Positions 1 to 51,447 of a DNA stretch of 51,447 nucleotides are shown here, in pieces; the first letter of the stretch is position 1, and each line of letters opens with the position of its first letter. The translations under genes were made by a program, and so were the position numbers. The notes beneath the pieces are model-generated. The model made no database searches. It was not told where the DNA came from and worked only from the letters and a program-made list of their open reading frames with translations. Source of the DNA: Coriobacteriia bacterium (lineage in GTDB: Bacteria > Actinomycetota > Coriobacteriia > Anaerosomatales > Anaerosomataceae); the NCBI GenBank assembly GCA_016938135.1, contig JAFGVD010000001.1:1-51447 (forward strand). The letters are read 5' to 3'.

Positions 1-796
1 AAGCTTCCTGTTCCTGGGACCCACGGGCGTTGGCAAGACCGAGCTCGCCAAGACGCTCGCCGCATTCCTCTTCGATGACGATCGCGCGATGGTGCGCATC
101 GATATGTCCGAGTACATGGAGAAGTTCAGCGTCCAACGGCTGATCGGCGCACCTCCGGGATACGTGGGATACGAGGAGGGCGGGCAACTGACTGAAGCGG
201 TTCGCCGCAGGCCCTACAGCGTGATCCTGCTGGATGAGATCGAGAAGGCCCATGCTGACGTTTTCAACGTCTTGCTGCAGGTTCTGGAGGACGGCCGACT
301 GACCGACGGTCAGGGGCGCACGGTGAGCTTCAAGAACACCGTGGTCATCATGACCAGCAACGTGGGCAGCCAGTTCATACAGGAGTTTGCCGCCAGCAAC
401 GATGAGGAGGCGATGCGCCGCCTGGTTGAAGAGGCCATGCGTGCCACATTCAGGCCAGAGTTCATCAACCGCGTGGACGACATCATCATCTTCCACTCGC
501 TGTCGATGGCGCAGATCGCCGAAATAGTCGAGCTGCAGCTGGAGATCGTTCGCAAGCGACTGGCAGAGCGCAAGATCGCCCTGGAACTAACGCCGGCTGC
601 CGTGGAGCGCATCTCACTTGAGGGCTTCGATCCCGTGTACGGCGCACGTCCGCTGAAGCGCGTGATCCAGCGTGAGATCGTGGACGGCGTGGCGAAAGCG
701 ATGATCGACGGTGACCTCGGCGAGGGTGACACGGTGACGATCGATGTCATAGATGATGAGATCGCCGTACGCAGCGTGGGGAAAGCGCTGGGCTAG
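1..796 (+). CDS. clpB: ClpB disaggregase, C-terminal part (5' end outside window)
   Basis: The reading frame is already open at base 2, so only the last 264 residues are present. They form the second AAA+ module of ClpB, the ATP-driven cytoplasmic chaperone that pulls proteins out of aggregates together with DnaK. Visible are Walker A (GPTGVGKT, about residues 7-14), Walker B ([11 protein letters not shown]), sensor 1 (TSNVGS), the arginine-finger stretch (RPEFINRVD) and sensor 2 (GARPLKR). The conserved pore-loop segment [13 protein letters not shown] is also present. The short C-terminal tail after sensor 2 and the [19 protein letters not shown] stretch fit ClpB, although ClpC and ClpA share this module and the missing middle domain would settle it. 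The stop codon lies in a CTAG that also ends the convergent next gene. Confidence 0.9.
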
Positions 797-1908
797 ACCC
801 GGATATCGAGCGCTTCATGCGAGGCCGCGAAGCGAACGGTCTCGACTCCCGGCTTGATGCCAAGCCGGAGCAACTCGGTCTGCGCTGAGCGCAAGTCCGT
901 GAGGTCGGTCAGCAAGATCAGGCAGCCCTCGTCGCGACCGTCCGGCTTGCGCACGCGTCCCCAGAAGATGGAGCCGCCGAGGTCCGCTTCGAAGTCCACC
1001 CCGTCGGGATATCTCTCCATGCACGTGCGGGCATGCGTGCCGAGCGTTGAGAAGTACTCTTCGATAGGCATGCCCTCTTCGATCATCGGGAAGAGACGGA
1101 GCGCGGCCCGGTTCATCGTTATCACGCGGAGCCGTGTGTCTAGTACGATCGCCGCGTCGTGCATCCCATCGAAGGCCGCGGCGCGTGCATGCGGGAGCAG
1201 GTCGGAAAGGCCGCCGGCGATGACCTCGTGAACGACTACGAGTTGCAGCAGGGCGAACAGGGCCGGCACGGGGTTGGGGCCGACGCTCAGAGACGAGAGG
1301 GTCAGCAGTTGCCAGGCGAATCCTCCCGCAGTTGGAAGACACGTTGCCGCACCGAGGACGATCGCTTGTCGGTGTCCCGTGCTACTGCCCCTGCTCCATG
1401 ACCCCTTGATGAGCAGAGCGGTTCCTGTGATAGCGACAGCGTAGGTGCTGATCAGATACGGGTATGCGAGCGGCCCGCCTATGACTGGAGCGGAGGCACT
1501 GGCCTGTGACAGGAACAGGTGATGTGACGGATTGGTGGCTGTAACGACGAAGGTGTAGATGGCGGGGAGTGAGGCCACCCAGAGCGCTGTTCCCCTGGTC
1601 CACGAATGCAGGCCCGCGTGTTCCGCGCCGAAGAGGAACCAGAACAGGCATGAGCCCCCGACCCCGACGGTGAGCACCATACTGTTGATGTAGCCGGGAT
1701 CCGTGTACGGGAAGGTCCCCGGGTTCATGCCGGGTGCGTAGTTGTCGAGCAGGAACGTGCCGAAGCACCACAGTGCCGTCGAGATGTTGAGAAGGACGAA
1801 GAAGGTCTGCTTCCTCGACAGCGGTCTTGGTCGACGGGATGTGAACAGGGCGAGCGAGATGCCTACGATCGCCGCGCCCAATGGTAGCAGTGAGATGGTG
1901 TGAATCAT
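793..1908 (-). CDS. Seven-helix membrane PAS sensor lacking a kinase domain
   Basis: A 371-residue protein. About seven hydrophobic segments fill residues 1-235 and resemble the N-terminal 7TM sensor module of some histidine kinases (HisKA_7TM type). A PAS-like domain follows at about 240-345 ([21 protein letters not shown]). No HisKA, HATPase, GGDEF or other output domain follows; the protein ends about 25 residues after the PAS domain. It is therefore either a stand-alone sensor that acts on a partner or a kinase that lost its C-terminus. The start is clear: ATG with GGGGGG six bases upstream. The neighbouring PAS-GAF-SpoIIE gene, transcribed away from it, is a possible partner (inference). 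Confidence 0.7.
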
Positions 1909-1914
1909 GACGTT

Positions 1915-1976
1915 CCCCCCAGAGCGGTCACCTCAGTATAACGCTCGCGGCGACTTCCTAAGGATACGATTCCTTA
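1915..1976 (-). promoter_or_regulatory. Probable promoter and inverted repeat upstream of the PAS sensor gene
   Basis: Read on the minus strand, TATACT (1940-1935) is a good -10 box about 27 bases before the ATG, with the SD GGGGGG at 1920-1915. No convincing -35 box is seen. Just upstream, TAAGGA and TCCTTA form a 6-bp inverted repeat with a 6-base spacer (1959-1976), placed where an activator or repressor could bind. In the rest of the roughly 300-base gap to the next gene I see only the plus-strand promoter listed separately. Confidence 0.4.
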
Positions 1977-2124
1977 ATCTTCGCGGTGGGGCTTGCGAGA
2001 GACTTGCGCCGGCGCGCGTGGCGCCACTCCTTCACGATGACAATCCGTATCGATTGGGTTTGCGTGACGTTTGTACCAGTGGAAGAGCGCCGGTGTCCGT
2101 TCATCGAGAAGATCGTCGGCAGGC

Positions 2125-2153
2125 TTGAGTCGGTGCATCCGAGTGCCGATAGT
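2125..2153 (+). promoter_or_regulatory. Possible sigma-A-type promoter for the SpoIIE phosphatase gene
   Basis: TTGAGT (2125-2130) and GATAGT (2148-2153) are separated by 17 bases, each matching 4 of 6 consensus positions. Transcription would begin near 2160, ahead of both candidate start codons (2174 and 2210). Confidence 0.3.
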
Positions 2154-2209
2154 CGAAGTATGGTCAATCATGCGTGAGAGCCAAATCGCGTGGTCAGTGT
2201 GGGAGCGGA

Positions 2210-3901
2210 ATGAGCGAAGGCATTGAGCAGATCGGACGTTCGGGTGCCGGTTGGCGCGCAGTTGCCGACGGCGCATGGTTGACGCTCCTGTTAGAAGGCG
2301 CGTCGTATCCGGCTGCCCTATGGTCCGGCGCAGACCTCCGATTCCGCTGGACCAATCGTGCCTTCCTGGACCTGATGGATGACCCGCGACCACAGTGGGA
2401 TCTTCTCGGGATGCCCGTGCGCGGTTTTCTCTCCGACACTCCTTCGGCTGTACGCTTCATAGACGTTGCTTACACCGGTCAGGCGTTCACTGACCCGGAG
2501 TACGAGTATCGAGCGTCCTGGGGCGAGACGACCTACTGGCAGCTCAACTACCTTCCTGTTCCGGGACACATCGGAAATCCGTACGACGTGTTGCTCACAG
2601 CCGTGGACGTGACCAGTACGGTGAACGAGCGGCGTAGCGTTGAGGCGGAAGCTCGCGACCTGCGTCAGGCCATGGGTCTTATCGATACCACTGTCTTGAG
2701 CTCGCTTGATGCGGGGGAGATATTGCAGCGAGTCCTCGTGGAGTCCACTGAGGCGTTGAAGGCTGACTGGGGATGGATCGCCGAGCGCAACGACGGCGCG
2801 TGGGTCTTCCGTAACGTCCACGGATGGCCCATCGAGATGATCGGTGTCGCGTTCCAGGAGGACGAGCTTTCGCTTCCGGGTCTTGCAGCCAAGGCGCGCC
2901 ACGTCACGTATGCGGCGGGCATGCGCGAGGGCGACAAGGCCAAGCGTGAGCTCATGGCAAAGCACGATATCGGAGCGTTTCTCATGGTACCCATCATGGA
3001 ACGCGGTGAAGTCACCGGCGTGATGGGCTTTTGCTGGGATTCCGAGGCCAAGATCAGCGAGGTGCACCTCGAGCTCGCGCGCAAGCTGGAGGTCTCCCTC
3101 TCACTTGCGCTGGCCAACGCTCGTGCGTATGAGAACGAGCGTCGTGTCACACGAACGCTGCAATCAGCGTTCTTCACTGCTCCGGCGTCGTTGCCGGGTA
3201 TTGAGCTGGGCCATCTCTATCACTCGGCGTCCGGTGGCACACGCGTGGGCGGTGACTTCTACGACGTCTTGGAACTTGAGGGTGGGCGTGTTGGTGTGCT
3301 GGTAGGTGACGTCTGCGGAGAAAGCGCGGACATCGCCGCGCTGACCACTCTGGTGAAGAGCTCCATGCGTGCTCAGGCGCTGCGTGCGCCGTCCCCAGCG
3401 GCCGTCCTCGCCTCAGCCAACGATCTTATGCTCCGTGGCGCCGAGCCCGGGGAGAACGCTACCGCGTTCTTTGGGATGCTCGATCGCGTGAACGGGCACA
3501 TGTCGTATGGCTGTGCGGGACACCCCGCTCCGGTCCTGATGCGCAAGAACGAGCGGCCGACATTGCTCGCCGGTTCTCATGGGCTTTCGGGAGGCCGATG
3601 CCAGCAGTACAACACGGGCGAGACCGTTCTTGATGTGGGCGACCTGCTCGTCTTGTACACCGGTGGCCTCACCCAGACCCGCGATCGCCACGGAGAGATA
3701 TTCGGAATGGACCGGCTTCTCTCGGCCGTGCATAAGTGCGCCGATGAGCCCGCCGATGTCGTTCCCGAGTCGCTGTTCCTCTCGGCGTTCTCCTTTGCCG
3801 GTGGTCATCTCCAGGATGACATTGCGATAGTCGCTCTCAGAAGGACCGGTGCCTACGACGGCGGCACACAGGGCAGGCTGGAGCTTTCGCTCGCCGGCTG
3901 A
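2210..3901 (+). CDS. PAS-GAF-SpoIIE (PP2C-type) phosphatase, possibly inactive
   Basis: A 563-residue soluble protein. A PAS-like region (about 30-140) is followed by a GAF domain (about 165-300) and a C-terminal SpoIIE/RsbU-type PP2C domain (about 325-550). SpoIIE-family proteins dephosphorylate anti-sigma-factor antagonists in partner-switching pathways. Family motifs seen are GGDFYDV, GDVCGES, CAGHPAP and the final DDIAIVALR. One key motif is altered: where the family has YTDG followed by TE, this protein has YTGGLTQ, so a metal-binding Asp is Gly (about residue 485). Activity is therefore uncertain. ATG 2210 was chosen because GGGAG lies just upstream (2201-2205). A GTG at 2174 in the same frame would add 12 residues. 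Confidence 0.8.
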   Translation: MSEGIEQIGRSGAGWRAVADGAWLTLLLEGASYPAALWSGADLRFRWTNRAFLDLMDDPRPQWDLLGMPVRGFLSDTPSAVRFIDVAYTGQAFTDPEYEYRASWGETTYWQLNYLPVPGHIGNPYDVLLTAVDVTSTVNERRSVEAEARDLRQAMGLIDTTVLSSLDAGEILQRVLVESTEALKADWGWIAERNDGAWVFRNVHGWPIEMIGVAFQEDELSLPGLAAKARHVTYAAGMREGDKAKRELMAKHDIGAFLMVPIMERGEVTGVMGFCWDSEAKISEVHLELARKLEVSLSLALANARAYENERRVTRTLQSAFFTAPASLPGIELGHLYHSASGGTRVGGDFYDVLELEGGRVGVLVGDVCGESADIAALTTLVKSSMRAQALRAPSPAAVLASANDLMLRGAEPGENATAFFGMLDRVNGHMSYGCAGHPAPVLMRKNERPTLLAGSHGLSGGRCQQYNTGETVLDVGDLLVLYTGGLTQTRDRHGEIFGMDRLLSAVHKCADEPADVVPESLFLSAFSFAGGHLQDDIAIVALRRTGAYDGGTQGRLELSLAG

Positions 3902-3937
3902 CCGGATTCCCAGCTTCCACGGGTATGCCTATGGGCT

Positions 3938-3966
3938 TTGACATGGGCTGCCATCCGCCATAGATT
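3938..3966 (+). promoter_or_regulatory. Near-consensus promoter for the zinc-ribbon gene
   Basis: TTGACA (3938-3943), a 17-base spacer and TAGATT (3961-3966) form one of the clearest vegetative-type promoters in the window. Transcription would start near 3973, about 30 bases before the ATG at 4003. Confidence 0.65.
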
Positions 3967-4002
3967 CTTCTCAGGGAGTCGGGCGGGTGAGGGAGGCGCA
4001 AG

Positions 4003-5004
4003 ATGGAGTGTCCAAGCTGCGGCAGACCGGTTGTTGAAGGTCAGGCGTTCTGCGGAGTGTGCGGTGCGCCACTTGAGCCGCCTGTGCCGGTTCCCGCGCA
4101 GCCGCCCGCGGCCGTTGAGCCGCCGGCGCCTGAGCCTGTTGCGCCGCCAGTACCGCCAGTGCCGCCAGCGCCGCCAGCGGCTGTTGCACCGCCGGTGCCA
4201 CCGGCGCCTGAGCCTGTCGTGCCACCGGTCGCTGCCACACAGCAGATGCCGGCGCAGGCTGCACCTCCGGCCTACAACGAGGCCGCGTATCAGCAGCAGT
4301 ATGCGCAACCCGCCTACCAACAGCCGCAGCAGCCTCCTCGAAAGAAGAAGACGGGTCTCATCATCGCGATTGTAGCGGTCGTGTTCGTCCTGCTGGCATG
4401 TGCGGTCGTGGGCGCGGTGGTCGCGTTCCGGAGTCTTGCGGACAACGTGAATGAGGTCACGACACAAGAACCGGTGATCAGCGAGGAGCCTGCTGAAGCT
4501 GACGGTTATGCCTCCGCTGAAGAGGCGCTTGCTGCTACATACTCCTCGGACTGGGTGTTCGAGCTGCAGTGGGACGACGGCGACATCCGTACGTACTGGG
4601 CCGGCCCGCCCAACAGCGAGTTCACTGATGAGGTAGTGGTGGAGCGCTCCGCCTCAGGTATGTGGAGTGTGACCCAGAGCGTCGCACTCGAGTTCGGCGA
4701 ACCCGGCTTGTTGCCGGAGGACGAGGCGGTAGCCACGGTCATGAACTTCCTCGACCTGATCATGCAAGATCGCCCGCTTGAGGCGCAGCAGCTGTGCGTG
4801 CCGCCCTTCTCGGAAGACCCTGCAAGCGCGCAGTACTCCAACGGTGACTTCATCGGCTACGACATCGAGGGTGTCACTGCCGAAGACGACATGACGTTTT
4901 GGGTCCACACCGTCGAGGAATGGCGCTGGGGCGTTGAGGAGTTCGAGTACTGGGTGGTTCCCACCGAACTCGGCTACTTCATCGCGGATCTGCGCCCCTA
5001 CTAG
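4003..5004 (+). CDS. Zinc-ribbon, proline-rich, single-pass membrane protein
   Basis: A 333-residue protein of unknown function. It begins with a CxxC...CxxC zinc ribbon (CPSCG and CGVCG within the first 21 residues). A low-complexity Pro/Ala/Val linker follows (about 25-90), then a Gln/Tyr/Pro stretch. Next come a basic RKKK stop and one transmembrane helix (about 124-147). The remaining 185 or so residues, rich in Trp and acidic residues, are probably outside the cell. This architecture (cytoplasmic ribbon, linker, helix, external domain) is common among actinobacterial and firmicute hypothetical proteins. The start is supported by GGGAGG seven bases upstream and by the strong promoter before it. 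The gene stops 4 bases from the stop of the convergent next gene. Confidence 0.75.
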   Translation: MECPSCGRPVVEGQAFCGVCGAPLEPPVPVPAQPPAAVEPPAPEPVAPPVPPVPPAPPAAVAPPVPPAPEPVVPPVAATQQMPAQAAPPAYNEAAYQQQYAQPAYQQPQQPPRKKKTGLIIAIVAVVFVLLACAVVGAVVAFRSLADNVNEVTTQEPVISEEPAEADGYASAEEALAATYSSDWVFELQWDDGDIRTYWAGPPNSEFTDEVVVERSASGMWSVTQSVALEFGEPGLLPEDEAVATVMNFLDLIMQDRPLEAQQLCVPPFSEDPASAQYSNGDFIGYDIEGVTAEDDMTFWVHTVEEWRWGVEEFEYWVVPTELGYFIADLRPY

Positions 5005-5008
5005 TGGC

Positions 5009-5620
5009 CTACCGAGACGACCCGGACTGCTCTAGGACGCGCCTGGCGTAGTCCATGCCATAGGCTGGCGCCGGGTGCAGGCTTTTCGAGGTGTGCCAGT
5101 GCTTCCCGTGTTCGTAGTACTCGGCCATGCCCTTGAGCGAGAGCGTGAGGTAGGCGCGCTCAAGCACCGGCAATGTGTTGACCAGGTGTTGCAGATAGAG
5201 CAGCACTGAGCCCTGGACGTCCACGTCTTCAGGTTCCGAAGGCTTGGTCGCCTTGCTCTTGTAGTCGCTACGGCCTATGCGGAACAGCTCTGCGCTGTAG
5301 AGGGGCCCGTCACCTACAGTATCGGCCGAGAGGACCCAGCCGTGGGCAGTATCCGGTACTGGACCGTCGGCTGCCTCAGTGAGAGTCTCAACCGCGCCGG
5401 CCATCATCTCGAACAGCTCGTTCGCGGTATCCCGGAAGCTCAGGAAGAACATCATACGGGCGTAGTACATCAGGAATTCCAAGATCGCATGGTAGGAGGA
5501 CTCCTGACGCTCGTTGGCCAGCGTCCATGTCTCCACGGTGCCGGTCTTGTCAGGGCCCATGACGATACGAGCGGTTGCCACCAGTTCCTTAGAAGCGAAG
5601 AGCCCTCCGCCCAATGCCAT
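5009..5620 (-). CDS. Protein of unknown function (203 aa)
   Basis: I do not recognise this protein. It has no signal peptide or clear transmembrane helix. The middle is rich in aromatic and Met residues (FLMYYARMMFFLSF, about 48-61). Several long helix-like segments follow, and then a His/Trp-rich stretch near the end (EYYEHGKHWHTSK). A mostly helical cytoplasmic protein is likely. ATG at 5620 is supported by a purine-rich AGGGG/GAGGG stretch just upstream. It could form a unit with the zinc-finger gene behind it on the same strand (80-base gap), but nothing in the sequence ties their functions together. Confidence 0.6.
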   Translation of the reverse strand: MALGGGLFASKELVATARIVMGPDKTGTVETWTLANERQESSYHAILEFLMYYARMMFFLSFRDTANELFEMMAGAVETLTEAADGPVPDTAHGWVLSADTVGDGPLYSAELFRIGRSDYKSKATKPSEPEDVDVQGSVLLYLQHLVNTLPVLERAYLTLSLKGMAEYYEHGKHWHTSKSLHPAPAYGMDYARRVLEQSGSSR

Positions 5621-5700
5621 ACCCTCACCCCTTCAGTGGATCGTGCCGATCCGATGCCGGTCGGATGTGTGACAGCGTACCAACTCAGGGCACTTGCGTG

Positions 5701-5976
5701 CTACTTCCCGGCATTCTCGGCCTCGACATACGCATCGTCGATGTAGCACCACAGCCATTCTTGCCCGGGCGCCGCGGGGCCGATGATGGGATGACCCGTC
5801 TCATGGTGGTGGGCACGAGCATGGCGGTTCTTGGAGGAATCGCAACAGCCCACGTAGCCGCATGTCTTGCAGACGCGCAGCTGCACCCAGGTGTCGCCCA
5901 GTCTCATGCAGTCCTCGCACACCTGGGTCTCGGCTTTGATGTTCGTATCGATCTGACTCACGTGTGGGCATTCCAT
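5701..5976 (-). CDS. UBP-type zinc finger protein (91 aa)
   Basis: The whole protein is one zf-UBP domain, the fold that in eukaryotes binds the free C-terminus of ubiquitin. The pattern is visible: MECPH near the start, CEDC (about 20-23), CKTCGYVGCCDSS (about 36-48), then an HARAHHHETGH histidine cluster, followed by the conserved WCYIDD. These are the Cys/His zinc ligands in the usual order. Bacterial stand-alone copies are widespread in Actinobacteria but have no assigned substrate. The start is very secure: a full GGAGGTGA lies seven bases before the ATG. Confidence 0.85.
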   Translation of the reverse strand: MECPHVSQIDTNIKAETQVCEDCMRLGDTWVQLRVCKTCGYVGCCDSSKNRHARAHHHETGHPIIGPAAPGQEWLWCYIDDAYVEAENAGK

Positions 5977-6044
5977 GGTTGTTCACCTCCAAAGATGAGT
6001 CGCTGGTGGAGTTGATACCCATGGCACGCCTTCATGACCTCGCA

Positions 6045-6074
6045 CTGACCGAGGCGACACGCGGTGGGTATACT
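6045..6074 (+). promoter_or_regulatory. Probable promoter of the ABC exporter operon
   Basis: CTGACC (6045-6050), an 18-base spacer and TATACT (6069-6074). Transcription would start near 6081, about 32 bases before the ATG at 6113. Confidence 0.45.
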
Positions 6075-6112
6075 CGGATTCACGGGAACGCAACAGCTGC
6101 GTAGGGGATGTA

Positions 6113-6835
6113 ATGGACGACTCTGTTACCAAGACACCGCTGCTCCGCCTGCATGATGTCGTGAAGGTGTACGACACGGGCGAGGTGCCATTCACTGCGC
6201 TGCGCGGTGTCGACCTGGAGGTTGAGACGGGCGAGTTCGTCGGTATCATCGGCAAGTCAGGTAGCGGGAAGACCACGCTCATCAACATGATCACCGGCAT
6301 TGACCATCCCACCAGTGGCGAGGTCGTCATCGACGGGACGCCGGTCCATGAGCTCAACGAGAACCAGCTGGCGCGTTGGCGCGGACGCACCATCGGCGTC
6401 GTGTTCCAGTTCTTCCAGCTGCTCCCCACGCTCACCGTCCTGGAGAACGTCATACTCCCCATGGACTTCTGCTCGATGTACGCGCCAAAGGAGCGGGTGG
6501 ACCGGGCGATGGACCTTCTTGAGCAGGTGGAGCTCGCTGACCAGGCGAACAAGCTGCCTGCAGCGCTTTCCGGCGGTCAGCAGCAACGCGCCGCGATCGC
6601 GAGGGCCCTGGCCAACGATCCTCCGATACTGGCTGCCGATGAGCCCACCGGGAACCTGGACTCGAAGACGGCGGATGCGGTATTCGGCCTGTTCGAGCGT
6701 CTGGTCATGCAGCACAAGACGATCATCATGGTGACGCATGACAATGACCTCGCGGCGCGCGTGCGGCGCGCGCTGCACGTGGCTGACGGCGAGATCGCCG
6801 AGGAGCGTATCCACCGCCCGCGTCACGGGGCATAG
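6113..6835 (+). CDS. ABC transporter ATP-binding protein, MacB/LolD type
   Basis: A 240-residue ATPase that powers the permease encoded next to it. Visible are Walker A (GKSGSGKTT, about 48-56), the Q-loop ([12 protein letters not shown]), the signature LSGGQQQR, Walker B with the catalytic Glu ([13 protein letters not shown]) and the switch His (VTHD). The PTGNLDS stretch and the Q-loop context are typical of the MacB/LolD/FtsE family. These proteins drive mechanotransmission through FtsX-type permeases instead of classical channel transport. Its stop codon lies two bases before the start of the permease gene, so the two are co-expressed. Confidence 0.92.
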
Positions 6836-6837
6836 CG

Positions 6838-9225
6838 ATGGTTGCGCCGCGCTGGAGGAAGGTCGGCCGCGACCTCTCGACCCATCGTTTCCGTACCGCT
6901 CTTGTGGCGGTATCCATTGCCATCGGCATCTTCGCGGTGGGGGTCGTCATGGGCGGCCGCGAGATTCTCGTGCGCGAGTTCGATGCGGACTACGCGCAGG
7001 CTGTCGCCGCAGGGGCCACCTATTACACCGGACCGTTTGATGACGAGGTCGTGCGAAGGGCCGGCGACCGCGCAGAAGTGTCGCGTGCGCAGGGTCGTCA
7101 TGAGACGACATTGCGGTACCGGTGGCGGGGTTCCGATGATCCGGCCACGCTCTCGATCGTGGCGATGCGGGACTACGCCGACATCGCGGTGCAGAAGATA
7201 TTGCCCGAAGGCGACCTTCAATGGCCGATCGACCGGGGCGAGATCGTGCTGGAGGGCTCTGCGCTTCAGGTGGGTGAATACCGTGTGGGCGATGTGCTTG
7301 AAGTGGAGACCGCGGACGGCACGAAGGTGCCGCTTGAAGTGGTGGGATTCGCCCACGACCTCAACGCGGTCCCGGCACAGTTCGTGGGTGCCGAGACCGG
7401 TTATGTCGCCTTTGAGACCCTCTCGGACCTGGAAGAGCCCGAGTACTACAACAGCCTGCTCATCACCTTCGAGCAGGAGGACATCAGCCGAGAAGACGCA
7501 TCCAGACTGGCGGCCGACATCCGTTCGGATGTCTTAGAGGCCCGTGGCGTCGCCGTGTTTGGGACTTCGGTCCCGGAGCCCGGCAGTCACTTCCTGGGCG
7601 ATATCTTCAAGGCGGTCTCCTTGCTGCTGCTTGCCCTGGGTGTCCTCAGTCTGGCGCTCTCGGGATTCCTGGTGGTGAACACCGTCTCGGCGATCATGGC
7701 TCAGCAGGTACGGCAGATAGGCATCATGAAGGCGCTGGGTGGGCGGACCGGGCAGTTGACCCGCATGTATCTGGTCACCGTGGCGGCCTACGGTGCTCTT
7801 GCGGTCGTCCTGGGGCTGCCCTCGGCTGCGCTGGCCGGGCGCTACTTCACCGAGTTCGCCGCGGACATACTCAATTTCAACGTGACATCATACGTTCCGC
7901 CTGCGTGGGTCACCGTGCTGGAGGTCTCCGTTGGTCTGGTGGTGCCTCTGCTGGCGGCGATCATCCCCATCCGTATGGGTTCCAGGATGAGTGTCGTCCG
8001 TGCACTGAACTCCACCGGCATGTCCGCGCCATCCTTCGGCCACGGACTGGGCGACAGGCTGCTTGGCCTCGTGCGAGGACTTCCGCGACCGGTCGCTCTC
8101 TCGATCCGGAACACATTCCTGCGCAAAGGACGCCTGCTGCTGACGCTTGCAACACTCACTCTGGCTGCTGCGGTGGTCATGTCCGTGGTCAGCGTTCAGG
8201 GCTCTATCAACCGTACGATCGCGGACCTGGAGGAGTGGTGGAACTACGACGCCCAGGTCGTGCTGGGACAAACCGCTGATTCAGCTATGGTCGAGCGCGA
8301 GGTCGTTCAGGTCAGCGGTGTGACAGCGGTTGAATCGTGGTCCGGCCACCCGGTCGCATATACACGCGCCGACGGTAGTGAGAACCAGAGCATGTCCCTG
8401 TTCGGGCTGCCGTATGACACTACCTTTGTGCGCCCGCGCCTGGTGGCGGGCCGCTGGCTGCAGGCGGGGGACACCGACGCCGTGGTCATCAACTCCGACG
8501 TGGTCAAAGACGAACCCGCCATCGCCCTGGGGCAACGATTCGCCCTGACGGTCGCGGGGGAGGAGCGTTCCTGGCGTGTCGTGGGGGTCATCAAAGGGCA
8601 GCTGAGCGGGGCCGTCATCTACGCCGACAGGGACAGCCTTGGCGACCTTCTCGGCGATCAAGGAGTCAACAGGGTGCTGCTAAGAACCGAGCTGCATATG
8701 GACGATGCCCAGCAAGCAGCGATGGAGGCTGCCGAGCAGGCATTGGATGAAGCCGGCTATCAGGTGGTCAGCACCAGGACGCAGAGCGGTCTTTCCCAGA
8801 CCATCTCGGAGCAGTTGGGGATCTTGGTGACCTTCCTGGTCATCATGGCGGTTCTGCTGGCTGCCGTGGGGGTGATCGGGCTGACAGGGAGCATGACGTT
8901 GAACGTCTTGGAGAGCACGCGTGAGATAGGGGTGATGCGTGCCATCGGCGCGCAGCACCGATCCATCTATCAGATATTCATGAGCGAGGGTCTGGTGGTG
9001 GGTGTGATGAGCTGGGGCCTGGGTGCGGTGCTTTCGTATCCGATGAGCTGGTTGCTCACCGGCGCCCTGGCGGATTCGACCCAGATCCCGCTCACCTACG
9101 AGTTCTCGTGGCCTGGCGTCGCCGGGACGTTCGTGGTCATCGCGCTTGTCTCGGCGGTAGCGAGCGTGCTGCCGGCATCCCGCGCATCGCGTGTCAGCGT
9201 TCGTGACGCTATCGCGTATGAGTGA
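6838..9225 (+). CDS. FtsX/MacB-family ABC permease (795 aa)
   Basis: Partner of the upstream ATPase. One membrane helix near residue 20 is followed by a large outer domain (about 45-255). A block of three helices carries the first FtsX domain (about 256-385), with the conserved pattern QIGIMKALGG at the cytoplasmic side. The layout is then repeated: a helix near 430, a second outer domain, and a second FtsX domain (about 660-790) with the matching motif REIGVMRAIGA. The permease is thus a fused dimer, as in macrolide, peptide or lipoprotein exporters of Gram-positive bacteria. The cargo cannot be read from the sequence. No TolC or membrane-fusion partner is nearby. Confidence 0.88.
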   Translation: MVAPRWRKVGRDLSTHRFRTALVAVSIAIGIFAVGVVMGGREILVREFDADYAQAVAAGATYYTGPFDDEVVRRAGDRAEVSRAQGRHETTLRYRWRGSDDPATLSIVAMRDYADIAVQKILPEGDLQWPIDRGEIVLEGSALQVGEYRVGDVLEVETADGTKVPLEVVGFAHDLNAVPAQFVGAETGYVAFETLSDLEEPEYYNSLLITFEQEDISREDASRLAADIRSDVLEARGVAVFGTSVPEPGSHFLGDIFKAVSLLLLALGVLSLALSGFLVVNTVSAIMAQQVRQIGIMKALGGRTGQLTRMYLVTVAAYGALAVVLGLPSAALAGRYFTEFAADILNFNVTSYVPPAWVTVLEVSVGLVVPLLAAIIPIRMGSRMSVVRALNSTGMSAPSFGHGLGDRLLGLVRGLPRPVALSIRNTFLRKGRLLLTLATLTLAAAVVMSVVSVQGSINRTIADLEEWWNYDAQVVLGQTADSAMVEREVVQVSGVTAVESWSGHPVAYTRADGSENQSMSLFGLPYDTTFVRPRLVAGRWLQAGDTDAVVINSDVVKDEPAIALGQRFALTVAGEERSWRVVGVIKGQLSGAVIYADRDSLGDLLGDQGVNRVLLRTELHMDDAQQAAMEAAEQALDEAGYQVVSTRTQSGLSQTISEQLGILVTFLVIMAVLLAAVGVIGLTGSMTLNVLESTREIGVMRAIGAQHRSIYQIFMSEGLVVGVMSWGLGAVLSYPMSWLLTGALADSTQIPLTYEFSWPGVAGTFVVIALVSAVASVLPASRASRVSVRDAIAYE

Positions 9226-9315
9226 ACTCGCGCTGCGGCTTCGGGCTCGTTTGTGCCACAATGGCGGATGTCGGTGATCCCCCCGATCGATGTGTATGAC
9301 TTCAGGGAGTGACGC

Positions 9316-9444
9316 GTGGAAGGCATTCGTTTTAGAAGCCCGTATCGGCGATGGATCATGGGCCTGCTCACTGAGCTTGGTGCGTTCATCGCATTCATGT
9401 GTCTGGTCGGGTTGGTCGCCTACGTCGTCTACCTGGTCAACTAG
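9316..9444 (+). CDS. Small single-helix membrane peptide upstream of trkH (42 aa)
   Basis: A short GTG-started frame with a good ribosome site (AGGGAG at 9304-9309). It encodes a basic N-terminus (RFRSPYRRW), then one long hydrophobic helix (about residues 16-40) and the end LVN. It stops five bases before the preferred trkH start, so the two are probably translated together. Its size and layout recall small helper subunits of potassium transporters such as KdpF, but there is no visible sequence match and that role is an inference. Annotation that extends trkH upstream to 9399 would overlap and hide this gene. Confidence 0.6.
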   Translation: MEGIRFRSPYRRWIMGLLTELGAFIAFMCLVGLVAYVVYLVN

Positions 9445-9449
9445 CCCTC

Positions 9450-10973
9450 ATGTGGGTGACTCTCGAACATAGGGATACCCGTGCTATCGCCCACTACACG
9501 GGACTGCTGATAGTAGGCGTCGGCCTGACGATGCTGATCCCGTTGGCTACGGCTGTCTCGCTCAAAGAGTGGGGCCCCGCGCTCGACTACCTCATGAGCA
9601 TCGGCCTCACATGCGCGGCCGGTATGGGGCTTGTGATGCTCGCCCCCCCGAACACGCCGCTCAATCGCGCCAATGCGCTTATCGTGACAGCGCTCGCCTG
9701 GCTGGCCGCGTCCATCTTTGCCGCCCTGCCCCTGGCCTTCTCGGGGAACTACGGGAGCTACCTGGACGCGCTGTTCGACGCTATGTCCGGTCTGACCACC
9801 TCAGGCCTCACGGTGGTGCAGGATCTTGACCACCTGGCGATGTCGCACAACATGTGGCGGCACTTCACGCATCTTATCGGCGGCCAGGGTATCGTCGTTG
9901 CAGCTGTCTCGGTGGCCATAGGCCTGCGCGGTGGGGCGATGTCGCTCTATATCGCAGAAGGCCGAGACGAGAAGATACTGCCCAATGTCATGCACACGAC
10001 GCGCTTCATCTGGTTTGTCACGGCCGTGTACGTGGTCATCGGCACCTTCGTGCTTACCATGGTGAACCTGAACATAGGGATGGAACCCGTTCGCTCCAGC
10101 CTGCACGCTTTCTGGGCGACGATCGCCACATATGACACGGGAGGGTTCGGGCCGCAGTCGATGAACGCGCTGTACTACCATAGCGCCGTCTTCGAGTTTG
10201 TGACGGTCATCCTCATGATCGGTGGAACACTCAACTTCAACCTGCATGCCGATATCTGGGGTGGTGACAAGACGGAGCTGTTCCGCAATATCGAGGCGCG
10301 CGCGTGGTGCACCAACGTCGTGCTCTTGATCATCTTCTCCACGATCGGGCTGGCTGCGACGAAGGCCTTCTCCACCATGCCTGAGATCTTGAGAAAAGGC
10401 GTGTACCATATCTTCTCGGCGAACACCGGTACCGGTCATCAGACGCTGTACGCTGCGCAATGGGCGAGGGACTACGGCGGTCTGGCGATGGGTGCCGTGA
10501 TCTTGGCGATGGCGTTCGGCGGGATGGCGTCTTCGACCGCCGGCGGCATCAAGGCGCTGCGTCTTGGCGTGATCGTGAAGGGTGTGATCTGGCGGGTGCG
10601 TGAGTCGCTGGCGCCTCCCAGCGCGGTGATATCGCAGCGGTTCCACCATCTTGAGGATAGGAACCTCACGGACACCATGCTTAACAGCGCGCTGATGATT
10701 TTCAGCCTCTACATGCTCAGCTACATCACCGGGGGCTTGATCGGTGCGGCGTACGGTTACCCCATAGGTGATGCGTTGTTCGAGTCCGTGTCTGCAGCGG
10801 CCAACGTGGGTCTTTCGACCGGCATCACCGGTCCGGCGATGCCGACCGGGCTCAAGATCGTCTACATCCTGCAGATGTGGGCCGGCCGCCTCGAGTTCAT
10901 CGCGTTGCTCGCCATGTTCGCATCAGTTGCGATCTCGCTCCGTCGCGGAATCGCGAAGAGGCGGTTGACATGA
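9450..10973 (+). CDS. trkH: Potassium uptake protein TrkH
   Basis: A 507-residue membrane protein of the TrkH/KtrB superfamily, the pore subunit that brings K+ (or Na+) into the cell. All four pore-loop repeats are visible: TTSGLT (about 131-136), DTGGFG (about 230-235), NTGTGH (about 327-332) and NVGLSTG (about 451-457). Each has the filter glycine. ATG 9450 is preferred; an upstream start at 9399 in the same frame would add 17 basic residues but overlap the small membrane peptide gene. The regulatory partner TrkA/KtrA is not in this window. The stop overlaps the next start (ATGA). Confidence 0.88.
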   Translation: MWVTLEHRDTRAIAHYTGLLIVGVGLTMLIPLATAVSLKEWGPALDYLMSIGLTCAAGMGLVMLAPPNTPLNRANALIVTALAWLAASIFAALPLAFSGNYGSYLDALFDAMSGLTTSGLTVVQDLDHLAMSHNMWRHFTHLIGGQGIVVAAVSVAIGLRGGAMSLYIAEGRDEKILPNVMHTTRFIWFVTAVYVVIGTFVLTMVNLNIGMEPVRSSLHAFWATIATYDTGGFGPQSMNALYYHSAVFEFVTVILMIGGTLNFNLHADIWGGDKTELFRNIEARAWCTNVVLLIIFSTIGLAATKAFSTMPEILRKGVYHIFSANTGTGHQTLYAAQWARDYGGLAMGAVILAMAFGGMASSTAGGIKALRLGVIVKGVIWRVRESLAPPSAVISQRFHHLEDRNLTDTMLNSALMIFSLYMLSYITGGLIGAAYGYPIGDALFESVSAAANVGLSTGITGPAMPTGLKIVYILQMWAGRLEFIALLAMFASVAISLRRGIAKRRLT

Positions 10974-11485
10974 GGCGCGCGGTTATCCCACTGGCGGTCA
11001 TAGTGGCGTTCACCGTCGCGCTTGTGCCGGCTACGGCATTTGGCGCCCAGGTGCCCACGGACGTGACTGCTGCAGAGCTCACGTCGCTGACCCAAGACCT
11101 GGACGGCGCCATGGTGCGGCTCTCGGGAGAGGTCGTCAGTGAGGCGCTGCACTCCGACGGTGAAGGCGTCTGGCTCAACGTCTTGAGTGACGGGACGGCG
11201 ATCGGCGTGTACATGCCTGCCGAGATGGCCGAGGCAGTCACCACTTTTGGAGACTACCGTCACAACGGCGATGTCATCGAGGTCGTGGGAGTCTATAACG
11301 AGGCGTGCGATGAGCACGGCGGCGATTTGGATGTCCATGCGACCGAACTCCGCGTGATCGAGCCGGGCTCACCGCGTGAGCAGAGCGTTGATACCTGGAA
11401 AGGCATCGTAGGGGTACTGGGTCTCATCGTTGCTTTCGTACTCTCCAGGCGCTTCCGCAGGATGCGCCATGAAGTGATCACATGA
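10970..11485 (+). CDS. Exported, membrane-anchored OB-fold-like protein
   Basis: A 171-residue protein with a signal peptide (about 1-25, ending AFGAQ). A beta-rich domain follows (about 40-135), with the pattern VRLSGEVVSE and IEVVGVYNEAC expected of an OB fold. A C-terminal transmembrane helix (about 148-163) ends in a basic RRFRRMRHE tail. It is therefore likely held on the outer face of the membrane. Its function is unknown. It overlaps trkH by ATGA and the aldolase gene by another ATGA, so all three share one transcript. Confidence 0.65.
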   Translation: MRRAVIPLAVIVAFTVALVPATAFGAQVPTDVTAAELTSLTQDLDGAMVRLSGEVVSEALHSDGEGVWLNVLSDGTAIGVYMPAEMAEAVTTFGDYRHNGDVIEVVGVYNEACDEHGGDLDVHATELRVIEPGSPREQSVDTWKGIVGVLGLIVAFVLSRRFRRMRHEVIT

Positions 11486-12519
11486 CCGCGTCACGGACGT
11501 TTGCGAGCGACAACAACGCCGGAGTGCATCCTGAGGTCATGGCCGCTCTGGCCGCGGCGAACGAGGGTCATGTGCATGCCTACGGTGATGACCCCTACAC
11601 GCAGGAGGCTATAGGTCACTTCCGCCGGCACTTCGGCGAGGAGGTAGCCGTTCACTTCGTGTTCAACGGCACCGGAGCGAACGTCTCGGCGCTTGGCGCG
11701 CTCATGCGCTCGTATGAGGCGTGCATCTGTCCTGAGACCGCGCATATCAACGTGGACGAATGCGGCGCCTTTGAGCATCTGGTGGGCGGCAAGCTGCTGA
11801 CGGTCCCCACTTCCGATGGCAAGCTCACCGCTGAGCTTGTCGAGGCGAGCATCCACGGCGTAGGGGTGGAGCATCATATCCAGCCCCGGGTCGTTTCAAT
11901 CACGCAGGCCACCGAGTACGGAACCGTCTACACTCCCCACGAGATCCGGGCCATAGCCGAAGCGGCTCATGCACACGGTCTGTGGCTGCACATGGATGGC
12001 GCGCGTATCGCCAACGCCACGGTGTCGCTGGGCTGTTCTCTGCGCGAAGCCTCACTCGACGCGGGCGTGGATGTCCTGTCCTTCGGCGGTACGAAGAACG
12101 GCATCCTGATGGGAGAGGCCGTTGTCTTCGCTGATCCCACGATGGCCCCGGGCTTCAAGTACGTGCGCAAGCAGTCGATGCAGCTCGCATCAAAGATGCG
12201 GTTCATGGCGGCGCAGTTCACAGCGCTGCTTCAAGACGACCTGTGGTGGCGCAACGCGAGTCATGCGAACGCGATGGCGGAACTGCTTGCCCAGAAGATG
12301 GCTTCGGTCCCCGGCGTCGAGATCTTCCAGAAGGTGCAGGCCAACGAGGTCTTCGCCCGGATGCCCGCCGAGAGCATCGTGCCGCTTCAGGGCGTCGCCG
12401 ATTTCTACTTGTGGGACGAGCCTCACTCCGAGGTGCGGTGGGTGACCTCGTGGGACACGACCGAGTCAGACGTTGAGCGGTTTGCGGCAGCTGCGTTGCA
12501 GCTGGCGCACGGCGTCTGA
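11482..12519 (+). CDS. ltaE: Low-specificity threonine aldolase
   Basis: A 345-residue PLP enzyme of the aspartate-aminotransferase fold, beta-eliminating lyase family, expected to split L-threonine or allo-threonine into glycine and acetaldehyde. Seen are the N-terminal FASDNNAGVHPEV substrate segment, GDDPYTQE and FNGTGANVSAL in the cofactor phosphate region. LHMDGARI carries the Asp that contacts the PLP ring nitrogen. SFGGTKNG holds the PLP-binding Lys at residue 205. The length is normal. Its start overlaps the preceding stop (ATGA). Related lyases cannot be ruled out by eye, but the motif set fits threonine aldolase best. Confidence 0.87.
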   Translation: MTASRTFASDNNAGVHPEVMAALAAANEGHVHAYGDDPYTQEAIGHFRRHFGEEVAVHFVFNGTGANVSALGALMRSYEACICPETAHINVDECGAFEHLVGGKLLTVPTSDGKLTAELVEASIHGVGVEHHIQPRVVSITQATEYGTVYTPHEIRAIAEAAHAHGLWLHMDGARIANATVSLGCSLREASLDAGVDVLSFGGTKNGILMGEAVVFADPTMAPGFKYVRKQSMQLASKMRFMAAQFTALLQDDLWWRNASHANAMAELLAQKMASVPGVEIFQKVQANEVFARMPAESIVPLQGVADFYLWDEPHSEVRWVTSWDTTESDVERFAAAALQLAHGV

Positions 12520-12604
12520 TGCCGAGAAGAGCGTTCTTGCCGGGATAGGAGCGGGCCGGGAGGGAATCAACGGTACGTGTGTCCGTTGTCCCTGGAGGTG
12601 CTCC

Positions 12605-14722
12605 ATGTCCGGCGCAGCTGTCCGATCCCGAGTGTTGGCGCTTGCCGTGCTTTTCGCCGTTGGGCTCACTTCTCTGGCCCCGGTCGTTCGTCCCGCACAG
12701 GCTGCGGTGGATGTCTCGGTCAGGCTCCAGGCCCTTTGGCGCGTGAGCCAGCCTACTGCAGTCGAGAGCGCCAATGATGGCTCAGGCCGCCTGTTCATCC
12801 TTGAGAAGGGTGGCAAGGTGCGTGTTGTGCGTGACGGGGCCTTGCTGGGTGCACCGTTCCTCGACATCTCCGCGTTGGTGAGCACCGAGAGCGAGCGTGG
12901 GCTACTGGGCATAGCCTTCCCTCCGGATTTTGCCTCAAAACAGTACTTCTATGTGGACTACACCAATCTGGCCGGCAATACGGTGGTCGCGCGTTATAGC
13001 GTGTCTGCATCCGATCCGGACAGGGCGAGCCCGTCTTCGGGTCAGCAGCTGCTCACTGTCAGTCAGCCCTATTCCAATCACAACGGCGGACAACTCGCGT
13101 TCGGGCCGGACGGATACCTTTATGTGGGGCTCGGAGACGGCGGCGGAACCGGGGATCCTGCGGCAAACGCGCAGAACCCGTCATCGCTCCTGGGCAAGAT
13201 ACTGAGGATTGATCCGGAGAACACGGCACCATCAGGCGGCTACGCCGTTCCAGCAGACAATCCCTATGTAGGTGTTGCGGGTTATCGCCCGGAGATATGG
13301 GCTTTGGGTCTCCGCAATCCGTGGCGTTTCTCCTTTGACGCTCTGACCGGCGACCTGTGGATCGCGGATGTCGGTCAAAACGCGTGGGAGGAGATCGACT
13401 TTCAGGGGGCAGGTTCGTCCGGCGGAGAGAACTACGGTTGGGACTTCTACGAGGGAACGCATCCGTACCCTGCAGACAGCACACCGTACTCAACCGTTGG
13501 ACTGACGTTCCCGGTGTATGAGTACAACCATGCTACAGGAGGACACAGCGTCACAGGTGGCTATGTCTATCGCGGGAGCGCTTATCCCGCGTTTGAGGGG
13601 CTCTACTTCTTCTCGGATTTCGAGTGGGGTCGGATTTGGGCGATGGACCCCCTGGATCACTCGACGAAACTGTTGTTGGACGACACGTCTTTATGGACGA
13701 CCTTCGGCGCCGACGAGGCTGGAGAGATCTACATCGCTGACTACGTCAGCGGACTGGTCTACCGGCTGGCCGATGGTGCGCAGCCGCCAGCGGCGCCTCT
13801 CGACCGTCTTGATGGGAACACCAGGTACGAGACCGCGATGACGATCGCCGAAGAAGCCTTCCCGTCTGGAGCCGAAACCGCCGTTATCGTGACAGGTGAA
13901 CAGTTCCCGGACGCCGTGTGTGGCTCCGCTCTTGCGGGGGCGGTGAACGGTCCGCTTCTTCTGACGCGCAAGACGGCATTGCCGTCAGGATTGCCCCAGC
14001 TCCTGGGACCCTCGGGGCTGGATGTGGGCGATATCTACGTCATAGGAGGAGACCAGGCGATAGAGCCGGGAGTGGTTGCTGCGCTTGAAGCCGCCGGGCA
14101 TGATGTCACGCGTGTGGCCGGTAGGGACAGGTACGCCACCGCCGCGTCAGTGGCGTCCAGAGTCGTCCAGATCCTCGGTTCGGAATACGCCGGTGGAGTC
14201 TTCGTGACGCGCGGTGATGAGTTCCCGGATGCACTGGCAAGTGCACCGCTCGCCTACGCGGGTCATGGTCCTGTGTTGCTTGTCCAGCCTGCGTCGTTAC
14301 CCCGTGTCACGGCGGACACCCTCGTGTCCATAGGCGCTACGGACGCGATTGTCGTCGGTGGTACGGCCGCTGTGTCTGATTCGGTTGCGGCAGCGCTTGG
14401 CATCCCCTACGTGAGGAGCTCGGGAGCGGACCGCTACGCCACGGCGGTGGCGTTGGCCAAAGAAGCACTCGATAGGAACTGGACGCGCTTCGGCTATGTG
14501 GGCGTGGCAACAGGAACAGCGTATCCTGACGGGCTCACAGGGGGCGCCGCAGCGGGCACGCGGCAGGGCGTGCTGCTGCTGACGCGGTCCGATCGCCTGT
14601 CTGCCGTGACAGGCGATCTGTTGATGGAGCAGCGTGCCGGGATCGATGGCGCGGCAGTCTATGGCGGCACTGCGGCGGTGTCATCGGCCACTTTCGAGCA
14701 ACTCAGGTGGCATGTTCCGTGA
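12605..14722 (+). CDS. Exported sugar-dehydrogenase-like propeller fused to cell-wall-binding repeats
   Basis: A 705-residue secreted protein. It has a signal peptide (about 1-36, ending AQAA). A beta-propeller (about 40-395) of the glucose/sorbosone dehydrogenase family follows, with SNHNGGQLAFGPDG, VGLGDGGGTGDP and ALGLRNPWRFSFD. Family members are often PQQ-dependent sugar oxidases. The last 300 residues contain three cell-wall-binding type 2 (CWB2) repeats, each with a D/A-R-YxTA motif (NTRYETA, RDRYATA, ADRYATA) and a FPDA-like motif. These repeats attach proteins non-covalently to the Gram-positive wall. ATG 12605 was chosen for its signal peptide and GGAGGTG just upstream; the frame itself is open further upstream. 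Confidence 0.85.
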   Translation: MSGAAVRSRVLALAVLFAVGLTSLAPVVRPAQAAVDVSVRLQALWRVSQPTAVESANDGSGRLFILEKGGKVRVVRDGALLGAPFLDISALVSTESERGLLGIAFPPDFASKQYFYVDYTNLAGNTVVARYSVSASDPDRASPSSGQQLLTVSQPYSNHNGGQLAFGPDGYLYVGLGDGGGTGDPAANAQNPSSLLGKILRIDPENTAPSGGYAVPADNPYVGVAGYRPEIWALGLRNPWRFSFDALTGDLWIADVGQNAWEEIDFQGAGSSGGENYGWDFYEGTHPYPADSTPYSTVGLTFPVYEYNHATGGHSVTGGYVYRGSAYPAFEGLYFFSDFEWGRIWAMDPLDHSTKLLLDDTSLWTTFGADEAGEIYIADYVSGLVYRLADGAQPPAAPLDRLDGNTRYETAMTIAEEAFPSGAETAVIVTGEQFPDAVCGSALAGAVNGPLLLTRKTALPSGLPQLLGPSGLDVGDIYVIGGDQAIEPGVVAALEAAGHDVTRVAGRDRYATAASVASRVVQILGSEYAGGVFVTRGDEFPDALASAPLAYAGHGPVLLVQPASLPRVTADTLVSIGATDAIVVGGTAAVSDSVAAALGIPYVRSSGADRYATAVALAKEALDRNWTRFGYVGVATGTAYPDGLTGGAAAGTRQGVLLLTRSDRLSAVTGDLLMEQRAGIDGAAVYGGTAAVSSATFEQLRWHVP

Positions 14723-14753
14723 TGTAGGATTCATCCCCGTCTCGCGTTCGCGC

Positions 14754-14784
14754 TACTATGTTGGGAGTCGATCCCAACCGGGGG
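14754..14784 (+). promoter_or_regulatory. -10 box, leader hairpin and SD of the hybrid kinase operon
   Basis: TACTAT (14754-14759) is a plausible -10 box. It is followed at once by GTTGGGA and TCCCAAC, a perfect 7-bp inverted repeat with a 5-base spacer (14760-14778). The SD GGGGG (14780-14784) lies before GTG 14789. The repeat covers the expected transcription start and could be an operator or a 5' hairpin. No clear -35 box was found. Confidence 0.35.
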
Positions 14785-14788
14785 TGCC

Positions 14789-17700
14789 GTGACAGATTTT
14801 CTCGCAAGTCAGACGGACTACGCGCTCTTTCTCGGTGGCGTTGGCTTTGCGATCGCAGCCACGCATTCGGTGAGCCTGTGGCGTCTTGGAAATGAAGAGC
14901 TTCCCTGGAAGTGGCTGGCCGCGTTCTCTATGTTGTGGGTCGCGGTCTCTTGGTCTCAAACCGTTGGACTCGTGTATACCGGTCCGGACGCGGTAGGCTA
15001 CGTAGAGACGATTCTTGCGGCCGCCGCGTATCTGATCCTCGTCCAGTTCTGGCGCGAAGGGTTCAGACGTCAGGTGGGATGGACGCAGGGTCGATGGATC
15101 CTGGTCCCCCCTGCGGTGCTCATCATCGTGGGAATCGTGGGCGGGCAACTTGCGCTCAGCGCGGTGGTCAGCTACCTGCTGGGTATAGTCAGTGCGCTTG
15201 CCGGTGCTGCTGCTCTGGCGTCTCTCGCTCGCAACACCGAGGGGCCAGCGCGCTCGCGCCTGTATATCTCGGCCTCGGCGCTCTTCTTGTATGGGGTCTT
15301 TGGTGTTTGGACGTCGCCGCCGGAAGCCGTGTTCCCCATGTCGACGCTCAACGCAGCCACCTTCGTGGGAACGACCGGAGTTCCGGTGGAGGTGCTCCGG
15401 ACGATAGCCGCGCTGGTCTTCTCCTGGCAGCTGGGTGCATACATGCAGCGAGTGAACCCCTTGTGGTTCGACGCCGATGCCGGGCCGGGCCTGCGGCATC
15501 TGGGTGGCGTTATCGCTCTTGCTATGGTGACCGCCCTGGCGGCCGGTGCTCTGGTCACCCACGCGTTCGGTCAAGACAGGCTCAGCTATGAGCAGGACCA
15601 GCTCCTGGTGGAAGCCCAGCTGGCAGCCGCCGCGTTGGACCCCAGTGGGATAGTGGATCTGACCGGGACGCTTGATGATGTTGGCACTCCTGAGTACGAG
15701 CTCATCCAAAGCCAGCTCACTGCGGTCAGGGAGGTCGCTCCCGACGCGACATTCGTATACCTCATGATCATGCGAGACGGGCAGGCTGTGATCTTAGTGG
15801 AGGGGACGCCCGTAGAGGGTGAGGGCCCCGAAGACCTTCCTGGTACGGTGTATGAAGAGGCGAGCGAGGAGCTGCTCATCGCGCTTCAGTCCCCGTACAA
15901 GTTCGTGGAGGGCCCCCTCGCAGATATTTGGGGGACCTGGTACAGCGGGTTCGCACCGGTATACGCGAACGATGGGAGCTCGCTGGCGCTCCTGGGTATC
16001 GATCGCGAGGCGTCTCACATCGACCAGCAGGTCGCCGCAGCACGTATGAACGGGATACTCATCAGTCTCGGGGTGGCGATCTTGATCCTGACGCTCTGGT
16101 CTGCGGTTCAGCTCACACGCACGTGGGCCGCGCGGGTCGCAGGAACGGAACGCCGCTTCCGCCAGATGTTCGATAACGCACCCGAGGGCATCTTCATCAT
16201 GAGTATGGAGGAGCGCACGATCCGTGTTGCCAATCCGTACATGGTGACCTGGCTCGGGTACTCCATGGACGAGCTGAGCAGCGTACCCATCGAAAGCATC
16301 GTCGTGTCCGGGCTTGAAGGCATCGCACAGTGCCTCGCTGACCTTTCCGGACCCGATGAGTGCGCGATCAAACATGATTGTCAGTATCGACGTAAGGACG
16401 GGGGCATAGTAGACGTTGGTGTGACCGCCGTCCCCACCGTCTACAAAGACGAGTCTGCCGTGCTCGTGTATGCCCGGGACATGACCGAGAGCCACACCGC
16501 CCAGCGCGTCTTGGAGTATCGCGCGCGTTTCAATGACCTGGTTGTGGAGATATCCACCGGTTTCATCAACGTGGAGCCAGAGCACGTGGACCAGGGTATC
16601 GAGCATGCTCTTGATGGCATCGGGGCGTTTGTGGGTGCGGATCGTGCGTACGTGATGATGCTGTCGTCAGACGGTGAATCGATGTCCAACACCCATGAGT
16701 GGGCGTCTTTGGGCGCGCTTTCCCGGAAAGAAGCCCTGCAAGACATCCCGGTGGATCAGTACCCGCACATCGTGACGACGATCGCCGGTGGCAAGGACGT
16801 CATCATCGACGATATCGCCGGCTCCACCGATCTTGGCGAATCTGAGCGCGAATCGCTTCTGGGCCACGATGTCCGGTCAGTCTGCGCGGTCCCCATGATG
16901 TGGCGCACCAAGCTCATCGGGTTCCTGGGCTTTGATGCGGTGGGTCGACGCGCGGAGTGGAATGCGGAGTCCACAGGCCTGCTGAGGATCGCCGCTTTCG
17001 CAATCGTCAACGCGATGGAGCGCAAGCGTGCGAGCATCGAGGTGCGCCGCTTGTCACAGGCCATCGAGCAGAGCCCCGTGGCGGTCATCATAACCGATCC
17101 CAGCGGGGCGATAGAGTACGTGAACCGGAAGTTCACCGAGCTCACCGGCTACTCGATGGCAGAGGTCAAGGGTCAGAACCCGCGGATACTGAACTCCGGG
17201 TTCACGCCGCACAACGTCTACAAAGAGCTATGGGAGACGGTGCTTGCGGGCGAGCCGTGGCAGGGCGAGTTCATCAACAAGACGAAGGCTGGCCTGAACT
17301 ACTATGCGTCGGCGACCATCTCGGCCATGCGCGACTACTCGGGCGAGATCAGCCGGTTCATCAGCGTCCAAGAGGATATCACCACCATCAAGCAGGCCGA
17401 GGAGGCCCTTGTCACCGCGAAGATGGCGGCCGAAGACGCCAACCGGGCAAAGAGCGAGTTCCTTGCCGCGATGAGCCACGAGATCCGCACGCCGATGAAC
17501 GCGATCATCGGCATGGGCGAGCTGCTTGAGGAGACCGATCTGGATCCGCGACAGGCACGATACGTGGGTATCTTCAAGTCTGCCGGCGATGCGCTGCTGG
17601 CGCTCATCAACGATGTCCTCGACCTCTCCAAGATCGAGGCCGGGCGTTTTGAGATCGACTCTGTCCGCTTCGAGCTTGAAGAGCTCGTGGAGCGCACGGC

Positions 17701-19030
17701 GTCGGTACTGGGGGTCAAGGCGCGCGAGAAGGGCCTCGAGCTGCTGTTCAGGATCGAGCCGGGGACTCCCACGAACGTGGTGGGCGACCCCGATCGACTT
17801 CGCCAGGTGCTGATCAATCTCATGGGCAATGCGATCAAGTTCACCGGAGAAGGTCAGGTCCTGGTCTCCGTGGCATGCGAGAGGCAAGGCATCGACGCCA
17901 ACGGCGACATCCAGGGCGAGTATCGATTCTCGGTGGCGGATACCGGGATCGGCATCGCACCCGAGAAGCTGGACCTGGTCTTTGAGAGCTTCACACAGGC
18001 GGACTCATCCACCACTCGCCAGTACGGCGGAACCGGGCTTGGCTTGACGATCTCGCGCCGGCTCGTGGAGCTCATGGGCGGCAGTCTGCGGGTGGCTAGC
18101 GAAGTAGGAGAGGGCACCACGTTCAGCTTCGATGTCCCGCTTCGGATCTGCACGGCCGACGCAGCTGAAGGCGCGGGCCTCGTCTCCGAGCTCAACGGGC
18201 TCCACGTTCTTGTCGTGGACGACAACGCGACCAATCGTCTGATCGTCTCGGAGATGCTGGGTCGCGCCGGAGTGACGGTGGATGAAGCGCCCGATGCCAT
18301 GCAGGGGCTGGAGATGACCCGGCACGCGGTCAGAAGCGGCTCTCCGTACGATGTCATCATCCTCGACAACCATATGCCTGAGATGAGCGGTGTCCATTTT
18401 GCCGAGAAGGCAAAGGCCGACCCGGAGATCTCATCGACGGGTATGATCATGCTCTCGTCCGATCAGATGCCCGAGACGGGCATCGCGTTGCGCGAGCTTG
18501 GCGTGAGCGACTACCTGACCAAACCGGTGCGACGGGTGGATCTTGAGTCCGCGGTGGCGTCCGCTTCGCATCGTGCGCGCGAGGCTGCCAGAGAGGCTCT
18601 GGGACAGCCCGTTTCGGACGTGCCGGCTCAGGGCACAGCGCTGCGTGTCCTGGTGGCGGAGGACTCAGAGGACAATCGCTTCTTGCTGGAGGCGCATCTG
18701 TCTAAGACGTCGCACGAAGTGGTCATGGTTGAGAACGGGGCCGAAGCTGTGGAGGCGTTCGCCGCTTCACCGGGTGGTTTCGACCTCGTTCTTATGGATA
18801 TGCAGATGCCCGTGATGGACGGGTATCAGGCCACGCGGAAGATCCGCGAGTTTGAACGGGACAGCGGTGAGCGGCATACCCCGGTGGTCGCGCTGACGGC
18901 ATATGCGCTGAAAGAGGAGATCCAAAAGAGCCTGGATGCAGGTTGTGACGGGCACCTCATGAAGCCTATCAAGAAGGCGGTCTTGCTTGAGGCCATCGAG
19001 AGTTATGGAAGAGGTGCCACGCATGAGTGA
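14789..19030 (+). CDS. Membrane hybrid histidine kinase with two receiver domains (1413 aa)
   Basis: The sensor and first half of a phosphorelay. About seven hydrophobic segments (about 8-220) are followed by a helix near 235-255, an extracellular region (about 260-415) and another helix (about 420-440). In the cytoplasm come PAS (about 455-570), GAF (about 580-745) and PAS (about 755-870). HisKA follows with phospho-accepting His897 in SHEIRTPMN, then an HATPase domain with its N, G1 and G2 boxes (GNAIKFT, DTGIGI, GGTGLGLTI). The two receiver domains carry their Asp at 1193 (VIILDNHMP) and 1337 (LVLMDMQMP). GTG 14789 follows GGGGG. The gene overlaps the Hpt gene, so this hybrid kinase, the Hpt protein and the REC-ATPase form one operon. 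Confidence 0.92.
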   Translation: MTDFLASQTDYALFLGGVGFAIAATHSVSLWRLGNEELPWKWLAAFSMLWVAVSWSQTVGLVYTGPDAVGYVETILAAAAYLILVQFWREGFRRQVGWTQGRWILVPPAVLIIVGIVGGQLALSAVVSYLLGIVSALAGAAALASLARNTEGPARSRLYISASALFLYGVFGVWTSPPEAVFPMSTLNAATFVGTTGVPVEVLRTIAALVFSWQLGAYMQRVNPLWFDADAGPGLRHLGGVIALAMVTALAAGALVTHAFGQDRLSYEQDQLLVEAQLAAAALDPSGIVDLTGTLDDVGTPEYELIQSQLTAVREVAPDATFVYLMIMRDGQAVILVEGTPVEGEGPEDLPGTVYEEASEELLIALQSPYKFVEGPLADIWGTWYSGFAPVYANDGSSLALLGIDREASHIDQQVAAARMNGILISLGVAILILTLWSAVQLTRTWAARVAGTERRFRQMFDNAPEGIFIMSMEERTIRVANPYMVTWLGYSMDELSSVPIESIVVSGLEGIAQCLADLSGPDECAIKHDCQYRRKDGGIVDVGVTAVPTVYKDESAVLVYARDMTESHTAQRVLEYRARFNDLVVEISTGFINVEPEHVDQGIEHALDGIGAFVGADRAYVMMLSSDGESMSNTHEWASLGALSRKEALQDIPVDQYPHIVTTIAGGKDVIIDDIAGSTDLGESERESLLGHDVRSVCAVPMMWRTKLIGFLGFDAVGRRAEWNAESTGLLRIAAFAIVNAMERKRASIEVRRLSQAIEQSPVAVIITDPSGAIEYVNRKFTELTGYSMAEVKGQNPRILNSGFTPHNVYKELWETVLAGEPWQGEFINKTKAGLNYYASATISAMRDYSGEISRFISVQEDITTIKQAEEALVTAKMAAEDANRAKSEFLAAMSHEIRTPMNAIIGMGELLEETDLDPRQARYVGIFKSAGDALLALINDVLDLSKIEAGRFEIDSVRFELEELVERTASVLGVKAREKGLELLFRIEPGTPTNVVGDPDRLRQVLINLMGNAIKFTGEGQVLVSVACERQGIDANGDIQGEYRFSVADTGIGIAPEKLDLVFESFTQADSSTTRQYGGTGLGLTISRRLVELMGGSLRVASEVGEGTTFSFDVPLRICTADAAEGAGLVSELNGLHVLVVDDNATNRLIVSEMLGRAGVTVDEAPDAMQGLEMTRHAVRSGSPYDVIILDNHMPEMSGVHFAEKAKADPEISSTGMIMLSSDQMPETGIALRELGVSDYLTKPVRRVDLESAVASASHRAREAAREALGQPVSDVPAQGTALRVLVAEDSEDNRFLLEAHLSKTSHEVVMVENGAEAVEAFAASPGGFDLVLMDMQMPVMDGYQATRKIREFERDSGERHTPVVALTAYALKEEIQKSLDAGCDGHLMKPIKKAVLLEAIESYGRGATHE

Positions 19031-19367
19031 TGCTAACGGCGGAGCCGGACGCTATCTGGACGAAGATGGCGTCATCGCGCGCGTCGACGTCACGTTGGAG
19101 TCGCTGATCCCGCGCTATCTCGAGCGTCGGAGGGATGACGCGGAAGAGATCGAGAGCGCGGTGAAGTCCGGGGAGTACGAGCGCGTTACCACGCTTGGGC
19201 ACACGATGAAAGGCTCGGGCGGAGGTTACGGCTTTGACCGGATCACCGAGCTGGGCGCGATGATCGAGGCGGCGGGACGCGACCACGACGCCGTAGTGGC
19301 GCTTGAGTGTGCGGCTCGGCTTCGCCGCTACCTTGAAACAGTCGTCGTCGAGTTCGTGGAGGAGTGA
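19023..19367 (+). CDS. Stand-alone Hpt phosphotransfer protein (114 aa)
   Basis: A small Hpt-domain protein that would carry phosphate from a receiver of the upstream hybrid kinase to a downstream receiver. The motif LGHTMKGSGGGYGF has the pattern of the Hpt helix, with phospho-accepting His60. The rest is predicted helical and without membrane segments. It starts eight bases inside the end of the kinase gene (ATG after a GGAAGAGGTG ribosome site) and ends just before the REC-ATPase-REC gene. This order suggests the relay kinase, Hpt, motor ATPase. Confidence 0.85.
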   Translation: MSDANGGAGRYLDEDGVIARVDVTLESLIPRYLERRRDDAEEIESAVKSGEYERVTTLGHTMKGSGGGYGFDRITELGAMIEAAGRDHDAVVALECAARLRRYLETVVVEFVEE

Positions 19368-19372
19368 GCCAC

Positions 19373-22006
19373 GTGAGCGTCTCCGGAGCAGACACGACCG
19401 ACCGCCGATTGATCTTGAGCGTCGATGATGATGAGGACATCCGCAGTCTGGTGAAGCTGCTTCTGGAGCCCGGTGGATACGAGATCGTCACTGCTGCCAG
19501 TGCAGAAGAGGCCCTGAGTTTCATCCAGACGCGGCAGCCTGACCTGATCCTCACGGATGTGATGATGCCGGGGATGGACGGTTACGAGTTCTGTGAGAAG
19601 CTTCAGCAGCTCGGAATGGCGGAGTACACGCCGGTGATCTTCATGTCCGCGCTTGGCGACGAGCAAGACCGTGCGCGTGCGATCGCATGCGGGGCTGTGG
19701 ATTACGTGGTCAAGCCGATCAACAGGGCCGAACTGCGCGAGAAAGTCGACACGCACCTGAACACGCGCAGCCAGTGGGATGACCTGAAAGACGAGTCGGA
19801 CGAGTTCACCGAGGGCATCGTCCCTGCTGACTTCCTGAGCTTCCGTGATGCGATGGCCGAGGAGTACGCGAGCCGTCCGAAGCGCAAGGAGCGTGTGGAG
19901 CAGATGCGTCCACAAGACATCTACGCGATAGCGAGGTCGTTCGGCATCTCGTCTGAGGACATGGCACAGCGTATCGCTGGTTCGCTCGACCTTGAGTACC
20001 TGCAGGTCGTTGACGTCGCATCCATAGCGATGGGCGTTCTGCCCGTGGCCTTCTGCAAGACGAACGTCGTGGTTCCCGTCATGCACAAGGGTCGCGTGAC
20101 ATATGTGGTCTCTAATCCGTTCAACTGGGAGCTTCTCGATTTGTTGGAGCGCAAGGGAGAGGGACACCTGTTTTTGGCGGTTTCCGACCCTGAGGGAATC
20201 CTCTCCATCTTCCGGCAGTCGGCAGCAGAAGCGGAGGCCGCACGTACCGAGACGGGAGGCCGAGTCGAGCTGCGCGAGTTCGCGCCGGATGACGTTGGAG
20301 GCCTGACCTCGGGCGACATCGAATCACGGCCCATCGTCTACATCGCGAACAACCTCATCATGGAGGCGTTCAACGAACGCGCCAGCGACATCCACCTTGA
20401 GCCCAAAGAAGACCACTACGACGTCCGCTTTCGCGTGGACGGAGACATGCGGGACATGCTTGTGCTCAAGCGTCGCACGGGCGCGATGCTCATCTCGCGC
20501 TACAAGGCGATCGGTGGCATGGACATCGCCGAACGGAGGCGTCCCCAGGATGGCACGCTGGAGGCCAACGTCGGCAAGCGCAAGCTGAAGCTGCGACTGG
20601 CCACGTCTTCGGGGCCCTACGGCGAGAGCGTCGTCATCCGCCTGCTTGAAACGTCGGCCGAGGCAACGCTCCTCACGGATCTGGGCATGACCGAGGAGCA
20701 GTCGACGGCTCTGTACGGGTACGCCGGTCGCTCGCACGGGATGATCGCCGTCGTCGGCCCCACGGGGTCGGGCAAGACCACCACGGTGTACAGCGTCTTG
20801 ACCAGCATCGATGCCGAGAGGCGCAGTCTCATGTCGGTCGAGGATCCGGTGGAGTACGTCATACCCCGTGCCAACCAGCAGCAGGTCAACGATAAGGCGA
20901 AGGTCACATTCGAGAACCTGCTCAAGTCCTCCGTCCGGCAAGACCCGGATATCCTGTTCATGGGCGAGGTGCGCGATGCCTTCTCGGCAAAGACGGCGGT
21001 CGACTTCGCCAGTACCGGCCACCTCACCATCTCCACCCTCCACACGTCCACTTCGACCACGGCGATCTTTCGTCTCGAACGGCTGGGAGTGGAGCGGAGC
21101 ATGATGGCGGATGCCATCTTGTGTATCGTGGCGCAGCGCCTGATCAAACGGTTGTGCCCCGACTGTCGGCGCGTGGCGCGCATCACCGCTGAAGAACGCC
21201 GGATGCTGGAGCCGTTCACGGACGATATCCCGACCGAGGTCGCTCATCCTGTGGGATGTCCCAACTGCTATAACGGGTACCGTGGCCGCGAGGGCGTCTA
21301 CGAGGTGTTGCAGTTCGATCCGCAGCTCACCGAGTGGGTCCGCTCCGGGATACCCGTGACCGACGTCCGCCAGCGGCTGCGTGAGCGCGGGGACTACCTG
21401 ATGTTCGATCACGCCGTGGACAAGGTGCGCGACCTCACGTTTTCCGTGCAAGACGTCTATGACCGGGTGCTCATCGAGGAAGAGAGCGAGGCTCCGGATT
21501 CCGCTGCTGCCTCTGCGCCTCCCGTTGCTTCCTCCGCCCAAAGACGACCATCACCGGACGCAGACCTCATCGGCGCTTTGGACAGCATCGAGGATTCGGG
21601 CGATTCGGATCTGATCGGCGTAGCTTCTGAGAAGCGCCTGCACCTGCTGATCGCTGACGATGATGAATCGACCCGGGACCTTATCGGCAAAGTGCTGAGC
21701 GATGCCGGGTATGCTGTCTCCTACGTTGCCGATGGAGAGGCGGCGCTTGCGCGCATCGGTGACAGCGCTTTCGACCTGTGCCTCGCCGACCTCAACATGC
21801 CCAGTCTGGACGGACTGGCTCTGCTCCAGGCGCTTCATGAGTCGGGCGACCCTACGCCTGTGATGTTGCTCACGGGGACTGCGGGTTTTGACACTGAGGC
21901 GGCGGCACTGCGTTTGGGCGCGGCCGACTATGTGCGCAAGCCTATTCGCAAAGACGTGCTGTTGCTGCGAGTCGAGCGCATCTTGCAGCGTACGCCACGG
22001 TCCTGA
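19373..22006 (+). CDS. GspE/PilB-type ATPase with receiver domains at both ends
   Basis: An 877-residue fusion. Residues 5-125 are a receiver domain with phospho-Asp62 (LILTDVMMPGMDG) and the switch Lys in VVKPI. Residues 170-270 match the GspE/PilB N-terminal (MshEN-like) domain. Residues 310-690 are a type II secretion/type IV pilus assembly ATPase: Walker A GPTGSGKTTT with Lys468, DPDILFMGEVRD, the TGHLTISTLHTS segment, and a CPDC...CPNC zinc site. After a Ser/Ala/Pro linker a second receiver domain (about 750-875) carries Asp806 (LADLNMPSLDG). No pilin, PilC or prepilin peptidase gene is nearby. GTG 19373 is preferred because GGAGGAG lies eight bases upstream; an in-frame GTG at 19364 overlaps the Hpt stop. 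Confidence 0.88.
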   Translation: MSVSGADTTDRRLILSVDDDEDIRSLVKLLLEPGGYEIVTAASAEEALSFIQTRQPDLILTDVMMPGMDGYEFCEKLQQLGMAEYTPVIFMSALGDEQDRARAIACGAVDYVVKPINRAELREKVDTHLNTRSQWDDLKDESDEFTEGIVPADFLSFRDAMAEEYASRPKRKERVEQMRPQDIYAIARSFGISSEDMAQRIAGSLDLEYLQVVDVASIAMGVLPVAFCKTNVVVPVMHKGRVTYVVSNPFNWELLDLLERKGEGHLFLAVSDPEGILSIFRQSAAEAEAARTETGGRVELREFAPDDVGGLTSGDIESRPIVYIANNLIMEAFNERASDIHLEPKEDHYDVRFRVDGDMRDMLVLKRRTGAMLISRYKAIGGMDIAERRRPQDGTLEANVGKRKLKLRLATSSGPYGESVVIRLLETSAEATLLTDLGMTEEQSTALYGYAGRSHGMIAVVGPTGSGKTTTVYSVLTSIDAERRSLMSVEDPVEYVIPRANQQQVNDKAKVTFENLLKSSVRQDPDILFMGEVRDAFSAKTAVDFASTGHLTISTLHTSTSTTAIFRLERLGVERSMMADAILCIVAQRLIKRLCPDCRRVARITAEERRMLEPFTDDIPTEVAHPVGCPNCYNGYRGREGVYEVLQFDPQLTEWVRSGIPVTDVRQRLRERGDYLMFDHAVDKVRDLTFSVQDVYDRVLIEEESEAPDSAAASAPPVASSAQRRPSPDADLIGALDSIEDSGDSDLIGVASEKRLHLLIADDDESTRDLIGKVLSDAGYAVSYVADGEAALARIGDSAFDLCLADLNMPSLDGLALLQALHESGDPTPVMLLTGTAGFDTEAAALRLGAADYVRKPIRKDVLLLRVERILQRTPRS

Positions 22007-22036
22007 AGGTTATAGGACTTCATGCAGGAGATGATC

Positions 22037-22249
22037 ATGCCGGAGTGTGAACTGAGAAAGGCGAACGGCGCCGCGGGCATCGATTGTGACGAGGACGGTT
22101 GCCTGTACTGGAGGGTCCTGGGGCACCTGGATCTTCCTCTTGAAGTAGAGAGCGGTTGTGCCATTCAGCGCTTTGGAATGCTCGCCGAGGGTGATGGCGA
22201 GCTGGCGACATGGCTCCTGAGCGTCAAAGAGCGCGTGGAGGGCCGTTAG
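22037..22249 (+). CDS. Small cysteine-containing protein of unknown function (70 aa)
   Basis: A short protein with four Cys, three of them near the start: PEC, then IDCDEDGC about 13 residues later, then the aromatic LYWRV. The spacing suggests a small metal site or redox motif. ATG 22037 was chosen because AGGAG lies six bases upstream; ATG codons at 22022 and 22031 are in frame but lie before or just at that site. It lies 30 bases after the REC-ATPase-REC gene and may be in the same transcript. I do not recognise a named family. Confidence 0.6.
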   Translation: MPECELRKANGAAGIDCDEDGCLYWRVLGHLDLPLEVESGCAIQRFGMLAEGDGELATWLLSVKERVEGR

Positions 22250-22283
22250 TGGCTGTTCGGTGGCAGGTGGCAGTCGGTAAGGG

Positions 22284-22289
22284 TAGGAT
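22284..22289 (+). promoter_or_regulatory. -10 box of a probable leaderless transcript
   Basis: TAGGAT ends six bases before the ATG of the NYN nuclease gene, and no SD sequence is present. Transcription would start at or next to the A of the ATG. The same arrangement (TANNAT, six bases, ATG) occurs before selA. Confidence 0.45.
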
Positions 22290-22295
22290 TGCCGC

Positions 22296-22784
22296 ATGCT
22301 GATGCTCGTAGACGGATACAACATCACCAAATCCGACCCGGCGACTCGCGATCTCTCGCTTGAGGAGCAGCGCGAGGCGTTGGTGGGCCGGCTCCGGGTG
22401 CGCGGTCGTGACCTTCTCGGCAGTGGTCGTATCGTCGTCGTGTTCGATGCACAGGGTGGCGCGGGCGATTCATTTGCGCGCGAAGGCGGGGTCGAGGTCC
22501 GCTACTCGCGAGCCGGAACCGCCGATGACTCCATCGTGCAGTTGGCCAAAGGCGAGCGCGGCAAGATCGTGCTGGTGAGTTCCGATCGTACCCTGGCCGA
22601 GAGAACTCGTGTCCACGCCCGTGGTGGATGCGAGGTCAGGCCGCGTGAGGTGCTGTTCGCCGAGGCTCGGCCGAAGAAGCGTGCCGCGCCCCGGCGCTAC
22701 CCGGCCGCCTCGACCGGGATTCCCAAAGGCGGTAACAGCATCACCGAAGAGTTGAAGAAGATCTGGCTCGAAGACGAGGAGTGA
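22296..22784 (+). CDS. NYN-domain RNase, YacP/Rae1 type
   Basis: A 162-residue cytoplasmic protein with the PIN-like NYN fold. The acidic residues expected to bind metal are in LVDGYNI near the start, VVFDAQGG, TADDSIV and LVSSDRTL. In Bacillus subtilis the YacP family member Rae1 is a ribosome-associated endoribonuclease that cuts mRNA in the A site. The same role here is an inference from family. It has a basic C-terminal region (PKKRAAPRR). The gene has no SD sequence and a -10 box six bases before its ATG, so it is probably translated from a leaderless mRNA. It ends next to the DUF554 gene. Confidence 0.82.
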   Translation: MLMLVDGYNITKSDPATRDLSLEEQREALVGRLRVRGRDLLGSGRIVVVFDAQGGAGDSFAREGGVEVRYSRAGTADDSIVQLAKGERGKIVLVSSDRTLAERTRVHARGGCEVRPREVLFAEARPKKRAAPRRYPAASTGIPKGGNSITEELKKIWLEDEE

Positions 22785-22785
22785 C

Positions 22786-23541
22786 ATGCCCGGTTCCGGA
22801 GTTGCAATGAACGTGGCCACAGTGCTGGTGGGCACTGCCATCGGCCTGGTGTTCGGCCACATGATCGCAGACCGTTTCCGGACGATATCCTTCTCGGCCA
22901 TTGGCATTGCCGTCATCGTCATCGGTGCAAGCATGAGCATCGGCGGACTTGCGGATCTGGGCGAGACGCATCTTGGCGACTACGCGGCCCTGTTGCTTGT
23001 GGGCTCGCTGGTCTTGGGCTCGCTTGCCGGGGAGGCCATGCGCATCGAATACTGGCTGGAGCAGTTCGGACACAAGCTGCAGCAGCTGGCGTCCAAAGCC
23101 CCGTTCCTGGCGCCCGGAAGAGCGCTTGAGCCTGGCGAGAAGGGCCATACGCTGGTGGAAGGCTTCGTCACCGCGTCCCTGCTCTTCTGCGTGGGGGCGA
23201 TGACCGTGCTTGGCGCCATACAAGACGGCCTCGGTGATCCGTCTCTGCTCTATCTCAAGTCGCTGTTGGACGGGATCGCGGCGATGGCGCTGGCCACCAC
23301 CCTGGGTGCAGGCGTGGGTCTCTCGGTTCTGCCGATCCTCGTGATCCAGGGAGGTATCGCTCTTGGCGCCAGCGCGCTTCAGCCGTTCATCACGCCGGCC
23401 GTCATAGCTGCCATCCGGGCGGTGGGCGGCGCGCTCATCCTGGCTATCGGCTTCGATCTGTCGGGGATCAAGCGTCTCCCGGTGGGTAACATGCTGCCGT
23501 CCATACTTCTGGCGGCATTGATGGCGGCCGTGCTGTGCTAG
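22786..23541 (+). CDS. DUF554 family membrane protein
   Basis: A 251-residue protein made almost wholly of hydrophobic helices (seven or so). It matches the DUF554 (YdfK/YqgA-like) pattern: NVATVLVGTAIGLVFG at the start, then LGAIQDGLGDPSLLYLKSLLDG and GGALILAIGFDLSGIKR near the end. DUF554 proteins are thought to be inner-membrane transport proteins, but no substrate is established. ATG 22786 sits one base after the preceding stop with GAGGAG upstream; an in-frame ATG at 22807 also has a GGAG site. The TAG stop is in a CTAG that also ends the convergent nth gene. Confidence 0.82.
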   Translation: MPGSGVAMNVATVLVGTAIGLVFGHMIADRFRTISFSAIGIAVIVIGASMSIGGLADLGETHLGDYAALLLVGSLVLGSLAGEAMRIEYWLEQFGHKLQQLASKAPFLAPGRALEPGEKGHTLVEGFVTASLLFCVGAMTVLGAIQDGLGDPSLLYLKSLLDGIAAMALATTLGAGVGLSVLPILVIQGGIALGASALQPFITPAVIAAIRAVGGALILAIGFDLSGIKRLPVGNMLPSILLAALMAAVLC

Positions 23542-24194
23542 GAGCTTTCCCGCCACCCTTTGACCTTGAAGGCGCTGGGGCACAGCTCCGCTAGCGTGCA
23601 CTCTCCGCAGATCGGCCTCTTGGCGTCACAGACCGCTCTTCCGTGGTCGATCAACCGGTACGTGAGCGTTCCCCACTCGTCACGCGGGAAGAGCTTCATG
23701 AGGTCGCGCTCTACCTTCTCGGGAGTCTTCTCTGCCGAGAAACCCAGCCGCTGCGACAGCCGCTTCACATGCGTGTCGACCGCGATGCCGTCGTTGATGC
23801 CGTAGGCGTTGTAAAGCACGATGTTTGCAGTCTTGCGGGCCACTCCGGGAAGTCGTACCAGTTCTTCCATCGTATCCGGGACCTTGCCGCCGAACTCCGC
23901 CACGATCATCCGGGCAGCGCCGATGACGTTTCGCGCTTTGTTGTGGAAAAAGCCGGTCGGCCTGATGTCTTGCTCGAACTCCTCAAGGTCGGCGTCCGCC
24001 ATGGCCTCCGCTGTGGGGTACTTGGCGAACAGAGCGGGGGTCACTTTGTTGACGGTCACATCCGTCGTCTGCGCCGAGAGGATGACCGCCACCAGCAGCT
24101 GGAAGTCCGTCTCGTACCCCAGCACGATATGCGCCTTCGGGTAGGCCTCTTTGAGCCTGCGGTCAATCTCGGTGATACGCTCGGCCTTCTTCAT
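23538..24194 (-). CDS. nth: Endonuclease III (DNA glycosylase/AP lyase)
   Basis: A 218-residue base-excision repair enzyme that removes oxidised pyrimidines and cuts at abasic sites. The helix-hairpin-helix with the catalytic Lys is LPGVARKTANIVL, and the catalytic Asp is in VDTHVKRLSQRLG. The C-terminal iron-sulfur ligands follow the family spacing C-x6-C-x2-C-x5-C (CDAKRPICGECTLAELC). SAQTTDVTVN near residue 40 is also typical. The length is normal. The start is secured by GAGGAGG a few bases upstream. Confidence 0.95.
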   Translation of the reverse strand: MKKAERITEIDRRLKEAYPKAHIVLGYETDFQLLVAVILSAQTTDVTVNKVTPALFAKYPTAEAMADADLEEFEQDIRPTGFFHNKARNVIGAARMIVAEFGGKVPDTMEELVRLPGVARKTANIVLYNAYGINDGIAVDTHVKRLSQRLGFSAEKTPEKVERDLMKLFPRDEWGTLTYRLIDHGRAVCDAKRPICGECTLAELCPSAFKVKGWRESS

Positions 24195-24269
24195 TACGCC
24201 TCCTCGTTGTGTCCGGATAATCGTACCCGAAGAAGGGTCGAGGCTATTTCGCGCGGGTTGGTATCGCGT

Positions 24270-24420
24270 TCAGATTCCGGTAAGGGTGCCGAGGCATACT
24301 GACACCGACCCGCCTCCAACGGGGGAGGAGCGGGTGGGGAGGGACTTCGGCGGAAGCCCCCGCGGCGCGAGCCGCTCCGTCGTTCACACCTCATGACTTG
24401 ATGGATCTTATGAGGGGGAA
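24270..24420 (+). promoter_or_regulatory. Highly structured 5' leader, candidate riboswitch or RNA thermosensor
   Basis: The gap before the C39-like gene folds into consecutive hairpins. The first pairs GGTG with CACC (24285-24306). The second pairs ACCCG-CTCC with GGAG-CGGGT (24308-24335). The third pairs GGG-CTTC with GAAGCCC over a GGCG loop (24341-24359). The fourth pairs GCGGC with GCCGC over a GCGA tetraloop (24362-24375). The last pairs CTCATGA (24390-24396) with TTATGAG (24408-24414), touching the SD GAGGGGG (24412-24418). That layout suits control of translation start. It matches no riboswitch consensus I can recall; c-di-AMP, c-di-GMP, TPP and cobalamin were considered. Confidence 0.45.
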
Positions 24421-24422
24421 AA

Positions 24423-25151
24423 ATGAACGTGCAACGAGTGATCGCTGCCGCAGTAGCGGTCGTGATCGTGATGGGGGCTGTTCCGGCGTTTGCAGCAGGG
24501 ACAGGAGATGATCCGCACCCCACCAAGGACAAGAGCACCACGCTGTCCCGTCAGGTGGAAGCCGATTATCAAGCGTGGCTTCTGGAACGTCAGGAGCCGT
24601 CCGCAACAACGGTCAGCATCATGACGGTCATCGCACCTTACAAGTACTTCTGGACGCCTAGCCACGCGCAGGAGAAGAGCTACTACTGCGGTCCGGCAAC
24701 CGTGCAGGTCATCGACGACTACTGGGGGACCGCCGCGTCACAGAGCACCATCGCCAAGTACCTTGGGACCACGACTGCCGGCACGGACTTCTCGAAGGTG
24801 GATGACGCACTCCGGTACTTCAGCGGGCGAAACTACGTCTACCGGACCTGTGCGTCTACCTATGACTTCTATGCCTGCGTTGAATACGGCCTGTCGCAGC
24901 GGGGCAACCCGATGGCGATAGACGCAAGCATCGACGCGAGCGTTTGGGACAACTACGTATATAGCCACGCCGGTCACATCATCCCCCTTGAGGCATTCGA
25001 CTGGCGAACGAACGTGGTGAGGCTGAACGATCCGTACGACGAGAGCTATTGGCGTGCGGGCGGAGGAAGCACCTTCGGGCATCATATGTACCCGAAGAGC
25101 CAGGTGGCTGCAGGTGTGATGAGCCACTTCAGGCATGCGGTCGTCTACTAG
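24423..25151 (+). CDS. Secreted C39-like cysteine peptidase domain protein
   Basis: A 242-residue exported protein. It has a signal peptide (about 1-24, ending AFAAG) and then a papain-like fold of the C39/C39-like type: catalytic Cys in KSYYCGPATVQVI (about residue 87), His in SHAGHIIPL (about 183) and Asp in RLNDPYDE. Members cut peptides (for example bacteriocin leaders) or act on surface substrates. Here there is no ABC transporter fused or nearby, so the target is unknown. It is preceded by a folded leader whose last hairpin overlaps its ribosome site (GAGGGGG), and is followed by a strong hairpin. Confidence 0.78.
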   Translation: MNVQRVIAAAVAVVIVMGAVPAFAAGTGDDPHPTKDKSTTLSRQVEADYQAWLLERQEPSATTVSIMTVIAPYKYFWTPSHAQEKSYYCGPATVQVIDDYWGTAASQSTIAKYLGTTTAGTDFSKVDDALRYFSGRNYVYRTCASTYDFYACVEYGLSQRGNPMAIDASIDASVWDNYVYSHAGHIIPLEAFDWRTNVVRLNDPYDESYWRAGGGSTFGHHMYPKSQVAAGVMSHFRHAVVY

Positions 25152-25158
25152 TGTCACC

Positions 25159-25186
25159 GGGTGGCCGACCGCATGGTCGGCCACCC
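25159..25186 (+). terminator. Strong hairpin after the C39-like gene
   Basis: GGGTGGCCGACC and GGTCGGCCACCC form a perfect 12-bp stem with a GCAT loop, seven bases after the stop codon. Only TT follows, so it is either a weak intrinsic terminator or a 3'-end stabiliser that separates this gene from the lipoprotein gene. Confidence 0.6.
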
Positions 25187-25205
25187 TTGAAGAAAGGGGG
25201 GTTTG

Positions 25206-26417
25206 GTGGAGCGATATCTGAGGTGGGCGGCTGCCGCGACGGTAGTGGTGCTGTGCATGGGTGCCGGCGGGTGCAGCGAGAAGGCGGAGCAGCCTGTGGC
25301 GGTTCAGCAGGCCGAGTCAAAGCAACAGGAACAGGTCGCAGCGTCCGAGACGACGCATGCGCCTCTGCCGTATCGGGAGTACGAGTTACCGGCTGGAGGG
25401 CGCGTGGAGGGGTACGGTGCGACCATCGCCTGTCTACGGGAGCCCGAGTCGATCGACTCAGGCTTGAGCGCCATTCGCATGCTCGACCTTTCCAGCGGCG
25501 AGCACCGGCTCGCAGTGCAGCATGCGGTCGGGCTACCCGACGGTTTCGACATCATCTCCACGCGATGCTCTGATGAGTGGCTGGTATGGGAGGAGATCAG
25601 CGGCGATGAACAGGGAAGCCCGCTTGACGTGCAGTGGAGGCTTTACGCGCTGCCGTTGAAGGGCTGTGAAGTCATCGGGAAGCCACAGCTCATCGCCGGT
25701 ACCGTGACATCGGCCCAGTCAAGACCGCTCTTCTCGGTATGCGCGGATACGGTCTACTGGATGACCAACTCGGCCGCGAACGCCAGGCAGGAAGGAGTGG
25801 TGGACTGCGCCCGCGTTTGGAGCCGGAAGCTCCCTGACGGCCAGGAGCGGATGCTCTATCGGACGGGGTCCGATGCTTTCACGTTCAGCGCACAACCGGG
25901 AGCGCTGCTTCTGACTGAGGCGGTCGAGCGTCTCGGCGATCAGTACAAGCTTGTCGTTCTTGAACCTGAGACGGGCGCTGTCACCGAGGAGGTCACACTC
26001 GACAACGAGTCCCCGCTCTCGCACTTCGCCGCGTACAGCAATGGGATGGTCGCGTGGTCAGAGCTGAACCAGAACGGCAACGCCGGTCGCTTCCGGCTCA
26101 GGAACGTCGAGGGCGGGACCGACCTGCTCTCGACCGCCGCAAATGACGGCGTCTTCGTGGGTGGCTACCTGTTCTATGAATCGAAGCCGCGTGTCAGCAA
26201 TGGAGCGGGCCCCGCTGTGCAGCACTGGCGGGTGTGCGCGCTTGATACGCAGACCCTCGAGTACTTCACGGTGTTCGATGAGGAGATCACCGCCTTCGGG
26301 TGGAGCGCACCCCTGGCGGTGGCTCCTCGCGAGCATGAGTACGTGATGTCCCGCTCGGTTCCTCCATGGATCACCGAGGAAGAGCCCGGGACATGGGTGC
26401 GCGTTTACGAGCTGTAG
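25206..26417 (+). CDS. Lipoprotein with a propeller-like repeat pattern
   Basis: A 403-residue protein with a lipoprotein signal (hydrophobic stretch then GAGGC, lipid Cys at about residue 23) and a Gln/Glu-rich spacer. Repeated beta segments with Trp follow (EWLVWEEI, DTVYWMTN, GMVAWSEL, GYLFYES), as in TolB- or YncE-like propellers. It should sit on the outer face of the membrane. Its function is unknown. GTG 25206 was chosen because AAGGGGGG precedes it. It directly follows the secreted C39-like protein, so the two may act together outside the cell, although the hairpin between them suggests separate control. Confidence 0.65.
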   Translation: MERYLRWAAAATVVVLCMGAGGCSEKAEQPVAVQQAESKQQEQVAASETTHAPLPYREYELPAGGRVEGYGATIACLREPESIDSGLSAIRMLDLSSGEHRLAVQHAVGLPDGFDIISTRCSDEWLVWEEISGDEQGSPLDVQWRLYALPLKGCEVIGKPQLIAGTVTSAQSRPLFSVCADTVYWMTNSAANARQEGVVDCARVWSRKLPDGQERMLYRTGSDAFTFSAQPGALLLTEAVERLGDQYKLVVLEPETGAVTEEVTLDNESPLSHFAAYSNGMVAWSELNQNGNAGRFRLRNVEGGTDLLSTAANDGVFVGGYLFYESKPRVSNGAGPAVQHWRVCALDTQTLEYFTVFDEEITAFGWSAPLAVAPREHEYVMSRSVPPWITEEEPGTWVRVYEL

Positions 26418-26428
26418 CGTGCCCCTCG

Positions 26429-26473
26429 TTGACCAGGTGTGGTGCGGGGCCTACACTGTGCAGGCCCCGCACC
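26429..26473 (+). promoter_or_regulatory. mfd promoter overlapped by a 12-bp inverted repeat
   Basis: TTGACC (26429-26434), exactly 17 bases and TACACT (26452-26457) make a good promoter. GGTGCGGGGCCT (26441-26452) and AGGCCCCGCACC (26462-26473) form a perfect 12-bp inverted repeat that covers the spacer, the -10 box and the expected start site. It can act as an operator, or as the terminator hairpin of the preceding lipoprotein gene, or both. No T-run follows. Confidence 0.55.
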
Positions 26474-26522
26474 GGTCGCCGGATGCGGGTCTTCGTGCTG
26501 TTCGAACCCGTGTGAGGTGAAC

Positions 26523-29500
26523 GTGTCACTTCTGTCTTTGATTGATGGAGCGCTTCGCTCCGAGCCCGTCCTGCGTCGGACATTGACGTCGCTGGAGGAG
26601 GGGGCTGACGTCACGCTTGCGGTCGGGTCATTCGTCCGTCCTTTGGCCACTGCGGTGGCATTCACCAGCGACCCCCGGCCCACGCTCGTTGTCGTGCCAG
26701 GCGAGGATGCGGCCGAGCGCTTCGCACGTCAGCTGGCGACCTATCTGCCCCATGAGTCGATACTGGGATTCACCGAGCGTAGGGACATGCCCTGGGATCG
26801 TTCTCGTCCGGACGTTGCCGCAATCGGTCGCAGGGCGCGAGCGCTCTATAGTCTTGACCGAGGTCGTGCCGTTGTCGTGGTTGCCAGCGCTCGCGCACTG
26901 CTGCGCGCGCTGCCTCCGCAGGGATCGCACGTCTTCGAACCGCTTGTCCTTGAGGCGCACGGCACGCTGGATCTGGCTGAGGCGGTCGCTCAGCTTGCGC
27001 GCATGGGCTATGAACGAGGCGACAAGGCTGATGAGCCGGGTACGTTCGCCGTCCGTGGCGGCATCCTCGATGTCTTCCCTTCCGATGGGCTCTACCCCGT
27101 GAGAGCTGAGCTTTTCGGCGATGAGATCGAGACCTTCAGGAGGTTCGTGCCCTCCACCGGTCAGGACATCGGCGACGCGCCCACTACCGAGGTCTTCGCG
27201 TGTCGCGAAGTGGCTCTCGGCACGCGAGCGGCCCAGGCAGCGGAGCGCGTGCTGGGCAAGAAAAAGGATGATGAACAGGCCGCCGCCGATCTTGAACTCA
27301 TCAAAGAGGGCGTCTACTTCGACGGCATCGAAGCGTATCTGCCTGTCTTCTACAAGAACCCCGGCACTTTGACCGACTTCCTCTCTCCGCGTTGCCTGGT
27401 AGTGCTTACTGAGCCGCGCGCCCTCTTCGATGATATGGCCCGCTATCATGATGAGCTCGTCGCCCGCGCCACAGCAGCCCAGACCTCCGTCGACGGGCTG
27501 TTCGCCGGTCCTGCAGTGTTGGATCTTGGTGGCAGGCAGCGGCTGACGTTCATGTCGATACTCCGAGCGGGGAGTGCCGTCGATGGCGAGATCAAGTCCC
27601 GGCAGCCGGACGTTGCGGGGGGTGAAGAGGCGTTCATCGGTGGGTTGCGGGGGCTGATCGGCTCCGGCCATAGGGTGGTGGTCACTGTCCCGGACCGTCG
27701 TCGTCGTGAACGCATAGAGGCGGTTCTCACGCACGCCGGATTCAGTACGCGTCGTGCCGAGGATGACCCTGAGCTTGCTGACCGGGTAGTCACTATCGTT
27801 CTAGCCGACGTCCCGGCCGGTTACGTGATGACAAACGCCCGGCTTGCGGTTGTGAGCATCGATGATGCGTTCCCGCGTTCAACGAAGCGGCGCGAAGCCG
27901 ATGTCACCAAGCTCACATTCTCATTCAAGCCCGGCGACTTCGTCGTTCACTCCACACACGGTATCGCGCTGTTCAAGGAGCTCGTGCGCAAGTCCGTTCT
28001 TGACGTCGAGCGTGACTACCTGCTGCTTGAGTACGCCAAGGGGGACAAGCTGTACGTCCCGGTAGAGCAGCTTGATCGGGTGACCAAGTACGTCGGCCCC
28101 GATTCTTCTGCTCCGCGCTTGACCAGACTCGATACCGCCGACTGGACCCGGGCGACCACCAAGGCTCGCAAGGCCGCCAAGAAGCTCGCTTTCGACCTGG
28201 TCGATCTCTATGCCCGCCGGGCAGCGGTGAGTGGCTACACCTTCAACACCGACACCCCCTGGCAGCTCGAGATGGAAGCGGCGTTCCCCTTCGAGGAGAC
28301 GCCTGACCAGCTCGCCGCTATCGCTGACGTCAAGGCTGACATGGAGTCCGACAAGCCCATGGACCGTCTCGTGTGCGGTGACGTCGGCTACGGCAAGACC
28401 GAGGTCGCGATCAGGGCAGCATTCAAGGCATCGCAATCCGGCAAGCAGGTGCTCGTCTTGTGCCCCACCACTATTCTTGCCCAGCAGCACTTCACCACCT
28501 TCTCGGAGCGGTTTGCCGCATTCCCTGTTCGCGTTGAGGTCCTGTCCCGTTTCCGCACCAAGGCTCAGCAGTCCGCGGCGCTGGAGGGCTTCGCCAAGGG
28601 AAATGTGGACGTGCTGATAGGAACGCACCGTCTTCTCTCGGCGGATGTGAGCCCAAAAGACCTGGGGCTGGTCATCATCGACGAGGAGCAGCGCTTTGGC
28701 GTGGAGCACAAAGAGCACTTGAAGAACCTGCGCGAGCAAGTCGACGTATTGACGCTCAGCGCGACACCCATCCCGCGTACGCTCCAGATGGCGCTTTCCG
28801 GGGTGCGCGACATGTCCACGATCGACACTCCGCCGCCTAATCGCTTCCCGGTTCAGGTGCATGTTGGCGAGTACAGCCCCGACGTCGTCTCGGGCGCGGT
28901 GCGTCGTGAGATGGAGCGCGGGGGACAGGTGTACTTCATCTCGAACCGGGTACACTCCATCGACGACGCGGTCGAGCGGGTGAGAATCGCCGCCCCCGAG
29001 GCACGTATCGGCGTTGCCCACGGGCAGCTGTCCGAGCATCAGCTTGAGCGCATCATGGAGCGCTTCGCTGCAGGTGAGATAGACGTGCTGGTAGCTACGA
29101 CGATCGTGGAGTCCGGCATCGACAACCCGCACACCAACACGCTGATCATCGAGGACAGCCAGCGGCTGGGCCTCGCGCAGCTCTACCAGCTCAAGGGGCG
29201 GGTGGGCAGAAGCCATATCCGAGCGTATGCGTACTTTTTGTTCCCGCGCGGTCAGCAGCTGACCGAGCAGGCATACGAGCGGCTCACCGCGGTCCGGGAA
29301 CACACAGAGCTTGGCAGTGGTATCAAGGTGGCCATGCGTGACCTGGAGATCCGCGGTGCCGGCAGCATGCTCGGCGCCGACCAGAGCGGCAACCTCTCTG
29401 CCGTCGGGTTCGACCTCTATGCGCAGATGCTCAAAGAAGCGGTGGCCGAGACACGCGGTGAGCCATTGGTCGCGCACCCAGAGATCCGCGTCGACCTGCC

Positions 29501-29909
29501 CGATTCTTCGTATCTGCCCGAGGAGTACGTACCCGCCGTTGACGAGCGTGTTCTCGCGTACCGTCGGCTTGCTGGCGCGGCGACGCCTGATGCCGTGGCA
29601 GCTCTCGCGGCAAGTCTTGCTGAGCGCTACGGTCCACTGCCCGCACCTGCGCGTGCCCTCATCGGTGCCGCGCACGCTCGGGCGCTGGCTGCAGAGATAG
29701 GTGCGACGTCGGTCAGGATCATGCGCAAGCGTGTGAACGTGGGTCCGGTCGAGCTCTCTGCGGCACAGCGCGGCCTGCTTGCGGTGGCCGGATGTACCAT
29801 CGGCGGGCGCTACGTCGTGACTTCTCCACAAGAGCCTCATGAGACCGCTACAGACGCCGCCTTGCGCGTGCTAGATGCTATACTCAGCGCTATCCGTAAG
29901 GCGGAGTGA
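26523..29909 (+). CDS. mfd: Transcription-repair coupling factor Mfd
   Basis: A 1128-residue DNA translocase that removes RNA polymerase stalled at DNA damage and recruits UvrA. The UvrB-like N-terminal part is about 1-340. The RNA-polymerase-interacting, CarD-like domain begins at FKPGDFVVHSTHGIALFKE (about 470). The RecG-like helicase core has Walker A GDVGYGKTEVA (about 620), DEEQR (about 718) and TTIVESGIDNPHTNT. The TRCF C-terminal domain begins near 1000. GTG 26523 follows GAGGTGA; the frame is open to 26439 upstream, but that stretch is the promoter and inverted repeat. This is the first gene of the conserved actinobacterial mfd-ppx block. Confidence 0.95.
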   Translation: MSLLSLIDGALRSEPVLRRTLTSLEEGADVTLAVGSFVRPLATAVAFTSDPRPTLVVVPGEDAAERFARQLATYLPHESILGFTERRDMPWDRSRPDVAAIGRRARALYSLDRGRAVVVVASARALLRALPPQGSHVFEPLVLEAHGTLDLAEAVAQLARMGYERGDKADEPGTFAVRGGILDVFPSDGLYPVRAELFGDEIETFRRFVPSTGQDIGDAPTTEVFACREVALGTRAAQAAERVLGKKKDDEQAAADLELIKEGVYFDGIEAYLPVFYKNPGTLTDFLSPRCLVVLTEPRALFDDMARYHDELVARATAAQTSVDGLFAGPAVLDLGGRQRLTFMSILRAGSAVDGEIKSRQPDVAGGEEAFIGGLRGLIGSGHRVVVTVPDRRRRERIEAVLTHAGFSTRRAEDDPELADRVVTIVLADVPAGYVMTNARLAVVSIDDAFPRSTKRREADVTKLTFSFKPGDFVVHSTHGIALFKELVRKSVLDVERDYLLLEYAKGDKLYVPVEQLDRVTKYVGPDSSAPRLTRLDTADWTRATTKARKAAKKLAFDLVDLYARRAAVSGYTFNTDTPWQLEMEAAFPFEETPDQLAAIADVKADMESDKPMDRLVCGDVGYGKTEVAIRAAFKASQSGKQVLVLCPTTILAQQHFTTFSERFAAFPVRVEVLSRFRTKAQQSAALEGFAKGNVDVLIGTHRLLSADVSPKDLGLVIIDEEQRFGVEHKEHLKNLREQVDVLTLSATPIPRTLQMALSGVRDMSTIDTPPPNRFPVQVHVGEYSPDVVSGAVRREMERGGQVYFISNRVHSIDDAVERVRIAAPEARIGVAHGQLSEHQLERIMERFAAGEIDVLVATTIVESGIDNPHTNTLIIEDSQRLGLAQLYQLKGRVGRSHIRAYAYFLFPRGQQLTEQAYERLTAVREHTELGSGIKVAMRDLEIRGAGSMLGADQSGNLSAVGFDLYAQMLKEAVAETRGEPLVAHPEIRVDLPDSSYLPEEYVPAVDERVLAYRRLAGAATPDAVAALAASLAERYGPLPAPARALIGAAHARALAAEIGATSVRIMRKRVNVGPVELSAAQRGLLAVAGCTIGGRYVVTSPQEPHETATDAALRVLDAILSAIRKAE

Positions 29910-29939
29910 GTTCCGTCAACCACGACAGGAGGCACCAAC

Positions 29940-30899
29940 GTGAAGACCTTTTCCAGGCTGTTCATGAGCCTGATTATCGTCAGCATGCTGATGGGAGTGA
30001 CCGCTTGCTCCGGCAGCAGCGACGATGTCGCTCGCGTGAACGATGATGTGATCACGAGGGCTGAATTCGACGCGATACTCGAGATGGCCAAGGCCCAGAA
30101 CCCCACGGCGTTCGAGGGTTCCGAGGACACCACGCTGATGGTGGAGTATGAGCGCAGCCTTCTGGACACCATGGTCCAGAACCTGCTCATTCGCCAGGCC
30201 GCTGTGGCGGAAGGCGCTGAGGTCACCGATGCCGAGGTCGACGAGCAGATCGCCTCGATCAAGTCCGGCTTCGCTGACGATGCCACATTCGATGAGGCTC
30301 TGGCCTCGGCTGGCATGACCATGGAAGACCTGCAGGACAACGTCCGCGATCAGCTGCTCTATGAGTTCCTTTACAACAAAGTGGCTCCCGAGGTCGAGGT
30401 GACCGACGAGCGGGTTGCCGAGTATTACGAAGAGAACAAGGCGATGTTCGTCACCTCGGACCAGTCGCAGTTGAGCCATATCCTGTTCGATCTTGAGGAC
30501 GAGGACACGGCCAAAGAGGTTCTTGCCGAGCTTCAGAACGGTGGCGACTTCGCCGCGCTTGCCGAGGAGTACTCCATCGACACCGGTAGTGCCGCAAACG
30601 GTGGAGACCTGGGTATGGCTTCCACGGACATGTATGTGACCGAGTTCAAAGACGCCGCTGACGCCCTCGCCAAGGGCGAGATGAGCGGTCTTGTGCAGTC
30701 AGATTTCGGCTGGCACATCATCTTGAAGGTGGACGAGCAAGCCGGTGGCCAGCAGACGTTGGAAGAGGTTGCGGACAGCATCCGTTCGACGTTGCTGGAG
30801 GAAGGCCGCAGCGAGGCGTTCGCCGCATACATGGACGATTTCGAGGCTAACTCGGACATAGAGATCCTTGACGAGACGCTCAAGATGGAAGACGAGTAG
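29940..30899 (+). CDS. PrsA/SurA-like parvulin foldase lipoprotein
   Basis: A 319-residue extracytoplasmic chaperone and peptidyl-prolyl isomerase. It has a lipoprotein signal with the lipobox VTAC (Cys at residue 23), then an N-terminal SurA_N-like helical domain (about 30-160). The parvulin domain is at about 165-270 (SQLSHILFDLED, GGDFAALAEEYSID, GGDLGMAS, FGWHIILKVDEQ). It helps exported proteins fold on the outer side of the membrane. GTG 29940 is preceded by AGGAGG. It sits between mfd and mazG, where mycobacteria do not have it. Its last 32 bases overlap only an unlikely upstream extension of mazG. Confidence 0.9.
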   Translation: MKTFSRLFMSLIIVSMLMGVTACSGSSDDVARVNDDVITRAEFDAILEMAKAQNPTAFEGSEDTTLMVEYERSLLDTMVQNLLIRQAAVAEGAEVTDAEVDEQIASIKSGFADDATFDEALASAGMTMEDLQDNVRDQLLYEFLYNKVAPEVEVTDERVAEYYEENKAMFVTSDQSQLSHILFDLEDEDTAKEVLAELQNGGDFAALAEEYSIDTGSAANGGDLGMASTDMYVTEFKDAADALAKGEMSGLVQSDFGWHIILKVDEQAGGQQTLEEVADSIRSTLLEEGRSEAFAAYMDDFEANSDIEILDETLKMEDE

Positions 30900-30936
30900 A
30901 ACGCTTGCGGACCGGGCCACTTCGGGGGGCACTGTA

Positions 30937-32373
30937 GTGGGATCGATAGCTATCGTTGGCCTGGAGCTTGACGAGAGCGGCGAACTAGATGCCGCGGCAG
31001 TTGAGCGGCTTCGCGATGCCGACTTCGTGGTGGTCGTCTCCGGCGCGCATGCCGCAGCTCAGTTCGTGGCCGATCTTGACATAGATGCGTCCACATACGG
31101 CGATCTCGGTCTTCCGGCCGAAGCTTCTGCGGGAATGATCGTTCAAGCCCTTCTCGGCTTAGCCGAGAAGGGTGACGTCGTCTTGGTGTCGGGTGGATAT
31201 CCGTTCGTTCGTGAGGGCGTCATCTCGGGCCTTCTCACCAGCGCCGGCGGCGGGGTGGATGTGTTCCCAATCGCCTCCCCATACCAGGTTCTGCTGCTGG
31301 CTCTCGATGTCGACCTCACTGCAGACGTCGATCTTGTTGACGCCGGCACTTTGCTGAGCGCGGCGTTTCGCAGAGACACGCATCTGATAGTGACAGGCGT
31401 CCGTAACTCGGTAGTCGCACGTGCCGTAGGAATGCGCCTGCTGGAGTTCTACGCTCCGGATCACACCGTGGTGACGGCGGAATGGCTCGATGGTGGCGGG
31501 TTCGACCTCCGGCTCATGGATGTCGAAGCGCTCTCGCGTGTCGAACAAGTCCTGCGCAACACGGCCATCTATGTCTCCCCATCGCGCATCGCTACGCCTG
31601 AGGGCTTCGACGAGCTGGTGCGCATCATCGCCGTCTTGCGTGGCCCCGACGGATGCCCCTGGGACCAGGAGCAGACGCATGAATCTCTCGGCAAGCACCT
31701 CATCGAAGAGGCATACGAGGCGCTGGCGGCCATCGACGCGAACGACAGCACCGAGCTCGCTGACGAACTGGGCGACGTGCTCCTTCAAGTGATGCTGCAC
31801 TCGCAGATAGCTGCCGAGGAGGATCGCTTCACCATCGACGATGTCATCTCCGGCCTTATCGCCAAGATGCGGCGCCGGCATCCTCATATCTTCGGCAATG
31901 TCCGGGTGGAGGATTCGGCGCAGGTGATGCGCAACTGGGATGCGATCAAGCGTGTCGAGAAGTCACGCGAGAGCGCGCTTGCGGGCGTCGCGCCCACACT
32001 GCCTGCGCTCATGTACGCGCAGAAGATCTCAAGGCGCGCCGCTTCGGCCGGGTTCGACTGGGAGGACATCGACGGTGTGTGGGCGAAAGTCCATGAGGAG
32101 ATCGATGAGATCAAGTCCGCTCAACCGGGCTCTGCTGAAGTTGCAGACGAGGTCGGCGATCTTCTGTTCAGCGTCGTGAACGTCGCGCGTAAGCTGGGTG
32201 TGGATGCCGAAGATGCGCTACGGCGCATGTGTTCGCGTTTTGAGCGCCGCTTCGAGGACATGGAACATTCGGCCGCCGCAGGTGGTGTGAACTTCCACGA
32301 TCTTGAGCTCGGCGAAATGGAAGGACTATGGCAGCAGGCCAAGAACAAGGAGTCCGCTGACAGCGGCACGTGA
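30937..32373 (+). CDS. mazG: MazG pyrophosphohydrolase with an N-terminal methylase-like domain
   Basis: A 478-residue two-part protein. The first 210 or so residues resemble the tetrapyrrole/corrin methyltransferase fold seen in Bacillus YabN (IAIVGLELDESG, VVLVSGGYPFVREG), though the methylase signature is loose. From about 225 to 475 it is MazG, which hydrolyses nucleoside triphosphates to monophosphates and pyrophosphate to clear damaged nucleotides. Two metal-binding helices are visible, EEAYE...ELADELGDVLLQ and EEIDE...EVADEVGDLLFS, with the typical CPWDQEQTHESL before them. GTG 30937 has GGGGGG seven bases upstream. The frame extends upstream to 30868, into the foldase gene, without a ribosome site. 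Confidence 0.88.
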   Translation: MGSIAIVGLELDESGELDAAAVERLRDADFVVVVSGAHAAAQFVADLDIDASTYGDLGLPAEASAGMIVQALLGLAEKGDVVLVSGGYPFVREGVISGLLTSAGGGVDVFPIASPYQVLLLALDVDLTADVDLVDAGTLLSAAFRRDTHLIVTGVRNSVVARAVGMRLLEFYAPDHTVVTAEWLDGGGFDLRLMDVEALSRVEQVLRNTAIYVSPSRIATPEGFDELVRIIAVLRGPDGCPWDQEQTHESLGKHLIEEAYEALAAIDANDSTELADELGDVLLQVMLHSQIAAEEDRFTIDDVISGLIAKMRRRHPHIFGNVRVEDSAQVMRNWDAIKRVEKSRESALAGVAPTLPALMYAQKISRRAASAGFDWEDIDGVWAKVHEEIDEIKSAQPGSAEVADEVGDLLFSVVNVARKLGVDAEDALRRMCSRFERRFEDMEHSAAAGGVNFHDLELGEMEGLWQQAKNKESADSGT

Positions 32374-33678
<1,305 letters not shown>

Positions 33679-33685
33679 TCAGTCA

Positions 33686-33714
33686 CGGGGGCGCTCCTCG
33701 GGGCGCTCCCGTTT
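33686..33714 (+). terminator. Hairpin terminator after enolase
   Basis: CGGGGGCGC (33686-33694) pairs with GCGCTCCCG (33703-33711) through nine pairs, one of them G-U, around an 8-base loop, followed by TTT. It is a short but plausible intrinsic terminator separating eno from pyk. Confidence 0.55.
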
Positions 33715-33742
33715 CCTCTGACTCACGCGGCGCAGCTTCGGG

Positions 33743-33748
33743 TAGCAT
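33743..33748 (+). promoter_or_regulatory. -10 box of the pyruvate kinase gene
   Basis: TAGCAT lies 30 bases before the ATG of pyk, after the eno terminator and before the SD AAGGAG. No good -35 box is seen. Confidence 0.4.
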
Positions 33749-33777
33749 GAAGGGGATGCTACGGCGAAGGAGACCAT

Positions 33778-35178
33778 ATGCGACGCACGAAGATCATCGC
33801 GACCATCGGCCCCGCCACTGACTCGCCTGAGATACTGGGTGCTCTTGTCGACGCGGGTATGGATGTCGCCAGGTTGAACTCGTCTCATAGCTCGCGTGCC
33901 GATCTTGAGCGTCGGTTGGCTGCTGTGCGTGCGGCGGCGGACGCTGCGGGGCGTCAGGTCGCGGTCATGCTCGATCTTAGTGGCCCCAAACTGCGCGTAG
34001 GCGAGATGGCGCCGGGTGTCGTGCTGCGAGCCGGTGAGTCTTTCGACATCGTCAGTGGAGACTGCGTCGGCGATGAGTTTGAGGCGTGTGTCACGTACGA
34101 GGGACTTGCCAGAGATGTGGTCCCCGGTAGCCGGCTGCTGATAGATGACGGGCGTGTTCAGCTGGTCGTCAGCGAAGTCGAGCCGGGTCGTGTGCACACC
34201 ATCGTGGAGATCGGCGGGACTATCACTAGCCACAAGGGGCTCAACGTCCCCGGGGTACGTCTTGGGGTTGACGCGATCACGCCTGTAGATGAAGAGGACC
34301 TCTCCTGGCTATTGGACGCAGGTGTGGACCTTGTCGCCCAGTCCTTTGTCCGTAGCGCCGATGACGTTCGTCGTCTCAGGCAGATGATGGGGGAGTGTGC
34401 GGTCCCCATCATCGCCAAGATCGAGAAGTATGAGGCCGTTTCGGATCTTGACCAGATCATCGCTGCCGCCGATGCAGTGATGGTTGCCCGGGGCGATCTG
34501 GGCGTGGAGACATCCCCGGAAGACGTCCCGGTCATTCAGAGGCGCATCATCGACGGATGTCAGGCTGCCGGTAAGCCCGTCATCATTGCGACCCAGATGC
34601 TCGAGTCCATGACCTCGGCGCCCCGGCCAACGCGCGCTGAGGCATCGGACGTGGCAAACGCGGTGTTCGACGGAGCGGACGCGCTCATGCTTTCGGGCGA
34701 GACTGCCGTGGGTGAGTATCCCGTCGTGGCGCTCTCCACGATGGTGCGCATAGCCGTGACCGCCGAGGCGGATGCGGACCGTACGTCGTGGGTGACGCCC
34801 GCACGGAGAGGGGAGCGCGACGTCACCGGGGCGGTCAGCGCAGCTGTGTGCGAGCTGGCGGGGGACCTTGACATAGCAGCGATCGTGACGGCGACACAAT
34901 CGGGCGCGACCGCCCGGGCAGTTGCATCGAGGCGACCTGTTGTGCCCGTCATCGCCATAACGCCCGACCCTGCGGTCGCACGGAGACTTGCATTGGTGTG
35001 GGGCGTCACTCCGGTGCTGGTGGATCGTCACGAGACCATCGACAGCATGCTCGACCAGGCAGTCGATGCGGCACGAGCCGCCGGCTTCGCCGGGCCGGGA
35101 GACCTCGTGGCATTGACCGCAGGAGTCGCCGTGAACACGCCCGGGTCTACCGATCTCATCCAGGTACGCACTGCATAA
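33778..35178 (+). CDS. pyk: Pyruvate kinase
   Basis: A 466-residue glycolytic enzyme making pyruvate and ATP from phosphoenolpyruvate. Seen are KIIATIGPATDSPE, MLDLSGPKLRVGE and DEEDLSWLLDAGVDLVAQSFVR. The active-site Lys is in IIAKIEKYEA, with the metal-site and substrate segment MVARGDLGVE and the ATQMLESM stretch. A C-terminal regulatory-type domain follows. The conserved RLNFSHG segment reads RLNSSHSS here, keeping the Asn, Ser and His. The length is normal. ATG 33778 has AAGGAG seven bases upstream. Pyruvate kinase is not usually part of the actinobacterial mfd-eno-ppx block, so it looks like an insertion next to its pathway partner. Confidence 0.95.
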   Translation: MRRTKIIATIGPATDSPEILGALVDAGMDVARLNSSHSSRADLERRLAAVRAAADAAGRQVAVMLDLSGPKLRVGEMAPGVVLRAGESFDIVSGDCVGDEFEACVTYEGLARDVVPGSRLLIDDGRVQLVVSEVEPGRVHTIVEIGGTITSHKGLNVPGVRLGVDAITPVDEEDLSWLLDAGVDLVAQSFVRSADDVRRLRQMMGECAVPIIAKIEKYEAVSDLDQIIAAADAVMVARGDLGVETSPEDVPVIQRRIIDGCQAAGKPVIIATQMLESMTSAPRPTRAEASDVANAVFDGADALMLSGETAVGEYPVVALSTMVRIAVTAEADADRTSWVTPARRGERDVTGAVSAAVCELAGDLDIAAIVTATQSGATARAVASRRPVVPVIAITPDPAVARRLALVWGVTPVLVDRHETIDSMLDQAVDAARAAGFAGPGDLVALTAGVAVNTPGSTDLIQVRTA

Positions 35179-35227
35179 CACCAGCTGAAGCGGTGTGGCC
35201 GCCTAAGGCTAAAGGTGAGATAGAGTG

Positions 35228-35280
35228 TTTCCAACGACTGTTCACGGTGCTAGAATCGCTGCAGGGAGTCATCGGCTCCC
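35228..35280 (+). promoter_or_regulatory. Promoter and leader hairpin of the divIC-like operon
   Basis: TTTCCA (35228-35233), a 17-base spacer and TAGAAT (35251-35256), the last preceded by TG as an extended -10. A 5-bp hairpin (GGGAG/CTCCC, 35264-35280) lies at the start of the expected transcript, about 45 bases before the ATG at 35324. The whole 145-base gap after pyk holds no gene. Confidence 0.45.
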
Positions 35281-35323
35281 CAGAATAGTATCGCTGGCCT
35301 TCACGTAGTACCGGACGGCACCC

Positions 35324-35848
35324 ATGAGCGCTGCACGTCGAACGCAGAACGGGGCTTCAGCGAACGCTCGGCGCACCTCTTCGTCCAAGAAGGGGTCGTC
35401 TGGAGCGTCGTCGCGCCGTACCTCGGCAAACACTCGGAAGACCTCTGCCAAGCGTGGCATACCACGACGCCGCAATCGATCGACTCTGGCGTTCCTTATC
35501 GCGCTGGGCGTGTTCTTGGCTGCGGTGTGGACTCTGTATCCCGTGCTCCGACTGCAGTATCAGCAGCAGCGTCAGGTTGCGTCGTTAGAAGCGGAGCTTG
35601 AAGGTCTGAAGGACCGGAACTCCCAGCTTGCCGAGCAGATCGACCGTCTCAAGACGCCTGAGGGAGTCGAGGAAGCAGCTCGGCAGAACCTGGGCCTCGT
35701 CAAAGACGGCGAGCAGGCATATGTGGTCACCGGCAAGGAAGACCCCGATCGTGACCCGGATGCAGTGGACGCGAAGACCCGCAGTGCCCAAGACGAGTCA
35801 GCTTCATTGTGGACCCGAGTCCTTGATGCGCTCTTTGGAATGCGATGA
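35324..35848 (+). CDS. DivIC/FtsL-family septum protein
   Basis: A 174-residue bitopic division protein. It has a long Ser/Arg/Lys-rich cytoplasmic tail (about 1-50) and one membrane helix (about 52-70). A coiled coil follows (about 77-108, heptads of Leu with Gln/Glu), then the conserved PEGVEEAARQNLGLV segment typical of the septum formation initiator family. It should sit in the divisome with FtsB/FtsL/FtsQ. Its position after eno and before the DUF501 gene matches the mycobacterial order (Rv1024). The ribosome site is weak. Its stop overlaps the next start (ATGA). Confidence 0.88.
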   Translation: MSAARRTQNGASANARRTSSSKKGSSGASSRRTSANTRKTSAKRGIPRRRNRSTLAFLIALGVFLAAVWTLYPVLRLQYQQQRQVASLEAELEGLKDRNSQLAEQIDRLKTPEGVEEAARQNLGLVKDGEQAYVVTGKEDPDRDPDAVDAKTRSAQDESASLWTRVLDALFGMR

Positions 35849-36333
35849 CTCTGGACCACGAGACCGTCACGAGGCAGTTGGGCCGCGAGCCACGCGGCAA
35901 CTGGCGACCTGCTTCTCGCTGTCGGCATGGTGCACCAACCGTGATCGCCACTCGTTCGGATTTGGACGGCGAGCCGTTCCCGACACTGTTCTGGCTCACC
36001 TGTCCCTTCCTGTGCGAGCGTGTATCTGCGCTTGAGTCTGAAGGCGCGGTCACGGTATGGACCGATCGACTTGAGGCTGATGCCGGACTCGCCGACGAGA
36101 TGCGCGCTGCCGACGAGGTCTATCGAAGGCTGCGTCAAGCCGAAGCGGGGGGCGTGGACCGCTGTTGGACGGTAGGCATCGCGGGTCAGCGCGACTCGCT
36201 CAAAGTGAAGTGCCTCCACGCGCATGTTGCGGCGTTTCTCGGCGGAATAGACGACCCTATCGGTCGTGCCGTTCTCGCTGGACTCGAGCGCGAGTGTGAC
36301 GATTCACGCTGCATGAAGGGGGCAGACGAGTGA
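35845..36333 (+). CDS. DUF501 family protein
   Basis: A 162-residue cytoplasmic protein of the actinobacterial DUF501 family. The typical segments are LGREPRGNWRPASRCRHG, PTLFWLTCPFLCERVSALES, VGIAGQRDSLKVKCLHAHVA and a Cys-containing C-terminus. The function is unestablished. Conserved placement between the divisome gene and ppx is its best annotation clue. The Cys and His residues (RCRHG, CPFLC, KCLHAH) could bind a metal (inference). It overlaps its neighbours on both sides (ATGA, then GTGA). Confidence 0.88.
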   Translation: MTLDHETVTRQLGREPRGNWRPASRCRHGAPTVIATRSDLDGEPFPTLFWLTCPFLCERVSALESEGAVTVWTDRLEADAGLADEMRAADEVYRRLRQAEAGGVDRCWTVGIAGQRDSLKVKCLHAHVAAFLGGIDDPIGRAVLAGLERECDDSRCMKGADE

Positions 36334-37286
36334 CGCTGCAACATGAGCGGCTGGCAGCTATCGACATCGGGACTGTGACCACGAGGCTGTTGGTTGCCGA
36401 CGTCGAGGACGGTGCGATCACAGAAGTCGTCCGCCGCCACGCCATCACCCATCTTGGCGAGGGATGGACCGGGACGGGCGTTCTGTCGTCAGCGGCGATA
36501 GAGCGAGTAGCCGAGACGATCGGCGCGTTCCACCGGGAGGCTCTTGAGCTTGGTGCGGCCCGGGTGGTCGCATACGCCACATCGGCGGCCAGGGATGCCG
36601 GCAACGGCGAGGTCTTTCTTGATGCTTGTGCTGCCAGAGGAATCCGTCCGCAGATTATCGCGGGCGAGCGCGAGGCCGCGCTCTCCTTTGCCGGGGCGAC
36701 CTACGGCATGAGCGGCCAGAACGTGCTTGTCACGGATGTGGGCGGCGGTTCGACGGAGCTGGTGCTGGGGAGCACGGGGGACGCTGAACTTGACGGCGGC
36801 GTGAGCCTTGCGCGTTCTGTCGACGTCGGCTCCCGTCGCGTGACCGAGCTGTTCTTGCAGAGCGACCCGCCCGCCCGCCGCGAGGTCCTGGCAGCCTCCG
36901 CGTGGGTGGCGGACCAGCTGCGCCCGTACTTCAGTCAGTTGAGGTCGCGTCCATGCGTGATGGTGTCGGTGGCGGGCACAGCAACCAGCCTGGCCGCTAT
37001 CGATCTGGCTTTGGAGCCGTACGATCCCACGGTCATCCACGGTTATGAGCTGTCGGGCGGAAGGCTCTCGGAGCTGCGCGAAGAGCTCTCAGCCATGACG
37101 CTGGCCAAGAGGCGTGCACTCCCGGGACTTGAGCCCGAGCGCGCAGGCGTCATCGTTGGCGGTGCGATCGTGTTGGAGACAGCGCTGGCTCTGGCAGGGG
37201 TGGATTCGACGCTCATCAGCGAGCAGGATATCCTCTACGGCATGGTGCTTGATCTGTATCATGCCGATGGGGCGCACCAGGAGTAG
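36330..37286 (+). CDS. ppx: Exopolyphosphatase (Ppx/GppA family)
   Basis: A 318-residue enzyme of the sugar-kinase/Hsp70/actin fold that removes phosphate from polyphosphate or pppGpp. The N-terminal phosphate loop is AAIDIGTVTTRLLVAD. The second loop is LVTDVGGGSTELVLG, and SVAGTATSLAAI and VIVGGAIVLETAL are the adenosine and closing motifs. The short form (about 310 residues, no C-terminal HD domain) is the usual actinobacterial type. GTG 36330 overlaps the preceding stop. It ends the mfd-ppx block and is followed 12 bases later by tRNA-Leu. Confidence 0.92.
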   Translation: MTLQHERLAAIDIGTVTTRLLVADVEDGAITEVVRRHAITHLGEGWTGTGVLSSAAIERVAETIGAFHREALELGAARVVAYATSAARDAGNGEVFLDACAARGIRPQIIAGEREAALSFAGATYGMSGQNVLVTDVGGGSTELVLGSTGDAELDGGVSLARSVDVGSRRVTELFLQSDPPARREVLAASAWVADQLRPYFSQLRSRPCVMVSVAGTATSLAAIDLALEPYDPTVIHGYELSGGRLSELREELSAMTLAKRRALPGLEPERAGVIVGGAIVLETALALAGVDSTLISEQDILYGMVLDLYHADGAHQE

Positions 37287-37298
37287 CAGGACACAAGC

Positions 37299-37385
37299 GG
37301 CGGTGTATCCGAATTGGTACAGGAGGGGGTCTTAAAAACCCCTGGCCTCCGGGCCGTGTGGGTTCGAATCCCACCACCGCTACCA
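37299..37385 (+). tRNA. tRNA-Leu (anticodon UAA)
   Basis: An 87-base class II tRNA with encoded CCA. The acceptor stem GGCGGTG/CACCGCT has seven pairs with a G-U first pair. The short D stem is TCC/GGA. The anticodon stem GGGGT/ACCCC has the loop CTTAAAA (anticodon TAA at 37333-37335). A long variable arm (GGCC/GGCC type) and a perfect T arm GTGGG-TTCGAAT-CCCAC follow. Confidence 0.95.
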
Positions 37386-37407
37386 GTACCTTTGTTGACG
37401 CGAAGGT

Positions 37408-37437
37408 GGGCGATACGGTCAGTATCGTGGCTCGCCC
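37408..37437 (+). promoter_or_regulatory. Overlapping alternative hairpins upstream of the B12-binding gene
   Basis: CGATAC/GTATCG (37411-37427, 5-base loop) and GGGCGA/TCGCCC (37408-37437) share bases, so only one of the two stems can form at a time. TTGACG (37395-37400) upstream may be a -35 box, but no convincing -10 box was found. This could be an operator, a switch in the leader, or part of the tRNA terminator. Confidence 0.3.
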
Positions 37438-37493
37438 GGCGTCTGCCATACTGTGAACAGTGACACGCTTCTTGAAAGGAGCGCACGGGACTC

Positions 37494-38153
37494 GTGGCAA
37501 CCGAGGATGCACTTCGCCTCTATCAGGCCTTCGTGGGACAGGATCCGGCTGAAGCCATCCGGGTCATCGAGTCCGTGCGTGCGTCAGGCGTCACCCAAGC
37601 TCAGCTGTTCGACACGCTGTACGTGCCGGCGATGGCTCTTCTTGGCGGTGCATGGGCCAACGGCGAGGTCGACGAGTTCGCCTTCACGCAGGCTTCAGTG
37701 ACCGCCGAGCAGGTCGGGTCGTTTGTTGTGCCGCCCGTCGGGCGTCAGGACACAGGCGTGACGGTGGTGGTCGGCGTGATGCAGCGAGACCGCCACACCG
37801 TGGGCAAAGACATCATCGCAGCCGCGCTCAAAGAGTCCGGCTATCGAGTGAACGACCTGGGGTTGGACGTGCGCCCCGCCGACTTCCTCGAGCGCATCGA
37901 GGAGACGGGCGCACGTATCGTCATCGTCTGTGCCGAGATGCTCGCCGTCGCGCACTCGGTGGTGCGCGTCCGCGAGATGCTGACCACCGCGGGTCACGAT
38001 GACATCGTGGTGCTCGTGGCGGGAAGTCCCTTCAACGCGGAACCCTCGTTGGCCCGGGAAGTGGGCGCCAACGGTATCGTGCACGGCGCCGAAAGCGCGC
38101 TGCGTGTCCTGGGCAAGGTCGTCGCAGACCTTGAAGGCGGTGAGGTGCGGTGA
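37494..38153 (+). CDS. Cobalamin-binding protein, stand-alone MtbC/CarH-like module
   Basis: A 219-residue protein. Residues 1-80 form the helical cap of B12 proteins (LYVPAMALLGGAWANGEVDEF). Residues 85-215 are the Rossmann B12-binding domain with the His-on motif RDRHTVGKD (D-x-H-x-x-G). The usual second and third motifs are changed: CAEMLAVAHS where Ser-x-Leu is expected, and VAGSPFN where GG is expected. There is no methyltransferase partner, so a sensor role is more likely than corrinoid methyl transfer (inference). The CarH light-sensing W-x9-EH pattern is incomplete: the Trp is present but EH is not. GTG 37494 follows AAGGAG at a long spacing. It overlaps the TPR gene (GTGA). Confidence 0.82.
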   Translation: MATEDALRLYQAFVGQDPAEAIRVIESVRASGVTQAQLFDTLYVPAMALLGGAWANGEVDEFAFTQASVTAEQVGSFVVPPVGRQDTGVTVVVGVMQRDRHTVGKDIIAAALKESGYRVNDLGLDVRPADFLERIEETGARIVIVCAEMLAVAHSVVRVREMLTTAGHDDIVVLVAGSPFNAEPSLAREVGANGIVHGAESALRVLGKVVADLEGGEVR

Positions 38154-39316
38154 CTGCACGCTCGTCGCAGGTGCTCATGGCCGAAGGGCTTGCGCGTAGC
38201 GAGCAGGTCCCGGCGGCGGTCGAGGCATGCTACGACGCGCTTGCCGTCAACGACGCGGAGCCGTTCGCGCACTGCCTGTTGGCGCATCTGCTGCTTGAGG
38301 GCGACTTCTACGACGAGGCGATCGCCGAGGCCACGCGTGCCATCGAGCTTGATCCGGACTGCTCGCCGGCGTATCTCGCGCTCGGTCTGGCTTATGACCG
38401 CCGCGGCGGCATGTGGGATCAGTCCGTGCTTGTCTGGCACGAGCTTGCCGAAGTGGTACCGGACCTTGTGACAGCGCACGTCCAATTGGGCGAGGCCTTT
38501 GCCGCTGCGCAGTTCGAGGAAGAGGCGATCGATAGCTGGAAGCGTGCCCTGGAGCTGGACCCCAAAGAAGCGCGAGCGCTCTACAATCTCGCGATCGCCG
38601 CGCTGAAGCGGGAGGGGATGGCCACGGCGCTCCCGGGATTCCGGAAGGCGGGAGAGCTCGACCCCAGCCAAGACGACCTGTTCTTCGCGCTTCTGGGCAT
38701 ACGGTCCGCGCCCGATCGGGCCGTGGACCCCGCCAAAGTGCGTGAAGACCGCGATAGCCGTCTGGGTGCTGCAGCTCTGGCAGCACGCGCCGATGACCTG
38801 TTCGTGACCGCGGAGCTCGTCCGGATGGTCCTTGACGAGGATCCCGATGATGCGGATGCTCTTGCGCTTGCGGCGTTCACCTACCTCAAGCAGGAGGCCG
38901 CGAATGAGGCGATGGCATGTGCGTTGCGCGCTGTCGCCATCAAGCCTGACCTCGCCACCGCGCTCTATACGCTAGGCGTGGTCTACAGCAGACGCGCCGG
39001 GCTGAGCAAACACGCGGCGCGCGTGTTCATCGCGTTCACCAAAGCGGCGTCGCAGCATGCGCTGGCACACGTGCTGCTCGCCGAATCGCTTCTGGGCCTG
39101 CAGCGCTACAGTCAGTCGAAGAAGGCGTATCGCGTGGCCATCAGGCTGGACCCGGCGTGCGTCCGCGCGCGCTTCGGGCTGGCTGCGGTCCATCTCACCG
39201 AAGGTTTGCATGCCGAGGCGGACTGGGAGGTACGTCGCGCGGCGTACTATGACACCCGCCGGCAGGGTTTGTTCTGGCGTCTGTATGACGAGTACGCCGA
39301 GGGAGGTGCCTCGTGA
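38150..39316 (+). CDS. TPR-repeat protein (388 aa)
   Basis: Soluble protein built from about eight or more tetratricopeptide repeats, each with the Ala/Gly-Tyr/Leu-Ala pattern (for example AFAHCLLAHLLLEGDFYDEAI-like helices, AYLALGLAYDRRG, ARALYNLAIAAL, ATALYTLGVVYSRR, AHVLLAESLLGLQRY). No catalytic domain is seen. It should be a protein-protein scaffold. Start and stop overlap the B12-binding gene and the glycosidase-like gene by GTGA, so it is translationally coupled to both. Confidence 0.85.
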   Translation: MTARSSQVLMAEGLARSEQVPAAVEACYDALAVNDAEPFAHCLLAHLLLEGDFYDEAIAEATRAIELDPDCSPAYLALGLAYDRRGGMWDQSVLVWHELAEVVPDLVTAHVQLGEAFAAAQFEEEAIDSWKRALELDPKEARALYNLAIAALKREGMATALPGFRKAGELDPSQDDLFFALLGIRSAPDRAVDPAKVREDRDSRLGAAALAARADDLFVTAELVRMVLDEDPDDADALALAAFTYLKQEAANEAMACALRAVAIKPDLATALYTLGVVYSRRAGLSKHAARVFIAFTKAASQHALAHVLLAESLLGLQRYSQSKKAYRVAIRLDPACVRARFGLAAVHLTEGLHAEADWEVRRAAYYDTRRQGLFWRLYDEYAEGGAS

Positions 39317-41238
39317 GCGCCACTGATGAGCACTCCTCCAAAGATGTTGAGAATGCGATCGTCCGGCAGGCCGAGTTCCCCATAGGTATCGACCTCTATC
39401 CGTTGGACGAGGAGCGTCGGGGCTGGGCGGATTGGTACGACCGCGATATGGAGCCCGAGTTTTCCGCGCTGGCCGATGCGCGCGTGTGGCTCGTGCGCAT
39501 CTTCGTGTCGTGGAAGTACTTCGAGCCCCAGGTGGGCCAGTATGACGAGGACGCCGCGGGGCGTCTTGACGCGATACTGGACATGGCCTCGGCACACGAC
39601 ATGAAGGTCCTCGTGAGTTTGTTCGCCGACGATCGTCTCGCCGAGATGACCGACGTGCCCTGGGGCAAGCGCCGCGACCCGCGCACCGACGACTACCTCA
39701 TCCAGCGCGAGATCTCACTGGCACAGCGTGTTGTGAACAGGTATCGCGCCCATCCTGTGGTCTGGGGATGGGAACTCGCCAACGAGGCGTTCTGCACCGG
39801 CTTCAAGTCGGAGTCGGACATTGAGCGCTGGACGACGATGCTGCGTGACGCCATCAGGGAGGTGGACGTGGAGCGTCCGGTCCTTCTGGGCGTGGATCCG
39901 GAGACGCTGTATCGAACCACCGGTGTTGACGCGCGCGGCGCGATCGATATGAACGAGTACGCGGTCAGCCACCTGACGGCGCCCTACCGGGTGTATGCCG
40001 CCGAGGGTCCGGTGACCTCCGGTCCCGCCACCTACCTTGAGGGCTTCTTGCTGCGTGCTGCCGCAAGAGACCTGCCTGTGCTCGTTGATGGGGTGGGTGT
40101 GCAATCGCTCGACTTCTCTTTGGCCGAGGAGGCCGCGTCCATCCGCACGTCGCTCTACTCGGCGCTCATGAACGGCGCCTCGGGCGTGATGGTGAGGCGC
40201 TATCGTGACCTTGAGACCGAGAAGCGCGAGCCGTACTTCCGCGATCCTTTCGAGGTGCTGGTGGGAGTGGCGGACGTCGAGGGTGAGGTCAAACCGTCCC
40301 TCGGCGAGATCAAGCGGTTCGCACGCGTGGCCGCGCGGGTGGATAGACGGCGTTATCAGCCGGCTCCCGAGCGCGTCGCGGTGCTCATGCCCGCCGAGAG
40401 GTACGAGCCGCTGCCATCGCTCGCGGGCCTGTACGGACCGCGCGCATGTCTTCAGGCATACATCGGTGCCAAAGAGGCGCACTTGCCGGTCGACGTGGTG
40501 CGCGAGGGTGATGAACTGGGAGCGCACCACGCGCTGATCATCCCCTCGGCGATGAAACTCAGCCCGGGGACGTGGAGCGAGGTCGCCGCGTTTGTGCAGG
40601 GTGGCGGTTCAGTCGTCATGAGCTACGGCGGTGGCGACACAGACCCCGCGGTGCGAGAGGTATTCGGCATCGAGTTCCTCGGCGATCACGGCGTGCGGCG
40701 TACGGTGTCGTGCAGGGTCGCGCAGCCGGGCGTACTGGGTGAGCTGTGCTCGTTCGACGCGCGGCTCGAACTGCCGCACTTCGCGCTGCTGGGTCACGGC
40801 GGAGCCACCATCGTCGCTACTGATGCGACCGGTAGTCCGCTGCTGACGGTGAACCAGTACGGTCAGGGCAAGGCGGTCTATATCGCCGCACCGCTTGAGC
40901 GGGCCCTGGCACAGGGCGATCCGTGGGCGGCACCGGCGGCAGTTCGGGACCTGCTTCGCACCGTGTACGAATCGGTCGCGCGGGCTGCAGGGGCGGGTCC
41001 CATCGTGGACTGCGATACTCCCGAGGTTGAGGTCGCAGTATTCATGGGCGAGGAGGATGATATCGTCATCGCGTTGAATCATTCACCAGAGGCAGTGACC
41101 GCGATGTTGTCCGTGGAGCGTGTCGTCGCCAGTGTGGCGGATGCACGCGGCGGCATCCCTGCCGATGTGGGAGGCAAGACGTTCGGTGTTCCGCTCGCCT
41201 CCAACGGGGCGGCCGCGTTGCGCCTGTCCTATAGTTAG
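39313..41238 (+). CDS. Glycoside-hydrolase-like protein (GH5/GH42 fold), catalytic site incomplete
   Basis: A 641-residue protein without signal peptide. Residues 20-330 read as a TIM barrel of the cellulase/beta-galactosidase clan: IGIDLYPLD, DARVWLVRIFVSWKYFEP, then WELANEAF with the acid/base Glu158. Where the nucleophile Glu is expected after the seventh strand, it has PVLVDGVGVQ (Asp259-Gly), so normal hydrolysis is doubtful. Residues 345-550 resemble the GATase-like trimerisation domain of GH42 enzymes (RVAVLMPAERYE, ALIIPSAMKLSPGTWSEVAAFVQGGGSVVMSYGG). A beta C-terminal domain follows. Lacking export signals and coupled to TPR and EAL genes, it may be a sugar-binding sensor or act on an internal polysaccharide (inference). 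GTG 39313 has GGGAGG six bases upstream. Confidence 0.72.
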   Translation: MSATDEHSSKDVENAIVRQAEFPIGIDLYPLDEERRGWADWYDRDMEPEFSALADARVWLVRIFVSWKYFEPQVGQYDEDAAGRLDAILDMASAHDMKVLVSLFADDRLAEMTDVPWGKRRDPRTDDYLIQREISLAQRVVNRYRAHPVVWGWELANEAFCTGFKSESDIERWTTMLRDAIREVDVERPVLLGVDPETLYRTTGVDARGAIDMNEYAVSHLTAPYRVYAAEGPVTSGPATYLEGFLLRAAARDLPVLVDGVGVQSLDFSLAEEAASIRTSLYSALMNGASGVMVRRYRDLETEKREPYFRDPFEVLVGVADVEGEVKPSLGEIKRFARVAARVDRRRYQPAPERVAVLMPAERYEPLPSLAGLYGPRACLQAYIGAKEAHLPVDVVREGDELGAHHALIIPSAMKLSPGTWSEVAAFVQGGGSVVMSYGGGDTDPAVREVFGIEFLGDHGVRRTVSCRVAQPGVLGELCSFDARLELPHFALLGHGGATIVATDATGSPLLTVNQYGQGKAVYIAAPLERALAQGDPWAAPAAVRDLLRTVYESVARAAGAGPIVDCDTPEVEVAVFMGEEDDIVIALNHSPEAVTAMLSVERVVASVADARGGIPADVGGKTFGVPLASNGAAALRLSYS

Positions 41239-41286
41239 TGCAATGTCAGAGTCACCCAGGTGGTCGACGGAGAATCGGAGCTCGTC

Positions 41287-42639
41287 ATGACGGGACGCCA
41301 CGAGTCGCACAAGTACCTGCTAGAGTCGTGGCTCGAGTTCCATGCGGCCATCGAGGCGCATCCTGAGATCCGCAGGTTGCTTTTCGACCCGGTCACCGGC
41401 CTGCCTACCACGCCGCTGTTGTTCCCGCGCATCGAGTCGCTGCTTGAAGAGCGCGGCGAGATATCGCTTCTGTGCATTAACATAGTGAAGTACTCCAAGA
41501 TCGAGGAGATCTACGGCTGGCAGGTCTTTGACGACGTGATGCGAAAGGTCGCAGTAGCGCTTGAGGAGATCACCGGCAGTGAGCTGCGCGACAGCGACAT
41601 CATCGCGGAGCTCATGATCTCCGGAAACGCGTTCGTGGTGCTGCTTTCGCCGCCACGAACGAGTGACGTCATGGTGAACGAGCATCTCTCCAGTCTTGCG
41701 CGTCGCGTGGAGGGTCGCGTGTGCAGAGCCCTTCGTTCTGCGCTCGACCTTCCCGTGTTCTTGAAGTTCGGTTGCTATGTCGGCGCCGCTACGGTCAGGC
41801 AGGACAAGAGCAAGCGTCTTGAGCGCATCGTGCACGACGCGCTGGACCAGGCACTTGACCAGGCCGACTCCCGCGAGGCCGTGGATGCCGACGAGCGTAA
41901 GGCGCGCCTCAGAGACATCATCTCCAATGAGGACGTGCGCACGTTCGTCCACCCGGTCATCCATCTGCCTGATCGCACCGTGATGGGCTATGAGGCGCTG
42001 ACACGCGGTCCCGAAGGCGGTGAGTTCGAGCGTCCGGACAAGTTGTTCAAGGTCGCCTATGACTCGGATCTTGTGCTCAAGCTTGAGCGCCTCTGTCGCC
42101 ATAAGGCCCTGCAGGTGGCAAGCCAGATGCCGGCCAACCGGTTGATGTTCATCAACATCGAGCCGGAGGCCGTGGTGGATCCCGAGCTGCGCGATGTGGT
42201 GTTCTCATCGATGCTCAATGAGGCGGATCTCTCTCCGGGCCAGATCGTCTTGGAGATCACGGAGCGCGCTGCTATCACAGATTTCCCGACATTCCGCTCC
42301 ACGCTGGAGTATCTGCGCACGCTGGGCTTTGCTATCGCTGTGGATGACGCAGGGGCGGGCTACGGCTCGCTGCAGTGTCTGGCCGAGACAAGACCGGAGT
42401 GGCTCAAGATCGACATGTCGCTCACGCGTGGCGTGGATACCGACGAGGCGCGCCAGCAGCTTGTCACGAGCCTGGTGACGTTTGCCGACCGCATGGATGT
42501 CAAGCTCATCGCCGAGGGGATCGAGACCGCTGAGCAGCTCGCCATGCTGGAGTCCCTCGGCGTCGTGTACGGCCAGGGCTTCTACTTCACCGAGCCCGTT
42601 GCCCCGTTCCCTGACGACGCCGACGTTTGCGGCGCGTAA
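41287..42639 (+). CDS. EAL-domain c-di-GMP phosphodiesterase with degenerate GGDEF domain
   Basis: A 450-residue cytoplasmic protein. The N-terminal half (about 30-200) has GGDEF-fold features (FDPVTGLPTTPLL), but the signature is ISGNAF instead of GGDEF, so it cannot make c-di-GMP and may serve as a regulator. The EAL domain (about 215-440) keeps the catalytic set: GYEALTRG, FINIEP with the Asn, LEITER with the Glu, VDDAGAGYGS with both Asp, LKIDMS with the Lys, AEGIET and the QGFYFTEP end. It should degrade c-di-GMP. ATG 41287 with GGAG six bases upstream is preferred over GTG 41260. It follows the glycosidase-like gene by 48 bases and is probably in the same operon. Confidence 0.87.
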   Translation: MTGRHESHKYLLESWLEFHAAIEAHPEIRRLLFDPVTGLPTTPLLFPRIESLLEERGEISLLCINIVKYSKIEEIYGWQVFDDVMRKVAVALEEITGSELRDSDIIAELMISGNAFVVLLSPPRTSDVMVNEHLSSLARRVEGRVCRALRSALDLPVFLKFGCYVGAATVRQDKSKRLERIVHDALDQALDQADSREAVDADERKARLRDIISNEDVRTFVHPVIHLPDRTVMGYEALTRGPEGGEFERPDKLFKVAYDSDLVLKLERLCRHKALQVASQMPANRLMFINIEPEAVVDPELRDVVFSSMLNEADLSPGQIVLEITERAAITDFPTFRSTLEYLRTLGFAIAVDDAGAGYGSLQCLAETRPEWLKIDMSLTRGVDTDEARQQLVTSLVTFADRMDVKLIAEGIETAEQLAMLESLGVVYGQGFYFTEPVAPFPDDADVCGA

Positions 42640-42659
42640 AGCACGCCGGCTCCTCAAGT

Positions 42660-42702
42660 GGCATAATGACTTCGGCACCGACGTATCAAACGCCGTTATG
42701 CC
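42660..42702 (+). promoter_or_regulatory. selD promoter -10 box within an inverted repeat
   Basis: CATAAT (42662-42667), preceded by TGG as an extended -10, would start transcription near 42674. GGCATAA (42660-42666) and TTATGCC (42696-42702) form a 7-bp inverted repeat, one arm of which covers the -10 box. The SD AGGAGG (42723-42728) lies before ATG 42733. Confidence 0.4.
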
Positions 42703-42732
42703 TTGCCTTGATCCCTTACCGCAGGAGGTCAG

Positions 42733-43770
42733 ATGAGCGACCCCGGCCAGATCAGACTCACACGGCTCTCCACAAAGGCGGGTTGAGCCGCCAAGTGGGG
42801 TCCGGGTGACCTGGCAGCCATACTTGAACATCTTTCTCCCGGCGAGTCGGACAACCTGATGGCAGGGTTTGAGACATCCGACGACGCTGCGGTCTATCTG
42901 CTCGGCGATCAAGCAGTGCTGCTGACCGTCGACTTCTTCACGCCCATGGTGGATGACCCCTATGACTTCGGGCGCATCACGGCGGCAAACTCGCTTTCTG
43001 ACATCTATGCCATGGGTGGGCGTGCGCTCACCGCGATGAACCTCCTGGCGATGCCATGCTCTCTACCTGCCGAGGTGGTCGCACAAGTCTTGCAGGGCGG
43101 CGCCGATAAGGTCCGTGAGGCGGGCGCCGTCATCGTGGGCGGCCATACCATCGACGACAAGGAGCCCAAATACGGGCTTTCGGTCATGGGCGTATGCGAC
43201 CCGGACAAGGTCGTGCGCAACGTCGGCGCGCGCGAGGGCGACCTGCTGGTGATGACCAAGCGCATCGGCGTGGGCATCCTCAACACGGCCCTCAAGCAGG
43301 GGCTTGAGACCGAGGAGTCCCTGGCCGAGGTCATCGAGTCGATGGCGCACCTGAACAGGGCTGCCAGCGAAGCGATGGTGGAAGTGGGCGTGAATGCGGG
43401 TACGGATATCACCGGCTTCGGGCTGCTGGGCCATGTGCGCGAGATGGCGCTGGGCAGCGGTCTTGGTGCCGAGATAGACCTTTCCGGAGTCGCCGTCTGG
43501 CCCAACGTCATGGAGTACGCAGCGCAGATGGTACGACCGGGACGAACGACCGACGTGATCCGGTTCCTGAACGAGTTCATAGACTGGGGCAGCGCCGGGC
43601 AGGACTGGAAGGGCGTCTTGGCAGACCCGCAGACCAGCGGGGGACTGCTCATGGCCGTGGACCCGGCCAAAGCCGACGCGCTTCTCTCGGCATTGGAGGA
43701 ACACGGCGAGGACGGATGCATCGTGGGACGGATGACCGCAGGCGAGCCGGGCAGGCTTGTCGTCCGATAA
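42733..43770 (+). CDS. selD: Selenophosphate synthetase SelD, itself a selenoprotein
   Basis: A 345-residue enzyme that makes selenophosphate from selenide and ATP. It begins MSDPGQIRLTRLSTKAG, then an in-frame TGA at 42784-42786 (codon 18), then AAKWGPGDL. The TGA is exactly where the family has its catalytic Cys or Sec in GC/U-x-x-K, followed by the essential Lys. The frame then continues through SDDAAVYL, DFFTPMVDDPYDFG, VGGHTIDD, TDITGFGLLGH and QTSGGLL, all typical of SelD. Gene finders that treat TGA as a stop will start at 42859 and lose the active site. A stem-loop follows the TGA, and selA, selB and tRNA-Sec are next door. Confidence 0.95.
42784..42819 (+). promoter_or_regulatory. 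Sec codon and probable bacterial SECIS element in selD
   Basis: TGA at 42784-42786 is the Sec codon. Just behind it GCCAAGT (42790-42796) pairs with ACCTGGC (42809-42815), six of seven pairs, with an A-C mismatch. The 12-base loop contains GGTCC, like the GGUC-type loop that SelB binds in known bacterial SECIS elements. Position directly after the UGA is as expected. Confidence 0.75.
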
Positions 43771-43782
43771 GGAGGCATGCAG

Positions 43783-44118
43783 GTGAAAGTCGTATTCGTG
43801 AATTCCGACAGTATCGGCGACGGTGACAGGGAGCTTGGCACACGGTTGATGCAGTCGTTTCTGTACTCGCTGGCGCGGGCCGAGGCCAAGCCCGGTGCGG
43901 TGCTGTTCATGAACAGCGGCGTCAGGCTCACCTGTGAAGGCTCCGGTGCACTGGCAGATATCAGGCTGCTTGCCGATGACGGTGTGACCATCAAGTCGTG
44001 CGGTACATGCCTGGACTACCACAAGCTCACGGACACGCTCGCGGTCGGCGAGGTCGGGGACATGAACGGAACCGCCCGGACCTTCATGGCCGCAAGCGAT
44101 GTTGTGAGCATCGGATAG
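43783..44118 (+). CDS. yedF: YedF-like selenium metabolism protein, DsrE-like domain only
   Basis: A 111-residue protein matching the C-terminal DsrE-like half of YedF, a protein found next to selenium genes: VVFVNSDSIGDGDRELG, LMQSFLYSLARAEAKPGAVLFMNSGVRLTCEGS, then SCGTCLDYHKL with a CxxC pair, and AVGEVGDMNGTA. The TusA-like N-terminal domain with its Cys-Pro motif, present in longer YedF proteins, is missing here. A role in handling selenium or sulfur in the pathway is likely but not proven. GTG 43783 is preferred because GGAGG (43771-43775) lies seven bases upstream; ATG 43777 is too close to it. It follows selD by 12 bases. Confidence 0.85.
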   Translation: MKVVFVNSDSIGDGDRELGTRLMQSFLYSLARAEAKPGAVLFMNSGVRLTCEGSGALADIRLLADDGVTIKSCGTCLDYHKLTDTLAVGEVGDMNGTARTFMAASDVVSIG

Positions 44119-44148
44119 ACGTTCAGTGCCGCCCGGCGCGTGCTGGGC

Positions 44149-44154
44149 TAGAAT
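44149..44154 (+). promoter_or_regulatory. -10 box of a probable leaderless selA transcript
   Basis: TAGAAT ends six bases before the ATG of selA, and there is no SD. Transcription should start at the ATG. No good -35 box is seen (TTCAGT lies at too long a distance). This suggests selA has its own start in addition to read-through from selD-yedF. Confidence 0.45.
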
Positions 44155-44160
44155 AGCTGC

Positions 44161-45558
44161 ATGGATACTCAGAAGCTTCTTCGCACACTGCCCAAAGTGG
44201 ACCGTCTTCTCGAAAGGGAGGATGTTGCCGCACTTACCGCAGTACACCCGCGGCCGCTTGTGCTGGATGCGTTGCGAGACGCCATCGACGAGACCCGTGA
44301 CGGCATCAGGCACGGTCATGTCGAGAGCGTCAGCGACGACGTCGTCGTTGCGCGGGCAGCCGGCCTGCTGGCCGTTGCGGTGAAGCGTTCGTTGCATCGC
44401 GTCATCAACGCCACGGGCATCGTGGTGCATACCAACCTGGGTCGCTCGCCTCTAGCTGAGGCGGCTGCAGACGCGGTGGCCGAAGTAGCTCGCGGCTACT
44501 CCACGTTGGAGTACGACGTGGACAGCGGCGAGCGCGGCTCGCGTCACGTGCACGTGGAGGAGCTGCTGAAGCGCCTCACCGGCGCGGAGGCCGCCATGGC
44601 GGTCAACAACAACGCCGCTGCGGTGCTTCTGGGCATCGCGGGCCTGGCGCGCGGCAAGGAGGCCATCGTCTCCCGCGGTCAGCTGGTGGAGATAGGCGGC
44701 AGCTTCCGGATCCCGGACATCATGCGCGAGAGCGGCGCGAAGATGGTCGAGGTGGGCACCACCAACAAGACGCATCTGCGCGACTACGAGAACGCGCTCA
44801 CGGCTGACACGGGACTCCTGCTCAAGGTGCACTCCTCCAACTATCGTGTGGTGGGTTTCACTGAGGAGGTCTCGCTGCCGGAGCTGGTCCACCTGGGCGC
44901 GCAGCACGGCGTCCCTGTCTTCGAAGACCAGGGCTCCGGCGTGCTGATCGATCTGGCGCGATTCGGATTGCCGGGCGAGCCCACACTGGGAAGCGCTGTG
45001 GCCGCAGGCGCCGATATCGTCTCGGCATCGGGTGACAAGCTCCTGGGCGGTCCGCAGGCCGGCATCCTTGTGGGCAAGTGGCACACCATCGAGAAGCTCA
45101 AGAAGCACCCTCTGGCGCGCGCGGTGCGCCTGGATAAGATGACGCTGGCCGCCCTTGAGGTCACATTGCGACTCTATCTTGACGAGAAGCGGCTGCTGAC
45201 CGAGGTCCCCACGCTGCGCATGCTCACCATCCCGGCCGCCGAGCTCAGGTCCCGTGCTACTTCCTTCGCTGCAGCGATATCGGTGGCCTGCGGGGATGCG
45301 TGCGAAGTGCAGACCGCTCCGGACGTGTCGCGCGCGGGTGGCGGTGCGCTGCCCATGGCCGACATCCCCACCACGGTCGTCTCGGTAGTGCCGGTCCACA
45401 TGAGCGTGGTGGAGCTGGAGCGCCGTTTGCGCCTGGCCGAGCCCACCATCGTGGGCCGCATCAAAGACGGCCGCCTGCTGCTGGATCCGCGTACGCTCAT
45501 ACCTGCCGAGGAAGCCGAGATAACAGACGCCCTCAAGCGTGCGACCCGGGAGGCGTAG
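44161..45558 (+). CDS. selA: Selenocysteine synthase SelA
   Basis: A 465-residue PLP enzyme that converts Ser-tRNA(Sec) to Sec-tRNA(Sec) with selenophosphate. The typical segments are present: [83 protein letters not shown], and the PLP-binding Lys293 in [12 protein letters not shown]. The length is standard. It lies between yedF and selB, 3 bases before the selB start, in the same direction, as in many selA-selB operons. Its substrate tRNA is encoded right after selB. Confidence 0.97.
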
Positions 45559-45561
45559 GAC

Positions 45562-47469
45562 GTGAGCACTTCTCTGGTGCTCGGCACCGCCGGGCATATC
45601 GACCATGGCAAATCCGCGCTCGTCAAAGCGCTCACCGGCACCGATCCCGACCGCCTTCCCGAGGAAAAGGAGCGCGGCGTCACCATCGAGCTGGGCTTCG
45701 CGCGCCTTGAACTCCCCAGCGGTCGCAGTATGGGAGTCGTCGACGTTCCCGGTCACGAGCGTTTCGTGCGCCAGATGGTGGCGGGCGCTACCGGCATCGA
45801 CGTGGTGCTTTTGGTGATCGCCGCGGATGACGGCGTGATGCCGCAGACGCGTGAGCACCTGGCCATCATCGACCTTCTCGGCATACCGAAGGGCGTCGTT
45901 GCGCTTACCAAGAGCGATCTGGTGGATGACGAGTGGCTGGAGCTTGTGCGTGAGGACGTGCGCACGTTGCTGATGGGCACATCCATCGACGGCGCGCCCG
46001 TGGTGGCCGTCTCATCCAAGACCGGCGCCGGGATCGACGAGCTGCGCACCACGATAGACATGGTGGCCGAGGATACCCGGTCGAGCCATGGCGACATGCT
46101 CATGCGCCTGCCGGTCGATAGAGTCTTCACCATCGCGGGCGCCGGCACTGTCGTGACCGGGACTCTGTGGTCCGGCGTCGCTTCGCCGGGCGATCAGATC
46201 GAACTCTATCCGTCGGGCAGGACCGGTCGCATCCGTAGCGTCCAGGTACACTCGGAGGCCGTCGACAAGGCTGTGGCAGGAAACCGTGTGGCGCTCAACC
46301 TGGTGGGTCTGGAGAAAGACGATATCTCACGCGGCGACATCGTGGCGGCGCCGGATACGCTCACCGTCACCGATCGTTTCGACGGCCTGTTCACGTACCT
46401 TGCCGGCAACGAGCTGCCCTTTGAGAGCGGCACACGCGTGCACGTGCATCACGGCACCCGCGTGGTGCTGGGCCGAGCGCTCCTCATGGAAGTGGAGCGC
46501 CTGGCTCCCAGCGAGTCCGGTTTCGCGCAGATCCGCCTGGAGGAGCCGCTCTCGCCGCGTTACGGCGACCGCTATATAGTGCGATCGTACTCGCCGGTCT
46601 TCACCATCGGCGGCGGCGCGGTTCTGGACGCTTTCCCGCCTCGCCGCACGACGCTGCGTCCGCACGAGCGCGAACTGCTCGAAGCGCTGCTCGCTCACGA
46701 TCTCACCTCCGCGGCGGTAGGGTTGCTGGAGTCGCGCGGCATGCCGATGACGTCGGCGCAGGTCGCGTCCACGCTCGGTGTTCCGCGCTCACAGGTGGCC
46801 GACCAGCTCAATCAGGCCAGGCTCGAACGTGTGAAGGTGGCCGGTGAGATCTACTTCGTCTCGCAAGAGGCGTTCGAGGCCATGCTTGCGGGCATCGAAC
46901 GGGAGCTGCTGGCGTTCCACGAGGCGTCGCCCAAGGCCACTGGCATCGCCGCTTCCGCGCTGCGAGACAAGATCGACAGACGCCTGGCACCCAAGGTGTT
47001 CGATGCGCTGCTTGGCGTAGCGATCGAGCGGGGGACTGCGGCAACCGACGGCGGACAGGTCCGTCATCCCAAGGCTGCCGTATCCGCGCTGGCCGAGGAG
47101 GAGAACGCGCTTGCCGCATTGGCGCCGCTGCTTGAGTCGCAAGGACTGGCGCCGCAGACGGTGCCGGAGCTTGCCGCCGTGGCCGGGATCGACGTGGGTG
47201 TCGCCCGCAAGGCCCTGGGTAAGCTGGTGGCATCCGGGAGCCTGGTGCGTCTGGGAGGAGACCTGCACTTCTCGGCAGGGGCGGTAGCCGATGCACGCGA
47301 GAAGATCGTCGCCTATCTACGCGAGCATGGGGAGATAGCGCCCAAAGACGCGCGTGACATCACCGGGTCCAGCCGTAAGTACATCGTGCCGCTGCTGGAG
47401 TACTTCGATGCGCAGGGCGTCACGAAGCGCGAGGGCGACATCAGGACGCTGGGCAAGGTCAGCGGCTAG
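45562..47469 (+). CDS. selB: Selenocysteine-specific elongation factor SelB
   Basis: A 635-residue GTPase that brings Sec-tRNA(Sec) to the ribosome at UGA codons marked by a SECIS hairpin. The G domain has [19 protein letters not shown] (G1), [12 protein letters not shown] (G3) and LTKSDLVD (G4). Beta-barrel domains follow (about 170-340, with GTVVTGTL and [10 protein letters not shown]). The rest (about 375-630) is a chain of winged-helix domains that bind SECIS RNA. GTG 45562 has GGGAGG upstream. Gene end and tRNA-Sec are 46 bases apart. Confidence 0.96.
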
Positions 47470-47515
47470 GGATTCTGTTTGACACGTGAGGGGTCGGTCG
47501 GGAGAATACCCCCCT

Positions 47516-47612
47516 GGAGGCGAATGGGTCCTGGTGGGCTCCGCGGTCTTCAAAACCGACGTGGGGCGTGAAGAGCGTCCTGGGTGTGTTCGATTCGCAC
47601 ACGCCTCCGCCA
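47516..47612 (+). tRNA. selC: tRNA-Sec (anticodon UCA)
   Basis: A 97-base tRNA with encoded CCA. The acceptor strands GGAGGCGA and ACGCCTCC give seven Watson-Crick pairs, and the eighth pair expected in tRNA-Sec is A-A. The D stem is long (GGGTCC/GGCTCC, six positions, one mismatch), as expected for tRNA-Sec. The anticodon loop CTTCAAA holds TCA at 47550-47552. The variable arm is long, and the T arm is GTGTG-TTCGATT-CGCAC. It lies directly behind selB. Confidence 0.95.
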
Positions 47613-47627
47613 TATGCTTTGAACTGC

Positions 47628-47654
47628 GGCGATCCGCTCCGGCGGGTCGCCGTT
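47628..47654 (+). terminator. Terminator after tRNA-Sec
   Basis: GGCGATCCGC (47628-47637) pairs with GCGGGTCGCC (47642-47651), ten pairs with one G-U, over the loop TCCG, followed by GTTTGCT. It should end the selenocysteine transcript. Confidence 0.65.
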
Positions 47655-47703
47655 TGCTGTCCCCTGTTCAAGAAAGCATGCAGACGCGCGAATCTCGTCA
47701 GGA

Positions 47704-47709
47704 TATAGT
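47704..47709 (+). promoter_or_regulatory. -10 box of the last operon
   Basis: TATAGT lies 31 bases before GTG 47741, with the SD GGGGGAGG (47729-47736) between. The -35 region (CAGACG) is weak. The box lies after an in-frame ATG at 47678, which argues against that earlier start. Confidence 0.45.
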
Positions 47710-47740
47710 CGCCACAGGGACATCTATCGGGGGAGGCGCT

Positions 47741-48382
47741 GTGGCTCAGGGTTCTGCGGGATTCTGCACAGGATGCGGGGCTCCACTGACTGCTGAAAGT
47801 CGATTCTGTGTCAGGTGCGGGCAGCCACGCACCAGCCCTGCTCCACAGACACGCAGCGCTTCGGGCGCCGTCACAGCCGCATACGGGGCGGCCTCACAAG
47901 TCGCCAGCGTCGCGTCCATGGCGAGCGGACTCCCATGGCAGACGATCGTTGCGGGCCAGACCCCTGATCTGCGCGCGATGCTCTCTCGCGCAGCCATGCC
48001 AACGGCACGGACCGCGATGCAGCGCTCTCTCAAGCGTCCCGGTCTCTCGATGGCGGCGACCACGGCGCTCGACCTGTTCGTCGCAGGCGTCTCCGGCGGT
48101 CCCGCAGCGCTTGCAGGCGCTATCCCGCGCGCGCTCGGTGGGGGACTCACATCGCTTCTCTCCCTGGCCACCGGTTCCAAAGGCGGCGCGCTTCGCAGCC
48201 TTACGGGCATCGTCTCGCTTCTGACCGCACTCGTTCAGGTGGTCTCACTCGGCTGGACGTTCATCGGCGGGCTCGCCGGAGGGACGCCGCTGCTCACACT
48301 CGCTCCCATGGCGATAGCTACCGCTTCGGCGCTTCTCATGGCGCTCAAGACGGCTTCGGTGGCACTGAGGAGGCGGTCGTAG
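47741..48382 (+). CDS. Zinc-ribbon membrane protein
   Basis: A 213-residue protein of unknown function. A zinc ribbon (FCTGCG and FCVRCG, about residues 7-27) is followed by an Ala/Ser-rich stretch. The second half is hydrophobic (about 115-205), with Gly/Ala/Leu-rich segments that suggest two or three membrane helices. It ends in RRRS. GTG 47741 is preferred because it follows the -10 box and the SD; the frame is open much further upstream, but that part runs through tRNA-Sec and cannot be coding. Its TAG stop touches the ATG of the giant surface protein, so the two are co-translated. Confidence 0.65.
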   Translation: MAQGSAGFCTGCGAPLTAESRFCVRCGQPRTSPAPQTRSASGAVTAAYGAASQVASVASMASGLPWQTIVAGQTPDLRAMLSRAAMPTARTAMQRSLKRPGLSMAATTALDLFVAGVSGGPAALAGAIPRALGGGLTSLLSLATGSKGGALRSLTGIVSLLTALVQVVSLGWTFIGGLAGGTPLLTLAPMAIATASALLMALKTASVALRRRS

Positions 48383-51300
48383 ATGCGCACACGCAATCGC
48401 ACCCGACTCCGCCGGACCACCGCTATCTGCATGCTCGTCTCCATTGCGGCGCTGCTCATACTGCCGACGATCGCGTTGGCTGCCGATACGCTCGTGACGA
48501 GCTATGACATTCCCGGCTTCTGGATGGTAGGCAGCAACGACGAGGACTCCTTCTCGGCGAGTGGTGAGTACGGCGAGAACGTCGACGACTGGACCGGCGA
48601 GGCCAGCGTCTACGTCAACTCCAAGACTCCTGAGAACCCTTACACCGGTCAGCCGGAGGAGCACTTCTACACGTCTTTTGAGGACTTCGCCGCACGCTCG
48701 GGCGGATCGGTGACGCTCTACGGGAGCGCGGATCAGGTAGCGGTCCAGGTGGACTACGTGTGGACAGGCGCGCAGAAGACGACCCTTGGCGGGCTTGAGG
48801 CGTGGTCGAACATCGGCGTGTTCAAGGAGTACGCGGACCCCGATGCCGGCAGATACAGCAACTGGTTCCAGACCGAGTACCAGTACTGGATCCCCATCAA
48901 CGATAGCAGCGGGATCTACGTCTCCGGTGGCGGAACCATCGCAAGTGATGAGTCCGAGGCCAACTTCAACTCGATGACCAACGACATCGAGTCGGTCCTC
49001 GCCTCGCTGCGGTTCAACGCCTCCGGTGCAAGCGCGGGTCCGGCGACTCCGGCGGGTGGCACTTCCTCGCCCTGGCGCACGGTGACCGGCGGCATCGGCG
49101 CCGTGGCTGCCGCAGCGATCGCGATCGCCGGAGCTGCCGCGAGCGTGCGCGCCAAGAACGGAGAGGGTGACCCTGATCCGAACCAGCCGGTGGGCTACGT
49201 GCTGCAACTCTCGGTGAACCGGCTCACCGTGAGCGAGACGCACTCGGCCACGCTCACCGCACAGGCCTTCCGGGTCTTGCCCAACGGAAGCTATCAGCCT
49301 GCCCCGGAAGCTGCGATCACCCTGAGTCCTCCGGCGGGAGTGAGCGTGGAACCCGCCAGCGCATCCGGGACGCTCTCCGCGCTCGTGTGGCAGGCCGGCA
49401 CCGTCGCGTTGGGCTCCGGGATCACCGTTCAGGCGGCAGCACCGCTGGGTATGACCTCTGCCACCGTAGCGGTTGCCGCTGCCGGCATCAGCCGGATCGC
49501 CACGCGTCTTGAACCTGCCGGCAAGCTCGAACTGCGCACGGAGGGCGATGACTCGATCACCCTTGTGGCTGCCATCGAGCTTGTGGGCGCCGACGCGATG
49601 AACCCGGCACTCGACCCCGCCGCTCTGCGTGCATCTATCACCTTTGCCGAAGACTCCGAATGGCTTGAGATCTCCGTGCCCGTGGATTATGAGGACGGCA
49701 GAGCGATCAGGGTGCAGGCATCCCGGCCTGACTCGTCCACCTTCGTGCAGCCGCCTGAGACCGCCACGGTGCGCGTGAGCGCTCTGGTGGGGGACAAGCC
49801 CCTCTCGGCGGTCGTGCCTATCACGCTCGCCCGTCTGCCCAAGGTCGAGGCATCCATGGACCAGGTCTCGCTTGCCGCTGATTCAGGGCAGAGCGTCGAG
49901 ATGAACGTCTGGGTGGAAAGCGGCAGCGGGATGCAGTGGCGTTTTGACACCGAGTGGCGCGAGGGTTCGCGCCTGATCGCAACGCCCGACATCACCTCCA
50001 CGGGCGCGACGACCGCCACGCTCACGCTCACCGAGAGCGCCGGCGACCGTTTGGATCCCGCGCGTCCGCAGACCGCGTCCACGCTCGTGGTGTTGGCTGT
50101 CACCGAGGACCTCCCGCCCCTCAAGCGTGAGATCGAGGTCATCGTCACGCAGGAGGGGCTCTTCATCGACCGCACGAACGTCGACCCTTCCACCGGGGCG
50201 TTCCACTTGAAAGCTGACGGCAGCGCCACGCCTGCCGAGATCGACGTGCGGGTCTTTGTCCGCGACGTCGCCACCAATACGATCTCGCCCGACATCAGCC
50301 TTGCGCAGCGGGTGCGTCTTGAGATAGGCAGCGAGGCGGGGACCGCGGGCTATGCGGGCCTGAAGTCGGGCGGACTTTTGACCGAGGCTAAGGGTGTGCG
50401 CTCCGGTAATGTGCCGAGCGCCACATTCCGGGTCGCCATCGAGCGGCAGCTGCCTACCGGCGGCGAAGCGTTGTCGGCCGCCCTGCGTGCCAGCGTGCCC
50501 GGTCACGATGAAGAGCACTTCAGCGCGCTGGTACCGGTCAGGCTGCTGGGCGTCAACACCGATCCCTTCTCGGCAGCATGGCAGACAGAGCTCGATGGCT
50601 GCCGGGACGTCATTCAGTTCTATGTTCCGCACGAGTATCAGGACCGCCTCTACGCGCTTGTGAACGAGCGCTCGCTCACGATGGGCGCCGAGGGCCTCTA
50701 TCTGATGCGCATGCAGCTCTGGAGCTTTGCGCACGACCAGCTCACCAAAGAAGCGCACGAGTATATGGACATGGGCTGGTGGATCCAGCAGATCGAGGAC
50801 ACGCTCGATTGGGTCTCGTGGTGCGGCGACATCGCCTTCGGCGTGGCAAGCGGCACGTATCTGGGTGTCGTGGGAGCGGTTGCCATCGGCATGCTCAAGC
50901 CGATGCTTGTCTCGGCCATGGAGGTCTGGCTCGCCGGTGGGTCGCTTGACGACTGGCTTGCCGCACAGACGTCCATGCTCACCGGAACCGCCGAGGGACT
51001 CCTCACAGACCCGGACGTGCTGTCCAAGCTTACTGCCGACAAGAAGGCGCTCGCCTGGGCGTTGTTCATCGCGTACTACTTCGCCAAGGAGCTCTACAAC
51101 GACCCGAACCTCTCGGTGACAAACGCGATGAAGAACGTGGGCAAGCAGCTGCGTGACGAGGGCCTCATCATGTTCCTTCGCCACATCGCCAACATGAAGT
51201 CAGTGCGCGGGCCGGGAGCCGACGCGGGCCCCACCAAGCCCGACACGCCGACGAAGAAGCCCGATACGCCCGAGGCCAAGCCTGATACGCCTCAGAAGAA

Positions 51301-51447
51301 ACCCGGCACGCCCGAGAAGAAACCGGGCACGCCCGAGAAGAAGCCCGATGCGCCCGAGAAGCCGGCGCCCAAGAAGCCCAAGGCCTCGCCTGCGGAGCGC
51401 GCCGCGTCGATCGCCGATGACATCGCGTCCAAGACCGCCGACGGCAA
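48383..51447 (+). CDS. Very large exported surface protein (3' end outside window)
   Basis: An open frame of 1021 residues that is still open at the window end. It has a basic start and signal-type helix (about 1-33, ending ALAAD). An outer domain rich in Ser/Tyr/Trp (about 35-215) follows, then a membrane helix (about 235-252). Next come several beta-rich Ig-like segments (about 270-700) and a helical region with hydrophobic stretches (about 800-850, 890-915). Lys-Pro-Asp/Gly-Thr-Pro repeats (about 952-1000) lead into AERAASIADDIASK at the edge. I do not recognise the family. The layout (anchor, spacer, Pro linker, variable end) resembles surface or polymorphic-toxin proteins, but the decisive C-terminus is not here. 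GAGGAGG precedes the ATG. Confidence 0.7.
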   Translation, partial: MRTRNRTRLRRTTAICMLVSIAALLILPTIALAADTLVTSYDIPGFWMVGSNDEDSFSASGEYGENVDDWTGEASVYVNSKTPENPYTGQPEEHFYTSFEDFAARSGGSVTLYGSADQVAVQVDYVWTGAQKTTLGGLEAWSNIGVFKEYADPDAGRYSNWFQTEYQYWIPINDSSGIYVSGGGTIASDESEANFNSMTNDIESVLASLRFNASGASAGPATPAGGTSSPWRTVTGGIGAVAAAAIAIAGAAASVRAKNGEGDPDPNQPVGYVLQLSVNRLTVSETHSATLTAQAFRVLPNGSYQPAPEAAITLSPPAGVSVEPASASGTLSALVWQAGTVALGSGITVQAAAPLGMTSATVAVAAAGISRIATRLEPAGKLELRTEGDDSITLVAAIELVGADAMNPALDPAALRASITFAEDSEWLEISVPVDYEDGRAIRVQASRPDSSTFVQPPETATVRVSALVGDKPLSAVVPITLARLPKVEASMDQVSLAADSGQSVEMNVWVESGSGMQWRFDTEWREGSRLIATPDITSTGATTATLTLTESAGDRLDPARPQTASTLVVLAVTEDLPPLKREIEVIVTQEGLFIDRTNVDPSTGAFHLKADGSATPAEIDVRVFVRDVATNTISPDISLAQRVRLEIGSEAGTAGYAGLKSGGLLTEAKGVRSGNVPSATFRVAIERQLPTGGEALSAALRASVPGHDEEHFSALVPVRLLGVNTDPFSAAWQTELDGCRDVIQFYVPHEYQDRLYALVNERSLTMGAEGLYLMRMQLWSFAHDQLTKEAHEYMDMGWWIQQIEDTLDWVSWCGDIAFGVASGTYLGVVGAVAIGMLKPMLVSAMEVWLAGGSLDDWLAAQTSMLTGTAEGLLTDPDVLSKLTADKKALAWALFIAYYFAKELYNDPNLSVTNAMKNVGKQLRDEGLIMFLRHIANMKSVRGPGADAGPTKPDTPTKKPDTPEAKPDTPQKKPGTPEKKPGTPEKKPDAPEKPAPKKPKASPAERAASIADDIASKTADG
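51236..51381 (+). repeat. KKP(D/G)TPE-type repeat inside the giant surface protein
   Basis: About six copies of a 7-residue unit (21 bases; variants KKPDTPE, AKPDTPQ, KKPGTPE, KKPDAPE), followed by PAPKKPK. The two KKPGTPE copies are nearly identical in DNA. The Lys/Pro composition suggests an extended, charged linker that may contact wall polymers. The number of copies may vary between strains. Confidence 0.8.

Follow-up and report, generated by a model that had tools for sequence, protein, structure and literature searches.

A Sec-type selenophosphate synthetase gene with a conserved hairpin behind its in-frame TGA in a Coriobacteriia bacterium

The selD gene in the window (the whole analysed stretch of 51,447 nucleotides from a draft genome of a Coriobacteriia bacterium) very probably encodes a true Sec-type selenophosphate synthetase; we put the probability at about 0.96. 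According to this reading, a hairpin would direct the insertion of selenocysteine (Sec) at the UGA codon at 42784, and SelD and SelA would together form a loop that feeds itself. The first-pass annotation had proposed that SelD is itself a selenoprotein, and every sequence test available to us (codon, hairpin and machinery) supports this prediction. The finding is correct and well supported but ordinary: it concerns an old and common family, makes a good annotation case and holds no surprise, and Sec-type SelD is found in all family and order relatives examined and in the nearest matches from several other phyla.

Results and Discussion

The selD gene and its in-frame TGA

The selD frame runs from 42733 to 43770 on the forward strand. 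Its ATG lies four bases downstream of a Shine-Dalgarno-like AGGAGG, read directly from the sequence (42723-42728, same strand). The frame contains a single TGA, at 42784-42786 (codon 18), and the read-through product is a SelD of 345 residues with predicted Sec at residue 18. The TIGR00476 model matches residues 8-313 with 368 bits (cut-off 125), which covers nearly the whole model, and the AIRS and AIRS_C domains are both present. Using phmmer, residues 5-344 were aligned to the solved SelD structure 3u0o and residues 7-332 to 2yye. Both solved proteins have Cys at the TGA position and align on both of its flanks, so that an in-frame UGA stands opposite a Cys of homologues with similarity on either side, as is looked for in bacterial selenoproteins. 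These alignments and the family model bear out the earlier claims that the TGA occupies the catalytic Cys/Sec site and that family sequence continues across it. SelD proteins have a UxxK motif, in which a conserved Lys comes after the catalytic Cys/Sec (PMC13188914); it reads GUAAK in the window protein, and the C/U and the K are present in all aligned relatives.

The first standard start codon 3' of the TGA is the ATG at 42859, where the mechanical open reading frame indeed begins, as had been anticipated for annotation without recoding. A gene called from this start would lose the active-site loop, so a likely mis-annotation that deletes the active site of SelD is corrected here.

The site in related genomes

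We searched 149 relatives, of which 117 had a SelD above the cut-off. The site could be read in 90 relative sequences, all from the same bacterial class, which makes 91 with the window. The codon is TGA in 75 of these (window included) and a Cys codon in the other 16; no other residue occurs. TGA is the codon in all relatives of the family and the order that were examined, and Cys-type SelD is confined within the class to two other families, here f18 and f22. On the tree, which has SH-aLRT support only and a few rows on long branches, only two changes between the Sec and Cys types are needed. The genus g52 contains both Sec-type SelD (L084, L089, L090) and Cys-type SelD (L007, L009, L010, L012, L016) in different clades of the tree, a placement that suggests replacement of the gene rather than a point change. 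In one relative (L092, at G007:C23) the SelD match is split in two, which is likely to be an assembly frameshift or a broken gene.

The nearest relative of the window SelD, from an uncultured Coriobacteriia bacterium, is 89% identical. When one genome per species was scanned, 79 of the best 80 SelD relatives had TGA at the site and the remaining one gave no alignment at this position; this figure describes the nearest relatives only and is no census. The 80 belong to Actinomycetota, Chloroflexota, Fidelibacterota, Bacillota, Nitrospirota, Nitrospinota, Gemmatimonadota and Pseudomonadota, and many of them carry a comparable GGTCC...GACC element.

The hairpin downstream of the UGA codon

A stem-loop of the bacterial SECIS type is found at 42799-42811 on the forward strand. 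Its stem is formed by GGUC (42799-42802) and GACC (42808-42811), and its loop is CGGGU (42803-42807). Counted from the U of the UGA, nucleotides 16-19 pair with nucleotides 25-28 around a five-base loop; in other words, measured from the end of the codon, the stem begins at 12 nt and its loop at 16 nt. In the window the hairpin is extended by a G-U pair (42798/42812) and two lower pairs. A hairpin behind the TGA had been noticed in the first pass and is confirmed, but its loop had been taken to be GGTCC. This candidate was rejected: GGTC is the conserved 5' arm of the stem that pairs with GACC, and the true loop is CGGGT. A bacterial SECIS is described as a stem-loop just after the UGA with a G in a small apical loop (PMC1088965), and GGUC-CGGGU-GACC has this form.

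The stem is tied to the Sec type. Four standard pairs at the fixed place (one base away from it in the Sec types of f18 and f22) were found in 73 of 75 Sec-type SelD genes of the class as against none of 16 Cys-type genes; the sequences are related, so these counts do not represent independent events. In the shifted group the stem is GGCU-AGCC or GGCA-UGCC, i.e. the sequence differs and the stem is kept. A similar constraint is seen in the codons. The conserved Gly at position +5, which lies inside the hairpin, is encoded by GGT in 68/68 genes; Gly+7 uses GGT, GGC, GGA and GGG 20, 13, 11 and 2 times, respectively, and Gly+19 uses all four codons. For the 24-nt segment, folding energies average -10.3 kcal/mol in Sec types versus -5.8 after synonymous recoding, and the corresponding values in Cys types are -6.8 and -6.5 kcal/mol. 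Taken by itself, the window hairpin is not exceptional against shuffled sequences (z between -0.65 and +0.79) and gives p = 0.07 against synonymous recoding, so the case for it is built on the comparison among relatives. A search of the region with Rfam at a relaxed threshold gave no match to a SECIS family.

Gene neighbourhood and genome context

On the same strand, selD is followed in order by yedF, selA, selB and the tRNA-Sec gene. The adjacency of selA, selB and tRNA-Sec had been pointed out before, and all three do lie downstream; the yedF gene between selD and selA had gone unmentioned. It is a short form (43777-44118, forward strand, 113 aa) with the C-terminal domain only (TIGR03527, 122.6 bits, profile positions 86-194 of 194). 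Next comes selA for the L-seryl-tRNA(Sec) selenium transferase (44161-45558, forward; TIGR00474, 606.8 bits), then selB for the Sec-specific elongation factor (45562-47469, forward; TIGR00475, 376 bits, with SelB winged-helix domains) and the tRNA-Sec gene selC with anticodon TCA (47516-47612, forward; ARAGORN, and RF01852 with 65.8 bits). In many Sec-type relatives of the order, yedF and selA also adjoin selD. The yedF frames are short in most of the order-level relatives read and have 183-232 codons in three Cys-type relatives of the class; a separate frame of 86 codons, which matches the N-terminal part of the yedF family, is found at G000:C36:160196-160378. The longest mechanical open reading frame at 47486-48382 begins upstream of the tRNA-Sec gene and overlaps it; if started after the tRNA, its product would have a zinc-ribbon-like N terminus of the CxxC...CxxC kind.

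The source genome is a 2.13-Mb draft in 49 contigs and is 98.96% complete. SelD, SelB and tRNA-Sec each occur once in it above threshold, and with SelA the set of genes expected for a bacterium that makes selenoproteins is present in the same genome. A Cys-type SelD that might serve as a backup was sought in this genome and none was found, the sole other match being weak (53.9 bits, below the cut-off). Likewise, 2-selenouridine synthase (TIGR03167) was not found in the genome, and neither was GrdB (PF07355), the latter in a search run without a positive control.

A second predicted selenoprotein, similar to formate dehydrogenase, is encoded on the minus strand elsewhere in the genome (L093, G000:C8, about 39582-42428). 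A single in-frame TGA occurs in this molybdopterin oxidoreductase gene; the residues around it, ARI-U-HSATV, contain an FdhA-type UH motif, and a hairpin GUCCAA-GGU-UUGGGC with the loop GGU lies 3' of the codon. SelD is therefore not the sole predicted selenoprotein of this genome.

Alternative readings of the TGA

If the TGA were a real stop, only a protein of 303 aa would be made from the ATG at 42859, either a SelD-like protein without the Sec/Cys loop or the product of a decaying gene. The mechanical reading frame does start there. Nevertheless, SelD-type residues upstream of the codon are kept in all aligned relatives, whether these have TGA or Cys at the site, AGGAGG precedes the ATG at 42733, and synonymous codons are fixed 3' of the TGA. 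The suggestion that related genomes might have a stop here with no conserved sequence ahead of it was checked as well: the relatives share the TGA, and the protein is conserved on both sides. Moreover, a SelD without its catalytic residue would be expected not to work, and the genome, in which selA, selB and tRNA-Sec are intact and another UGA gene is present, has no SelD besides this one. We consider termination at this codon highly improbable. An even smaller, practically negligible chance is given to a sequencing or assembly error for TGC or TGT in a Cys-type gene. The codon does come from a single contig of a draft assembly and Cys-type SelD does occur in the class, but assemblies made independently for members of its genus, family, order and class show the same TGA, and the gene has the hairpin that the Cys types lack.

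A further possibility is that the UGA is read mainly as Cys, by way of thiophosphate, or as Trp by near-cognate decoding, often enough to provide active SelD, and that Sec is inserted only under an ample supply of selenium. In some selenoproteins Cys can take the place of Sec when selenium is scarce, Cys-type SelD is found elsewhere in the class, and such decoding would also answer the question of how the pathway starts. On the other hand, conservation of the hairpin points to Sec as the residue mainly inserted, and we regard this alternative as very unlikely.

Self-dependence and start-up

It is established for the SelA/SelB/SelC/SelD system that SelB delivers Sec-tRNA to the hairpin and that the selenium donor is produced by SelD. 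In the Sec-type reading that we prefer, SelB with Sec-tRNA(Sec) would recognise the hairpin whose loop lies 16 nt past the UGA at 42784, and Sec would be placed at the catalytic position in the N-terminal loop. The predicted activity of SelD would convert selenide and ATP to selenophosphate, from which SelA would produce Sec-tRNA(Sec), and this in turn would allow further SelD to be made, together with one or more other predicted selenoproteins, among them the formate-dehydrogenase-like one. It had been claimed that the pathway depends on its own product; since the window SelD is the only one in a 99%-complete genome, we agree. SelD is needed for Sec-tRNA and is itself of the Sec type, which results in a self-dependent loop with no second SelD here to start it.

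Such an autocatalytic loop need not be a practical paradox in a growing lineage, as daughter cells would inherit SelD, selenophosphate and Sec-tRNA and so would need no fresh start. Start-up or recovery might proceed via rare read-through of the UGA, for example with Cys inserted by near-cognate decoding or by SelA using thiophosphate. It is conceivable, but rather unlikely in our view, that SelD, SelA, SelB and the tRNA form a self-sustaining bistable selenium switch, an idea that draws on the lineage keeping a single Sec-requiring SelD and on there being no Cys copy in this genome. In that case starved cells without SelD would recover only by rare read-through or Cys insertion at the UGA. 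A genome like this one, in which the single SelD is of the Sec type and no Cys copy was found, offers a fair setting for the question of how a selenium pathway that depends on itself is restarted. The puzzle of the first molecule is nevertheless generic to all Sec-type SelD proteins, and the question is old and general.

Relation to known systems

Sec-type SelD has been known from many bacteria since the 1990s. Sec occurs at this position in 19% of prokaryotic SelD genes (PMC4561486), in agreement with the remark in the first-pass annotation that some bacteria have this type. Guimaraes et al. (PNAS 1996) already raised SelD autoregulation in their title, and a 2006 paper already treats genomes in which SelD is the sole selenoprotein and supports itself. 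The window protein belongs to the same family as the Sec-type SelD/SPS2 proteins (TIGR00476) of many bacteria, Methanococcales and animals, with Sec at the same position and, as in the bacterial genes, a SECIS directly after the UGA. Nothing essential differs apart from the lineage-specific residues UAAKWGPGDL, and with this gene the Sec-type SelD enzymes gain a well-supported lineage whose hairpin is clearly defined. The Cys-type enzymes of E. coli and of f18 and f22 belong to the same family and share the catalytic position, but they have a Cys codon and lack the hairpin (0/16 in the class). The fdhF-like bacterial SECIS resembles the window element, i.e. a short stem-loop right after the UGA with a G in a small apical loop, although the selD hairpin differs in sequence from that of the formate-dehydrogenase-like gene of the same genome.
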